NCBI GenBank assembly: GCA_950295325.1
Contig: OX485808.1
Span: 14,838,527-14,902,526 of the forward strand
Direction: 5' to 3'
Source of the DNA: Polytrichum commune
Taxonomy: Eukaryota > Streptophyta > Polytrichopsida > Polytrichales > Polytrichaceae
Length of the DNA stretch: 64,000 bases
A model generated the notes under the pieces. The model saw only the letters and a program-made list of their open reading frames with translations. It ran no database searches and had not been told where the DNA came from. Of this stretch, positions 1 to 64,000 are shown in pieces; position 1 is the stretch's first letter; the number at the start of each line of letters is the position of its first letter. The position numbers were made by a program, and so were the translations under genes.

Positions 1-1275
1 CCGGATTTGCATTACAAACCAAGGGATGCCCTAGCTTCATGTGCGTGGCTTTAGTGTTATTGAGTCCCAAGCTCAGAGGGGCAAGGATTCAGCTAGTTTG
101 GCGTGTCCCATGGCCTTCATCTCATGTTTGCTTGTACGGCTTCCTCTACAATCCTATCCATTTGTATAAGGAGGTCTACAAGTGCAACGACAAATATATA
201 TACACCCTACCATGTATCGAGCGGACTTTGTGGACACGATTAGGGTTGGAGAGTCCACGTTCATGTTGGTGAAGATGCTAATGTTTGCGTATATCTTTTG
301 CTTATGCGACAACAAGATTGGGTAGTATAGAAGATTGCGAAAAGAGTAGGTAGCGTATGAAGGCCCCTATTGCGCTAGAGTTTGAGTCGAGAACTTACAA
401 TTGTGATGAGGTTGTTACTTGCATTTGACGAGATTTCATCTAAAATCTCAACTATTGAGAGCTTGTCATACCAATCCACAAGCTCTTTGATAGGTTGACC
501 CAACTCCTAAGTGGCCATGCTAAAACGGGGGGTTACTACTAAACAAAGGAAACGTCATGACCACCCAAAGAATGTTTGAAAGCCCATTGGGTTGGAACGC
601 ACGAATCGAGAGATTGAACTTTTGTATCGTCCGAGTGATCTCCATAAGATCACTTATGGAGATCACTTATGATATTTGACCATGAGCTTGTCAGGAATGA
701 CCGGGGGCTTATTGTTGTTGTTATTATACATGAACTCCATCTAAGTATTGAAAGCATGGTAAATTTTTTTTTGAAGCCACTCAAGTTAAAAACTCGGCTG
801 TAAAGTAGACTTGAATAAATTACAAGCACGTAGATGCAGAAGGGTCTCCGTTCTGCTTTGGAAAAGATGAATTTCCTTCGAGCTCAAGACCTCTCTATTG
901 CAAAGGGAGCTTGTAAATTGAGTTCCGATGGATTGCTTAAAAAGTTCCTTTCATAACATAACTCATTGTTCAACTCTCGTTATGTGGGTCCTCGAAATAT
1001 TACAGCTAGATGCTTGAAAACTACACAAGGAGACTCAAATTCAGATTGAGCTCCCAACATCCCACTATTATATTATGAGGGCCGACATTGTTGAGTAATG
1101 TTATGTTGCGATTTTTGTGCATGGACAATGAAAAATATCTCATAAGGTAGAGCAACTAACTCCAACCCCTACCTAAATCCGTCCTCCTAGGTCATCCTCC
1201 CAATTTAATACTTTATGCAACCTAAATCCATCCTACTTTAAGTATGTAGCTCAAGAGTTGGTATTAAGTGTGTTG
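1..1275. other. Intergenic, no gene recognised
   Basis: I see no coding region, splice structure or RNA gene here. A short open frame at 39-272 has no recognisable domain or start context. The piece around 1078-1120 contains an ACATTGTTGAGTAATGTTAT segment also present in the inverted repeat at 4908-5092, so at least part of this stretch is repeat-derived. Confidence 0.5.
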
Positions 1276-1490
1276 ACAACACTAAATATGATTTTTAGCA
1301 TCACTTAGTATTTGGAGTTACATAATGCTATATCTTTTTAAATTTATTGATGTAATCTTTTAACAAGTAAAGTTCTTAATGTTTTGTAATGTCAAAACAA
1401 CCAATTTGACATTTGTTGGAAATCTTTGAGATATATAGTAAATAGATATAACATTGCGTAATTCCAAATAATAAGTAACACTAAATAGAA
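1276..1490. mobile_element. MITE-like foldback element with ACACTAAATA ends
   Basis: The two ends are imperfect inverted repeats of about 50 bp. The left arm runs from ACACTAAATATG through GGAGTTACATAATGCTATATC. The right arm reads its complement, GATATAACATTGCGTAATTCC, ending in AACACTAAATAG. A relative with the same arm sequences is at 33161-33385. There is no coding capacity, so it is probably a non-autonomous DNA transposon. It directly abuts the next MITE. Confidence 0.65.
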
Positions 1491-1496
1491 TAATTA

Positions 1497-1853
1497 GGGC
1501 CAGTTCACACGGGGTCCCAAGTCCTAAGTCCCAAGTCACTTGAGGTCAATCCGTGCAATCTTAGCCATTGATAATATGGAAGTTGGGACTTACCCAAGTC
1601 CCAAGTATGATATGGATGCCTACATGGCAACATTTTTTGGAGGTGGGGCTTGTGACATGTGTTGAGAATTGCATTGACCAAAAAGCTAAACCCAACTCAG
1701 AACACAAGTCCCATGAATAATTTTGCATAAAATATGACTTCAATGATAATTAACCATATTTAATTATTTCTTCAGGCTCAAAAGCTGGGAATTTGCCCCC
1801 AACTTGCTAACATGAGTAGGACTTGGGACTTGGGACCCCACATGAACCAACCC
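1497..1853. mobile_element. Tourist-like (PIF/Harbinger) MITE
   Basis: The element starts GGGCCAGTTCACACGGGGTC and ends with the near complement GACCCCACATGAACCAACCC. The arms continue into matching AAGTCCCAAGTC runs on both sides. It is flanked by the trinucleotide TTA at 1494-1496 and 1854-1856, the 3-bp target duplication typical of PIF/Harbinger elements. It has no coding capacity. Confidence 0.75.
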
Positions 1854-1856
1854 TTA

Positions 1857-2417
1857 GTGTAATGAGGTTGGGCATTGATTGGACATGTCAGTGGCTACTT
1901 TTGGCTAACAAGGGTTAATTAAGATATCTAGTTAGCTAGGTTTAGTGACGCATGAAGCATGAGATGACACATAGCGTCGAACTTAGAAAGTGGTGTTTTG
2001 GCTTGGGGAAGGATGGTGTGTTGCCATGGGGGTCCAGTTAATAGGGTTAACGGGGATGATTGTGGGCCCGCATGCTAGAAATGGGGACATATGGATTAAG
2101 GTTGAGACAAGTTGACTTAAGGGTAGAATGGGCCGGGAAAAGACTAGGTGTGGACATGTTAAGGCTATATGGAACTTGCTTTGTAGTTAGGTAGTGGCCT
2201 AGTCAAAGCCCCCCTACATGACAACATTGAGAAGCTACCACATGTGGTGAAAGCCATCACCTACTATAGTTAAGTTGTAGTAACTTTTACATACAATAAA
2301 TAACTAAATAATATAAAATGAATAATGATATGGTTGCATTTGCTAAAGCATACATGTAATCTCTTATACAATTTGGATGCTATGTATATATAACCTAAAG
2401 TAGCCAAAGCATCAGTT
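1857..2417. other. Intergenic, nothing recognised
   Basis: AT-rich sequence between two MITEs, with no open frame, splice structure or repeat that I can support. Confidence 0.4.
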
Positions 2418-2420
2418 TAA

Positions 2421-3034
2421 GGGCCACTTCACACACAAGATTGAAGGCCCGTGACCATTGCATTCTGAGATCTCTTATTGGTCAAAAAGGTCAAGATTGT
2501 CCAAGTTCACTTCACACTAGAAGGTGAAGGCCTTAGGGTCCAGATAAATTATAATGCATGAAAAGTCTACACAACTTCCTACATGGCAGACTATAAATGA
2601 TGTTTCATGGTTCAACTCTCCTCCAAGAAGAGATTTGGTGCAAATTCTGGCACAACATATCATACCCCGACCACACTGGGGGTCCAGCTATCCCGGCCAG
2701 TGCGGCCCCCCCGCAACTGGGGCTGCCCATCCAAGGTGCTAGGGACAAGGTCCCAAAGAGCCCTGGCTAGACGGCCCCAACTGCCGGGGGGGGGGGGAGC
2801 GCACTAGTCGGGCTGGTTGGGTCCCAGCTAGATCCCCGGTGTGACTGGGGTATCAGTGGTGTGACCTTTAGATGAAAATCAAGAGTCTTCATAATTACAT
2901 GGTCACAACCCTTGGCTCATTGTTTTTTGTTTGTTTTTGAGACAGAAGGCCGACATGCCAACGCCAAAGCACAGGAGGCAGTTGATCACCTGGCAAGATT
3001 GTGAAGTGGCCCTTGGCTCATTGTGAAGTGGCCC
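2421..3034. mobile_element. Tourist-like MITE, 614 bp, with internal poly-G tract
   Basis: Terminal inverted repeats GGGCCACTTCACA and TGTGAAGTGGCCC are flanked by TAA at 2418-2420 and 3035-3037. The right end carries a second, internal copy of GTGAAGTGGCCC near 3001, so the terminus is duplicated. A 12-base G run (2786-2797) sits in a GC-rich interior. Interior segments (CTACATGGCAG, ATGTTTCATGGT) recur near 44640-44690, so relatives exist nearby. No protein is encoded. Confidence 0.7.
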
Positions 3035-3037
3035 TAA

Positions 3038-4282
3038 TAAGCACCCTCCACCGTACGCGTAGTTGTTAATTGGGCAGCTTGGTGGAGGAGGGTAGGGTAC
3101 GCGGCCCCACCAAGATGTTACCCGGCCGTCTATGTGATTCCTTTTTGGGCTCCTTTTACAAAGGTCAAGGCTCAAGTATTAATTTGAGACAGAAAAACAT
3201 GCAAACATGAATATTCCATATCTCTGATCTGCATGTTGTCCCATTCCCAGCTCGTGTCCCCCGGGAATTATACGGGAGTACTTATTTTTGTGCGCTAAAC
3301 TATTCGTTTCAAAGATCTTTGCAATCGAATCCCTAATTTTAAAAAACAACTCAACTACCCCAACTCATGGGACTTGTATTTGGATAATGTTTTAAAAAAC
3401 CGTTTTGAAGTCAATTTTCCCAAGCATCAGAATATGAATCAACGACCAGTCTTTGCGCCAAAATAACAATCATCGCAATGTGGAGAAGCGTGTGTGTAAA
3501 TATCTTTGGCACGTTTTACTAGATGTTGGAATCTTAACCCTACAAAATGTATATGTTGCATGGCTGCATTGCCCTTATTGGGAGGCTCATGGGACCTACA
3601 TACAAAAAACCCAACAATACTTCATGCAATGCTTGCTCAACTTGAATGTGTGTCCAAAAGAATAAGTAATATTTTGTGCGTTGGAGCCTATTTTGAAAGT
3701 TGAGTGAAGTTTTGGGGACCTCCTTTTTCCACCTCAAACAACTTTGAGAGACTTTTAGGATCTTAAATAGTGTATGCCCATGGAAATTATCTTAAATATG
3801 CAAGGCTAGCTTGGCCCGCCCACCCTAGTAGGACAAGCTAGAAAATCAAAATCCATAACTAAAACCTTGGTTTCATCTTCTTTGCTTTACATATCACTCT
3901 AATGGGGTCCTCTACACTATTTCAAAAAATCTCATGTTAATTTAAAATTAAAATAAAACACTACAACTATAATACAATTGACTTCTTTTTCACCTTAGGT
4001 GATGTTGGTGGGTCCCCAACTTAAAGAGGTGCGTGTCTAGCCCTGGCCCTACCTTCCTCTTTACTAAACAAGGTGGCAAGGACGCACATGGTGTGGAGTC
4101 GCCCCCTACGGTTTTTTATTTCAAGATTGATCCTCCCGCAAGTAGAAACAAAATATTGAAATGACACGATCACTAACACAAAGTGACCAGACGTTAGTCC
4201 GGTCACAAGTGTCAATCTAGTCACTTCATGTTAGACGGTCATATCATTTTGATACCGTGTTCCTCCTACCGTCCTCTAGGTT
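3038..4282. other. Intergenic, no gene recognised
   Basis: No supported gene. Around 3995-4060 a segment ending GTGTCTAGCCCTGGCC resembles 35085-35125 (GTGTCTAGCCCTAGCC), marking a low-copy dispersed repeat. Confidence 0.4.
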
Positions 4283-4432
4283 GGAAGGAGTGATGTCAAG
4301 AAGGAAGGAAGCAGCGTTGGAGCCAAGTGTGAAACATAAGCAGCTCGTGCATTGAAGGAGTGTTGTCAAGAAGGAAGGAAGGAAGGAAGGCAGAGTTGGA
4401 GCCAAGTGTGAATCGTAAGCAGCTCGTGCATT
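4283..4432. repeat. Two-copy tandem repeat, about 71 and 79 bp
   Basis: Copy 1 (4283-4353) and copy 2 (4354-4432) share GTCAAGAAGGAAGGAA, GTTGGAGCCAAGTGTGAA and AAGCAGCTCGTGCATTGAA. Copy 2 is longer because of extra GGAA units. A third start (GAAGGAGTTTTG) follows. Confidence 0.75.
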
Positions 4433-4862
4433 GAAGGAGTTTTGTTTGGTGCCGATAAGGGTGTTTGGCTTCATTTGGGGTAACTTATTGTAGCACATCA
4501 TTGTAGGGTAGTAATAAGTACCCACTACAAGTGGGGGTGGGGGGGACTATGATATAAAAGGGAGTCAAGTGTGGCACTTGTACGCCTGGGAGTCACGTTA
4601 TCTGTTGTCGCCAGGAAAATACATTTGTTTAAGAGCCTGAAAGAGCCGGTCATGTGGAGATAGATACATTTTCACCTGGTGACGTGGGTGTATTTCTTAA
4701 TGCCATGCTGCAAGTGGAGCCGGTGGATCAGCACCACTACTGCATGAGTGAAAGGGCAAGTGGAGCGTGAAAGTAACTTGGCCACAATTCCATAGCCACC
4801 TTCCCGGCTGCTGTGTCAGCAGCGCTGCTAAAAGCAACCTCCCTCCCTCCCTCCCTCTGCCT
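4433..4862. other. Intergenic; CCCT microsatellite
   Basis: No gene recognised. A CCCT run lies near 4842-4858. Just after it, TAAGGTATGTGG resembles a splice donor, but I find no matching downstream exon. Confidence 0.35.
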
Positions 4863-5830
4863 GTAAGGTATGTGGGTGTTATTCAGTTCCCTTTTCATAT
4901 TCTTCCTGCCGTAACATTATTAAGTAGTGTGTGTTCGTTCATGTGGGCCTTGAGAATGTGGTCATGGGATGTTTCAACCTAGTGTAAGGAGACTCATATT
5001 ATGTTTGCATCTGTACTAGGTTGGGGCATTCCGTGGTTATGATCTCAGGGTCCACATGAACGAACGCACACTGCTGAATAATGTTATGCTGCCTTCTACC
5101 GATTAGATTTGCACAACATAAGATGTGTTGCATTAGCATATCTATGAGAAGCATTAGCAAAAGTTGGATTGAAAATATTCAGACTTCCCTTGATTCAGTT
5201 ATGGTTATCAGAATTGTTTGTTTGTTGGTTCTTGAAGTAAAGACGTAGGTCCTCCCAATTGCGTTCACTATTAAGTATGGAGTAGTTTAAAAAATTTGAA
5301 GGTGTAGTCCAATCTTTTTTAGGAATGTGTGTTTATGGTGTTTTTTCTTTGATCCTTGCCTAACCATGCACCAATCAAACATAGGTGTCTAATTAAGAAA
5401 AATCACCAAATAATGCCCACATACCTTAAGGTGTGTCGGTGTTATTCAGTTGGTTTTTGTTCTATACTATCCTCTATTGACAAGACTTATGTCCCAAAGT
5501 CGGTGTTGCATTAGGAAAATTATGATGAAATATCAACCAAAACTAAATTGAAAATCAAACCTATCTTGATTTAGTTATGGTTATCGGAAGTGCATGTGTG
5601 TTGATTGATTAAATAAATACACGTGTCTCCCCAATTGTGTTGACTAATGAGCGTACAATAGTCATTAAAATTTGAGGACGTAGTCAAATCTCTTTCAATG
5701 ATTTGTCTTTATGGAGTTTGTTCTTAGATCCACACCTCATCACAAACCATTCAAAGTGTAGGTGTCCAATTAAGAAAGTAAAGGAAGAACACCCATATGT
5801 CTTACAAGGTGAGAGGACAAACTTATTTTT
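4863..5830. repeat. Diverged tandem duplication with an inverted-repeat insert
   Basis: Two direct copies start at about 4863 (AAGGTATGTGGGTGTTATTC) and about 5424 (AAGGTGTGTCGGTGTTATTC). Both run through GATT(C/T)AGTTATGGTTATC to TAGGTGTC(T/C)AATTAAG. The second halves (about 5165-5395 and 5560-5775) are minus-oriented copies of dispersed family A. The first unit also contains an inverted repeat at 4908-5092, with arms of about 40 bp around ATGAACGAAC, which looks like a separate foldback insertion. Confidence 0.6.
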
Positions 5831-7732
5831 GTCATCTTAAGCGAATTCACATAAGTGCAAGACATGTGTGATATTGGGGTGATTACTCACAAGCCTAGAA
5901 ATTGATATCACAACGTTCAACAAAAAAAAATCGCAATTTATTTCCAAGTTTTGAAATTCCTGTAAATTTTCAAAGGCGAGATTCTCTCCCAACCCGTACT
6001 TACAACATAGGTCAACCTAGTTTTGATAACTGGAGACGAAAACTTGAGTACACTTAGTGCCCTTTTCAAGGAACCCAAATCCATGTCCTTTTAACTTACT
6101 TTTCCATCACACCGAATATGACAACTACAAGTGTGATTCTTCAAGACTTTTTCCATCACGCTAGAAATACAGCTACATGTGTTGAACTTCACAACTTTAG
6201 GGGACTCTAAGTATTAGGATTTAGGGGGGGGGGGGTAAATTGGAAATGGGGTTGTCTACTCTGTGGTCCTATTGTGGGACTTTGAACTGCGCAACCAATT
6301 TTGGCCATTGGATTGAGTTGGGTTGTATTATCTCATCCAATCAACAATTACAAATCATGCATATCTTAATTTCAATTTTTAGAATTAAAGTTGAGATGAA
6401 AATGTAATAGGAGATGAAATTGAAGATTATCTTTCTCCTGAACTCCTGAATGCTCAAAAAAATCAATTAACTTGGTTTTGAAAGACATGTAAATGGTTAT
6501 TTCTAGACAATATCCATACAAATGTAATGTTCAAATCCATGAGCTTTGTAAAGTCTTTGTAAAGCTTTTTTAAAAAAGAACTCCTAAAATAACGACATCA
6601 TGAATTAGTTAAGGGTCCAAATTTGTCAAAGTTGTCAAGAATACCATGTGTGCTTTCATATATGAAAGTGCTATAACATGATCATATCACATGTGGGATT
6701 TTTATAAGACTACTTTCAGTAAGCAAGTCAATACACGACTGAGGCTCATTCAAAAAACTATAGATGGCAACCATCATACACTTACACAGAAACTTAAATT
6801 ACAGTAGATTAAAGAAAAAATCTCCCCATCCATGATCCAACTGTTGTCTTAATCCATTCAAGTTCACCCTCCCGTCCATAAATACCGGGGGCTTGAATCC
6901 CTCTCTGTCCATTCATGGTTGCGTTTGAAGCAAAATTCCTCAAAGTCAATTTTTGGTCAATTTTTGGTTCCTTGGTCACTTAGGTGTTAACTCCTAAATG
7001 CCTTTATGGGTTTTTGGCCCAAAGTGAGTGATCTTGAAGGCCCTCTCTTTGAGAATTTATAGATAAACAATGTACAGCATTCAACATAATCTAACTGGGT
7101 ATGGAAGAGAAGTAATTGAAGTCGACAAAATGCACTATATTCTCTCTTTTCACCATCAAAATCCATGTATGCTTTAAGCAATATTCCAACCTATTTTAGG
7201 ATGACATAAAAATTGACAAGCTACAAGTGGAATTTAGGAGTTTTGACATATCATGTTGGGGCTAAAAGGTGAAGAAGTGAATCATTCAATACAAGTAATT
7301 TCATTTATTTCACTTTAATGGAAAATCATTTTGGAAATTGTAACGCTAAATCCCACTATAAGAATCTTAAAATTGTTGACCATCTTGTTTTGAAAAGTTT
7401 AAAACTTAATGCAGTACATATATTTTAAAGATAATTAATAAATGACTCTAAAACTCTTTACACATCTGGGAAATATAATTTTCAACCAGTTACCCCTATT
7501 GAGCAAAGAACATGCCCCAACAAAGAAACCCCCAAATCCACTTAAAGACAATCCGCATGCACACATAAGCTCATACTGCCATAAAACAAAGCATTTCTCA
7601 ATCATAACATGCTCGTTGAACTTTGGGGGCAAAAACCTAGCTTCATTTGAGTAGACCATGGCTCATGTGGACATATGTGCATGTGTGATGGACTCTTAAT
7701 ATGTGTGTAGAAAGGGGCAGATGATTTTCTCT
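5831..7732. other. Intergenic; poly-G tract and repeat fragment
   Basis: No gene recognised. A 12-G run is at 6224-6235. The stretch 6255-6370 (GTCCTATTGTGGGAC, CCAATTTTGGCCATTGGATTG) matches modules at about 11625-11770 and 41565-41700. The rest is AT-rich. Confidence 0.4.
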
Positions 7733-8037
7733 CAGCACCCACTTCTCATAGGCTTTGAAACACATAATTAGTGTCAGACAAACCAGCAAATCCAAATCAG
7801 GCCCATAGTCGCCTTATAATTTGCAGAAGTCATATGAATACCTTTATTCATTGTCAAAGTGAAGATGCTCATGCTCATTGAGTGGTCATATATGTGCCAC
7901 CCCAATCATGTTGACTATTGAAACCAGATAAATCAACATATTTTGAGCATGTAATCCAATCTCTTTTAAACACATATTTTGTCAGTGCAAGTTCTTAGAT
8001 CCACACCTAACCATATATCGCTCAAATATACATGTCC
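7733..8037 (-). repeat. Dispersed repeat family A, minus-oriented copy
   Basis: It starts CAGCACCCACTTCTC and ends ATACATGTCCAG. The core TTTTGAGCATGTAATCCAATC and TTCTTAGATCCACACCTAACC recurs at 5165, 5560, 10849, 12681 (opposite strand), 14510, 36960 and 40405. The outer ends, GGACAC on one side and GTGTCC on the other, are short inverted repeats. This suggests a non-autonomous DNA element of about 320 bp, but I could not place target duplications. Confidence 0.6.
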
Positions 8038-8864
8038 AGATCATCGTTGTGATGAATTTAGGCACATCTACCGGAATTTCTCTTAGTGGACAGCTAGGTA
8101 ATTAAACAGATGACAAGTCCAATCAGTGCTTCTTCATACATTCTGTCAGTTGCAACTTGGTGAGTTTGCAGATCCTCCAAACTTAGTACTTCTCTCATCA
8201 CATTAATCATCACTAACGTGTGAAATTATATTCCATATGTGCTACTTAGTTTCTGCGCTAAATAGAGTTCATCGTAAAGCATGGGGATCAATAGGGTAAG
8301 CTTGCCCTAGCAGTCCCTTTTTTGAGTAAGCAAAAAGTCTTGCAAGGACTTACTTTCGAGTTTTAGGCACTGACATGCTTAAATCTTTATATAACTAAGA
8401 AGCTTCTCAATATTTTGGCCAACTATGTGCACATGCATCTCTTTTCTCCTCTCCTCACTTGTGTACTCCTCAAAACAACTCTCCTCCCTAGCTTTATTTT
8501 TAGATAACTCACACAAGTGTTGGAAGTGGCAAATATGGGAGATTCCATCAATTTTTTTGAAGTTAGTCCGCACTTTTGGTGAGTTTACAGTGAACTCTAA
8601 AATTTGAGGACATACCACAGCTTTTCACACTAGATAGATTCATCTAAGCTAACTGCCCCTAAAGCAGACAAATTTAGCTCTGCATCCACTACTTAGATAC
8701 TAGGTAAACAGGTGATTAGTATGAGATGATTAGCAAATTCAATTGACACAATAGACATTTCCTCACAATTTCATGGAGCCCATATGACAATATCAGAATG
8801 AAGTTCTTATTATTTTATTTAGTTAGTTTTGATTTTGATTGGAGAAAGATGGCCAATAACCCAG
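8038..8864. other. Intergenic, no gene recognised
   Basis: A minus-strand frame at 8379-8618 is open but has no recognisable domain. Its GTATGTCC(T)CAAATTTT end resembles family A material. I do not call a gene. Confidence 0.35.
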
Positions 8865-9010
8865 CACAAGTTATTCATATGAGCTCTAAAAAATTATAAG
8901 GCAAGTGGCTATGAGCACGATTTGGATTTGCTAATCATCTTGCACTAATTGCATGTTTCATATCCTACAAGAAGTTGGTGCAGAGAGAAAAGTATTCATC
9001 TAAAGCACAT
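8865..9010 (+). repeat. Dispersed repeat family A, plus-oriented partial copy
   Basis: It contains TTCATATGAGCTCTAAAAAA, GATTTGGATTTGCTAATCATC and TTTCATATCCTACAAGAAG, which match the 3' half of the copies at 12681-13003 and 40405-40710. The 5' half is missing. Confidence 0.6.
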
Positions 9011-10848
9011 CTAACTTAGATTATGTTGGCCAACAACAGAACTAGAATCTACACACTTTCATTGACGAACATTGAACTCTTTACACATATCTACCACATG
9101 AACACTGAAGTGCTCATTGTATCCTGCTATTTCATATGTTCATAAGTTTCAACACCTCGAACTCAGCCTTGAATGCACAAGAAGAAGCTCAAAGGATTTG
9201 AAACAAGTGAGCACTTCATAACTGGGTGAAAAAAGAGAAGGAAGGTTACCTGCAATATAAGGGCAAATGAAGAAGCATATGCTACATTGAAACAGAGGGA
9301 ATGACTCGCTCAGTCTTAATAATATGGATCCAAAAACAGATCCCCCAAACATTATAGGAGCCCCCTAAAGGGTTGAATAACTTCAGAAAAACAATTGATC
9401 TAAGTGGTAGAAAAGACCATATCTCAATCATAGCAAGGACCAGCAAACAAACAATTTTGTGAATTGGGATCCTCACCCTAATATCTTGCACCAGTTGGTT
9501 GAAGTCCAGGACATTTGGCTGTCAAGCATCGTCAATAATCCACAGCCCTGACACCAGGAAATTAGCATGGCACACCAAATTTAGTGCCACGCTAGATGAA
9601 ATGTTCAGTGTAGTGTTCACAATTGCAAACTCCATGCCTTCACATGAACCCCTAAAACCTTCCCATGAAACTCCTAAAACCATTGTTCTACCAAAGCATC
9701 TAAATTTCACATCAATTGGAAAAAAATTCCCCAATGACCTCATCCTGTTAGCTTTGCCTCATAAGCAAAACTAAGACTAAAAGGCAGAATTCCATGTCAG
9801 GGAGTTCTCCAGGATTTAAAAGTGTATACATATTTCTACTCAACTAGCTGCCCCAAATGAAATGCAAATTCAATGAAAACTGCAGTGACAAGAAGGATGT
9901 GCTACCAATACATAAAACATAAAACCTTGATGTTCTCACTACTTCGAGCAACCCAAACATTTCTTATTTTCTAATCTTCTATTGATTCCTGATGGGAACT
10001 TACTCCTCAAAAGATATTGTCAGCGAATGTAGAGACACCATAATCTCAAAATGCAAAGGTATTGTAGATTTTTTAAATCTACCCATCACAATCGGTATTT
10101 AATAAACGATTTCATTATAAACCATCAGCAACGGAGTCATAAGCCTCATGGCTTAAGCATCTATTACTTCCAGAAGAATACAAGGACAAACACTTGAACT
10201 AAAATCACAAAACCCAAAATGAAAGTACATAAGAATGGCCGAATTGTAATTTGATCAATGTTATATTTCAATCATCACCATATAAGGCTGCATGGCTTGT
10301 ACACAACTAGGGGATGTGCCCTATACATCGAATTTAAAAAATATATATAAGTAAATAAAAAAAATAAAATCCTAACTATGTTTTACGTGCCGTCCTCACC
10401 ATCCAAAGCTTTAACAAGGCCACCAGCCCACACCACCAACAAGTGAGCTACAATCTGTCAATTCCAATCCATGTGTGACTTTTGGCTCTCAGTCTATTAC
10501 AAAACAGCACCTACAGATTTCTTTATTACAGATCACAGAGAAGGCTTGAGTTAGCAATCTTGATTTTTAAGTGATAGTTAAAACAACACATATTTGTGAA
10601 TAAATATCTCAATATATTGACTTGGCACAAAGGTCGAATCCTGCAGACAAAGGTCAAAACCATTTGCTTCCATCAACTCGACAATTGTGACTCAGAAAGC
10701 CATTTCATTGGCCCCCAGGTGACCATGGTTTTCAATAAACCTTAAGTTTAATCCAAGGGCTTTTGGTTATATGCAAAATGTATGCACCCACTAAAGATCT
10801 TTCCTTACTTGCTTAAACATGAGTATTGACTCACCTCAGGGTACACAG
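9011..10848. other. Intergenic or distal transcript of the gene at 11.3-13.4 kb
   Basis: No confident gene. On the minus strand a candidate acceptor (GCTTGACAG) precedes 9518. The segment 9518-9478 would continue the upstream small gene in phase, to AGATATTAG, so an alternative last exon is possible but unproven. Another acceptor/donor pair brackets a 32-nt segment near 9280-9250 (minus). The remainder is AT-rich. Confidence 0.3.
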
Positions 10849-11136
10849 AATGCACCCACTACGTGTGATTAGTACACAATGCCTAGCAAATCCATATCAA
10901 GGTCATAACTGTTTTCCTCATAATTTTTGGAGCTCGTATGTATGTTTTATTCATTATCACTGTGAAGATCATGTTTCTTCTTAGGTGGTCATACAGGTGC
11001 CCCCAAATATGTTGGCTATTGAACCCAGAAGAGTTGACAAATTTTGAGCAAATAGTTCAATCTCCTTTTAAATCATTTATTTTTGGCATCCGTTCTTAGA
11101 TCCACATCTGATCGCACATCATTTTAAAATAGGTGT
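10849..11136 (-). repeat. Dispersed repeat family A, minus-oriented copy
   Basis: It runs from ATGCACCCACTACG to AAATAGGTGTTTG. The middle holds TTTTGAGCAAATAGTTCAATC and TTCTTAGATCCACATCTGATC. It has the same layout as 7733-8037. Confidence 0.6.
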
Positions 11137-11318
11137 TTGAGTACGATAAGTAACTGATTTAGGCCTGCTTACCTTAGCAAGGATACACATGCTGCTCAAA
11201 CTTTTGCTACAAAAGCTACAAAAAATCAGCATAAAATTACATGGCATACAAAAGCCTATGAGTGGGTGTACATGACATTTGAAAGAAGTTATTTAAATCA
11301 TGAACCACAAAGAGGTTC

Positions 11319-13384
11319 CTAGGAAATATCCATGTGCTGGTGCATACCCTGAAGAAGAATACTGTCTGAGGTGCAGAGGTGAGAAATCATTTTGGCAGAA
11401 GCTACTGCACTGTGGAAGGGCAACATGCCCTGAATACATGCTACCTCCCTAGGTATGCTGCCACAAATCATCATCAACAACAACAACAACAACAATACGA
11501 CTGTCAATATAGAATTTCAACAAGCATTGCCACGATTTCATTGAATCATTAAATTATCGCTTCCTCAATACCTTCTTCTGTATTTGGCCACACTCTAAAT
11601 GCTCATTCCATCCATGCACTAAGGTATGTGGCCCTACTGTACTTCCAACTCCACAAACAATTTTGACAGTTGGAATGAGATAGAGAATTTTCTCATCCGG
11701 TTAGCAATTGCAGTGAATCATGCAGATTGTCATTTCAAGTTTCAAATTGGCATGCAAACTCTACAGGAAGTCAAAGTGAAGATTTTCTTTCACTTTAAGT
11801 CGTCACATAGGCCCTCCCAATGGTGTTCACTAAGTGAACTTAGAATGGTTAATATAATTTGAGAACAAAGTTCAATCTCATCATGACACTCTTGTTTTTG
11901 ATGTCCATTCTCAGCTAGAAAGCTTGCAGTATACCACACATTAAAAAGTTTGGCTTAACCCCAAGGCCTTAACCTAGATCCAAGGGGAATTCCAAGGTTA
12001 ACCCATCTAAGGTTGGAATAGTACTCGGATGGGTGACCTTCCTAGCACATGATTTTCAGTGTACCCTACCACCTATTGTCCACCCAATCATAGTGAGCAA
12101 ATTTGGGTGAATTGGATATTTCCAACCATCCATGTAGGAACTGAGGGGCTTGCCCTCAGGGGAGATAGGTGCCATCTAGCATGTCTATGCCCGTGCAAGG
12201 TTTTCACCTTTGAAAGGAAGCAAGAGTCTTCAAGGCCCTCTAATTTTTGTAATGCCCATTTCAAAATTTCATGTACAGTTAGACCAACTTGAAAATGAAT
12301 CCACCCCATAATTCACGCCGGTGGCAACATCAAAGTCATCTTTCCTTCTCTTTCTTTCTTTGCACACACATATAGGCAACATGAACGGTCATCCTAAATT
12401 CCACTGTCCAACTAAGAAGAGTTATAAGGCCCACACACCTTACTTCATAGTTTTGAATGTGCATAACGTACAAATGAACCATATGAGAGAGAGGGACAGA
12501 TGTTGGAAACCTTTGAGACCTAAACACTTTTCAACCTGGACATTAATGTGGGAATAAATAGATGACTGTGCCAAACGAATCCTCACCCATGACTAATAGA
12601 ATTTAGATGTCAACTTCACTACGTGTGAGATTGCATCTGACCTAATGTAGACCACTGTTAATCCAACAAAGTAATAATCTGGACACCTAAATTTGAGTGG
12701 TGTGTGGTTTATGTGTGGATCTAAGAACAGACACCAAAACGGCATCATGTGTTTTATGGAGATTGCACTACATGCTCAAAAACCGTTCTGGTCTCAAGAG
12801 TCATCAACATAATTGGGGGGACGTATATGACCACTTAATAAGATCCAAGATCTTGACATTGATAAAGAACAAAATGATCGTATGAGCTCCAAAAAATACG
12901 AGGAAAATGGCTATGGCCACGATTTAGAATTGCTAATCATCTTGCACTAATTGCTATGTGTTTCATATCCTATGAGAATTGGGTGCAGAGCTAAAAGTAT
13001 CAATTTAAGGTCCACTTACCTTATGTCTGAGATCGAGCCTCGTTTATTTAGTTAGACGAAAATGCACCGAAACATGTCTCAATCCCGGGAGCAATGGAGG
13101 TGAAATTTTATGATAGTTATGATAATGTTGGCCAAAAGCACTTGAGCATGAATTGGTTAGTAAGCAGTCCACCCAGTGATGAGAGTCTGCACTTACCTGC
13201 CAAAAAAAGAAGTGGGTCTCTGACGCTCAAACATCGACTTGGGTGAGGAATTTGAAGCAGGTGGGCGTGTTGGTCCTCCTAAACCTCGGCCGGTGGCTGC
13301 AGCGACCGATTCGTGAGTTGCAGTTCGGGAACAACACCTGATGAGCGATCTGGTCATGTGTCTACTCACCCCCGCCATCGCCAT
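11319..13384 (-). CDS. Small organelle-targeted protein of the NFD6/NOXY2 family (two coding exons)
   Basis: Exon 1 is 13384-13197 and exon 2 starts at 11457 (minus strand). The donor after 13197 reads GTAAGTGC. The acceptor is TTTGTGGCAG after a TTG-repeat pyrimidine-rich tract. Exon 1 encodes 62 residues starting MAMAGVSRHMTRSLIRCCSR, rich in Arg and Ser with no early acids, as in a mitochondrial or plastid targeting peptide. Exon 2 joins in phase and gives VACIQGMLPFHSAVASAKMI. From memory this matches the conserved MLPLHSAVA(S/A)A core of plant NFD6 (nuclear fusion defective 6) and NOXY2 (nonresponding to oxylipins 2) proteins. Their biochemical role is not well defined. Reading on past a possible donor at 11347 (GTATGC) gives a stop at 11321-11319 and about 108 residues, a normal family length. 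Splicing there could give another C-terminus. The family call is fairly sure; the last exon is not. Confidence 0.65.
11625..11900. repeat. Dispersed repeat fragments inside the NFD6-like intron
   Basis: 11625-11770 (GTGGCCCTACTGTACTTCC to TTTCAAGTTTC) matches 41565-41700 and, in part, 6255-6370. 11760-11900 (AAAGTGAAGATTTTC, CCTCCCAATGGTGTTCAC, GTTCAATCTC) is a degraded minus-oriented family A copy. Confidence 0.5.
11970..12048 (+). repeat. 5S rRNA-derived sequence (5S-type SINE or pseudogene)
   Basis: The segment aligns by eye with the 3' two thirds of plant 5S rRNA. GATCC...GGAATTCC...GGTTAACC corresponds to the GATCCCATCAGAACTCCG..GTTAAGC region. TAGTACTCGGATGGGTGACC is almost the 5S intermediate element plus C box, the internal RNA polymerase III promoter. 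The 5' part of 5S is not recognisable, so it is not a working 5S gene. Downstream sequence to about 12300 partly recurs at 40250-40350 and 40720-40800, which favours a retroposed 5S-headed SINE. Confidence 0.6.
12681..13003 (+). repeat. Dispersed repeat family A, plus-oriented, near full length
   Basis: It starts GGACACCTAAATTTGAGTGG and contains GTGGATCTAAGAACAGACACC, ACTACATGCTCAAAA, ATATGACCACTTAAT, GATCGTATGAGCTCC and GTTTCATATCCTATGAG. It ends near AGCTAAAAGTATC. It lies in the intron of the NFD6-like gene and is the clearest single copy of the family in the window. Confidence 0.65.
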
Positions 13385-13470
13385 GCCAATGTCACTGCTG
13401 CAGCGATGATCTCAGTTAACGTTGCGAATCGTTGTCAGGCCAAGCCTCGCAAGGAAGACTCAGCAGCGAG

Positions 13471-13488
13471 GGGTTTAGGGTTTAGGGT
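13471..13488 (-). promoter_or_regulatory. Telo-box in the 5' region of the NFD6-like gene
   Basis: On the gene's strand this reads AACCCTAAACCCTAAACC, about 90 bases upstream of the ATG. Telo-boxes (AAACCCTAA) are known in promoters and leaders of plant housekeeping and translation genes. A GA-rich run (13501-13516 on the gene strand) lies just upstream. It is too short to be a telomere remnant. Confidence 0.6.
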
Positions 13489-14509
13489 TGCACGCGCGCT
13501 CGTTCTCTCTCTCTCCATTGGGCGCATTAGAACCGATCACTCATCCAAAAGAAGAAGGGTTATAAAAAGTCGTCATACTTTTCATCCATGAAGGCATAAC
13601 AATGATCAAATTTCGTCCGTGATCAGATTGATTATGGACTAGATAACTAGCAAGAGGAGAGTGGATGAGGAAGTCCTCTTTCTACCTAAGTCCGTTGTCA
13701 ATCGTCATGGATAAGCTCAAGGACATAATGTTGAAATTCTGGATGATATTGCGTGTGCAGAGATGACAAATTATGACAAGTTCTCATAACCCTTCTACTC
13801 TTGGATGAGCAATTGATTTAGACTACTTAACAGGCAAGAGAAGAGTGGATGACGAGTTGCAATAGCAATGGAGCATCCATTGGTTAAGGCATAGCTGGTA
13901 TGCTCATGAATGTAAAACATAGGTCATGATTGAATGTCCTCTATGTAGAATAATTAAAAAAACAAACAAACAAACAAACAAAACGTGAGAGTTGTTGAAA
14001 GTGCCCTCCACTCAATGACATTGGTTATGACCAATAACCAATGTAAGTCATCCACTACTTTAGATGGTTATTAATCATGACCGATCAACTCGTGGTCAAA
14101 TATGAGAATCATGGATGAGAACTGTGCATATGTAGATGAGAATTATGACTATTTATGATAACCTTCAACTCCAAGATGAGTGATCACATGGAGCAAGAAA
14201 TCATGTTAAGTAAAGTCATCATAACACTATTCAACCATGTGGATCAATTTCATTAACCTTGTAATAAAGTAAAGTTATATTTTGTGGGCCCCCAAACAAA
14301 GTAGCAATATATGGTTATCGTTCATACATTTAGGCTGACACTTGGAAATTTGGGTGGAGTTACAATCCTGGCACTATCCACATGAGGCATTGTTCATCCC
14401 GGCACTATTCACCGAAAATACCAACAATATCACAATATTCATACTACATACCTTACATGGTTACTTATCTTAATTGGAAAATCATATTTGAGTGACGGTT
14501 AGTGATGGA
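13489..14509. other. Upstream region of the NFD6-like gene, otherwise nothing recognised
   Basis: No gene recognised. There is a CAAA microsatellite at about 13950-13982. 13600-14200 contains loosely repeated phrases (AGAGTGGATGA, GATGAG, ATTATGA) but no clear unit. Confidence 0.4.
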
Positions 14510-14677
14510 TGTAAGAACACGCACCAAAAATACATGTTTATTAAAAAGAGATTGAATTACATGCTCAAAATATGACAACCATTCAAGGCTTGGCAAAAGT
14601 CAACATATTTGGGGAGGACCTCAAAAATTGATTTGAAAATGGCAGTTATCTCACACTAAATGTGTGTTTTGCAACCT
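14510..14677 (+). repeat. Family A copy, 5' part, interrupted by the LTR retrotransposon
   Basis: GTAAGAACACGCACC, AAAGAGATTGAATTACATGC, GTCAACATATTTGGG and CTCACACTAAATGTGTGTTT match family A. The copy breaks at 14677 and resumes at 24481 with CTACAAGAAGTGGGTGC, so the retrotransposon inserted into it. Confidence 0.65.
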
Positions 14678-15119
14678 TGTCACGTGAGGTGACATCGGGG
14701 GCTAAGTTACGTCAATTTAGGAGTAAATGGACTCCATTAGGAGTCCATGTGTGTTGGGATGAATAACGGACCCCATTGGGAGTCCTAGTTAGTTGTTCAT
14801 CCACTCCATGGATGAACTCCACATAGGATTGGGGTTGTATGGAGAGGAAGGCCTCTTGACTTGCCATTGTTGTCAAGTCAAGTTTTGTGAGTGTGTTTTG
14901 ATAGAGAGAGAGAGTTTGTTGTTGCTTTCTCATGGCTATGGTGTAGTAGATTATGAGTAAAGCCTTTGCATTCTTTCTCCACCACTTGCACTCTTGGATT
15001 CTCCCTTCGTGGAGTGAGAGATAGCTTGACTCTTGTGTGTGAATTTTAGAGTTTCTTAAGCTTTGTAAGGAGACATTTTAGTTTCTTAAGCTTGGAGAGA
15101 GAAACCCTCATACTTGACA
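14678..15119 (+). repeat. 5' LTR (about 442 bp)
   Basis: It begins TGTCACGTGAGG and ends CTTGACA, giving a terminal inverted repeat TGTCA...TGACA. Relative to the 3' LTR it has an extra GTAT near 14840 and an extra GA in the GAGAGA run. The first 205 bases contain five hairpins, described in the findings. Confidence 0.9.
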
Positions 15120-15472
15120 ACAATTGTTCAAATTTTTCATTTTTGGTTGTATTTCTGAGCTAGAATGGCCCAGTAATGAGAGCAAATGAGTGATACAAGT
15201 GTTTGAAAGCTTAGTTCGTCATTTCTTGCAATCCTCAAGAAGATTTTGAGAGAAATCTTCCCATTTTTCTTTGTTGTCTCTTGTATTTTCTTCAATTGTT
15301 GATGGTTGAATCTTGAGATTCCATTTAGTTTCAAGATTCTCAAGTCACATTTTCTTGCTTGCAAATTGTGAAGCAAAGTTTAATTTAAATACAAACATAA
15401 ACCACAATCAAAATCCGATTTAGTTTTTAATTTTGGTTGACCTCCGGACGGATCCGGAGCTCACCGGACCCT

Positions 15473-15618
15473 CTTGGAGCTCCTGGAGCTCCAATTCTGA
15501 ACCCCGGGGGCGGCAAATCCCGGGCCGGGGGCGGCAGATCACGGGCTGGGGGCGGGCGGGCGGCAACCTGGCAGCGGGCCGGGCTGGGGGCGGGTGGGCG
15601 GCGCCAGCCTGGCCCCCC
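15473..15618 (+). repeat. GC-rich G-run block in the leader
   Basis: Repeated GGGGGCGGCA / GGGGGCGGGCGGGCGG units make a roughly 150-bp CpG-dense island in otherwise AT-rich DNA. The many G runs could form G-quadruplexes on the plus (RNA-sense) strand. Confidence 0.75.
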
Positions 15619-15950
15619 TTTCAAGGTAAGCTTTGCCTTTAATTAAGTTAGTTAACTTAATTAGTTAATTAGGTTAGTTAATTAAATTAGGTTAGCTTAA
15701 TTAATTAGGTTCATCAGTTTAAGTTAATTAAGTTAGGTTGAGTTAAATTTAATTAATTAAGTTTATTCATTTAAGTTTATTAAGTTTATTTTTTATTTTG
15801 TTTTATTTTGTTTTTGTTTTTGTTTTGTTTAATTAAAACAATTATTTTATTTTATTTTATTTTATTTTTCACATTTTTATTTTCACCTTTCAAACTTGGC
15901 ATCCAATTCTCACAAACTTTGAGGTTCAAATTTGGGGGCATACTAGCTCC

Positions 15951-16218
15951 GATTGGAGTGAAATTTGAGCCTATCTTGTGTGAAATTTGCCAAGGAATCC
16001 AATGGTGTAATTGGATTGTTGATTGGAATTTAAAATCATTGTTGAAATTATTAATTTCAACGCTGATTTTTGTTTTTGGGAGCAAATTAACTCCTAACGG
16101 AGTGAAATTTGAGCCTAATTTGTGTGAAATCTTCCTAGGAGTCCATTGGTGCACTTAGTTTGTTGATTGGAGTCCATAATCACCTTGGAAATGAGCCTTT
16201 TCAACGCTGATTTTTCAT
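15951..16218 (+). repeat. Direct repeat of about 125 bp in the leader
   Basis: Copy 1 (about 15951-16075) and copy 2 (about 16094-16218) share GGAGTGAAATTTGAGCCTA, TTGTGTGAAAT, TTGTTGATTGGA and TTTCAACGCTGATTTTT-like ends. They diverge by roughly a quarter, so the duplication is older than this insertion. Confidence 0.7.
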
Positions 16219-16370
16219 TTTAATTACCAATCTCAAACCTTTGCACAATTTTGGAATTCTGGGGGCATAAACACTTGGCATTTGGCAAGGGATTGCCATT
16301 TAGATAGCCCGCAACAGGTGCAGGTTGCCATTACCTTGTAGATAGTTGCAGGTACTCAAGTGATTATTTT

Positions 16371-19300
16371 ATGGTGCAAACTAGGAGCCGATATTATCGA
16401 TCTCCATCACCAGATTACTTGGAGGACGTGCATACCACAAATCTTGAGCCAGAGGTAGATACCAACGAGGCTTTTGAGCCTATTTCGGCGTTGGACACTA
16501 CTAGTAGGCTTCGGATTTGGAGTGTCGGCACGTTCGACGAAATGGAGGACGATCGCCACAATTCAGTGCGTGATCGGTTTTCAGGTCGAACTGGGGGCAT
16601 TTCCTTGCCCGATTGGAAACTCCGGTTTCGTACCTGGATTAAGGAGAAACGCCAAAGGTCTTCCAATTTCAATGATTGGTATGCCTTTGAACTTCTGCCT
16701 CAACATTTGGAGTATGAGGCACTCCAAACTTATGAACGCTGGACAGAGGGTCATCAACGACAACTTCGGGAGGTGGAGCAGTATTGGGAGGCTCGGGTTG
16801 AGCTCATTTCAGCCCTTAAGGATGGGGCGGTTGCTACCTTAGCTCCACCCACCTTAAAGGAGGAGGAATCGCCGGCGGAGTCTAAGGACACGGAACTGGC
16901 ACTTGGGCCAATGGTGGCTAGCAGTAGCATGGCAACCCTTTCACGGGTGGCACGTGCTACACAGGCAGCATTGACGGTTGTTGGTCCACTACCTCCGTTT
17001 AATCCCCTTACTGAATTTGTCGCACATTTGGAAGTGGAGTATGGTGGGTTTCGGCGAGACCAGATGCAGCGCATCCAAGATTTCCGCCGAGAGAAGGATG
17101 ATACTCCACGGACCATATATACGCGACTCGCGAGATTTGCTGTGGAGTCGGGAGGTGTTTTTGCTGAGAGTCAGCTTGTTAAAATCTTTTTGTCTAAGAT
17201 TGACAAGCGGCTACTTGAGTTGGCATCACCTCGGATTATCCTCGACTACGAGGGCCGAGCTACACTTGCACAAGCGTTTGCCGTGGTTGAGAGATGTGAT
17301 CGGGCTCTTTGCCAACATGATGCCACGGATATGGTATCTTGGATGACAGAGAGTCCGAAACCAAGAAGAATTGTCACAGCTACTAGTAGTTTAGCTGAGA
17401 CTCAACCCGTCAAGGAGCAAAAGATTTTGCATTGTTGGGGTTGTGGAGAAGCTGGTTATTCGAAGAATGATCCTAATTGTCCTAAGAAGAAGAAAACTCA
17501 GCCTTTGGGAAAATTAAAACAAAAGATGGAACCAGTAAAGGCAGGGGACAATTCTAAAAAGAGACAATTGAAATGTAACCATTGTGGTGGCACTAATCAC
17601 GATGTGGATCATTGTTTCCAACTTCATCCTGAGATGCGGCCTGCCAGTTATGTCACTGGAAAGTCTCCAAGGGAGCATAGTCTTGAGGCTAAGGTGGCAG
17701 AGCTTAAGCAAAAGCTCAAATCTTTTGCATCTTTTGCTCAAATTTCTGAGCCGTATGTGGGTGGTGGCACCTCGGGTTCGGACATGTATATGTTTGGAGC
17801 AGCTGGAGAGGTGGTGGCGGCGGCTTCTACTCGCTCACAAACATTGGCAGATGCGGTGGCTTCCACGAGTGGTGGTAGCAACGAGGTGCTACATCCTCGC
17901 CATGCCGGACCAGCTGATCAAATTGGTCAAGCACATTTACCTCTTTCATTTGGATTGGTAGACACCACTGTTATTGGGGCTAAAAACCCTGTACCTTTGA
18001 GAGATGGGGATTCCATCTCGAAGGATGTTACGCAGGCATTGGTATATAAAATTCTCCATATGCCAATTTTCTCGGGTTCGGAATTTATGGCTTCGGATTT
18101 CAAGCCTGCTGCAGTTTTTCATTTAGCTGGGAGAATGTTAGAAGGTAAGGCGGATTTGCCATCCCTTCAAGTATCCCAAGCTGTGGTTGACGTACCTGTG
18201 GCTGAGGAAGTGGAGGACTTAGCCAATTTGCGAGCGAATCTTGCGGATGCGGCGATCATTGCTTTTGGTAAGCAAACTGATATTCCTCCAGCATCAATTT
18301 CAGCAGTGGATACGTCATTTTCGAATTATGCGTCGGGAGCGGCATATCTTGCAGACATTTCTGCAAGGCCTGCTCGCGAACGGCATAATTTGCAACCTGG
18401 AGTTGTACGGCTGATGAACGATAAATCTTTGTTTGTCGTTTCACGCACGGATATGCCTACTATCCGTGCTACACTACTGAGAGTTATGATGGATTCCGGT
18501 GCTCAACCGGTTATGATTGGCAAAGGACTTGCTGACAGTCTTGGATTGACGCCAGCAAGCTTGGATCCTTGTCCATTCACTATTGTGACTTCAGTAGGGG
18601 GCACTGAATGTGCAACAGGTTACACCAAGGCACCTCTACGTTTGATTTTTCATGTGGGGGCAGGGCCTACTTACACTCATTTGTCAATGAAGTGTGTTGT
18701 TACTAATGCTACCAACTATGATATGCTTGTTGGTCAGCAAGCTCTTTACCCACTTGGCTTTGGTTTGGATAATTGGACGGAAGAAGCATGGATTAGACCG
18801 GAATGGTCCACTGGAGATGGCAGGAAGGTATTTATTCCCGTCACATTTGCAGCCACTGCTATGACTATGGTTGCGGAGGCAATGTTTGGTTGCAGCGGTT
18901 CAGTTGCAGATTTGCCTTGTGCTCTAGTTTTATTGGAGGAAACAATGGACTACATTTGTAATGTGGCAGAACAACAATTTTTACCATCTTTCCAAATTCC
19001 TGCTCGACATTTCAAGGATCCACCTCCACCATGGCGAACTCCTAAGGAGTTATCCGACCATTGTCGACACATTGTAGCGGATTTGGAGCTTGGAGAGGCA
19101 CCTCCAACTTCATCCTCATTTTCTTTTGCTCAACCCATTCGTTGGCAACCATCACCTGAAGGTATTGTCCTTGTGGAGATCTTTGGAGGCATTGGCACAG
19201 GTTTGGCGGCAGTGTTGGAAGCTGGAATTACAGTTTGGCGATATATTCATGTGGACAATGGGTATGCAGCCAACAGAGCCGTCCGACACCACATCCAACA

Positions 19301-20468
19301 ATTGTTGTTGAGATACCCCGCACAATTGTCAGCCTCTGTCATTCATGGATGTTGTGGTCAACTTCCTCAAGATGTCACCATAATTAGTGATGAGGATTTG
19401 AGAAGGTTGGGCCACGTGGATTTGATTCTTGCAGGATGGCCTTGTCAAGGCCATTCGCGGGCAGGAACTGGCCATGGATTGGATGATCCTAGGTCTAGTT
19501 TGTTTGCTGATTTGATGCGATTGATGCAATGGTGGTTTACCCACCAATCAACTCCGCCAGGGTACATTTTCAAAAATATACCATTATTGGATGATACCCG
19601 GCACAAAGTGGTGAAGGATGGTGAGTACATTAACCAAATTCTGGGTACTCCAACATTTCTGGATGCTGCATCTTTGGGATCCTTTGCTCATCGGCCTCGT
19701 TGGTTTTGGACCAACTTGGTATCACCTCGGGTGCTTTCAGCGGCGATTGCCCGCATTCCCCGCCTTATGGATCGCAAGGTGGATGACATTTTAGATGATC
19801 ATCGTGTTTCCTTGGCAGTTACCAAGGATGACACCTTGCCATTTGCATTAATTAACAATGTGGGAATTCCGAGAGGTGCACTACCTACTTTTGTGACATA
19901 TCCACAGTCTTTTGCATTTCGATCTCATGGACCTGGCATAGTTTGGGATTCAAAATTCCAAACTTATGAGGAGCCTACGGCAGATGAGCGGGAATGCGCC
20001 ATGGGTTTTCTTACAGGTACCACGGCTGCTCACGGGCTTGAGGAAGGTCAGAGACGTTTCCTATTGGGGCAAGCTATGGATCTTAATAGCATTGTGTGGA
20101 TAATTGGAATTTGTCTTGTTGCTCAACAACGTATGGATGACCAATTGCTTACTCTGAGGGCAGAGAACAATGGTCAGGGGGCAATGGAGCCGCAATCCAA
20201 TTATCACATTAAGGTCAATGACACCGAGGGATTATTTCCTTTGAAACTTCATGTTGCGGAAGAGCTTCGAGCCCAACGTGTTTTTTCGGCTTTGGCCCAA
20301 GAGTTTGAGAAGTTGGAGGCCCATAAAATGTTTTCACTTCTATTTCTTGGTGATACTTCATATGTGGGTAGCTATTTAGCTACACAAACTGATTGTAGTG
20401 GAGAGGATACGCATTTGGATTCAAGTACAGATGATGGGGGCAAAGGTGTTGCCCTCTCCACGGACTAA
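16371..20468 (+). CDS. Retrotransposon ORF1: gag, aspartic protease and C5-cytosine methyltransferase
   Basis: A 1365-residue polyprotein. Residues ~70-340 look like gag (SLPDWKLRFRTWIKEKRQRS). Two zinc knuckles follow: C355-C358 with Tyr at the usual His position and an altered last spacing, then a perfect CX2CX4HX4C at 402-415. The protease motif is MMDSGAQ, with D708. Residues ~930-1260 form a C5-methyltransferase: motif I VEIFGGIGTG (~935-944), motif IV AGWPCQGHS with nucleophile C1025, motif VI YIFKNIP with K1068 where the family has catalytic Glu (ENV), motif VIII AHRPRWFWTN (~1106), and late motifs ECAMGF (~1208) and LLGQAMD (~1231). Family knowledge: such enzymes methylate DNA C5. Inference: it would mark the element's own DNA or target chromatin, but K1068 predicts loss of activity in this copy. 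The first Met follows the leader and begins the gag homology. Fusion of protease and methyltransferase ahead of pol is unusual. Confidence 0.9.
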   Translation: MVQTRSRYYRSPSPDYLEDVHTTNLEPEVDTNEAFEPISALDTTSRLRIWSVGTFDEMEDDRHNSVRDRFSGRTGGISLPDWKLRFRTWIKEKRQRSSNFNDWYAFELLPQHLEYEALQTYERWTEGHQRQLREVEQYWEARVELISALKDGAVATLAPPTLKEEESPAESKDTELALGPMVASSSMATLSRVARATQAALTVVGPLPPFNPLTEFVAHLEVEYGGFRRDQMQRIQDFRREKDDTPRTIYTRLARFAVESGGVFAESQLVKIFLSKIDKRLLELASPRIILDYEGRATLAQAFAVVERCDRALCQHDATDMVSWMTESPKPRRIVTATSSLAETQPVKEQKILHCWGCGEAGYSKNDPNCPKKKKTQPLGKLKQKMEPVKAGDNSKKRQLKCNHCGGTNHDVDHCFQLHPEMRPASYVTGKSPREHSLEAKVAELKQKLKSFASFAQISEPYVGGGTSGSDMYMFGAAGEVVAAASTRSQTLADAVASTSGGSNEVLHPRHAGPADQIGQAHLPLSFGLVDTTVIGAKNPVPLRDGDSISKDVTQALVYKILHMPIFSGSEFMASDFKPAAVFHLAGRMLEGKADLPSLQVSQAVVDVPVAEEVEDLANLRANLADAAIIAFGKQTDIPPASISAVDTSFSNYASGAAYLADISARPARERHNLQPGVVRLMNDKSLFVVSRTDMPTIRATLLRVMMDSGAQPVMIGKGLADSLGLTPASLDPCPFTIVTSVGGTECATGYTKAPLRLIFHVGAGPTYTHLSMKCVVTNATNYDMLVGQQALYPLGFGLDNWTEEAWIRPEWSTGDGRKVFIPVTFAATAMTMVAEAMFGCSGSVADLPCALVLLEETMDYICNVAEQQFLPSFQIPARHFKDPPPPWRTPKELSDHCRHIVADLELGEAPPTSSSFSFAQPIRWQPSPEGIVLVEIFGGIGTGLAAVLEAGITVWRYIHVDNGYAANRAVRHHIQQLLLRYPAQLSASVIHGCCGQLPQDVTIISDEDLRRLGHVDLILAGWPCQGHSRAGTGHGLDDPRSSLFADLMRLMQWWFTHQSTPPGYIFKNIPLLDDTRHKVVKDGEYINQILGTPTFLDAASLGSFAHRPRWFWTNLVSPRVLSAAIARIPRLMDRKVDDILDDHRVSLAVTKDDTLPFALINNVGIPRGALPTFVTYPQSFAFRSHGPGIVWDSKFQTYEEPTADERECAMGFLTGTTAAHGLEEGQRRFLLGQAMDLNSIVWIIGICLVAQQRMDDQLLTLRAENNGQGAMEPQSNYHIKVNDTEGLFPLKLHVAEELRAQRVFSALAQEFEKLEAHKMFSLLFLGDTSYVGSYLATQTDCSGEDTHLDSSTDDGGKGVALSTD

Positions 20469-20474
20469 CAATCA
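20466..20474 (+). promoter_or_regulatory. Stop-codon readthrough signal between ORF1 and ORF2
   Basis: The stop and next two codons are TAA CAA TCA, matching the tobacco mosaic virus-type readthrough consensus stop-CAR-YYA. ORF1 and ORF2 are in the same frame, with no other stop between them, and the first downstream ATG is at 20508. This fits low-frequency readthrough that makes a gag-pro-methyltransferase-pol fusion in limited amount, as many retroelements require. Confidence 0.65.
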
Positions 20475-23400
20475 CAGGTTGTGCTGGCACCAAGTGGCAA
20501 TCCTTCTATGAAGAAGGAAACCACGGAGTTTGACGATTGGCCAATTGAAGTGGGGCCAAAGCTTACTAGTGCCGAAGCACGAAAAGTACGGGCATTTATT
20601 CGCTCTTACCGTAATTGTTTTGCCTTTAGTCTTCATGATCTTGAAGGATATAAAGATAAACCTGTTTGTATTCAACTCGAGGACGACCACCCTATTTTCA
20701 GACGGCCGTACAGACTTAGTACCTCTGAAAGGTTGGGTGTTCAAACTCGATGTCAAGAGTTATTGGCAGCGGAATTGATTGAACTCTCCAATGGAGAGTA
20801 TGTTTGTGCCACGGTTATGCCGTCAAAGAAGGATATCTTTGGCAATTGGACGGAAAAACGGATGTGTGGTGATTATCGTCCAGTCAACCGCAAGACCAAG
20901 TCGGATCGATATCCAATGCCGATGCCGGAGGAGTTGTTTGATGCACTGGAATTTTCTAGAATCTTCAGCACTCTGGATTTGAGGTTTGGTTATCACCAAT
21001 TACCTTTGTTGTTGGGTGATCGGGTGAAGACCGTATTTTGGGGAATTGATAAAGATGGCAAGGATCAACTTTATCATTGGAAATTTCTGCCATTTAGTCT
21101 CAAGAATGCACCAGCTGAATTTCAGCGGGTGATGGACCAATTATTGGCTGGTTTGCCATTTGCTAGATGTTACATTGATGATGTTATCATCTTTAGTAAT
21201 AGTCCACATGATCATGTGAGACATTTGCAAGCGGTATTTGAACGACTTCAACGGTGGGGACTCCGTTTACATCATGGAAAATGTAAGTTTTTCCATGATC
21301 AATTGCCCTATTTAGGCCACATGATTGTTCCTGGCGGTCTTGGTGTGCAATTGGCGAAGGTGGATGCTTTGCACAAAATTCCTACACCTAGTGATGTACC
21401 ACAGCTTCGTGCATTTCTAGGATTGGCAAATTATTATAGGAGGTTTGTCAAAAACTTTAGTTTGATTGCCAAACCTCTTACCATTCTCACGGGGAAAGAC
21501 CAACCATGGATTTGGAGTCGGGAACAACAACAGGCATTTGATACATTAAAGCAGAGGCTCGGTTCAGCGCCAGTGCTTCGACGTCCGGATGTGTCTAGAG
21601 CTTTTCAATTGCACACGGATTGGAGTGCAGTGGGATTGGGAGCGGTATTGACACAGAAAGATGAAGAGGGAAAGGAATATGTGGTGGCTTATGCATCTAG
21701 AAGCAATAATAGTGTTGAATCTAATTATTCTTCTTATGAAGGCGAGGCCTTGGCGGCTGTTTGGGCCATTGCACATTTTCGACCTTATTTGTATGGGCAA
21801 AAGTTTACTTTGGTGACTGATCATCAGCCTTTAAAATGGCTTATGGAATCAGATAAGCTTACCGTGAAACTTGCTAGGTGGGCATTGTTACTTCAGGAAT
21901 ATGATTTTGAAGTTGTTCACCGAGCAGGAATTGCCAACTTGGATGCAGACGGATTGTCTCGCAATCCAAGTCCTTCAGATGAGGATTTAACTGGAGCCAA
22001 GTGGCATGGAGATTGTGATCGTGAGGCAGTGTCGGGTTGGCATGCTGCCACATATCTCACAATGATGTCGGAATTGGCTGCTGAGATCCTTGTAGAAGAA
22101 CAAGATGAGGAGGTTGATAAATCTCTCGTTGTTAGTGATGTGTGGGAAGACCAGGCGGTCTTGCACAAACTTCAACAAGGGGTATTTTCTCTTGGACTAT
22201 CTGCTATGGAGCGAGATAGAGTTAGTCACCGGATAACAAGGTTTCGTTGGGCAAACAGCTTGTTATTTCGTGTGTGGCCGAACGGAACGAGGCGCATCGT
22301 TCCAAGGCCAGATCAAAGAGCTTATTTGGTGCGGCAAGTGCACGAGGAGCTTGGATATTTTGGAGTGCGAAGGACGCACTCTATGTTGCGCAACCAATAT
22401 TTGTGGACTGGTATGTATCAACAGGTTGTCACTTATGTTTCTCGGTGTGAAGTATGTGACCGGGTTAGATCAAGTTTTAATACTTTGTCACCTCAACTTC
22501 AACCTTTACCTATTATGGGCTTGGGATATCGTTGGTCTTTGGATTTTGCCGGACCGCTTACTATCACTCCACGTGGTTCCAAGTATGTGTTTGTGATGGT
22601 GGAGCATTTTAGTAAGTGGATTGAACTCGTGGCTCTTCCCCAAAATTCCTCAGAATTGGCGGCTATGGCATTTCTTGATCGAGTTTTGGCACGGTTTGGG
22701 GCACCTGCAGAGGTGTTGACGGATCAAGGGAGAGAATTCCTTGGATCTTTCGAGGCTTTGTGTACCAAGGCTTTGATTGATCATCGGACAACTTCCAGAG
22801 ATCACCCTGAGGCAGATGGCTTAGCTGAACGAGTTGTTCAGACGGTTAAGCGCGGTTTGCGGAAGTATGGATTGCTTCATGGCAACCATCGCGATTGGGA
22901 CTTGATGTTACCATGGATAACAATGGGTTATCGTTTCAGCAGGCAAACATCTTTGGCATCCTATAGTCCTTACCAACTCTTGTATGGACGGGAATCAATT
23001 TTACCTAGCTCGGTGCGAGAGAAATTGGCTCCCGTGGTAAACTTGGATGATCCAGATGTTTGGGCTCAATGTCTTCATGACCGAGCAACGTTCTTCCAAA
23101 AGGCCATGCCTATGGCTATGGAGAACTTAAATATTGCTCAACATCGTGATACATTACGGTATGCCCGGATCCGCAGTGGAGCTTATCGACCTCAGGTTCG
23201 TAGATTTTCCAAGGGAGATTATGTTTACTTGCAACGGGAGGCGCCTACGACATTGGATGTCAAGGCTGGGCGCACGATTTTGCGGATAAAAGATGTCTTG
23301 CCAAGTGGTATATTATTGCTTGAAGGCAAGGATGGACGGGAATGTCGTGAGCATTCAAAGAATTGTGCTCCATGTCACCTTCCCATCGACGGCTCTGTGC

Positions 23401-23612
23401 ATCCCGAGTTGGCGGTTGTACCACAGGGTCTGCCTTGTTATGTTTGTGGAGAGAAGAAAGGAGCTGCAACAATGTTATTGTGCGACCAATGTCAACGTGG
23501 ATGGCACATGGCATGTTTGACACCTCCCATTTTTACTCTTCCTTCTGGCAATTGGGTTTGTCCTCGTTGTCGGAAAGCCTCTCATTCCATGACCGTTAAT
23601 GGTCATGATTGA
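20469..23612 (+). CDS. Retrotransposon ORF2: reverse transcriptase, RNase H, integrase and PHD finger
   Basis: Numbering here counts from the codon at 20481. The reverse transcriptase has LKNAPAEFQRVMD and the catalytic YIDD at 231-234. RNase H follows with HTDWSAVGLGAVL (D380), YEGEALAAVWA and TDHQPLKWL. The integrase zinc region has H621 and C656-C659, but Tyr replaces the second His (LGYFGV for GH.G). The catalytic triad is D688, D748 and E783. After the core, a C-terminal PHD finger spans 986-1030 with all C4HC3 ligands: C986, C989, C1001, C1004, H1009, C1012, C1027 and C1030, plus the usual W1025. PHD fingers read histone H3 tails. Here one takes the place of the chromodomain of chromoviruses, so it may steer integration (inference). 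There is no ATG near the start, consistent with translation by readthrough of the TAA at 20466. Confidence 0.92.
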   Translation, partial: QSQVVLAPSGNPSMKKETTEFDDWPIEVGPKLTSAEARKVRAFIRSYRNCFAFSLHDLEGYKDKPVCIQLEDDHPIFRRPYRLSTSERLGVQTRCQELLAAELIELSNGEYVCATVMPSKKDIFGNWTEKRMCGDYRPVNRKTKSDRYPMPMPEELFDALEFSRIFSTLDLRFGYHQLPLLLGDRVKTVFWGIDKDGKDQLYHWKFLPFSLKNAPAEFQRVMDQLLAGLPFARCYIDDVIIFSNSPHDHVRHLQAVFERLQRWGLRLHHGKCKFFHDQLPYLGHMIVPGGLGVQLAKVDALHKIPTPSDVPQLRAFLGLANYYRRFVKNFSLIAKPLTILTGKDQPWIWSREQQQAFDTLKQRLGSAPVLRRPDVSRAFQLHTDWSAVGLGAVLTQKDEEGKEYVVAYASRSNNSVESNYSSYEGEALAAVWAIAHFRPYLYGQKFTLVTDHQPLKWLMESDKLTVKLARWALLLQEYDFEVVHRAGIANLDADGLSRNPSPSDEDLTGAKWHGDCDREAVSGWHAATYLTMMSELAAEILVEEQDEEVDKSLVVSDVWEDQAVLHKLQQGVFSLGLSAMERDRVSHRITRFRWANSLLFRVWPNGTRRIVPRPDQRAYLVRQVHEELGYFGVRRTHSMLRNQYLWTGMYQQVVTYVSRCEVCDRVRSSFNTLSPQLQPLPIMGLGYRWSLDFAGPLTITPRGSKYVFVMVEHFSKWIELVALPQNSSELAAMAFLDRVLARFGAPAEVLTDQGREFLGSFEALCTKALIDHRTTSRDHPEADGLAERVVQTVKRGLRKYGLLHGNHRDWDLMLPWITMGYRFSRQTSLASYSPYQLLYGRESILPSSVREKLAPVVNLDDPDVWAQCLHDRATFFQKAMPMAMENLNIAQHRDTLRYARIRSGAYRPQVRRFSKGDYVYLQREAPTTLDVKAGRTILRIKDVLPSGILLLEGKDGRECREHSKNCAPCHLPIDGSVHPELAVVPQGLPCYVCGEKKGAATMLLCDQCQRGWHMACLTPPIFTLPSGNWVCPRCRKASHSMTVNGHD

Positions 23613-24045
23613 GAATTTTGTGGATGTTTACCACATGTTTTAGTGGTGAAGTTGTTATTTAGTTGGTTGGAAATTTTATGGAATTAAGACCACATTGAAA
23701 GAGTTATCCAAGAATTCAACATTAATTGTTGAAGGCGATTAAAGATGGGGCTCACATTGCATCCAGCCTACAGTTCTTGGATTACTTTGTCAATCACGAG
23801 TTTAATTCCTTCGATTACTACTACCCAATTAAATATGTATAGATGTAGCAACAACTTCATCATGTTCAACAACTCTACCGATGAGTGTGTTTGTTCCTAG
23901 CCGATTGGAGGGGCTCCTTATCTGCTAGTGGGGGCACTTGAAGAGGTGGTTGTCTAGCATTTTAGTTTGTTATTTTATTTTGCTAATTGATGTTAACAAC
24001 GACACTCGATCTGTTGTGTTTAACAATCTTAGTTTACACGACAGC
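23613..24045 (+). other. 3' untranslated region of the retrotransposon
   Basis: No open frame. Purine-rich GATTGGAGGGGC and CTAGTGGGGGCA lie at about 23903-23937, but the bases next to the LTR (TAGTTTACACGACAGC) are not a polypurine tract, so the plus-strand primer site is not identified. Confidence 0.6.
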
Positions 24046-24480
24046 TGTCACGTGAGGTGACATCGGGGGCTAAGTTACGTCAATTTAGGAGTAAATGGAC
24101 TCCATTAGGAGTCCATGTGTGTTGGGATGAATAACGGACCCCATTGGGAGTCCTTGTTAGTTGTTCATCCACTCCATGGATGAACTCCACATAGGATTGG
24201 GGTTGGAGAGGAAGGCCTCTTGACTTGCCATTGTTGTCAAGTCAAGTCTTGTGAGTGTGTTTTGATAGAGAGAGAGCTTGTTGTTGCTTTCTCATGGCTA
24301 TGGTGTAGTAGATTATGAGTAAAGCCTTTGCATTCTTTCTCCACCACTTGCACTCTTGGATTCTCCCTTCGTGGAGTGAGAGATAGCTTGACTCTTGTAT
24401 GTGAATTTTAGAGTTTCTTAAGCTTTGTAAGGAGACATTTTAGTTTCTTAAGCTTGGAGAGAGAAACCCTCATACTTGAC
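24046..24480 (+). repeat. 3' LTR (435 bp)
   Basis: It begins TGTCACGTGAGG and ends CATACTTGAC, then continues directly into CTACAAGAAG of the interrupted family A copy. The terminal A of the expected TGACA end appears lost or changed. It is about 99% identical to the 5' LTR apart from the two short indels. Confidence 0.9.
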
Positions 24481-24514
24481 CTACAAGAAGTGGGTGCAAA
24501 GCTTAAAGTGTCCA
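24481..24514 (+). repeat. Family A copy, 3' end, continuing from 14677
   Basis: CTACAAGAAGTGGGTGCAAA followed by GCTTAAAGTGTCC is the right end of family A. GTGTCC pairs with GGACAC at the left ends of other copies. Confidence 0.6.
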
Positions 24515-25521
24515 TTTACCACCCTTGTACCTTAACCATGACACTACTAATGGGATCCTCCAGTAACTGCAATACAATATAAACATCTCACAAGAATCAT
24601 AACCATGAATACAAAACACTCCCTTCTAACAAATCTCCACTCCACAGTTTGGAAAAATATTCTTCGTAACACTCTACACAAAAACACTTCAACAATTTGT
24701 ATGAAAAACTACCTGTTGTTCCCTGGAAACTGCACAATAAGGGATCTCTGATAAAGATAGGTGGTTTGAATCCAATCAACATGAAGTTCCATAATCTGCA
24801 AGAATACTTGGAAGATGCACATTCATATTGACCAAAAACACTCATTGCAGAAAAATGAAAATTCGAGAAAAGAAGAGCTTGCACAGAACAATGTGAAATG
24901 ACTAGAAATACACATGGTCTCACTCAGGTGATGTGCTTTCAAACTTGTTGCAAGCTTGTGCATTCCACACTTAACAAGGTTGCAAATTTCACATACAACT
25001 TCATCGACAATGTATTGCCATTATGTATGTGCAACATATGCAACCACATGACATTATTCAACTAAGTGATCAGGTTGGGTGAGCTCAGGAATATGTTAGT
25101 AAGATGCTAGAATTATATCTTATGGATGCTTGTCTCGGCATATTCAACTTGATAAACTTAGGTGAAAAAATATAACTAAGTATTATCGGAATGGAACGGT
25201 TGATAACACCTAAATAATGTTATGCAGGTTGCAGGTTGCGGACACATATAGAAATACTTTATCGACACACCTCTGAATGAAGGTTTGATGTGCTTGGGTA
25301 GCTCAAGTCTTCCACCTCCAAGAATTAGATTGGAATCATTTAATAATGCCTTCAAATGGGATTGAAGTGGTTAAGAGTCAAGGGGCAAGTCATTGCACCA
25401 CTATAAACATGAGATTTCTCTATAAATGCATCCAATATGACATTGAAATATGTTTGGAGCTCTCGAAAACAACTCCGGTTGAGCTTTTAAAATTAACTAT
25501 GTCATAATCAAACCAAATGCT
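24515..25521. other. Intergenic; one possible minus-strand exon
   Basis: On the minus strand, 24795-24713 is bounded by TTCTTGCAG and CAACAG|GTAG and is open in a frame reading HVDWIQTTYLYQRSLIVQF. I do not recognise a family and see no partner exon. Otherwise nothing is recognised. Confidence 0.3.
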
Positions 25522-25901
25522 CACGACACTAAATATGATATTTAGTGTCATATGGTATTTAATTTCACTCTGGTAACTTTTTGGATGACACTTCTTATGA
25601 ATAAGTTTACAAATATTGTCATGGATGATATATGAGTTCATCCATTGGCCAAAACCCTACCTTCTCTTGTCACCAACTTGTGATGAAATGTTGTCATGGA
25701 TGATTGAAATTTGGATGAAAATTCACTTGGTAAGTGACGGTAATTGCAACACTGTAAATCTATAATCCCCCAAATGTTTTACAAGGATGTGACAAATAAT
25801 GATGGGTTAACGTTTAGTGTTGGTGACACTATACCACAGTTTACAATTAGTATTGAGCAAGACAATCTGAATTGGTGACACTAAATATCATGTTTAGTGT
25901 A
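25522..25901. mobile_element. MITE with palindromic ends (family B), 380 bp
   Basis: Each terminus is itself a palindrome: ACACTAAATATGATATTTAGTGT on the left and a near-identical one with CATG on the right. The interior (GTCATGGATGATA, GTTCATCCATTGGCCAAAAC, TACCTTCTCTTGTCA) is shared with 46479-46800. It is non-coding. Confidence 0.7.
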
Positions 25902-27202
25902 CTATTCTCAGGGACAATAAACATGTTGGAGGCTTTGAGATCTCCGTGCAACTCCACCATCTCCATTGTCATTTGCTGTAAAACAAATGTAAGCTGCTGA
26001 ACGTCTTGAAAAACGTCTACAATGATACCCCAACATAAGGGGCCACTACACTGCTAACTAGGTGAGTACTAGAAAAGAACACCTTGCAAACGGCCTTGGG
26101 ACCATATATAACTCCACGAATGACTTAGAATCGAACCTATGTGTACAAGATTAGTGTGTAATTCCCGAGGTCATGTGTTCTCCACAAGAGCTCCAAGCTA
26201 AATCAATAGAGAACCACATTGCTATATAGACCATCGAGTCATTGAGTGAGGTTATCCATGTTGAGTAAGGTGAGACTGATGATGAAGATCGATCTTGAAT
26301 TAATTAGTCCTAGAACACCCGGATAAGTTTCAAATTGTTCAACCTTTTGCCAACGTGAAACTCCAAAAGTTGTGCATTATCATGAAATTTAACCTTACAA
26401 CATTTACTCAAACCCTAGTGTACACTTATACACAGAAACCCTGAAGCCTTACACATAAAATCTTTTGTTTGTTTGCAACCCCAACGAATAAGTCTACTTA
26501 CATTTTTACATAGCTATCATCCAGTAACCCAGGTGAGTAAAGAAAATGAAGAGCGTAATAGAGAGGCAGAGAGTAGAGAATGACAAGCTTCTGTAGGACG
26601 ACAAGAACTCGGAGATGCTCAAGCAAGCTTAAGTTCAATCACTGCAATTAATCCATCCAACAAAGGGAAAGGGAATGACTACTTAAATTAAAATATGTCT
26701 TCCATCAAATCTCTAGAGCTGCACAGAGACTCACAATCGCAAATTACAGAAGACATAAGTGAACTTGTATCCTAGTACCACAAACTCTGAAGGATGGTGA
26801 TGTAAGTTGTAAGAACTTCACCTCCTCAACCAACAACCATATGGGGTGCAGGTTTTCACTTCCCCCCATGCAAACAAACTTAACCACATATTGACGGCTA
26901 GGGAGGAAAACGGTACATCGTCGGAAGGCCCAAAAAAGAGAAGTGTTGTGGTCATGCTACAGGAGGTTGTTCCTGCAGCGCACCCAAAGCCTTCCCCTCA
27001 ATAAGATGCTCCTCTCTCCTCCCCCAAGCTCTCTCTTACACCAAAGGCACCCCTAGTCTTATCTATTTCTATCCCTAGTATCTAAGAGATATTTCTAGAA
27101 GTCTCAAGTCTTACTAAATGTAGATTGAAGGTTCCTTATTTGCATACATAAATCATTTCACCATATGATCCTTACTTATCCTTTGCTCAATCATAATCCT
27201 CT
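25902..27202. other. Intergenic, possibly part of an LTR-like element
   Basis: No gene recognised. On the minus strand, 26960-27070 is GA-rich (AGAGAGAGCTTGGGGGAGG), as in some LTR R/U5 regions. This would place the adjacent hairpin array in a U3-like position, but I could not define LTR ends. Confidence 0.3.
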
Positions 27203-27673
27203 AGTTGGAACTGTCTAATTCCCAACTTGATGCATTCATCTGTTCTTCTAGTTGGAACTATCTAATTCCGATTTGATTGATTCATCCATTTTTTTGGTTA
27301 GAACCATCTAATTCCAACTTAATTCATTCATCCATTTTTCTAGTTGGAATTGTCTAATTCCAACTAGATTCATTCATCCATTTTCTAGTTGAAATTGTCT
27401 AATTCTAATTATATATTTTTTATTCATTGAGAGTTGTCTAGCTCCAATGAATAACATTCATCCATTGGAAGTTGTCTAACTCCAATACAAATTTCTTCCT
27501 CCGGGAGGTGTCTAACTCCTAGTTGGAGTTGCCTAACTCCAATGCAAAGATTTTTGATTGGGATCTGTCTAACTCCCATGCACAATTCTTTCATGGCTTG
27601 TCTAGCCCATTTGTATCATTCTTTCTTGGGTTGTTTGAGCCAATTCTTTTTGGAGTTGTCTATCTCCAAATAC
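27203..27673. repeat. Array of about 13 hairpins with constant TGTCTA loop and changing stems
   Basis: Units start at about 27203, 27251, 27296, 27341, 27386, 27423, 27463, 27503, 27521, 27558, 27592, 27626 and 27650. Each has arms that pair around the loop TGTCTA or a one- or two-base variant. Stem sequences differ but stay complementary: TAGTTGGAAT/ATTCCAACTA (perfect 10 bp, 27341-27366), CATTG.GAG/CTC.CAATG, TTGGAGT/ACTCCAA, TGGGA/TCCCA, GGCT/AGCC, TTTGGAG/CTCCAAA. The first units are spaced 45 bp apart with linker CATTCATCCA; later spacing is 18-40 bp. The repeat is not coding. Confidence 0.8.
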
Positions 27674-28031
27674 CATCTGTTCACATGCTAAATATAGAAA
27701 TTTATGATTAGTCTTTCTCTCTTGCACAATCAAACACTAATATATCACAATATGCATGTTGTCAAATGTGTAAAATGAAAACTCAATTTTATCTTGAGAT
27801 TTTTTCTAGGCACTTATTGGGAAGAGACTTACCAATCCACGCAAGTTAAAGGCAACGATCATGACCAAAATTCCACAATACACACACTGCATGGTTTCTT
27901 CAAAGCCATTCCATGTCTCTATATGGAGTTCAATTGCATCGTCTTCCTAATATTATTCCCCTTCTTAAGTTAGTCACCAAGATCTTAATGACCTCAAATG
28001 GCCATCAAGTCACAGTTGACACATATGCCCC
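27674..28031. other. Intergenic, nothing recognised
   Basis: AT-rich sequence between the hairpin array and a MITE, with no supported feature. Confidence 0.4.
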
Positions 28032-28034
28032 TAA

Positions 28035-28370
28035 GGGTCAGTTTACACCATGAACCATGAAGTCATACCATGAAAGATGGCCTTTTCCATGGTCCGACTT
28101 CATGGCCCAACTTCCATGGTCCAATTTCTTTAAAATTTAATTTACAAAGCCTTTGGACCTTTTTGCCTCTCCCACCATAAAACCCATGGAACCATGTCAA
28201 TGGATAAGGTAGGCCTTAAAATATGTCTTCTGAGGACCTCGAATTCCATGATCACTCTGCCCATTTTTCCCTCGGTGTAAACCGAACTAGTCCCAGGACA
28301 AGTTCAACACCCAACCACGGATTTTACATGACTTTGGGACGACTTCACGATCCATGGTGTAAACATCCCC
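28035..28370. mobile_element. Tourist-like MITE, 336 bp
   Basis: The ends GGGTCAGTTTACACCATG and CATGGTGTAAACATCCCC are inverted repeats that continue inward to GAAGTC/GACTTC. They are flanked by TAA at 28032-28034 and 28371-28373. The element at 52644-53232 belongs to the same family. Confidence 0.8.
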
Positions 28371-28373
28371 TAA

Positions 28374-29513
28374 GTGACAATTACTTTTAGGGTTTTTGTT
28401 GTCGTGTGATTTGTTTTGTAATTGGTGGCTTTGTTATATTATAATATGTGAGGACACCATTCAATGATTACAGGCAAATAAAGAAGATGGTTGATGCTAC
28501 CTACTACATCTACACGCAAGTGGGACATTGCTTGTGAGCATCTTGAAGAAGTCGACCACTCCAAAGGACACTGTAACTTATTCCTTGGTTTGTAGACCGC
28601 GAGGATCAGTGGAGCCACATATCAGTTTCCTCATCCACTCATTTGATCACACGAGAATTATTAGGTCCCCTACCAAAACTCCTTCCAGGAAGTGAGCACT
28701 AACTGACTCTTCCTTGCCAAAAAGATTTAGCAAAAGGGGGAAGAAAACAAGGGATCCATGTTAATGATAAATCTTAAGTATTCCATGGCAACGGGATGGA
28801 GAGAGAGAGAAGAGAGAATAACGTGGAAGTCTTTAGATACAAATCAAATGTAGAAGATACAACACTTTGCATAGTGCAAACCCTCCATCCTCCAAGTAAT
28901 CTCAACATCCTCAACTTCTCTAAATACTTAGAAACACGCACTCTTTGAACCACATAATTTTTTTAAATACAAACCCTTCAAACTCCTCAAGAATACCCAT
29001 AAGAATGTCTCACCATCCTTCCTCTACCCCTTAAATCATCTTTCCTCTTGTTCCCTTTGGTCAATAGGAAATCCTTGGGTTTAGGTCATCAAGGAACCCT
29101 AAGCGGCTAGGTAACGGCCACCATCACCAGTAAATCCTAATCTTTCTTAACATTCAAGTCCTCCTTATCAAGTCCTCCCTACCAAACACTTGCAATCTTG
29201 AACTCAAGACCAATTCTCAACTAACTAGAACATGATTAATGTAATATCATACTAACATCCATCTACATACATACTTGGAGTAGCAATAACACACGTAATT
29301 GCCTATGTTTTAAATACTTACTGGTCCACGTCACGACAACGGTAGGACTTAAGTAGAGACGAAAGGGGTATGATCTAGCAAAAACGATGCGGTAGGGGTA
29401 TCATGATGGAGGAAGATAATGATAGTACTATTGGAGTGGTGATGAATTGCTAGTCGATTCCATTTTATAGTTTTGGAGAGGAAGGAGATATTGGAGAGTT
29501 GTGAAAAGCCTTG
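28374..29513. other. Intergenic, no gene recognised
   Basis: No supported coding sequence. A GAGA run lies at 28799-28815. Confidence 0.4.
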
Positions 29514-29597
29514 GTGTGTGTGTGTGTGTGTTCTTCTTCTTCTTCTTCTTCTTCTTCTTCTTCTTCTTCTTCTTCTTCTTTGTTGTTGTTGTTGTTG
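29514..29597. repeat. Compound microsatellite (TG)n-(TTC)n-(TTG)n
   Basis: Three adjacent simple repeats occupy 29514-29530, 29531-29580 and 29581-29597. The minus-strand open frame across them (poly-Gln, poly-Arg, Thr-His) is a by-product of the repeats. Confidence 0.9.
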
Positions 29598-31943
29598 TAA
29601 GGATGTGCCTAAGTAGCCAAAAATGACATTCATGGGGTTGGGGGAGTAGTTTTGACTAGATGTAAAGGGCATGTAAGGGGGGAGGAGAAATAAAAATGAA
29701 AGAAGTTGAAATTGAGGATTATGTCGTTAAGGACGGAGTGGGAGAAGGTTGTGGTGGTGGGTGGATATTACGGTTTGTGCCCATTATTACTTCATTATAT
29801 CGATTCCACAACCACATGAGTTTTTCAAGGTCTATGGATGTGATCTATTCACCATGGTATTCATGCAATTGCGCATTTTTTTTTTTGGGGGGGGGGAGGT
29901 GAATTTGCATGGTAGGGATGGAGGATATTATATCTTTGTTCATATTGCATTCGTTTGTTAGGAGGTGAGGTGCGCAACCTGGAACGGGGGGCGGATGTAG
30001 CAATGGTTTAAAGATTGGGGTGTGGAATATTGTCTTGTGAGGGTACTGTGAGATTAGGTGTGGGATTTATGCTTCAAAAATTGGGTCATTAAATAAGGTG
30101 TTATGTTGGAGGCAATGTGGATTGGGTGGAGAATAGTTGTTTCCAAAATCCATTGTTGGTGGTATGTAGTAGGGGTTTTCCATGTACTGTACATAAGAAT
30201 GTATGGGTCTTGGTAGTTGCTCCCCATTTGTCTTTACGGTTATGAAATTTATGATCAATGATGGAGGTAACCATGGTACTTGGTGGGAGAATTAAGGATG
30301 TAGAGGGGGTGGATGGGGTAGTTTGAGATAGGGGTGGCCGGAGGGCGGGGGGTGCAAGATGGTGGGAAAAAGGCTTGGGCTTGGAGAAGGGCAACACAAA
30401 TATTACGTACGTTGGCAAGCATTATACTTGTGTTGAAATTCCAATATAGTAAGAATTCAATTCTCTCACGGGCTTTGTAGTTGAGGCAATATGGACATAT
30501 TGAGAGATGCAAATATCACAATATTTGTTTTTTTAATTATCTTTTTTGGAGGCAAGATAGAGAAGAATAATGTGGACTATATTACCACGTGTCTTGTAGG
30601 AATGTAGTTTTGGATGGGAAGGTGGTGTCAAATGATTCAATGTGTATGTTATATTCATGCTTAAGTATATATAGAGATCAAGTGGTAGGGGAATGGTGAC
30701 ATGCAAGTGCAGATAAGTGAGTAAGGTGTTGGGCCCCTCCATATCTAAGGCCGATAAATTATATCAAGCCTTGATATATGGTGCCAAGTTGTCATGGGTC
30801 ATCAAGGGCTTCTAGAAGTTGGTAACCTAGACAAGTGGCATATCTAAGAAGTAGGGAGGATGAGTTAATACCAAAATCATTGTGGGGAAGTTGGATAAGT
30901 ATGTTAGGAGCACTTTTGGGCATGCAACATATGGCGTTGGTGGTTATTATTATTAATTTGTCTAGGATTTGGATGTATGGTTTTGAGTATGGCATTACGT
31001 AGAAGGAGTATGCTAGGCCCGGTCGAGTGACAATTTTGAGGAGTTTAATCTTTTGTGCAATGGTTGGGCAAATAAGGAGAGGCTAGAGGGGCAAAGTATG
31101 TTGGCGACGAAGTTTTCCCTCTACCTAGATGGTGTAGTTAGCCATAACTAGTTGCCATGTAGTGCATAGCCTCATCCCGACCCACTTATGGTGAGGACCA
31201 AATGGCAATAGGATGGTGACATGGCTCAAGCAAGCACTTGTGATTACATCAATGCTTAGGGGAGGTCCACTTCAAGAAGGTTGTTTTCTTATAGGTGTGC
31301 ACACAAGCACCTTTCAATTCCCAAGCATCTAGGTGTTGTAGTGACCAACCTAGTTGGGAGTTATTTTCCTTGCTTGCTACGGGCTCCATTTATACACATG
31401 TTGGTTCAAGTTCACATCCAAGTGGCGCTTCCTTCCCTTGTGTGCATATTAAATGAATTGGCGACCTACAAGAGATTCTTTTTCCCTTTGCTATTACCTG
31501 GTGTCCCCATTTGAAAGATCTTCATGTCACATTGGGACCCCACTATAGCACATCATGTTACACAAACTTTTATTATCATACTTTAAGGTCGGCTTGGAAA
31601 CCAAACAACAAAATCATTGTTTTTGAGGTTTGCATGTAAGATTTGATAATACTCTTGACCATTGTATGTATGCCATCACTACAAGGATCATGTGGTGATT
31701 CCACAAGACCATGTCACTAGGTTCAATATTTTCACACAAAATTGGGAGAAAGTGTTCGAAGCCACTATTGTGCCCATGGGAAATTTGGCACAACATGACA
31801 ACCTCACTATGTGTTCTCCAATTAAGGGGCCTCTAGCGAGGTCAACATACTTTTCAATTTTATTGTTGCATTGTGGGTGGGCACAACCACTGGTTCCATC
31901 CCATTGTAGTATAATACATGATACTATAGTTAATGAACTACAT
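29598..31943. other. Intergenic, strongly G-over-C block to about 31.1 kb
   Basis: On the plus strand about 29640-31150 is rich in G and T and poor in C, and includes T11G10 at 29876-29896. Minus-strand frames such as 30418-30101 and 30742-30533 are open, with Pro/Thr/His-rich content but no recognisable domain. It may be a decayed element transcribed from the minus strand. No gene is called. Confidence 0.35.
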
Positions 31944-32410
31944 TGTTTGTGGTATTTAGTGTCATGTACACACTTGCGAAGGACCTAAACTAGATGCCTA
32001 GAGGTCTCAAAGTGTCACACATGCTAATTGCCAATATGATACCATTTATCAATATAAGTAGCTATTTCACTTTTAAAAAATATACATTGTGACGTTTAGA
32101 GTAGCACATTGGGATATGCTAGATGATAGTCTTGGATGTTAGTATGCAAGGGAAGATATTTTGAACATACTAATGCCAAATGTCATTTGTGTACACTTTA
32201 GTCAACTTGTAGACCATTGTGTAACATAAGCATGCACCTCATAACACTATTGAACACAATCATGCCAAGATATTGGTAAGCACAAGTTTATGCCAAGTAT
32301 CATGGCTGACACTTATGATGAAGTGATTAATCATCAATATAACCTAGCATGCCTCAAAATAGGGTAAGTGTCAATATTATGCATGCAACACTATGTACCA
32401 TAATGGTGTA
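31944..32410. mobile_element. MITE-like element (family C), about 470 bp
   Basis: It begins GTTTGTGGTATTTAGTGTC and ends CACTATGTACCATAATGGTG. The body (CCTAAACTAGATGCCTAGAGG, TTAGTATGCAAGGGAAG, GACCATTGTGTAACATA, CCTCAAAATAGGGTAAGTG) is shared with 56345-56882 and with 33628-34528. The ends are weak inverted repeats around GGTATTTAGTG. Confidence 0.65.
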
Positions 32411-33160
32411 GTGATATGCATCATTAACACGTTCTACAATGGTTGATTTGCTAGTGACTTGACCACATGATCTTTGTAGTGCACGTGCCACTTATAAGTC
32501 TAAGCACTCCCATTTTGAATTTTCCACTTTACAAAATCAACCTAGACAGAGGGTACATAAATCTAGCACCAATAATTATGGCTCATGCTTCATAGCGTCT
32601 AGGTAAACACATATATCTTGCATGAAAGAACACTACACTACATATACCAATTAGTGAGGGTGGTACTAATTCAAGTCACATGCACAATCTAGCCAAAATC
32701 TCAAAGTAACCACGGGGTGACTTCTTTATATCGAGTGACACTAAATTCATGAATACATGCTCATTTACCATAGATTTAAGAAATTTAGTGTTTGTCACAT
32801 GCTTGTCAATACCAATACTTTCATTGAAAAGTGCCAAGTGCCAGTTTTTTCAATTAACATGGTCAAGTGCCGGGATGATCATTGATTTCATAAAGGGATT
32901 AGTATCACCTTCACTAATTTCCCACACTCACTAAGTGGTATATTTAGTGTAGTAAAAACAAGTCAGATTCCCCTACATGTTTAGGGCCGGTGCACTCCAA
33001 CCGACAAATTCCATTGACTAATTCAAGACATATGATGCCATTTTTGCGACAAACTTAACCAAAATGAAAAGTTTTCATATTATAAAATGGCTCAATGCAC
33101 TTTCACATTCTCAAATGATGAGCTTACCTATATTAGACACCTCAAAGCTCCAACCCACTG
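32411..33160. other. Intergenic, nothing recognised
   Basis: AT-rich sequence without supported features. 32719-32750 and 32930-32960 contain fragments of the CACTAAAT-type MITE ends. Confidence 0.35.
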
Positions 33161-33385
33161 CACTAAATATTGTATTGAGTGTCACTTACTATTTGAATTT
33201 ACACAATGCTATAACTCTTTTATTGTATATCTCATATTCTGCCATCAGAAGTCAAACCGATTGTTTGGACATTATAAAACATTAACGTCCATACTTGATT
33301 TTTCAAAAATTAACATCAATAGTAAAAAAGATATAGCATTGTGTAACTCTATATGGTAAGTGACACTAAATACAACATTTAGTGT
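33161..33385. mobile_element. MITE-like foldback, relative of 1276-1490
   Basis: The left arm (CACTAAATATTG, GTGTCACTTACTATTTG, CACAATGCTATAACTC) pairs with the right arm (GATATAGCATTGTGTAAC, GGTAAGTGACACTAAATAC). It ends in the palindrome-like CACTAAATACAACATTTAGTG. Confidence 0.65.
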
Positions 33386-33627
33386 ACATATATCACCTCC
33401 AAACAAACTTGCCTACTACACAATGATCACCTTGTGATAGACTCGAGTGAATTATGATAAGGAATAAATGATGACACAGTGCCTGAATTAGCTAAAGGAG
33501 ACTTTCTTGCATGCCAGGCTGGCTACATTTCGATCGCCGTTGTCAACACAAAATGGCGAATTATAAGCGTTGACCAGGTACAATTACGGTAGTATTCAAT
33601 AAACTTAACTGCAACATCATATTACTC

Positions 33628-34528
33628 CATTTATGGTATTTAGTGTAGTATACATTTCTTTGCGAAGGGCCTACACTAGATGCCTAGAGGTCTGGAAGTG
33701 TCATGTTCGTTTGATTGCTAATATATACTATTCATCCACATAAGTAATTTTTTAAAGTGAAATTTATCTACGTTATGACATTCAGTGTAGTATATTGGGA
33801 TACTCGAGATGGTAGTTTTGCGTTTTAGTATGCAAGAGGAATATTTACTTGAGCATACTAATGCCATGTGTTAGTTGTATGCAATTTAATCAACTTAAAG
33901 ACCATTGTGTAACATGGTAGAACAGCCTATTCCTGATTAGGATCCCATCAAGAATCTATAGGGTGTTGTGATTTCAATAAGGTTGGGACTAATTTCCATA
34001 ATTTGTTTTTGCGGGTGGTTAAAATAAGGTGTTGTATTTCACAATTTCTAAGGACGAGTTTCCATGTAGGCCACTCACCCACCAGATTCTAGTGGAAATG
34101 TAGATTCCACATGGTGGATGAAGCAACCTACATGGAAACTAACCCTCAACTTCAATTTTGTATCACCAAGGAATCGATAGTGCCATGACATGTGTCCCCA
34201 ATATTGAGTGCTAAAGTGAGGAGGAATTTGTCTCAAAATGAGCACGTTATGGGAGACTCTAGATATTGGTAATGTGTTCATGCCAACTTTTGGTTTAAAA
34301 AATCCATAGTAATTTCAATTTAAGGATTAAAGTTATTAATAGAATGAAAACTTCCTCATTTCTATCTTCCTACATGGGATAAATTTGCACCACCTTATAC
34401 TTCTCCAAATTTGGCATATAATATCTTAAGTGATTGGTTATGGGTGCCTCTACTCTACACCTCAAAATAGGGTAAGCGACCCTATTACGCATGTGACACA
34501 AAATATCAGAAATGGTGTAGTACTAAAG
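33628..34528. mobile_element. Family C MITE interrupted by other sequence
   Basis: 33628-33917 matches the first two thirds of family C and 34455-34528 matches its right end (ACCTCAAAATAGGGTAAGCG). The piece between is unrelated to family C and replaces part of it. Within that piece, 34051-34148 is a 98-bp mini-MITE with ends AGGACGAGTTTCCATGTAGG and CCTACATGGAAACTAACCCT. Confidence 0.6.
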
Positions 34529-35417
34529 TTATGCTTCACCTTCTTCATTATTCAAATAATTCATAAACATCATGGAGTTAGGATAGGGCTAGACGTCCAC
34601 CTCTTTGATATGGGCCCCATCACTATCCAAGGGGAAGGGGGTCTAGTAAAAACTCAACCCTCGTATGTTTGTGGTTTATTCATCTGAAGTGGTTTCCCAA
34701 AGGTTAATTTGGTGCCTTTGATGCTAATTTCACAGTCAGGTGATCAAGATGTCTTACATCTTCATTGTTACGATATTGTGATGCCCATCACGAACCTATT
34801 GTTTTTTGAATCATGTTAGTAATAAAAGCAATTCAAAAATTGTGAGTGTGAATAGTCTTTCCTACCATACTAAAAAACTTGATAAAAGAAATAGGTTCCC
34901 ATTTTGGAAACAATAATAATAATAATTAACCCAAAAGGAATAATATCACATAACAAGTGTTTTGTGTACCCAAATTATGCAAATGCATAATAAAGCACTC
35001 GATTATCTACTTCTAATAAGCACAATTGACCCACATGCTATAATAGAATTGCATGTGTTTTCACCTTGGGCAAATATGGTAGGGGTCTAGTTCAAAGGAG
35101 TGGGTGTCTAGCCCTAGCCATCAAGTCATGGTGATTCTTAGGCTGGACGCTAAAACATCCCCAATGAGTTTTTTAAGGAAGGAGTCCCATGATAGGACAA
35201 GGGTTGGGCCCATGACCCACAAATTGAGTAGCTCTAGAGGGACTTTTATGGACTCGACCGGAAAACATTGGTCGTCTTTCCTGACTTCAAAAAAAGAGTT
35301 GTCCTTACATTCTTGAAGGCCGCCTAGTCCACAAAACCCATATTGAATGCACCTCAACTTCAAGGCCCAAATCCAATATATATGCTCACTTCTACTCTAG
35401 AAAATAAGCAATAGATT
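34529..35417. other. Intergenic, no gene recognised
   Basis: No supported gene. 35085-35125 resembles 4020-4060. Short open frames at 35104-35363 on both strands have no recognisable family. Confidence 0.4.
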
Positions 35418-36024
35418 TGGAACTCATTCCCGAAGCGAAACTATCAATAAAGTATGTAATTAACTTGGAAGTTAAAGATATGAAAAATTCCTCGTTAGCA
35501 TTGAGGCGAAAGTTTATTTGGTGACCTACTATTGAAAGGGCCTAGTCATTTTAAAACCGAGCTTAAATAATGTGCTAATTAAAGCTAAATTGTTTCATAA
35601 CAATTTACTAATGTCTTCTCCTTTCACAAGTAACTTTCTACAAGTATTCATACACATTGAAGTTGATTAAGCATAATTAGTTGTAATTAAACCTGATTAA
35701 GCCTAACTAAGTGCAAGGCCTAAGCCTAGCTTGGTGCCTATTTTGATATCTGAAATCTTTGAAAGCTTAATTACGTTTGATTATGCTGAATGTGTCTGAA
35801 TACTCGTAGAAATTCACTTGTGAAAGGAGTAGGGATTAGTGAAACGTCATAAGACAATTTAGCTAAAATTAGCACATTATTTTAAATTCAATTTAAAACT
35901 GACAAAGGCCCTTTCAAGTGGCAAGTCACAAAAATTATCACCTCAATGCGATGAGAAATTTCCATATCTTTCATTTTCAAGTTAATTACATACTTTATTC
36001 ACAGTTTCACTTTGGAAATGAAAT
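35418..36024. mobile_element. Long foldback element, arms about 290 bp
   Basis: Almost the whole 607 bp is an inverted repeat. The left arm reads CATTCCCGAAGCGAAACTAT, AATAAAGTATGTAATTAACT and AATGTGCTAATTAAAGCTAA. The right arm carries their complements (AGTTAATTACATACTTTATT, TTAGCTAAAATTAGCACATT, CACTTTGGAAATG). Identity between arms is roughly 80-85% by eye. A transcript would fold into one long hairpin. It has no coding capacity. Confidence 0.75.
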
Positions 36025-36959
36025 CCAAATCAATTACTTCTTTATTAAATGAAAGTGCACACACACGCACACACACACATATAAATGGAAGGACAATTTT
36101 GTTTTTAAGCCGGGAGGGGCGGCCAACGTTTTCCGGTCGTGTCCATAAACTTAACGTTTTTTTTTTTGGACTGCCCAAGGATTGTGGGCCGTGGACCTGG
36201 CCCTTATCCTATCATGGAACCCGTTCCTTAAAAAGCTCGTTGCGTGTGCTAAGTTATAGCGTCCAGCGAGTGCTGAGGTAGAAGAGCATTGTTCCTTTGA
36301 AGAATGTTAAAGTAAGGTTGGAATAGTAGTGATGCATTGATGAGTCATCATCAACTTGGGGGGGCGATTGGATACTGGAGGGAGTAGGTGAAGGAGGCAA
36401 GCAAGGAAGGGAGGGAGGGTATATAGATCTCTGACAGGAGAGGTACATTGTGTCCACGCTCCAACACTGCATGCAGGCTTAACTTATATATAGGTATTTT
36501 ATAGCAAGGAAAGCAAGGCAGGCTAAGTCCAGGGCGGCGCCAATCTAGCTGACGCTAGCTTAGCTAATATGTAACCCATACGTTTGGATGCACTGGATAG
36601 TGGTGACAGACTAGCTTAGTGGTGCATAGTCATTCAAGGCAGTGATCGGGGAGAACCGGCAGTTAGTTACACACGAACTGGTTGAGTTTGAGAAATAACC
36701 GGTTGAAGTTCAAGACTGCAGGAAAATTACTGATCATTTTAGAGGAATTGATTGAATATACCCCAATTTAAGAAAGGAAAACCAGAGGATGCCAACATGT
36801 AACCGGTTGGACCTGCAAACACTAGGATCTCAACCAGTTATGTCTCTTTTGTCCCCCCCCCCACACAAAAAGAAAACAAGAGGAAGGAGATTTATGTAAG
36901 TAGTACCTTAGAAGTTGGGCCCTTCACTTAGTGTGTGGGCCTTGGGGGTCACTCTTCTT
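36025..36959. other. Intergenic; microsatellite and C10 tract
   Basis: AC repeats near 36058-36080 and a C10 run at 36853-36862. The phrases AACCGGTTGA / AACTGGTTGAG / CAACCAGTT around 36675-36840 recur in peroxidase intron 2 (about 39660-39815), so a dispersed repeat covers part of this. No gene recognised. Confidence 0.4.
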
Positions 36960-37135
36960 AACTTCACACCTATATTTGAGTGGTAAGTGGCAAAGCTTGT
37001 AGTTAAGATTGGACATCAAAAAGACATGTGTTACAATGAGATTGGACTATGTGTTCAAAATCTAGACATCATTCTAGGTTCAATAGCTAACAAAAATAGG
37101 AGGGAGTATATGATCACTTGAAAAGGAAAAAACTT
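36960..37135 (+). repeat. Dispersed repeat family A, plus-oriented, 5' part
   Basis: CACCTATATTTGAGTGGTAAG, GACATCAAAAAGACATGTG, GAGATTGGACTATGTGTTC and GTATATGATCACTTG match family A; the 3' half is missing. Confidence 0.6.
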
Positions 37136-37335
37136 CTTCACTTTCACTTCTATTAACTTTTTGCATGTCAACACTTATTTTGAAACATGGAATGACATTC
37201 CATGCATGATTCCGAATAGGTCAACTCTCGATTTGACCCAAACAACCATACAACCTTACAACCATACATGCATGTGAGGTTGGAAGTGGCCACAAACAAG
37301 CCATACACCTCATCGAACTCCCAAAATTGTAACAA

Positions 37336-37533
37336 CACTAGTAGGAAACATGGTCTTAGAACACACTTCCCATTTGACACGGTCGGTCATTACAACACAC
37401 TTGATTGACAAGAGCCAACTCCAATCTACACAATTGTAGATTTCATGTGAATGTTGTCAATTGGGTTGTGTGCTAATGACCGCTCATGTCAAATGGGAAA
37501 CGTGTTCTAAAACCACGTTTTCTACTACATAGT
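37336..37533. mobile_element. CACTA-like MITE, 198 bp
   Basis: It starts CACTAGTAGGAAAC. About 60 bp of the left end is complementary to the right end (TTAGAACAC..TTCCCATTTGACA against TGTCAAATGGGAA..GTGTTCTAA). The CACTA start hints at En/Spm-type ancestry. Target duplication is not clear. Confidence 0.6.
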
Positions 37534-37795
37534 CCAAACTCTCAAGCACTGAAGCTCTCACTTAGTGGAAAGGGGCAACTTAGAATCAAGATAAACGCTG
37601 TTGGGAAGTTGAGTAGCCGCACTGACCCCATGTAACTTAAGGTAACTAGCTTACCCAGATTCAGATCAGCATTTTGTTGTAATTAGTGTTTTCCAACTCT
37701 GGATCCGATATCATCGCTCTATAGTCACCCACTCGTGTTCAAATATTGTTGGTCTTACAAATTCCACAGCATCATCCCTTTTTAAGGATTCCAAG

Positions 37796-37850
37796 GAGGA
37801 CGTTGACGGTACGCTTCCGTCCGGAATGCTGTAAGGAAGAGGACGTTGAC
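37796..37850 (+). promoter_or_regulatory. Two GAGGACGTTGAC repeats (W-box-like) upstream of the peroxidase
   Basis: The 12-mer GAGGACGTTGAC occurs at 37796-37807 and 37839-37850. The second continues TTGACT, a WRKY-factor W-box core. They lie 110-160 bases upstream of the TATA box. Control by WRKY factors would suit a stress-type peroxidase but is inference. Confidence 0.45.
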
Positions 37851-37957
37851 TTTAGAGCAGCTCGATCCAAGGTAGTCCTCCCTGGAATCGATCTGGATTC
37901 TGAATGTGGGTGTAGGCAAGTTTGTGTCGCTTCAATAATGATGAGGATCACGAGGAG

Positions 37958-37963
37958 TATATA
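37958..37963 (+). promoter_or_regulatory. TATA box of the peroxidase gene
   Basis: TATATA in GAGTATATAGTTTC, followed after about 30 bases by a pyrimidine-rich CTCATCTCACTTC start region and a plausible untranslated exon ending at a splice donor (38055/38056). Confidence 0.55.
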
Positions 37964-38036
37964 GTTTCTCTTACTCCAACTCTCAACTCATCTCACTTCA
38001 AACCGTTGTAGCAGAGCAGGAAGAAGCAGAGACGAA

Positions 38037-38730
38037 GAGAGTGGTTCTAGTGAAGGTATGTGCAGGGTGCGGCATTAACCCATCATCAGGCATATTAGAA
38101 GTGGGGCTATGTGTTGGGTACTGTGGATTTATGCAATATTGGACCTGTGTGGGTGAATATGAGGATGTTTGATTCCTTATATGGATCCAGGGTTAGGCCT
38201 GCTTGCAGGAACAGTCTAGACTTGAATGCTCAAACACATTAGTCTAATGTCCTTCAGATTGTGTGGGGTGATTTTAAGTCCATTCTCAACAATTTTGTGT
38301 TGCAAAGTTGGATAGAAGTTTGCATGCACCATTTGTGGGTGAATCATGTTTGTTGCAAGTGAGCTTGAAGCTTAGTTTGATACTGATGGGAGGAAATGAG
38401 AGAGTGGTTCTAGTGAAGGTATGTGCAGGGTGTGGTACTAACCCATCATCAGGCATATTTGCAGTAGGGCTCTGTGTTGGGTACTGTGAATTTATTCAAG
38501 TTTGCATGTGTGGGTGAGAGATGATGATCCTTGATTCTTCATGTGGAACCAGGGTTAGGCCTGCTTACAGGAACAGTCTAGTCTTGAATGCTTAATCACA
38601 TTAGTCCAATCCTTCTTCCAAATTTTGTGGGGTGATTTCAAGTCCATTTTCAACAATCTTTTGTTGCAAAGGAGATTGAAGCACTGATATTGCTGAGAGG
38701 AAATTAGAGTGGTTCTAGAAGGTATGTACC
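38037..38730 (+). repeat. Peroxidase 5'UTR donor segment present in three tandem copies
   Basis: The segment GAGTGGTTCTAGTGAAG plus donor GTATGTGC occurs at about 38039 and 38399, and a shorter version (GTGGTTCTAGAAG, GTATGTACC) at about 38709. The sequence after copies 1 and 2 is duplicated over roughly 300 bp (CATCATCAGGCATATT, CAGGGTTAGGCCTGCTT, CAGGAACAGTCTAG). This lies between the probable first exon and the ATG. Confidence 0.75.
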
Positions 38731-38895
38731 TGAATGCGTTAAAATGCTTAAGGAGTGCTCTCAAATGTTTTTGGTCGTTGGATTTCTTATCAACCATTCT
38801 GGTGTAATCAAGTTTCTTAAAGGTCTGTTACTAAGAAGGGCTTATACTGATGTATTTCCAGCTGGGATTTGAATATATTTTGCAGGTTGGTCGCA

Positions 38896-41284
38896 ATGGC
38901 TCGTGTTTCAGCTGCAGTGCTGGTGTTGGTCCTTGCATGCTCGATTAACTTCTTCCAAGTAGCTGAATCTGCGGGGCTGGTGTACAATTACTACGCCAAA
39001 ACCTGCCCCAATGCTGAGAAGATAATTAAGGACACTGTATATAAGCTGTATGAAAAGAAGGGCAACATTGCCACCTCACTCATCCGCATGGAGTTCCACG
39101 ACTGCTTCAATGTGCGGAACTAATTCCATACGCTTAATGAAAACCAGCAGCTTTTGTCATTTCCATCATCATATATCAATAGGTTGGCAATTGCGTGATT
39201 GGATGTAAAAAATTGGTCTGATGGTATTATCTTCTTTTTGTGTATGTAGGGATGTGACGGCTCTTTCCTCCTACTTTCAAAGAAAGGACAAACATCTGAG
39301 AAGGACTCACATGCTCAAGTAGGGATGCGTAACGAGAAGTACGTGAACGACCTTAAGGCTGCTGTGGAGGCCCAATGCAAGGGAGTGGTCTCTTGTGCAG
39401 ATATCCTCGCCCTCGGAGGAGCTGCTGCCGTGGAAGTGGTGAGTTAGGCTAATAACCATATCCTTTACAAATTTGAGTTCATTCAATTCTTGCTGTTGCA
39501 CGGGAACCCTAAAGTTCATAACCTCTGTCTTAATATCTAGGCTATTGGTAGATGCACTACTTTCGCTATTGGCACCATCTACATTCATTCTAGATACTGT
39601 ACAGAGGTGATATACTTCAGGTCTGTAAACGGGCAGATCCAACCTCTACTTTACAGATGGGCCAGTTGAGTTTGAGAAATAGATCGTTCAAGTTCAAGAC
39701 TTTAAGCAAATTGCTAATCATTTTTAGAGGAATATACCTCAATTTAAAAAGAAAATTTGAAAGAAATCAACATGTAGCCGGTTGAACATAGAAACACTAG
39801 GATATTGACCAATTTTCCCCAAAAATTCCCCTTTCACTCCTTCAGGGTCCTTGTGTTGAAGGATGCAGAGATTGCTTGAATTAATCCTCTCTGCATAATT
39901 ACGTCTTGACCTTTTGTCAATGTGGCGTGCTTGCGTGCAGTTGGGAGGACCCTCTATGAAGCTAAAAACTGGACGGAGGGACGCAGTTATCAGTTTGAAA
40001 TCATCGGCAGATAAGATGCCCCATCCTCAGGACAGTGTTTCCACCGCCTTGGCCTTCTTTGCGAGCTTTGGCATTGACACCGAGAAGGCTGTTGCCCTTT
40101 ACGGTAAGCAATTGGTTCATACAGTGAACAGTCCGCTGAGATTTATTTGGGACTCATGGTTTCTTATCTGCACTTGCACGTGTCTTACAGTCTGCAAATT
40201 CCTGGTAGACATTGTCACTTAATGCTGCCATGGTTGCGAATTGCTCTAGGATGGGAGCCTAGGGGTTAGTCATGGGGGCAGATTGTTACGGGTCACATTG
40301 TCCATGCCGGTTTAAGGTCTTCGCCTTTCAAAGGACAAGGTAGACGTGCCTAATTTGGTTTCGTTTCTTCATTGGGAACCTCTTTCTGAGTGGTATGCCG
40401 TTGGGTGTAGCTCCAAGAATGGATACCAAAAAGACGTGTGTTTAAAAGAGATTGGACTACATGTTCAAAATGTGACAATCATTCTAAGCTCAAGAATCAA
40501 CATAATTGGGGGTGGGGGGGACTTTATTTCAACCATTGAATGAGCACAAGAATCTTTGCTTTGATAATGAATAAGATATTCATATGAGCTCTGAAAATAC
40601 TGAGGAAAGTGGCCAGGGTCTTGATTTGGATTTGCTAACTAGCTCATACAAATTGTGTGTTTCATATCTGAGGAGAAGTGGGGCTAGTCGGGAAAAGTAA
40701 CCACTTAAGACTCAATTATTTAGGCAAAAGTCTTCAAGGTCCTTCTGATTCTCATGATGCTTGTTTTGGGATTACATTAGACCAACTCGAAGATCCTTCA
40801 TTCTTTCTTGTCATGGCTATAATAATAGATGCGTGCAGTAATTGCCCCTTAATCCATTGATGCATGTGTTATAGGTGCGCACACCATCGGAAGGGCACAT
40901 TGTGAGAGCTTCAGAGAGAGGATCTACCCCACCGTTGACCCTCAGATGGACCCCGGCTTTGCGAAGCTGTTGAAGTACCGGTGCCCCGTGAAGCCCGGCA
41001 CATCTGACCCCGTGCACTTCACATACTTCCGTAACGACGAGCAATCGCCCATGTTGTTCGACAACCACTACTACGTGAACCTGGTGGCCAAGCAGGGCTT
41101 GCTGGGCATTGACTCGGGCCTGTACTGGGACCCCCGCACGAAGCCCTATGTGGAGAAGTATGCAGCCGACATCAACTACTGGCGCACGCAGTTCGCGCTC
41201 GCCTTCACCAAGCTCAGTGAAGTGAAGCCCCTCACTGGCACCCAAGGCCAAATCCGCAAGAGCTGCTCCTTCGTCAACCCTTGA
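38896..41284 (+). CDS. Class III (secretory) peroxidase, four coding exons
   Basis: Exons are 38896-39111, 39250-39438, 39941-40103 and 40875-41284 (intron phases 0, 0, 1), with an extra 5'UTR intron ending at 38885. The product is 325 residues, a normal length. A signal peptide occupies about residues 1-26. The distal site is R64, F67, H68 and D69; the proximal haem ligand is H192 in GAHTIGRAHC. VVSCADILAL and LGGPSMKLKTGRRD are family signatures. All eight disulfide Cys are present (C37, C70, C74, C115, C121, C199, C226, C320). Class III peroxidases use H2O2 to oxidise phenolics in the wall or vacuole; no vacuolar tail is evident, so secretion is likely. Oddity: C70 and C74 are one residue closer than usual (CFNGC instead of CFVNGC), with an unusual donor GTGCGG. 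Intron 3 holds a family A repeat. I chose the ATG at 38896 because it starts the signal peptide just after a splice acceptor. Confidence 0.93.
40405..40710 (+). repeat. Dispersed repeat family A in peroxidase intron 3
   Basis: GATACCAAAAAGACGTGTG, GAGATTGGACTACATGTTC, TTCATATGAGCTCTGAAAA and GTGTTTCATATCTGAGGAG follow the family A order. Upstream 40250-40350 and downstream 40720-40800 also match sequence near the 5S-derived repeat at 12.1-12.3 kb. Confidence 0.6.
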
Positions 41285-41374
41285 TGACAAAGTAGTAGCT
41301 AGCCAGACACTATGTTTCTTCATTCTCCATTGTGTCAAAACATCCAAAGTAGCTAGAGCGTGACTGTGTTCTGT

Positions 41375-41380
41375 AATAAA
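41375..41380 (+). terminator. Poly(A) signal of the peroxidase gene
   Basis: AATAAA 91 bases after the stop codon, followed by TG-rich sequence near 41430. Confidence 0.6.
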
Positions 41381-41564
41381 ACTCAATTTGATCTGTCCAC
41401 AACTTCTGTTTATGGCATGTAATTCATGTGCGCAACAACTTTGTTTATGACATTTTATTTATGTACACGACACGTGAGTGGATTTTTATTCATTGATTTA
41501 TCGGTGCACATGGATGATTTCATTGAAAAAGAACACAGCACACGGGCACCTAATATGTCCTATG

Positions 41565-41830
41565 GGGCCCTATTGTGGACACTTCCAACTACGCAAAACA
41601 ATTTCAGCCATGAGACTGGATTGGGAACTCTGTCATCTGGTCGGCAATTGTGAATGACTCATCTTGTTGTTTCAAGTTTCAGAATCGGAGTTTCTCTATG
41701 CGGTCACATATGTAAGCCCTTCCAATTATGTCTTAATTATTGCAACTACAACGGTGTCTAAAATATATGCATATAATCCAATCTTATTAGAGTTATCCTT
41801 TAACTCAACCGGAGTTTTAGTAGGGAGTTG
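41565..41830 (-). repeat. Dispersed repeat module plus degraded family A
   Basis: GGGCCCTATTGTGGACACTTCC to GTTTCAAGTTTCAGAATCGG matches 11625-11770. The rest (GGTCACATATGTAAGCCCTTCC, ATATAATCCAATC) is a degraded minus-oriented family A tail. Confidence 0.5.
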
Positions 41831-42531
41831 GTTGTTTCGCATGCATAGCTTTCCATGTTCGGTAAGTTGTGGGTGCATGCTTGGAGTCAATGTGGAGGTT
41901 TGAACGAAGAACCTTCCATATTAGTTCATTGGGTACCAAACTCATTTTGGCATGCCTTGGTGTCCAGTTTTAACACATATATGAATAGGTGCCCATGAAG
42001 AGGAGTGACCATATAAGGTCCATATACTTTAGTTACTCCAAGCCAGACGTAGGGAAGACCAAAAGGAAGACAAACTAAAATATAAACTCATAATTGAGTG
42101 ACACCCCATCACCTACAAAACGATTAATGCACCAAAGGTCACAGATGAAATGACAATAATCACCCTCACCTTGGGAATGAATGTATGTGTTGAAGCAAGG
42201 TTGGGAAGAAACTTGCATAAACTGTGCACTTGAGAGAACTGTTCAATTGACACCCCACTTCGCCCTTTCCTGGCAACTGTTGCTTACATCCCATGATGGC
42301 TGTGGCTATGCAAGGAAATGCTTTGTCAAATCGCACTTTATTACCCTCTTTCCCACGTGCCAAGACCGTTCCACCCAAGAAATCCAAAATTAGTATGTTA
42401 TTGTTGTTTGCGTTTTCTGTGATGATGCCACTGGACAACTGGACAGATCGAGGTTCTTCTTTCTATACTTTTGTTCAGCACATTTTCTATAATGTAGATG
42501 GGTGTTAAATGGTTACTTTTTCCAACTACAC
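41831..42531. other. Intergenic, nothing recognised
   Basis: Short open frames around 42181-42508 on both strands overlap one another and have no recognisable family. Confidence 0.4.
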
Positions 42532-42723
42532 TGTTTTGTCTAATTAGTGTGGGTTACCATTTGGAGTTACGCATTGCTATAACATTTTACCGAGAGTATC
42601 ATTTTTACCCAACTAACATAAGTACTTAGTATGCATACCGAACAATATGATATAATTTAGTTGGATAAAAAGTTATAGCAACTCGTAACTCCGAATGGTA
42701 ATCCACACTAATTAGACAAAACA
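42532..42723. mobile_element. MITE, 192 bp, with long inverted repeats
   Basis: The ends TGTTTTGTCTAATTAGTGTG and CACACTAATTAGACAAAACA are near perfect, and the arms continue through TTACCATTTGGAGTTACG and CGTAACTCCGAATGGTAA for about 60 bp each. GGAGTTACG and TGCTATAAC also occur in the arms of 1276-1490, suggesting a related family. Confidence 0.75.
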
Positions 42724-44418
42724 TGGTAGCCCACTGCTCCTAGGTTGTGAAACACGTGAATAGAAATAGATAGTTAGAAAATCCAAATTGAGGCTGTAGT
42801 CACTTTCCTCACATAATGTTATTTAGTGTAGGGGGGAGGCTAGGTAGGGTCAAGAACATGTCATAATAGATTTCATACTTATGATTTGCTCGTGTCAGTA
42901 AGTTAAGCCTAACAATTGTGGACTTGTGGTGTGATATGAACCAGCAATTTCCCAATACTTCTATTTTTTGCATGGTTATTTGTTTTCCATTCTATTTTTG
43001 GGTGCATTCTTGCGGGGTGAAGCAATGCAATGGGTTAAGGTGAGAATAAAAGCACCTACTATTCCCATTGTCGATGGCCTTATGCTTCCCCATTGTTTGG
43101 CCTTTTATTAGGAAAAAATGCGTTTCTTTGGGTGTGTGCATAGTATTACAAAACACACTATATTTAGTGTCACCATTTCCATATCTCTTGCTTGATACTA
43201 ACTGTATGCTGCCCTTGTAATGTCACCAACACCAAATGTGAACCTCACATCATTTGTCATTCATCATTACAAAAATAAATTTTTAATATTGTAGATTTCT
43301 AGTGGTGCAACTAATGTCATTTGCGAAGCGACATTCCATCCAAACTTCAATCGTCCATGACTATATTCCAATACGGAGTTGTTAGGATGCAAAATAAACG
43401 ACACTTGGAGCATGTTCACATGCTGTGCAACAAACTGATCTTGGGCCCTTTTCATGCTACTTTCCCAGTTCCCCATCCAATATATTTTTTGGACCTAGGG
43501 GTTCAACAACAAAATGGGCCCGAGACTGCCTTTTGAGGGACCCAGGACTGACCAGTTCATTTTTATGGCGGTTTGTCAGCGTTGATAGGTTCGCCACCGA
43601 GGTCGGGTTAAGATGTAAGTGTGGCACTGGGATTAGCCTACGTGGCGAGTGATGGATGAGAAATTTTCATCCACAAACTCCATAGGTTTTCATCCACAAA
43701 CTTCATCTGCGACATCCATGTGATTTTATCCATAGTATCACACTAGTTCTCAACTGCATCCCATCCATCATCAATTGAGCCCAATGGCCACCTTGGGTAT
43801 ATAGACCTAGAAATTACCACATTTAGTGTTTAGTGTGATTTCACCACGAAATCAAGGGACTTAGGGCCACTTTACACATAGACTAAGTGCCGTTATCATG
43901 AAAAATCCAAGGGCTCTTGAAAACCATCCAAAGGCCATACCATGGGAAATAGAAATCCAATTTTGTAATTATTAAACTTTTCACAATTTCTGATGATATT
44001 TATGGATGGGCCCTCAAGCTTAGTATACATTGAAGGTGGATCATGTTGAGGAAGTTTCCACATGATATTCTATGGATGCTTCAAAATAGTAGGCAGTTCC
44101 TATATCTATGTAACTTATTACATTTTCACCTCATGAAATGAAATTGATTTTAAAGTATGGGAAGCCCATTCAAGGCTTTTGGGACTAAAAGTACATCAAG
44201 ATGGTGACAAACTGGCTAATTTTCATTAAGTTTTACCATTAAACCCCCTACTTTTTTTCACGTAGCAATACACATTGTTCATTTACCATTAGAAGAAGTT
44301 CGTAAGGCTAGATAGTAAGAACTTGGCACAATGTGAAGAAAACTTGTTGGTATCAGTTCATAGTTTTTTTCTCTCAAGGTTTTTGTTTTACCATTGCAAT
44401 CCATTGCATGTGGTTTTA
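42724..44418. other. Intergenic; MITE fragments
   Basis: No gene recognised. TTAGGGCCACTTTACACA at 43861-43878 is the left end of a Tourist-type MITE (compare 2421), without a clear right end. CACTATATTTAGTGTCACC at about 43147 is a family B-type terminus. Confidence 0.4.
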
Positions 44419-44420
44419 AA

Positions 44421-44457
<37 letters not shown>

Positions 44458-44460
44458 AAA
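44419..44460. repeat. (TA)n microsatellite
   Basis: An almost pure AT-dinucleotide run of about 36 bases with one G interruption. Confidence 0.9.
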
Positions 44461-44786
44461 TATCTTCAAACAAAAAGAACAAATAGCTTCTTGCAATATT
44501 CTTCTTTCCAAATTTCTCTCACAATATATGACTTCTGTGATTGGTTGAGAACTGGAGATGGTTCAAGTTCACTTTACAATAGACCTTGAGGGCTTAAGGG
44601 ACCAATGTTTTTTGAATGGATGACAAACTTACATGTGATGTCCTACATGGCAGCAAATGGATAATGTTTCATGGTCCACTAGATATTGCGTCAGGTTCAC
44701 CTCTTTGAGGTGGGTCTGACATAATACTAGGGGCCATGAAAATTCACTAAGCCCCATTAATCCCTATAAATATTTATTACCATGGT

Positions 44787-44868
44787 GGGGACCCAAACTC
44801 AAGACTACGGGATTCCCAAATGAGCACCTATAAAGAAAGAGCTTGGATTAACCAACAAGCCACTTTCT
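44787..44868 (-). repeat. tRNA-like SINE head
   Basis: On the minus strand TGGCTTGTTGG resembles an A box, and about 50 bases later GAGTTTGGGTCCC sits where a B box (GGTTCRANTCC) should be. No cloverleaf forms, so this is a decayed tRNA-derived SINE rather than a tRNA gene. Confidence 0.4.
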
Positions 44869-46478
44869 TGCATGTTGAGAAGTAGGTTGCTGATATTATT
44901 TTAAAGCTTAGTTTAAAAGTTTTCATATGTCGACTATTATGTTGCCCCTCCTTAAACACCTCCATATGATGTCTTGGGCCCCATAATGAACCTCTACTAG
45001 GACCTTTCAGGGTTAAGATTGTTCATATTTTGAAATATGGATGAAGTACGTATTTGTTATAAGTTACATTAAAATAATACACAATAAGTGGAATGATCCA
45101 AGAATACATGAGTTTGTAATGCTGACAAGTTCATAGTAAGTTTGTAAAAATCCAAGAAATGTTGAGTAACAATAATGGTGCTAAAACCAACACCTCACAT
45201 GTAGCCAATAACCTAAAATCTTGCACAAATTAACACATATCAATTTTGAGAATGTCCATCATCTTAACATCATGTTCATGTGTTGATTTTGGATCATCTA
45301 TCAAGAAAACTTTGAACCCTTCTAACTTTTGCATACGATAATTAAAGAAGACACACTTTTGTGCATTGTAATACCCTCTCAACTGCTACTGAGAGTTGTT
45401 TGAGCCTGTCAATATAGATCTAAAAATATTACTTATGCTCATGTTGCTTAAAGTGAAGGTTTTTGCACCATCTATCTTAGTCACAAAATTTATTGCACGA
45501 CTTAATGTAGAGGATGATTAATTGTCAGGTTGTTGAGCTCTTGTTGAGCACAAAGTGAAGCAAAGCAGGAACCATCGACTGGCTAGACCTACCATCGATT
45601 TTGTCTTCCTCTACCTATAACAACCTCAATCTGGACAATTTGACATTCCTAAATCCTTAGTGGGTCAAGATAGTAGAATTTCAGAATTTCAGAATATGAG
45701 CAGAGTTATCATGCTTAATTATAAATTGATAATTTACCCAATGGGTATGACTCTATATGGTAGTTTTATACTTTTCTGTAAATTAGTCTAGAATACGTAT
45801 AATATCTAATTTAAAACTTGAAACTTGCATTCTAGAGGTGAAAATGGTATATCTTGTTTAAACATGCACCTAATTGGGTAATTCTGACTACTGTTTGGTG
45901 GTTTGAATCAACATAGACTGTACACACTGGGCACACACTAGAGTAATAAAGCCATGATTTGAAAAGTCACTCATAGAGTCAGCCTCTGGAAAATTATTAC
46001 ATCATAGCAAGAACATGTTTGCAGCTCTAATTCATATTTAGCAAAGCTTAGTACTCTAATTGATATATATATATAGATTTAGATTTAATAATACGTTCCT
46101 AGCCAGAAGCCTTGCAAGCACATTCAGAAATGAGTGCGAGTTTTTGAATAGTTTGAACCATACTACAGTACATCAGAAAAACAATGATGTATCTTCTTAG
46201 CACCTGCTATTTTATATTTCTTTAAAAGGAAATCTTGTAGATCTAGACATCTTGTGACTTAGGTACCTTTGTATGTGAGTGGGGAAATTGTGGTGGAGTT
46301 CCTAAACTACAAGGATGCTTTCCTTTTGAGTCAGATAATGAAAACGTAACAGATACTACTCTAAATACTTCACTTGCTGACCTCCAATTCAAATTTCATA
46401 AATCCACTAAAGTATTACAAGACTTGCCCAAATTGTAGTATAGCATGACATTGCCTTTCTACTGTTTGTCACAACGAC
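44869..46478. other. Intergenic, no gene recognised
   Basis: Uniformly AT-rich, without open frames or repeats that I can support. Confidence 0.45.
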
Positions 46479-46800
46479 TACACTAAATATGATACTTAGC
46501 GTCATATGGTATTTAATGTCACTATGGTAAGTTTTTGGATGACACTTATGAACAAGTGAACAAATATTGTCATGGATGTTGAATAAGTTCATCCATTGGC
46601 CAAAACCCAACCTTCTCTTGTCAACAAACTTGTGAGAAAATATTGTCATGGATGATTGGAATTTGGATGAAAATCACTTGGTTAGTGACAGTAATTGCAA
46701 CACTATATATCTATAATCTCCCAAATTTTTTACAAGGAATGACAAATGATGTGGGGTCAACATTTTGTGTTCGTGACACTAAATATCATATTTAGTGTAC
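46479..46800. mobile_element. MITE with palindromic ends (family B), 322 bp
   Basis: It starts ACACTAAATATGATAC and ends GACACTAAATATCATATTTAGTGTA. The interior (GTTCATCCATTGGCCAAAAC, CCTTCTCTTGTCA, GTCATGGATGATTG, TTTTTTACAAGGAATGAC) matches 25522-25901 at roughly 85%. Confidence 0.75.
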
Positions 46801-47849
46801 TAAATCCTAGAATGGGCATCTGAAGGGTGGTTTTGTTGCTTCAATAAGCAAAGTTTCAAGGTCATTAGATCTGCAAACAATCTCAAATGAATTCACTGCA
46901 AGTTTGCATAGTGAAGCTCATAAGAGGGAAGTGATTACATTTGCTTTCTACTGAAGTGAAAACAGTTTGTCTGTATAAGCACAGATAAGGCACATATGAT
47001 GCACCAAGACGTTCATCTAAATGAAAATTGTGGTTCTCAATAAATGTCCTAAACAAATGGGAATTTTTGGCTTTGGATGGTATGTATGGGCATTAGTGAA
47101 AAATGCTTCATCAGATATTCAAGACATGATCTTCTGCAAATTTGGGGTTTGATGGGAAGCACCCTTTGTACATAAAAGTGGATAGATTCACCGATTCTTC
47201 ATTTTGACTTGAGCAGTCTTGATGATTTGAACTGGTTACGAATGAGATTCTTACAATAAATAATCTTAATTAGAATGAACTGAGAACACATTGCTGATTG
47301 TTGCCATAACTATATAAATAAAGAGGGAGAGGAGATTGCAAATTAAACCAGGTCTAGCCTACACCTCCTAACCACTCACAAGGCCCCTCCAACATAGCAT
47401 TCTTGAATGGTTGGAAGTCTACTCTTCTCATTAGATTTGCATCCAATCCAGCATATTCCAAGATATGATATATATTTCAAACACAACTAAACTCATCAGC
47501 TGGCTGAAAGTTTACTAATGGAATTAAAGATTTAAGAATTAAGAATCCTAAGCTTAAACCTTATTAATGATACAATGTTATTGTTACTCACAACAATCAA
47601 TCACAGTTTTGTGGGTTATAGCTACAGCTTTGAGATAGAAATATCTAAAGTGATCAGAGGCCCTTGAGTACTCTTACAGCAAGCCTTCTGTAAACACTGG
47701 GCTCTAAAAATCATGGAATCATTTCCAATATCTAGTATTTAGGTAGATGTACCACTTTCACCAGTGGTACCATGACCTACGTCCTAGATACTGATCATGC
47801 AAGTCGACTTCTTGTTGAGCACTTGCATCGATTGCACTTCAGTATCTCT
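46801..47849. other. Intergenic, nothing recognised
   Basis: No supported gene. 47741-47800 (GTAGATGTACCACTTTCACC, CTAGATACTG) resembles a piece of peroxidase intron 2 at about 39548-39600. Confidence 0.4.
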
Positions 47850-48235
47850 CTCTTTTTTGGAGAGAAATGAATGAAAGCTTTATTTCTTTGCCAAAAAACA
47901 TACAAGGCCGCATGGACCAAAAAATGAGAGCGGGGAACGCTCTTGGGTGCACCCAGTGGAGCCATACAACCCCAAGCAAGGTAATAATCCTAAACAAGAT
48001 TAGCTAAGCCAACATTAAGGGTCCTAATATTGCAAGTCATTTTGATAATATTCGAACAATGATAAGAGGAGTTTGTTGTTCCCCGCGTCACGCTGTAATG
48101 ATCCAGGACTTTGTCATAGATGTAAGCCTTTTCCACTTCTTCTAACGTTAGGATGTGAAGAAAGTGCACCAAAAAATTTCGCAAGGTCTCTTTGAATACG
48201 CGTGCATTGCTGGCTAGCTCCATGAGTTCGATCAC
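47850..48235 (-). mobile_element. Decayed retroelement tail (probably non-LTR)
   Basis: On the minus strand an 81-codon open frame ends TLNVGLANLV. A non-coding tail follows (GGTTGTATGGCTCCACTGGG, TTTTTTGGTCCATGCGGCC, TTTTTTGGCAAAGAAATAAA). 54540-54975 shows the same order with diverged sequence. The shared TTG(A)CAA...AAATAAA-type end suggests the 3' ends of a LINE. No reverse transcriptase is present. Confidence 0.35.
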
Positions 48236-48399
48236 CTAGAACAGCAGTTACTCACTAGATGTTCTCAGGGGAAAATGTATTGAATGTACAACAAAACAAA
48301 TGGCATTGAGATATCAAGTAACTACTTGCTGGCATTGCAAATGGAATAGCAAGAATGATGTGGTGGTGCTTATAATTTGGTTCTTTAAAGTGAGGCAAG

Positions 48400-48500
48400 A
48401 GGTAGGTCTGTCTGGCTCCCTGCACGCCAGCTGAGGAGCCCCCCAATCACTTTGGCAAGCTCCGAAGGTGGCATACAGGGAGCCAGGCAGTCCTAGCTCC
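48400..48500 (-). ncRNA. MIR160: MIR160 microRNA precursor
   Basis: Minus strand 48489-48469 is an exact match, from memory, to the 21-nt plant miR160 (TGCCTGGCTCCC... ending TGTATGCCA). The opposite arm at 48427-48407 (GCGTGCAGGGAGCCAGACAG...) pairs with it and resembles miR160*. The mature sequence is on the 5' arm, as in known MIR160 genes. The loop is about 40 nt and contains a secondary stem (GGAGC / GGCTCC). In land plants miR160 directs cleavage of auxin response factor mRNAs of the ARF10/16/17 type. The primary transcript should start at higher coordinates; the tandem repeat at 48655-49410 lies on that side. Confidence 0.92.
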
Positions 48501-48654
48501 ACCATTACTTCTTTCCAATTTTACTTTGTCCCAGTTTGTTGAAAAACAAGCCTCGCCGTGACCCACTTGGTCCTTTGGAGTAAACTTAGACCCTCATGCA
48601 GCACACAGCTTGATCTTCTCCCTGCAACTGGAGTCTAGGAAACCACAACTGTCA

Positions 48655-49410
48655 ACAATGAAAAGCTGTTAGCTTACTTTGAGGGTCACCCCTGACCATC
48701 AAAAACATATATCGTTGCATTCATTGACATGAATCTAGCTGAAGAGTCTAAGCGTCTAGAGCTGCGAAGAAGTGGGAGGGAGTAGTTGGAGGCATTAACG
48801 GATAACTACTAACTTAACTTGAGAGTAACCCCTGATCATCGAAGACCCATACCATTGCAATAATAATCTTTGATATTCTAGCTGAGAAGTCTAAGCAGCA
48901 GCAAGTGCGAGCGGTGAAGAAGTGGGAGGCATCAGTGAACAACTGTTACCTTAGCATGAGAGACTTCTGATCATCTAACATATACATCATTAATTGCATC
49001 CATTGACAATGTTCCACCAACTAAAGAGTCTAAGCAGCAGTAAGTGCTTGCAAGCTGTGAAGTAGCGGGTGGGGAGCGGGGAGGTGGATACATCAATGAA
49101 AAACTCTATATTAGCATATATGGGATCCAACTCTAATCATCTAAGACATGTATCATCGCATCCACAGACAGTATTCCACCAGCTGAAGAGTCTAAGGAGC
49201 AGCAAGTGCAAGCGAGGTGTGAGGATGTGGGAGGGAGTGGGAGGCACGAATGAACAACTATTAGCTAAATCCGAGAGCCACCCCTGATCATGTAAGACCT
49301 ATGATATCATTGCAGCATCCATAAACTCCAGCTGAAGAGTAGACTGGTAAGCAGCAGCAGCGGCGGCGATCGAGTTGTGAGGAAGTGGAGGGAGTGGGAG
49401 GCAATTTATA
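48655..49410. repeat. Five diverged tandem copies of a ~150-bp repeat
   Basis: Units at about 48655-48800, 48801-48936, 48937-49098, 49099-49252 and 49253-49410 share the order GAG.GTAACCCCTGATCAT, ACCTAT.ATCAT.GCA, CAGCTGAAGAGTCTAAG, AGCAGCAAGTGC and GAAGTGGGAGGGAGTGGGAGGCA, then AATGAACAACTATTAGC. The array lies upstream of MIR160 as read on its strand. Confidence 0.8.
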
Positions 49411-50110
49411 ATGTTGTTGAATCCATCCGGTCGTCAGGCTTGCATGAGCTGCACGATCGAGCTATGCCTATGTCACAGACATACATCATTCTCCTGATCC
49501 CGTGCAGGAAGAATCCCTTCGAATCGGCCTGCTGCTCGGTCACAATCGCAGTGCCCACGTGGTGGCTGCAGATCATGCATCAGTACCTTATAGCTACGTC
49601 TCAGGCAGTCACATGTTTTAGCTTGAGGGACCTTGAGCAGATAAGTGACCCAAAGAGGCTCTTGCAGTTGCGAAGAGCCTCATGAAAAAGAAGCTGGTCG
49701 TGGTGACCACCGTAATGGGGTACGTGACCAAGGACTCCGAGATATCACAGGATGATCAGTGACCCAGTAGTAGTACTATGCAGCTCATCAAGTGTTATCT
49801 AGACTTCTCGAAGGGCTGGGGTAAGTTGTAACTGAACGGTCTAATGAAGAGGACTTGCTAGTTTGATCTAGTGGGTAATTGCAGCAGGAACAGGAGGTTT
49901 TATCAGCCAAAGGTAATTTACTAAGTTCACGAGGCTGCTCTAGAGTGCTCAAAGAGTTAATTATGGGCATAATTTTTGCCTCTGATTCATCATCATGTGG
50001 AGGCCACACACGTTCAAAAACGCCTGGTTCTGAAACGGAGATCGATAAGCTAAGACGAATGAATCTTGTCCTTGACATGTGCCTGACCTTGGGAAGCTTG
50101 CACTTCTCGG
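49411..50110 (+). pseudogene. Unidentified coding-like sequence, frames broken
   Basis: 49377-49685 is open and its distal part looks protein-like (SQTYIILLIPCRKNPFES, TIAVPTWWLQIMHQYL). Around 49648 the likely frame shifts: another frame then reads PKEALAVAKSLMKKKLVVVT and ends at a stop near 49763. A third open stretch at 49879-50124 reads SETEIDKLRRMNLVLDMCL, with splice-like borders (TTGCAG, AAAG|GTAA). GC content and codon choice are higher than in the surroundings. I do not recognise the family. It could be a broken gene copy or exons whose introns I cannot place. Confidence 0.35.
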
Positions 50111-50540
50111 TTTGGTGTAGCTAATGTCTCAAATGCAGGGGAGGCATGTCCCAAGAGCACATCTAGGCTAATATAGATGGTGGTATTGTCGGAATGACAT
50201 TTTGTTGACATTACAGGTGTACAACAGAAAGTTGGGTGGTGAGGGACTCGTGGATGGGAGATTTTCTATATGAAACCTCCCTCCACATCATTGTGGAACC
50301 GTGATAAAAAAAAAATTGGCTAATTTATTCCATTAATCAATGTAACTCAACAAATGTCAACTTTCAGATAAAAACTATCTATTGGTGAATCAATGTGATT
50401 TATCCTACATATAGAAGTCCTATACATAAACAACCTACCCTGCACTTCTAAGGACTTCTCTTTTACCTTTGGTTATCTTTGATCATTGCAGACCCACACT
50501 CCCGGGCCGCCAGCATGGTATACACAAAATCTTGTACTGA
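50111..50540. other. Intergenic, nothing recognised
   Basis: AT-rich sequence without supported features. Confidence 0.4.
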
Positions 50541-51690
50541 CATCTTTGCACAAAGTCAGTTTTCAACTCCAATGCAAGACAACGGTTTTGTGAGGCTTAA
50601 AACCTCTATTTCTAATCGGAGTTGACAATGGACGGTTTTAATCGATCCATCAGTCAACAATGAAGTGCCCAAAGTAATCAAATTTGCAATTGATCTTGTC
50701 AGCCTCATTAATTTTACTCGTCTGCGCAGTTTTTTTAGCACAATTTCTCTCCCTAGCATTGTTGAAAGAAGCTTGGAATTCAAGCTAAAATTAATTTGTG
50801 GGCAGGCTACATTTGCCACTCAATCTATCCACATGGTAACTTACAGAAATTTGTCTGTAGAGCAGGGGCCAAGAAATCCTCTGCAAGCCAATGATTTCAA
50901 GTTGTTGTCATGTCAAATGTGAATACTTACTGTGAAACCCGGGGTGGCAACTCTCTGTAACATTGTCCTTAGAACTTGGTTTGGAGCTACTAAACCAATT
51001 GTGAGAAGCAATTCTTTGAGCTGCTTGTATATTATACACATGTTTTTTCGGTTGTAAATTCCAAGAGATTTTATGAATTTTCTCAGAAGTGATATTTGAT
51101 AGTAATTGGGTTTGGATGGTGACCCTTGTTTTAGAAAAAGTTACTTCTAATTAGTTTTTAAAACTAAATTTGAAATTCCAAACCTTTTCTAATTCAAACA
51201 CAGATAGTATCCATGGATTCCTCTCAAAGTCCACTTCCATTAGAGGTAATAGTAGTGATTTAAAGCAGGTGTTCTAAAAGGGAGAGTTACCACCCCGAGT
51301 TATGATATAGCGCATTATATATACATCATGTCAAATATGATAGCTCATTGAGGTTGACACTCACCAGGATAAGGTAATATTCGTGAGCTCTAAATTATTC
51401 AAAGGGATATACTGTACTCACATACCCACATACCGCCCCACCATCAGTCAACAAGGAAGAACCCAAGGTAATTCGATTTACAGTGATGAATTGTTATGGC
51501 TCAGATTTCACTCTCTAGAATTGTTGAAGAAGGCCTACAAATGCTGAAACCGATTTGTGGACAGGCATGTTTGCCACTCACTGTACCAGCTACACAAATC
51601 TACATGCAAAGCTGGGGGATAGGTGATCCTCTGCAAACCCAAGGATGTCAGGTTCCTGTCATGAAAAATGTGAATTCTGTGAAATAGTGT
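50541..51690 (+). repeat. Diverged duplication of a ~280-bp segment
   Basis: 50640-50935 and 51440-51690 share CATCAGTCAACAA.GAAG, CCCAAAGTAAT/CCCAAGGTAAT, TCTAG.ATTGTTGAA, TTTGTGG.CAGGC, TTTGCCACTCA, ATCCTCTGCAA and AAATGTGAAT. Each copy has a short open frame, but the open frames differ, so I read it as a duplicated non-coding or dead-coding segment. Confidence 0.5.
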
Positions 51691-52640
51691 ATCGTACATA
51701 AGTTATTTCAAATTTGATTGCACTAGTACAATAATGCAATAACAACAAGTTTGAGGCAAACGATGTTAATGTCAAATTGAATCTAAACCAGCCACCTGTT
51801 TTGGACATCATAGTTTATTAGCTACGACAAGTCTGGATCTCATGAGGTTGTGATTTACCTCAGGGGAGCATCTGATCACAGTGCCGTACCTCTAGGATAA
51901 AATCTCTTAATTGACAACCCACTTTGCATTGTGGGAAGTCTGTGCTGTTTGCACCCTGTAGACATCAATTATCATCGTAAAGATGTGAAATTGATTCCAA
52001 CCTCAGGACGCTTACCACTCAAGAAAATGCACAATCATCCTGCTGGATTGGGTGATCGATGGAGTGACAGCTTGAATCTCACTATAGCTGTGTATCTGCA
52101 CTCACAGTTGCCAAAGATGGATATTATATACTCTTCTCTGACTGAAGCTCCACCGTCACATGTGGCCTTAATCCATAAGTTTTATCTTCCCTTTCTTTCA
52201 CCAGTGCGATAGTTTTATGAACTTATGCACTTTTTAAAGCACTTCTAGTACTTCTAATGGATTGATGATCTGTTCTTTCACACGATAGAAATATGCTTGG
52301 AAAACGGGCATTGGGAGGATTCCATTGGACTTATGATTTGTCTAAATAAGAAAAGGTTTGCACATAAAATGTCATTTTTTTAGAAAGAATTAAAAGCATT
52401 TTTTAAAAACCATCCAAACACCCTAGATGTTGAATTTCACTTCTAAAAAAGTTTTTAAAAAAATTCTTAGAATTATAGTGTTAGTAAAAGACTATAGTAC
52501 AAATGTAGCTCTCAAATAATGCTTCTTAAAGATGATATAAGAACTCCAAACCAATTTATGAAGATGATGACTCGTGTGGGTGCTTCAAATAGTTGCCATC
52601 CCGGGGGTTGTGCCATTGGCTCCAGTAGGCACCTACTGAC
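51691..52640. other. Intergenic; one uncertain 93-codon frame
   Basis: 51931-52212 (plus) is open from ATG and reads NHPAGLGDRWSDSLNLTIAV, with composition closer to coding than its surroundings. I recognise no family and see no splice partners. TTTTTAAA-rich sequence follows. Confidence 0.3.
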
Positions 52641-52643
52641 TAA

Positions 52644-53232
52644 GGGGTTTTTACATAATGGATCATGAAGTCGCCCCTTGCTCCCTTAAATTATGTGATT
52701 GGCCATTGAACTCGTCCCGGGACCATTGCAATTTAAATCAAGGAAAAATGGTTAGAGTGACCATGGAACTTGAGGTCCCTAAAAGGCTTTTTATCATGCC
52801 TACATTATCCATTGTCATGATCCAACGGGTTTTGCAGTGAAAGAGGCAAAAGAGGTTCTCTCGCTTCAAAAGTCAGGGGACCAAGGTAGAGAATTGTTGT
52901 TTTAATATTTTTTGATAATATTTTTTGTGTGTGTAGGTGGTTTGCCAAATGGTACTATAGTTAAGAGGGAGAAAAAGGGAGAAGGTAAAATATGAAAAAA
53001 TTTCCCAAATCTAACATGTTTGCGTATATATTAAAAAAGATTCAACACTTCTACTTTCCATGTATGGTCACTCCTCTTGGCCCATGTTTGGTTTACACTA
53101 GTGAGGGGTCCAAAGGCTTTAAATATTACTTTTTTGAGAAATTAGACCTTGCAAGTGCGACCATGAAGTGTGACCATGGAAAAAGGCCATTTGACATGGA
53201 ACAACTTCGCGGTCCATGATATAAACAATCCC
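52644..53232. mobile_element. Tourist-like MITE, 589 bp
   Basis: The ends GGGGTTTTTACATAATGGATC and GGTCCATGATATAAACAATCCC are inverted repeats, flanked by TAA at 52641-52643 and 53233-53235. Same family as 28035-28370. Near the right, TGGTTTACACTAGTGAGGGG looks like an internal duplicate of the terminus or a nested relative. Confidence 0.75.
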
Positions 53233-53235
53233 TAA

Positions 53236-54276
53236 GCCACAATACCAACAAGCTTGGATTTGGGTGCCTACTACAACCGATGATAGGATGACACATGTTC
53301 ATTAGCGGTCATCAATTACAAGTGATAATGTGTCTCCCCAGATCCATCATAATTAGACACATCATCAAAATCGTTTGGCTTTGACCACCTTGAGATGTCA
53401 ATTCAATCCAACTTCACCACTTTCACATGTTACCTTTATCAGATTCTAACATGTGAAAAGTGACAATTTTCCACTCTAAGTTGATTTTGTTTAACAATTT
53501 GTAATTTTCTCCTTACTTTGTTAAGCGATATGAAAATGAAAAGCATATATGCACCTGCAATATGGGATGCCAATGCCTCCAAACAAAATTTCAGAGGAAG
53601 AAGTTTCATCACTGACTGGGAACAAACACAAAATTTAACATGTTAACAATAAGTAATAGAGTACAGGTGAACTGACACACAATTTGAATCACATTTGACA
53701 TAATTTGAGCTTTATGACATGTATGTGTTGGCTGGCTCTCTGTGGAGCAACATGTGTGGTTTTGATTTCAGCATGATATGTGTTGTACATGAAAATAGGC
53801 TTCATGAGGATCTTCCATAACACAGAATATGCCAATTGGGTCTGATGTATTGGCACCCAACAACACAGTTATCTCCTCATGGTTAGATTTGTTGATGAGC
53901 ACTCTTCACATATGTTTAGGTACAACTTACAAGAGCCATAGGAAAGCGCTATAGATTAGAGAGGAAAACCTAAGTGCCAGAAATGCAAGAAAGAGTTCAT
54001 CACTCCCTCCATCATCACCAAATTCTTCAGTGCTCTTAAACCCTAGATGAAATTGAACCTTGTCCAACTTTGATATTGTGAAGATTTTGTGCTCATCTTT
54101 GCTAAATCATATATGCCATCGTCTACAAAATAAATAAATAAATAACCAACGTCAAGCAATCTCATGTGAATTTGAGCCCTTGGTTCTACCCTGCTCAAGA
54201 ATCTTCTTGGTGCAGGGTGGGTGGGCTCTTGGCTTCCTACCTACCTACCTAGTTTTCTTTGTCAAGTAGAGAGAAG
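53236..54276. other. Intergenic, nothing recognised
   Basis: AT-rich, no supported gene. Includes an AAATAAATAAATAA run near 54128 and a CTAC repeat near 54236-54250. Confidence 0.4.
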
Positions 54277-54350
54277 ATATCACTACGGGAGTTGAACCAC
54301 CAACCACTCCATTCGAAAATGGGTACCCCTCCACTATCACCGAGTAGTTT
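54277..54350 (-). repeat. tRNA-like SINE head
   Basis: Minus strand GGTTCAACTCCC fits the pol III B box, and GTGATAGTGGAGGGG upstream is A-box-like. The spacing fits a tRNA-derived SINE; no tRNA folds. Confidence 0.45.
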
Positions 54351-54510
54351 AGGGTCATCTCAAACCCCATCGTCTACATGTGAGAATGCTTGGTTAAAGA
54401 GTAAGTATTGAGGTTGCACCCCCCAAGTTGTGTTCTCTTCTAGGGGTCTTCTAGGGGTCTTCAAATAAATCCCAGTTTGTCCAAGATCACATTCTTCTTC
54501 CTCTTCTTCT

Positions 54511-54975
54511 CCCCCCCCCCTTCCCCCTTTTATATTATTATTTTTGAGACAAATTAAATAAATTTTTATTGAACATTGTCAAAAAAAACATACTAGGTTG
54601 CCAAGACTAGAAACATAGAGCAAGAAAGCTCTCTAGGGTGCATGCATTGGAATTATGAAACCCCAATAAAAGTGAATAACCTAAAAATGATCAACTAGAC
54701 CAACATTAGGCACCATATCATGCCACATAATTTATCTTATCGTTTGACATGTGGTAGATGAGTTCATTCCCTTTGAATGTATTGTTGAACTTGGCTAGGA
54801 CATTGTCAAAGATAACCACCCTCTTCGAGTCTTTGAGCACTTTTTCCTATGCAATTCTCGCATGGTCTAGGAGCACTTGCCAAATGGTTTGTTGCACGCT
54901 CTTCTCATCTTGCCTATTCTTGTACTCGCTTGATCTCCATGAACATATGAGAATGGCCATGTTTGCGGTGCCAAC
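54511..54975 (-). mobile_element. Decayed retroelement tail, relative of 47850-48235
   Basis: On the minus strand the sequence runs from coding-like (GAACTCATCTACCACATGTC region) to a tail with GGTTTCATAATTCC, CTAGAGAGCTTTCTTGCTC and a final AATAAAAATTTATTTAATTT. The plus-strand open frame 54758-54997 is antisense to it. A C10 run is at 54511-54520. Confidence 0.3.
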
Positions 54976-55700
54976 AATAGCTAATAAAATATATTAATTG
55001 CAATTATATATGATATGTAGGACAAGGCGTGATACTATCCTTAACTTTATCAATGAAAGTTGGGTCCCTTGTGATATCACAATGGGGATATTTAAGATGA
55101 TCAAGTCTAATGCTAGTGAAATAGCAAGCTAGCTACTAAAAGTCATAGCACTCTCGAAGGTGTATAATTTCTTGAACAAAGATATTGTATATGACATGAA
55201 AGATAAGGTTATCCATATGGCCACCCTCACCCAACCTGTGGCTAATTTTACGTTGTGTGATCCATTGAAGCTTGTTGCCTCCCATCTTGGATCATGTTCA
55301 GACATGCGTGTCCGAGGCTAGAGCTTATCTTGCTAGTAAGAGGACGAGCACTCGAACGAAGGTAATTTGCCATAAGCAAACCCAAGAAACGTTTTAACAA
55401 GCAATCTCTTGGACTAAGAATTCCAAGAATTCCGGGAAGGGGATGACTTAGTTATCAAAGGGTTGCCATGATAATGACACGAGGCATATCAATTTCAAAA
55501 CCTTGGTAAAAATGAGGTTCAAGTCATGGGTTATCATGTATGTCAACACAGCTCAGTTCATTGTAAGCAAGAGTGCCTTCAATTTGCACTTCAATAGCTC
55601 AAGCAGTGACAAAAATGTTAACCTCAGTTGTCCATCAATATTTGCTCAATCATTGTAGGGCGTGATCTATGGTTTCTTAATGATGTAATATATGTTGCTT
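54976..55700 (+). other. Possible relic of a retrotransposon gag
   Basis: No intact frame. 55500-55600 read in pieces gives Cys/His spacing like a decayed zinc knuckle (GTTATCATGTATGTCAACAC then TGTAAGCAAGAGTGCC), preceded by Lys/Arg-rich sequence and TGACACGAGGC. Stops occur in all frames. Confidence 0.25.
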
Positions 55701-56344
55701 TTCAAGGGGTGGACTCTTCATACCACGTACAAACTAACGTGAGTGGGTAATATTTGAGGCATTAGCATATATAATATACATAAGGGAGAAGTAATATTTT
55801 TCTTTAGTGTGTACATTTCTTGGAGGCCTCATGGGCTTCTTTATTTTTCTCTTGGGATTGTGGCTAACTTATCGTGATGTTGTCTTTGTTTGTTTGATAC
55901 AATCATTGAGTTACATGCTATGGATGAAAAAAATGTTTAATGACTTTATAATTGGAAGTAAAGTAATTTCATGTCTAACACATGCATATTTAATTCATGA
56001 TTTATATTTTGTATATGAAGTAGAGGCAAATTTAAATATCTTTTGAATTGAAAAGCTCAGTATAAATACATGAGTCCATTTTTGTAGCAAGTTGTTAGTA
56101 TGTAGACATTTTTTCTTTCTTTATAAATTTCTCATATATAGGGGTGCAAACTCATAGTGACCCACGCACGTCATTTAGGTTTCCAATGAAGAGTCCACCA
56201 CCGGGGTGTTGCTTTTGGTAGCGTATAGTAATGTGAGTTACAAATATGTAGCATGCACACACATTGTGGCTCCATTGATCTAGTATAGACCATTCTTTTT
56301 AGTAAGTTACAGAAATATTGTACATGAGATGGATGAACAAGTAC
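55701..56344. other. Intergenic; uncertain hydrophobic frame
   Basis: 55807-56046 is an open frame with a hydrophobic start (GFFIFLLGLWLTY) but AT-rich codons and no family. I do not call a gene. Confidence 0.35.
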
Positions 56345-56882
56345 ACCATGTATGGCATTTAGTATCATGTACACTATTTGCAAAGGGCCTAAACTAGATG
56401 CTTAGAGGTCTCAAAATGTCATACCTGCTAATTGCCAATATGCTTTCATTTGTCAACATAAGTAACTTCTTTAAGTGAAATAATATCTAGATTATGATAT
56501 TTAGAGTAGCACATTGAAATACTTTAGATGATAGTCTTGCCTTTTAGTATGCAAGGGGAAGATATTATGACCATACTCATGACAAGTGTCATGTGCTTAC
56601 ATTTAGATATGTAAGAGGAAGATATTCTTGAGCATACAATGACAAGTGTCATTGTGTACACTCTAGTCAATTTGTGGACCATTGTGTGACATAGACATGT
56701 ACCTAATTAACATAATTGAACATACTCAAGCCAAGATATTAGTAAGCCCACGTGAACGCCAAGTGTCATGAGGTGACATTTATGATGAAGTTGTTAATCA
56801 TAAGTGTAACTTAGCTTACACCTTAGAATAGGGTAAGTGACATTGTTACTCATGTGACACTAAATACCATAAATGGTATAGT
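56345..56882. mobile_element. MITE-like element (family C), 538 bp
   Basis: It begins ACCATGTATGGCATTTAGTA and ends GACACTAAATACCATAAATGGT, a clear inverted repeat. The body matches 31944-32410 in order (GCCTAAACTAGATGCTTAGAGG, AGCACATTGAAATAC, GACCATTGTGTGACATA, TAGAATAGGGTAAGTGAC). It includes an internal duplication of AAGAGGAAGATATT...GACAAGTGTCAT. Confidence 0.7.
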
Positions 56883-58428
56883 GGTTATTTGTTCTCAATA
56901 TCATTTTAAGTAATATACAAAATATTCAAATATTGATCAATAATTTAAGCCCAACTTGAAGTCTTTTTAAAGTGTAAACTTTGTTTTCAAATGCAATGAC
57001 TTTGAGAAAACAACTTTGAGGCAAGTTAGTTTCTAGATGATAGACTATTGAAGAGCAATACATTCCAAGAATATGTTACGGATTAAGTTAGTGGCATGTG
57101 CATGTTGATGCCTTGAAAAGTGACACCAATGACATACCCAAAACCATATTCATTCTGGATGATGAAGTGGATATTGGTTTTGCTGTTAACGATCACCATA
57201 AAAAATCAATATATAAGTCAACAATATCCATTCAAATGAGGGATTTCTAGGATTTCAAATTATAGGAAGCGCATGTAGGAAATCAAACTTCTTTTGCTTC
57301 AAAGTAGGGTAGTTATGCTCATTTATGTACTAAAGTATTTGGTTGAATTGGGAACGTAGCAAAACTGCTTCACCGCATGAATTCTAACAGATTTTAAAAG
57401 AGGTTGTGGACAAACTTGAAGGACCGTAATGTTGATGTTGTTGTCATTCAAACATGTGTGATCCGATAATTAATAAATTATGGAGAATTATTTGAGATTC
57501 TCAAAGTGCAACATAATAATAAACATGTGAGGAAAATTATATGTTCAAGGTAGAGATGTTGCATGACCAACACTCAATCTAAGATTGACATTATTTACCA
57601 TTATTGATCAAAAGTTTGAGGCACTTAAAAGTTTGAATGTGGTACACAGTGTTGGTTCTGAGTATCTCTTCCTTGAACTTATGATTTTGCTCACTGTTTA
57701 GCTAAATTGCACTAGAACTTTTAATTTAGTATTTTATTCATATGTATAACCTTCATAAACACATTCAAGGACCCATAGTTGTAACTTAGACCAATTTAAC
57801 ATAGATCTTCAACCATGGACCCAAGGAGGTCCCACCAAAATCTTGTTGTCAACCAAGCTACATCTCTGAGAGATCTTTGTAAATCTCCCAAAAGGTGGTC
57901 GATTAGGTCACCCATGACAATTTTAGGGCTTGACCGTTGGTAAGTACCATGTATCCTTACAAATTCTTCTTTTAAAGAAGTACGACCTAAATGTCCCTTC
58001 CGATGCTCTCAAGAAGTTCGTATGTGTGTTATGATAAATTTTAGTCAGTGATTTATAGGTTTGAAATTATTGGGACTCTATGATTTAACCCTTGCCCAAT
58101 GCATTCCAAAGAAGACAAAGTGTCCACAAACTCCATGTTTTTGGGCAAATTGACCTACCTTCTTATGCTTGAAAGTGATGAAACTTTAACACAATAGAGC
58201 TATGCGTAAAGTTCCTCAAACAAAGATGAAATTGCGAGTTTGATCATTGAGAGAATATTCTATTAAGAGCTCGTGAGCTTATCATGTTTTGGAATCCTTT
58301 TTGCCATCTCAAAAACTTTGAGAAATTTTTAATGTCTAAAACAAGGCTTGGGGTGTGCCCTTCTAAATCTTCCATTGGCCTATGAAATGTTAGTTTGGCC
58401 AGGGATGTGCAAATGGACGTGACGCGGC
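56883..58428. other. Intergenic, nothing recognised
   Basis: AT-rich sequence without supported genes or repeats. Confidence 0.45.
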
Positions 58429-58502
58429 CAATGGGCATCATGTCACATCACAAATGACATGATGACGTTACATTGCAGTGGGTTTGGACGTGATGCCCAT
58501 TG
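58429..58502. repeat. Two overlapping perfect palindromic pairings
   Basis: CAATGGGCATCA (58429-58440) pairs with TGATGCCCATTG (58491-58502). CATCATGTCA (58436-58445) pairs with TGACATGATG (58455-58464). The two stems share 58436-58440, so only one can form fully at a time. Confidence 0.6.
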
Positions 58503-58730
58503 TACATTAAGTACTGAGGTAACAAAATTTGTTATCACATGGTGTTGTCTTTATATCATCACCAAAAAGTCAACTACTCATTGTAGCAATTGATTTTGGT
58601 AGTTGAGACTCCAATCAACTGCTACCATAGCAATTGACGATGCAATCAATTGCTCAAGATTGTTAGAAAATTACTCTTTGTTACCCACATTAAACACAAT
58701 CACCTTACCGGCTATCAAAGCCCTACATTG

Positions 58731-59065
58731 GGTGCCCATACCCACCCATGCCCATGGGTTTTGGGTGGGCATGGGTGCAATATTATTGTTCATGGGTGGG
58801 CATGGGTGGGCATGGGTGGGCATGGCTGCAATCTTATTGTTCATGGGTGGGCATGGGTGGGCATGACTGCGATATTATTGTTCATGGTTGGGCATGGGGT
58901 TTGATATTATAATGGGTGGGCATGGGTGGGGCACAATTACACAATCATACAAGACACATTACACAATTACACAATTTTTGAATACATGGGCGCAATTTGA
59001 ATAGCATGGGTGGGCATGGGTGGGCATAGGTCACTACTGATGGGCATGGTCTGGGTATGGGTGCA
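58731..59065. repeat. GGGTGGGCAT minisatellite
   Basis: The 10-mer CATGGGTGGG is repeated in blocks, separated by a repeated GCAATATTATTGTT spacer (58777, 58828, 58869). This gives a higher-order unit of roughly 40-50 bp. It is G-rich on the plus strand. Open frames across it are repeat artefacts. Confidence 0.8.
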
Positions 59066-59079
59066 ATTAAAAAGGAAAA

Positions 59080-59990
59080 TGTTGGGCTCTGCCGGCTATC
59101 TACCTCTTAGTGCTTCCTCTACTGGTTGTTGGATGACAGTTCGACTACTATATTCTACCGGTCTCACAACTGGTAGACCCATCCCTATTTTAACTAGTTT
59201 ATATACAATTCTATAAGATTACCGGTCAAGATCCCTACACCGACTCGCTTCCAAATTAATTATATTAACAATATTATCAGCCACTTTCTTATACACTATG
59301 ACTACTGACCGATTCGCTCTCTATTTCTTGTACCTCAATTCCAATAATTAACAACATTTATTTTACCTGGTACCCCTTCCTAGCCTATTAAGTCTTCTAG
59401 TTACCCATAATTCATGTGAATACTCAACAAGCTATTCCAACCCTGAGTACCGGTAGCCCGCTTCCCTATGGTGGCTACTACCATCCTTATTTCCAGATGC
59501 CACTTTTTCCATCAACCACCTATCACCTCGGAAACCCCAACTCTCCGAATATCTCAACACTCATCTAGGATTTGACGCTACCACCTACCATTACCTTTAA
59601 TCGTATGACAACTCTGGACCCAACACCTTGCTAGCATGATTGACCTTACCGCTAGCTTAAGATCCTCAATACAACTAACATCATACAAAATGATTAGAAA
59701 CCATCAACTACTAGATAATCTTTAACTCAAGGTACATATACTCACAGTATGGGTTTCCAACTACAACATCCTCACTCCTTTATTCGAAATGGTAACCACA
59801 CACAAAACTTCTACATACATTGCTTACACTTGACATTGTTTCCTCCCCTCCCCCACTTAAATACCATCTTCTAGTCTTATCTAAACTTCAGACTTCCAAT
59901 TCTAACCACACTTACAATAATGGTTCTCCCTCACTAATATCTTCTACCTTATCCTTTTCTAGCCCCTAGTCCTTACTGGTGAATTCAACT
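59080..59990. other. G-poor, pyrimidine-rich block
   Basis: About 900 bp in which the plus strand is rich in C, T and A and poor in G (for example 59480-59560 and 59740-59900). Short open pieces such as PYGGYYHPYFQMPLF exist, but there are stops in every frame. No gene recognised. The skew is opposite to that at 29.6-31.1 kb. Confidence 0.35.
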
Positions 59991-61372
59991 TTGCTGGATA
60001 AATAAATAAATAAAGCAATTTCAACCTAGAGTTAATAAAGATAGCAGTTTATTGCACAAAATCAATTTCTAACATCAATAATAAAGCAACAATTGATTGG
60101 ACAAGGTCAACTGCTATTATCAATAACCACCTACAAGTTGGAACAATCAATCAACGCACTTGTCGATTGCTTATGCAAGCAATTGATTAAGGAGCCAATT
60201 GTATATGTAAGCAATCAACACATTAATTGACTAATTATGTGAGTAATAAATTTTTTATGTACATGCTTATATCGACATTAAGTATGTGCATAAAAAAAAT
60301 GATTGCCAATACTTGCTTGTATTCGGAAAAAAAAGGTTGTATAATAACAATGATAATACAAAGCTATCAAAATTTCATCAAAATGTTCATTTTGGTGATG
60401 TCATGTCTAGTATGGAAACTAGACAAGATGAAGGTAAGAGCCTTTTGACAATCCATGATTTTAATTTTTTGTGCTAGAAGTCTATGGGTTCATCCCACCC
60501 CACAACACTCTTCTCCACCCACAATTTTGGCATTTCAATGAAATGCGTGTGTTGGGGTTTGAGTCACACAAGGCATCTAGTGTAGCCTCAAAAATAACCA
60601 GGTTGTCATCTCCAAGGGTTCATAAGTTGGGCATCATAAGGTTTCACACCAAGAAAACAACGATAATAATCACTTTAAGGATATATCCAAGTATGAACTA
60701 GATACTAAACTCTTGCCATATTGTTAGACATTCATGCAATCATCATTTGTACTCTTTGTTAACTAGATATCATATTTGGTGCTTGAGCATCGTTTGAATC
60801 CCCGGTGTATTGGGAGAGGCACAAACTGCTCCATGGTTTGATAGAACTGCCATACAGTCATATATATTTTTTGAAATTATAATCAACTTTTCCCTTTCCT
60901 AAGAACTTCGCGAAGGTCTTGAAACAATTACCATGGGAATATTTTCACTTTGTTGTCGTTGGGCATGTCTGTCTTTCTTCGGGGATCCATAAAACCACTC
61001 TAACAAAGATCAACCTTCCTACTTTGCAATCGGACCCAATTGAATTCACTAAATGCTTGAACTAGTCATAACACATTGCGTAATTCATTCTCATTTTGAG
61101 AGACATTTTCTGCAACCTCTCCGAATGTAAATATCTCATGTTCATCCAGTGAGCCCCATGTGTGTTGGGGATTGTAATACACACTTTTTGAAGGAGATTC
61201 ATGAACCGTGGGACATGACATTACATTCTCAACCATACATAAAATAACCAAAGCAATGATTTTGGGCAATGTATGCAAGACATACAAGGTCTTTTTAACC
61301 ACTAAGGTTTGGGGTGGGATCCAAGTGGGCAACACTCATGCATTTAATATATGGTTGTCAAAGCCCCCTTCT
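59991..61372. other. Intergenic; CAATTGATT-rich repeats
   Basis: 60040-60250 repeats CAATTGATT / CAATCAA / GCTTATGCAAGCAATTG motifs that also occur at 58580-58640. Otherwise no gene recognised. Confidence 0.35.
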
Positions 61373-61391
61373 CCCCCCCCCCCCCCCCCCC
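61373..61391. repeat. C19 homopolymer
   Basis: Nineteen consecutive C, the longest G/C homopolymer in the window. Confidence 0.9.
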
Positions 61392-64000
61392 GCGCAAATA
61401 TTAATTTTGGGGCCTTTATTGGTAGATGAGTGTTTAGGGTTTACATATAGCAGTCCACTGTCCTCGTTGACTAGTGTGCAGTAGTCGACTACCTCTAATC
61501 AATTGTTGGGCAACTAGCATGCTTGGTCTATTATGTAAGCAATTCCCCTAGTTCCTAAGTGGAAATAATTATTAATAAGGTGACTATGGATGTTTGCAAC
61601 ATGTGCTACCCTCACTCAAGATTTGGAGAAGACCAAAGCCTTTGGTGTGCAGTAGTCCCCTTTCTAAGGACATAGAGAGAACAAAAGCTACTTCATCTTT
61701 AAATCCTAGTCTAAGTGTTTCCTTTGCTGGTAGCTCATATCCACCCCCACATAACTTGATGAAGTGCACTCCTTGAACACATGTGGGATGATTGTAGCCA
61801 TTTTGGGTTTGAACTAGGCTCAAAAGGTAGAGTTTGGGAAAGTTGTAGCAATCACCATAGATGAGTACAAAAAGAACTCAAACTTACATAGGCATTAGGA
61901 ATATCATGGACATATGCATCCAAGGTCTTTTGATAAAAAAAAATGAAAGAAGCATGGGGATTGGAATAGTAATTCTAGAACCTCAAGTGTATATAATCTA
62001 AGACCCATTTGCACTTACTATGAATGATGGAGGCAATCCCTATTCCATACTTCAATTGGGCCATTCTGGCAATTCTCTCTTTAGATTGAGCATCCCAATG
62101 TTTCTTTGAAGGTTTTTTAGGTTCTCATTAAGGTATTAAGCTTTGACATTTGACTACTACAACAAATTTTACACATGTAAATGACCAATTTCAATGGCAG
62201 GAAAATCTAAAAGCTACAAATATCAAAAATATCAAAATTAAAGGAACATGCCCAAGTATAGTTAGTTTGAAATCCACATACCTACATGATGATCTTTGGC
62301 ATGTTTAGTCAGAGTAGATAGGGCAACCTGTGTAATGACATGCAAGTCAATAGGACATGATTTTTTTATTTTTTGGATTGAATAGATATTTGTATGTTGA
62401 TGTTTTTCCTCCTCATGTAGCATAGATTGCCTACAACATCTAATTCTCCAAATCAAAAGGTGAAGGGTGATTTCCTCATAATCCTTGTGAACACCCTCAA
62501 AGATAGATCTAGGAGATTGCCAACTTAAAAGGTATGCCACTCATTAAACACACAAGCACAAATACTTGTTAATGAACTCAAGCAAGATTAAGTACACAAC
62601 TCCATTACCCTTGATAGGTTTAAGTGAATTCAAACTATATACTAACTTTGAATTTTGTGAAGGAAAAAATCAAAAACATTTGGGAAAACACATTGATCTA
62701 CAAAGCCCAACAATTTATGTTGACAATTTGTTTTTCAAGAAGAGTCTACATATTTTAGGGTGTAAGCAATGTGCAAGTAGGTATATTGAGCATATAATTG
62801 TCTTTTTTTTTCACATATAATTTTTTATATTAAATTGGTATTTCTCTAAAATAATTGTAATGGTGCCATCACGTTCATAATTAATTAAAGGAATATGAAA
62901 AAAAATCCAAATTCAAACTATTTAGAGTCATGAAATCTAAGTCCAAAACTAGATATAGCCATTACCTTTTGAGTAGTATGTGTAATAATAATTTTTGAAG
63001 ATCTCATGTTGATATTCTATATTTGAGCACCTATCACAACAATAAAGGGTGCCATGGAAAATTTTATATAATTTAAACAACACTTTGCTATTACTTTTAG
63101 GCATTTGATAAAAAAATTGTGGTTTTAGTATACTGGAGCATTCTTCCATATACTTGACCATGCTTGCTCCCCAATAAGATATAAGGGTTGGAATGAATAA
63201 TATAATATAATATAATCAACAAATCAACAAAAGCTATATGGGTTGCACTCACCAGTGAGAATCGTTGAGGTAAGGTGCTTGAAAATGCACGAGGCCTTTT
63301 TATAGGGGTAGATGTCTAAATAGGCTTGGATAATTTTTTGTTAATTTATAGAAGGCCTTGAATAGGAAGACTAGAGACTTCATCATGAGATGCATTGTCT
63401 TTAACAATGTATGGTAGTTTGGATGCACTAGAGGCCAAACACATAGAAAAACAATGTGAGAAAATTTTGTAGGATTAGATCTCACAAGTGATTCAACTTC
63501 TTCTTCGCGAATTCTAATAGGAGATGTTGGAGATATAGCTTGCAAATGTTTTGTGGTTGATAAAAGATTCATATGTGAGGTACTAGTGGCTCCCAAATTG
63601 CGACACTTGTTGCCATTTTATTCAATGCAACTAGTTGATCCCAACTCAAGTTGTTTCACCTAAGAATTTTCACTTGAGAAATTATCATCAACATAATAAG
63701 CAGGGACTTCACGTTAGCGTCCATTATGTTGCGTCACATCGCGCCAAATTCAATGACGACAATGTGACATTGGAACCAGAAACGTCACATCAAGGGGGGG
63801 GGGGGGAACAATTTGCCTCAAGGTAAGTTGTTGATTACTGACTAGTAGTCGGCAGGGTAAGTCGGCTACTGGACAGCAGTCACCTTCGTATGTTGACTGC
63901 TCAAAAGTAGTTGTCTATTATAGTCGACTGTTCATTAGCAATCATCCGCCAAGTTGACTAGAAAAGAATCGTTGACACACCAGGGCAATTGCACCAGTGC
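61392..64000. other. Intergenic to window end; GTCGACT-type repeats and G13 tract
   Basis: No gene recognised. 61450-61520 and 63830-63960 are scattered with AGTCGACTA, TTGACTG, CAGTC and related short palindromic words, likely one decayed repeat family. A 13-G run is at 63794-63806. Short open frames on both strands have no family. Confidence 0.35.

Follow-up and report, generated by a model that had tools for sequence, protein, structure and literature searches.

A Ty3/Gypsy retrotransposon family of the moss Polytrichum commune carries a DNMT3-type C5-methyltransferase together with a C-terminal PHD finger on its integrase, and the frames holding the two domains are separated at nearly every readable locus by a stop codon in a tobamovirus-like leaky context. 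The element in the window, that is, the whole 64,000-nucleotide stretch of DNA analysed, is read here as one decayed copy of this high-copy, recently active family, in which several further copies are young and have open frames. Based on the domains, their joint presence, the split repeats, the stop signal and the recent copies observed in the sequences, the best explanation, favoured with slightly better than even confidence, is that a leaky stop would dose the enzymes, the element would methylate itself and integration would be tethered to histone H3.

Plants silence transposons by DNA methylation, which makes it puzzling that an element should bring a de novo methyltransferase of its own. 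In the proposed mechanism, most ribosomes would halt at the UAG and yield the bulk Gag-protease-methyltransferase, and a minority would read through into reverse transcriptase (RT), RNase H, integrase and PHD. The methyltransferase would be carried in the particle and methylate the element's DNA copy, which would then bear the mark of silent DNA on entering chromatin. The PHD finger belongs to the class that lacks the cage tryptophan of H3K4me3 readers; it would hold the integrase on H3 tails with unmethylated K4, a tether that may steer insertion off active promoters.

Organization of the element

Two open frames (16308-20468 and 20469-23612) abut at 20466-20468 and share one reading frame (Table 1). 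Pfam placed DNA_methylase in ORF1 at 35.3 bits (cut-off 22), with protease matches that were weak and below cut-offs, and RVT_1, RT_RNaseH, Integrase_H2C2, rve and PHD in ORF2, the last at 39.2 bits (cut-off 24). The initial annotation had proposed a complete C4HC3 PHD finger closing the integrase ORF and a methyltransferase flanked by protease and RT; both were borne out by the HMM search of the two frames, the methyltransferase motifs it had named lying at 19176-20081 and the C4HC3 zinc ligands being present in the PHD. The best solved match of ORF2 was the Ty3 Gag-Pol polyprotein (E 4.6e-96), and the protease-RT-RNase H-integrase order with a Ty3-like RT, as in Ty3/Gypsy elements, was found. 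No tyrosine recombinase, the mark of DIRS elements, was listed by Pfam, rve and Integrase_H2C2 being present instead; nor did Pfam list a chromodomain after the integrase at E up to 1, and the PHD finger stands there. An NCBIfam search returned just the broad dcm and IS481 models, and no relatives in viral contigs were found by viral-contig scans. The leader holds two 144-bp tandem units, 77% alike, at 15931-16218. Elsewhere in the window, a MIR160 precursor with the exact mature sequence lies on the minus strand at 48406-48492; miR160 being a land-plant gene, this agrees with a land-plant host.

Table 1. Features of the element, in window coordinates
Feature	Positions	Strand	Remarks
Terminal repeat A1, 5'	14678..15117	+	440 bp, begins TG
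Leader	15118..16370	+	begins CAACAAT; by eye, probably not a primer site of the tRNA 3' CCA type
ORF1: Gag-like region, protease, methyltransferase	16371..20468	+	first ATG 16371, 1365 aa; frame open from 16308
CCHC zinc knuckle	17574..17615	+	sequence pattern
Aspartic protease	18477..18746	+	weak Pfam match below cut-off; DSGA at 18492-18503
DNMT3-type C5-methyltransferase domain	19164..20138	+	motif VI at 19569-19583, without catalytic Glu in the window copy
Stop codon between in-frame ORF1 and ORF2	20466..20468	+	UAA then CAAUCA in the window copy
ORF2, frame identical to ORF1	20469..23612	+	ORF list, Pfam
Reverse transcriptase	20850..21326	+	Pfam RVT_1, match to solved structure
RNase H	21588..21902	+	Pfam RT_RNaseH
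Integrase: H2C2 zinc domain and DDE core (rve)	22311..22808	+	Pfam, match to solved structure
PHD finger, C4HC3, integrase end	23436..23570	+	Pfam, sequence pattern
Repeat B1	23937..24043	+	107 bp, ends CA, then GC
Repeat A2	24046..24479	+	flank directly after in the window copy (no B2)

Copies and subfamilies

In the genome searched (407.8 Mb, seven large contigs), at least 123 methyltransferase places were scored by Pfam search (352 candidates), the window copy not being among them, and at least 150 places were scored with the integrase-tail-PHD stretch of the window as query (608 candidates). At no fewer than 61 of the 123 methyltransferase places the PHD stretch follows downstream, on the same strand, at a distance of 3.4-4.4 kb (median 3597 bases), so that the pairing is not confined to the window copy and a lone chimeric copy, an outcome considered in the initial annotation, is rejected. 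Twenty further copies, chosen from places in both lists, were fetched and fall into two subfamilies, A (the window's own, with 18 other copies) and B (2 copies). Both frames are open and full length in 8 of the 21 copies, window included.

State and constraint of the methyltransferase

The domain is of DNMT3 type, with unrearranged motif order and DNMT3 as its nearest kin in comparisons that included Foldseek VIA-align for the fold. The motif IV PCQ is present in 20/20 other fetched copies, and the catalytic Cys is also kept in the window copy; motif VI, which is not among the motifs named in the initial annotation, reads FEN in 19/20, the remaining copy (L028) having no match to the motif VI pattern, and FKN in the window copy. 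With its Cys in place and its Glu replaced, the window copy's own methyltransferase is probably inactive. The initial reading of an element with its own writer and reader stands for the family, which carries a DNMT3-type writer and a PHD that is a likely reader, but probably not for the enzyme of the copy in which it was noticed. Of 71 changes private to the window copy, 57 are C-to-T or G-to-A and 39 of those 57 are in CHH context, a pattern that fits methyl-cytosine decay; one copy, L017, was misaligned in this comparison and was excluded from the within-A selection test.

Between subfamilies A and B, pn/ps values, which are upper bounds on dN/dS with synonymous sites near saturation, were 0.33 for the methyltransferase, 0.21 for PHD, 0.09 for RT, 0.07-0.08 for integrase and 0.62-0.63 for the ORF1 tail. 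Within subfamily A, pN/pS was 0.64 for the methyltransferase (p 0.024, 14 copies), i.e., weak constraint, and 0.20 for RT; for PHD it was 0.55 with no detectable constraint (p 0.21, 17 copies). These two sets of ratios indicate that both domains have been retained over long spans of time, with constraint that is weaker or unclear in the recent past.

Such recent weakness would suit the idea that the methyltransferase is a slowly decaying passenger, captured long ago into a tolerant part of Gag-Pol and with little present role in transposition, as would the catalytic Glu lost in the window copy and the 29 of 120 listed relatives that have RT-RNase H-integrase-PHD and no enzyme in the same frame, although in those it may sit in a separate upstream frame, as in the window. 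This idea is considered unlikely, in view of the FEN retained in nearly all other copies, the A-versus-B ratio of the enzyme, its two positions each forming one clade in a tree of 53 rows, and 41 invariant columns, motif IV Cys included, over 14 family members with identity to the window copy down to 35%.

The PHD finger and the target of the enzyme

Among the matches listed, PHD was found in 118/120 homologs, including Haematococcus and Volvox proteins, a share that is biased upward because the search query contained the PHD; the strict C4HC3 pattern was found in 114/120. At the residue two before the zinc-binding His, Gly was found in 110/114 homologs and Trp in 0/114. PHD fingers that read H3K4me3 have Trp at this position, and an H3K4me3-type PHD is therefore rejected on sequence alone, with no cage Trp in any of the 114. 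The solved relatives by sequence are mostly CHD4, PHF12, KDM5/Lid, PHF21A, ATXR5, UHRF1, AIRE and others, several of which read unmodified H3K4. From these sequence hints and what is known of the relatives, the PHD finger is a putative reader of unmodified H3.

Insertions were spread over the large contigs with KS p >0.05 on six of seven and 0.010 on C4 (211 places), so that no targeting was visible at the megabase scale across the seven contigs, a scale that does not decide site choice. The lack of a signal at that scale would also agree with a distinctly unlikely scheme in which the PHD is a general chromatin tether and the enzyme targets element RNA or host DNA, for instance to dampen host defence or to keep deaminases off the cDNA; the authors of the 2018 paper on retrotransposon DNMTs (PMC5890265) named both RNA methylation and a protection from editing as options. 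Against it stand the DNMT3-type fold and motif order, a likeness rather than a result of tests on the moss family, and the de novo CG methylation by retrotransposon DNMTs stated in the abstract of that paper for other elements than the moss family. Methylation of the element's own DNA copy, with integrase held at H3 tails, thus stays the preferred reading.

The stop between the frames

Of 26 distinct loci in hand, 24 were readable (L030 and L005 gave no pattern match), and UAG followed by CARYYA was found between the frames at 23 of them. Four variants occur after the UAG, CAAUCA, CAAUUA, CAGUUA and CAACCA, all within CARYYA; the 24th locus is the window copy, with UAA and CAAUCA. In both subfamilies, intact copies have ORF2 directly after ORF1 and in phase with it. 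In tobamoviruses, UAG with CARYYA is described as the signal for type I readthrough (PMC5382211), and 32% readthrough is given for the TMV signal in tobacco leaves, lower with UAA or UGA (PMC2754532). The moss arrangement resembles it in placing UAG and CARYYA between two in-frame products and differs in that the host element is a retrotransposon, known here from sequence. The occurrence at 23/24 loci suggests that the methyltransferase is probably made at the Gag level and that Pol-PHD is made only via readthrough. An ordinary stop, with ORF2 expressed by reinitiation or from another RNA and the CARYYA context an inherited chance, is very unlikely: the loci share ancestry and so are not independent, and possible ORF2 starts follow soon after the stop (GTG at 20481), but A and B are near synonymous saturation with all four variants still UAG and CARYYA, and the frames abut in phase in both.

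Split repeats, ends and age

Two full-length matching LTRs, as expected of Ty3/Gypsy, were not found, and a plain LTR pair is rejected since most copies carry split A/B repeats. Among the 18 subfamily A copies fetched besides the window copy, 13 have the typical order A1-body-B1-GC-A2-B2: 10 are complete, one has a shortened B2 and two run into the limit of the sequence fetched. Of the remaining five, three end at B1, one is cut off inside A2 where its sequence stops, and one carries an additional A piece, with no B2 within the sequence fetched. The split B1-A2-B2 order also holds for the two subfamily B copies. In the window copy A1, B1 and A2 are present and B2 is absent; the terminal repeats annotated initially at 14678 and 24046 are accordingly real, but they are not plain LTRs, the 3' one being A2 of the split system.

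The element starts with TG and ends with CA (in B), and target duplications of 4 bp were found in 3/3 copies with both flanks in hand. For the window copy the duplication is unsure: ACCT lies on either side of the element only when the 3' boundary is placed one base before the repeat end. A1 and A2 are identical in 9/14 valid comparisons (stretches of 116-439 bp, some partial; L024 and L027 were left out, the pieces compared there not being A1 and A2); in the window copy the two differ at 4 of 434 sites. Within 9/10 copies B1 matches B2 exactly, despite a B length that varies from 105 to 107 bp across copies, which indicates that B2 is remade at each cycle. At 14860-14880 of the window the repeat contains a stretch complementary to 15113-15124, i.e., the repeat 3' end with the first leader bases (CTTGACAACAAT). 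With this self-complementary repeat and no TGG-type tRNA primer site after it, self-primed reverse transcription is possible. The three copies ending at B1 (L019, L026, L029), with no A2 or B2, look as if two kinds of DNA product integrated. In contrast to the other copies, the window copy has an A2 that terminates (24479) as A1 does and gives way to flank; this may reflect either a third kind of product or later recombination.

Position, relatives and origin of the enzyme

Among the matches listed, single-frame relatives with the enzyme carry it between RNase H and integrase in 42/45, many of them pieces without RT, and before RT, as in the window, in 3/45. In the tree of the enzyme (53 rows, of which 7 are unlabelled), the two positions lie on opposite sides of a single branch (support 100/99) and require one change each, the position of 20 of the 25 pre-RT rows being inferred from a separate frame holding no RT. 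In the integrase-PHD tree (76 rows), the RNase H-integrase position requires 2 changes and the 5 pre-RT rows require 5, the pre-RT rows being interspersed with others in whose frame no methyltransferase is seen. The two trees agree only broadly, and both one early capture with one move and two captures from related sources fit.

Green algae and a liverwort have relatives of these parts, in the liverwort as unnamed Marchantia proteins that carry the methyltransferase; no proteins named Klebsormidium were among the matches listed. P0010 and P0022 come from the same source, where the longest contig has 8955 bases, which suggests that they are both frames of one element of another species. P0141, with a methyltransferase 73% like that of the window, is filed under Candidatus Obscuribacterales bacterium on a 2.4-kb contig and is probably a misbinned plant contig.

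With a writer that occupies two positions, either of them one clade of the enzyme tree, and a PHD that is a near-constant partner among listed homologs, a broader view may tentatively be put forward: an old green-lineage Gypsy clade of chlorophytes, charophytes and land plants would pair a DNMT3 writer with a reader of unmodified H3K4, rebuilding the animal DNMT3A logic of reader domain plus methyltransferase as an integrase-tethered reader and a Gag-level writer, with the writer:integrase ratio set by a tobamovirus-type leaky stop.

Comparison with known systems

The charophyte precedent named in the initial annotation is real: KnitGypsy-Dnmt3 of Klebsormidium nitens has Gypsy domains and DIRS-structured repeats according to the legend of Fig. 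4 in PMC5890265. It shares with the moss family the Gypsy-type domains, an unrearranged DNMT3-type enzyme, DIRS-like repeats and purifying selection on the enzyme, as far as that source describes it; the moss family differs in its land-plant host, the PHD on the integrase and the leaky UAG between methyltransferase and RT. With a DNMT3-type domain in a Gypsy Gag-Pol and DIRS-like repeats, the moss family is by structure a DNMT3-bearing Gypsy of the kind known from Klebsormidium, with PHD and leaky stop added; the main text of PMC5890265 mentions neither PHD nor moss. SymbioDIRS-Dnmt3 and SymbioLINE-Dnmt of dinoflagellates, from the same paper, are alike in being retroelements that bear a cytosine methyltransferase, but they are DIRS and LINE, not Gypsy; the streptophyte and dinoflagellate cases are repeated in Sarre 2025.

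Within open-access PMC, by title and start of abstract (subscription papers and preprints lying outside), no paper was found that reports the combination from a land plant, or a Gypsy integrase bearing a PHD. The claim that the combination is undescribed in land plants holds to that extent, but the kind is not new to them as sequence, because Marchantia proteins already carry the methyltransferase. Chromoviruses are Gypsy elements with a C-terminal chromatin-reader domain on the integrase, a chromodomain where the moss family has a PHD. They include Tcn1-like elements of mosses (PMC3350952, PMC2864245). The CR1-like elements with PHD (Kapitonov and Jurka 2003, as cited in PMC5408684) are alike in having a PHD in a retroelement and different in being non-LTR.

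Implications

The known Gypsy case so far is one charophyte alga with few copies. If the leaky stop works, every terminated Gag chain would bear the methyltransferase, and RT, integrase and PHD would be made in smaller amounts, so the conserved stop amounts to a concrete prediction on the dose of each enzyme. In conclusion, a recently active, high-copy land-plant family with open copies and a histone-reader-like integrase domain would, if this picture is true, turn self-methylation and PHD-guided site choice into testable questions.
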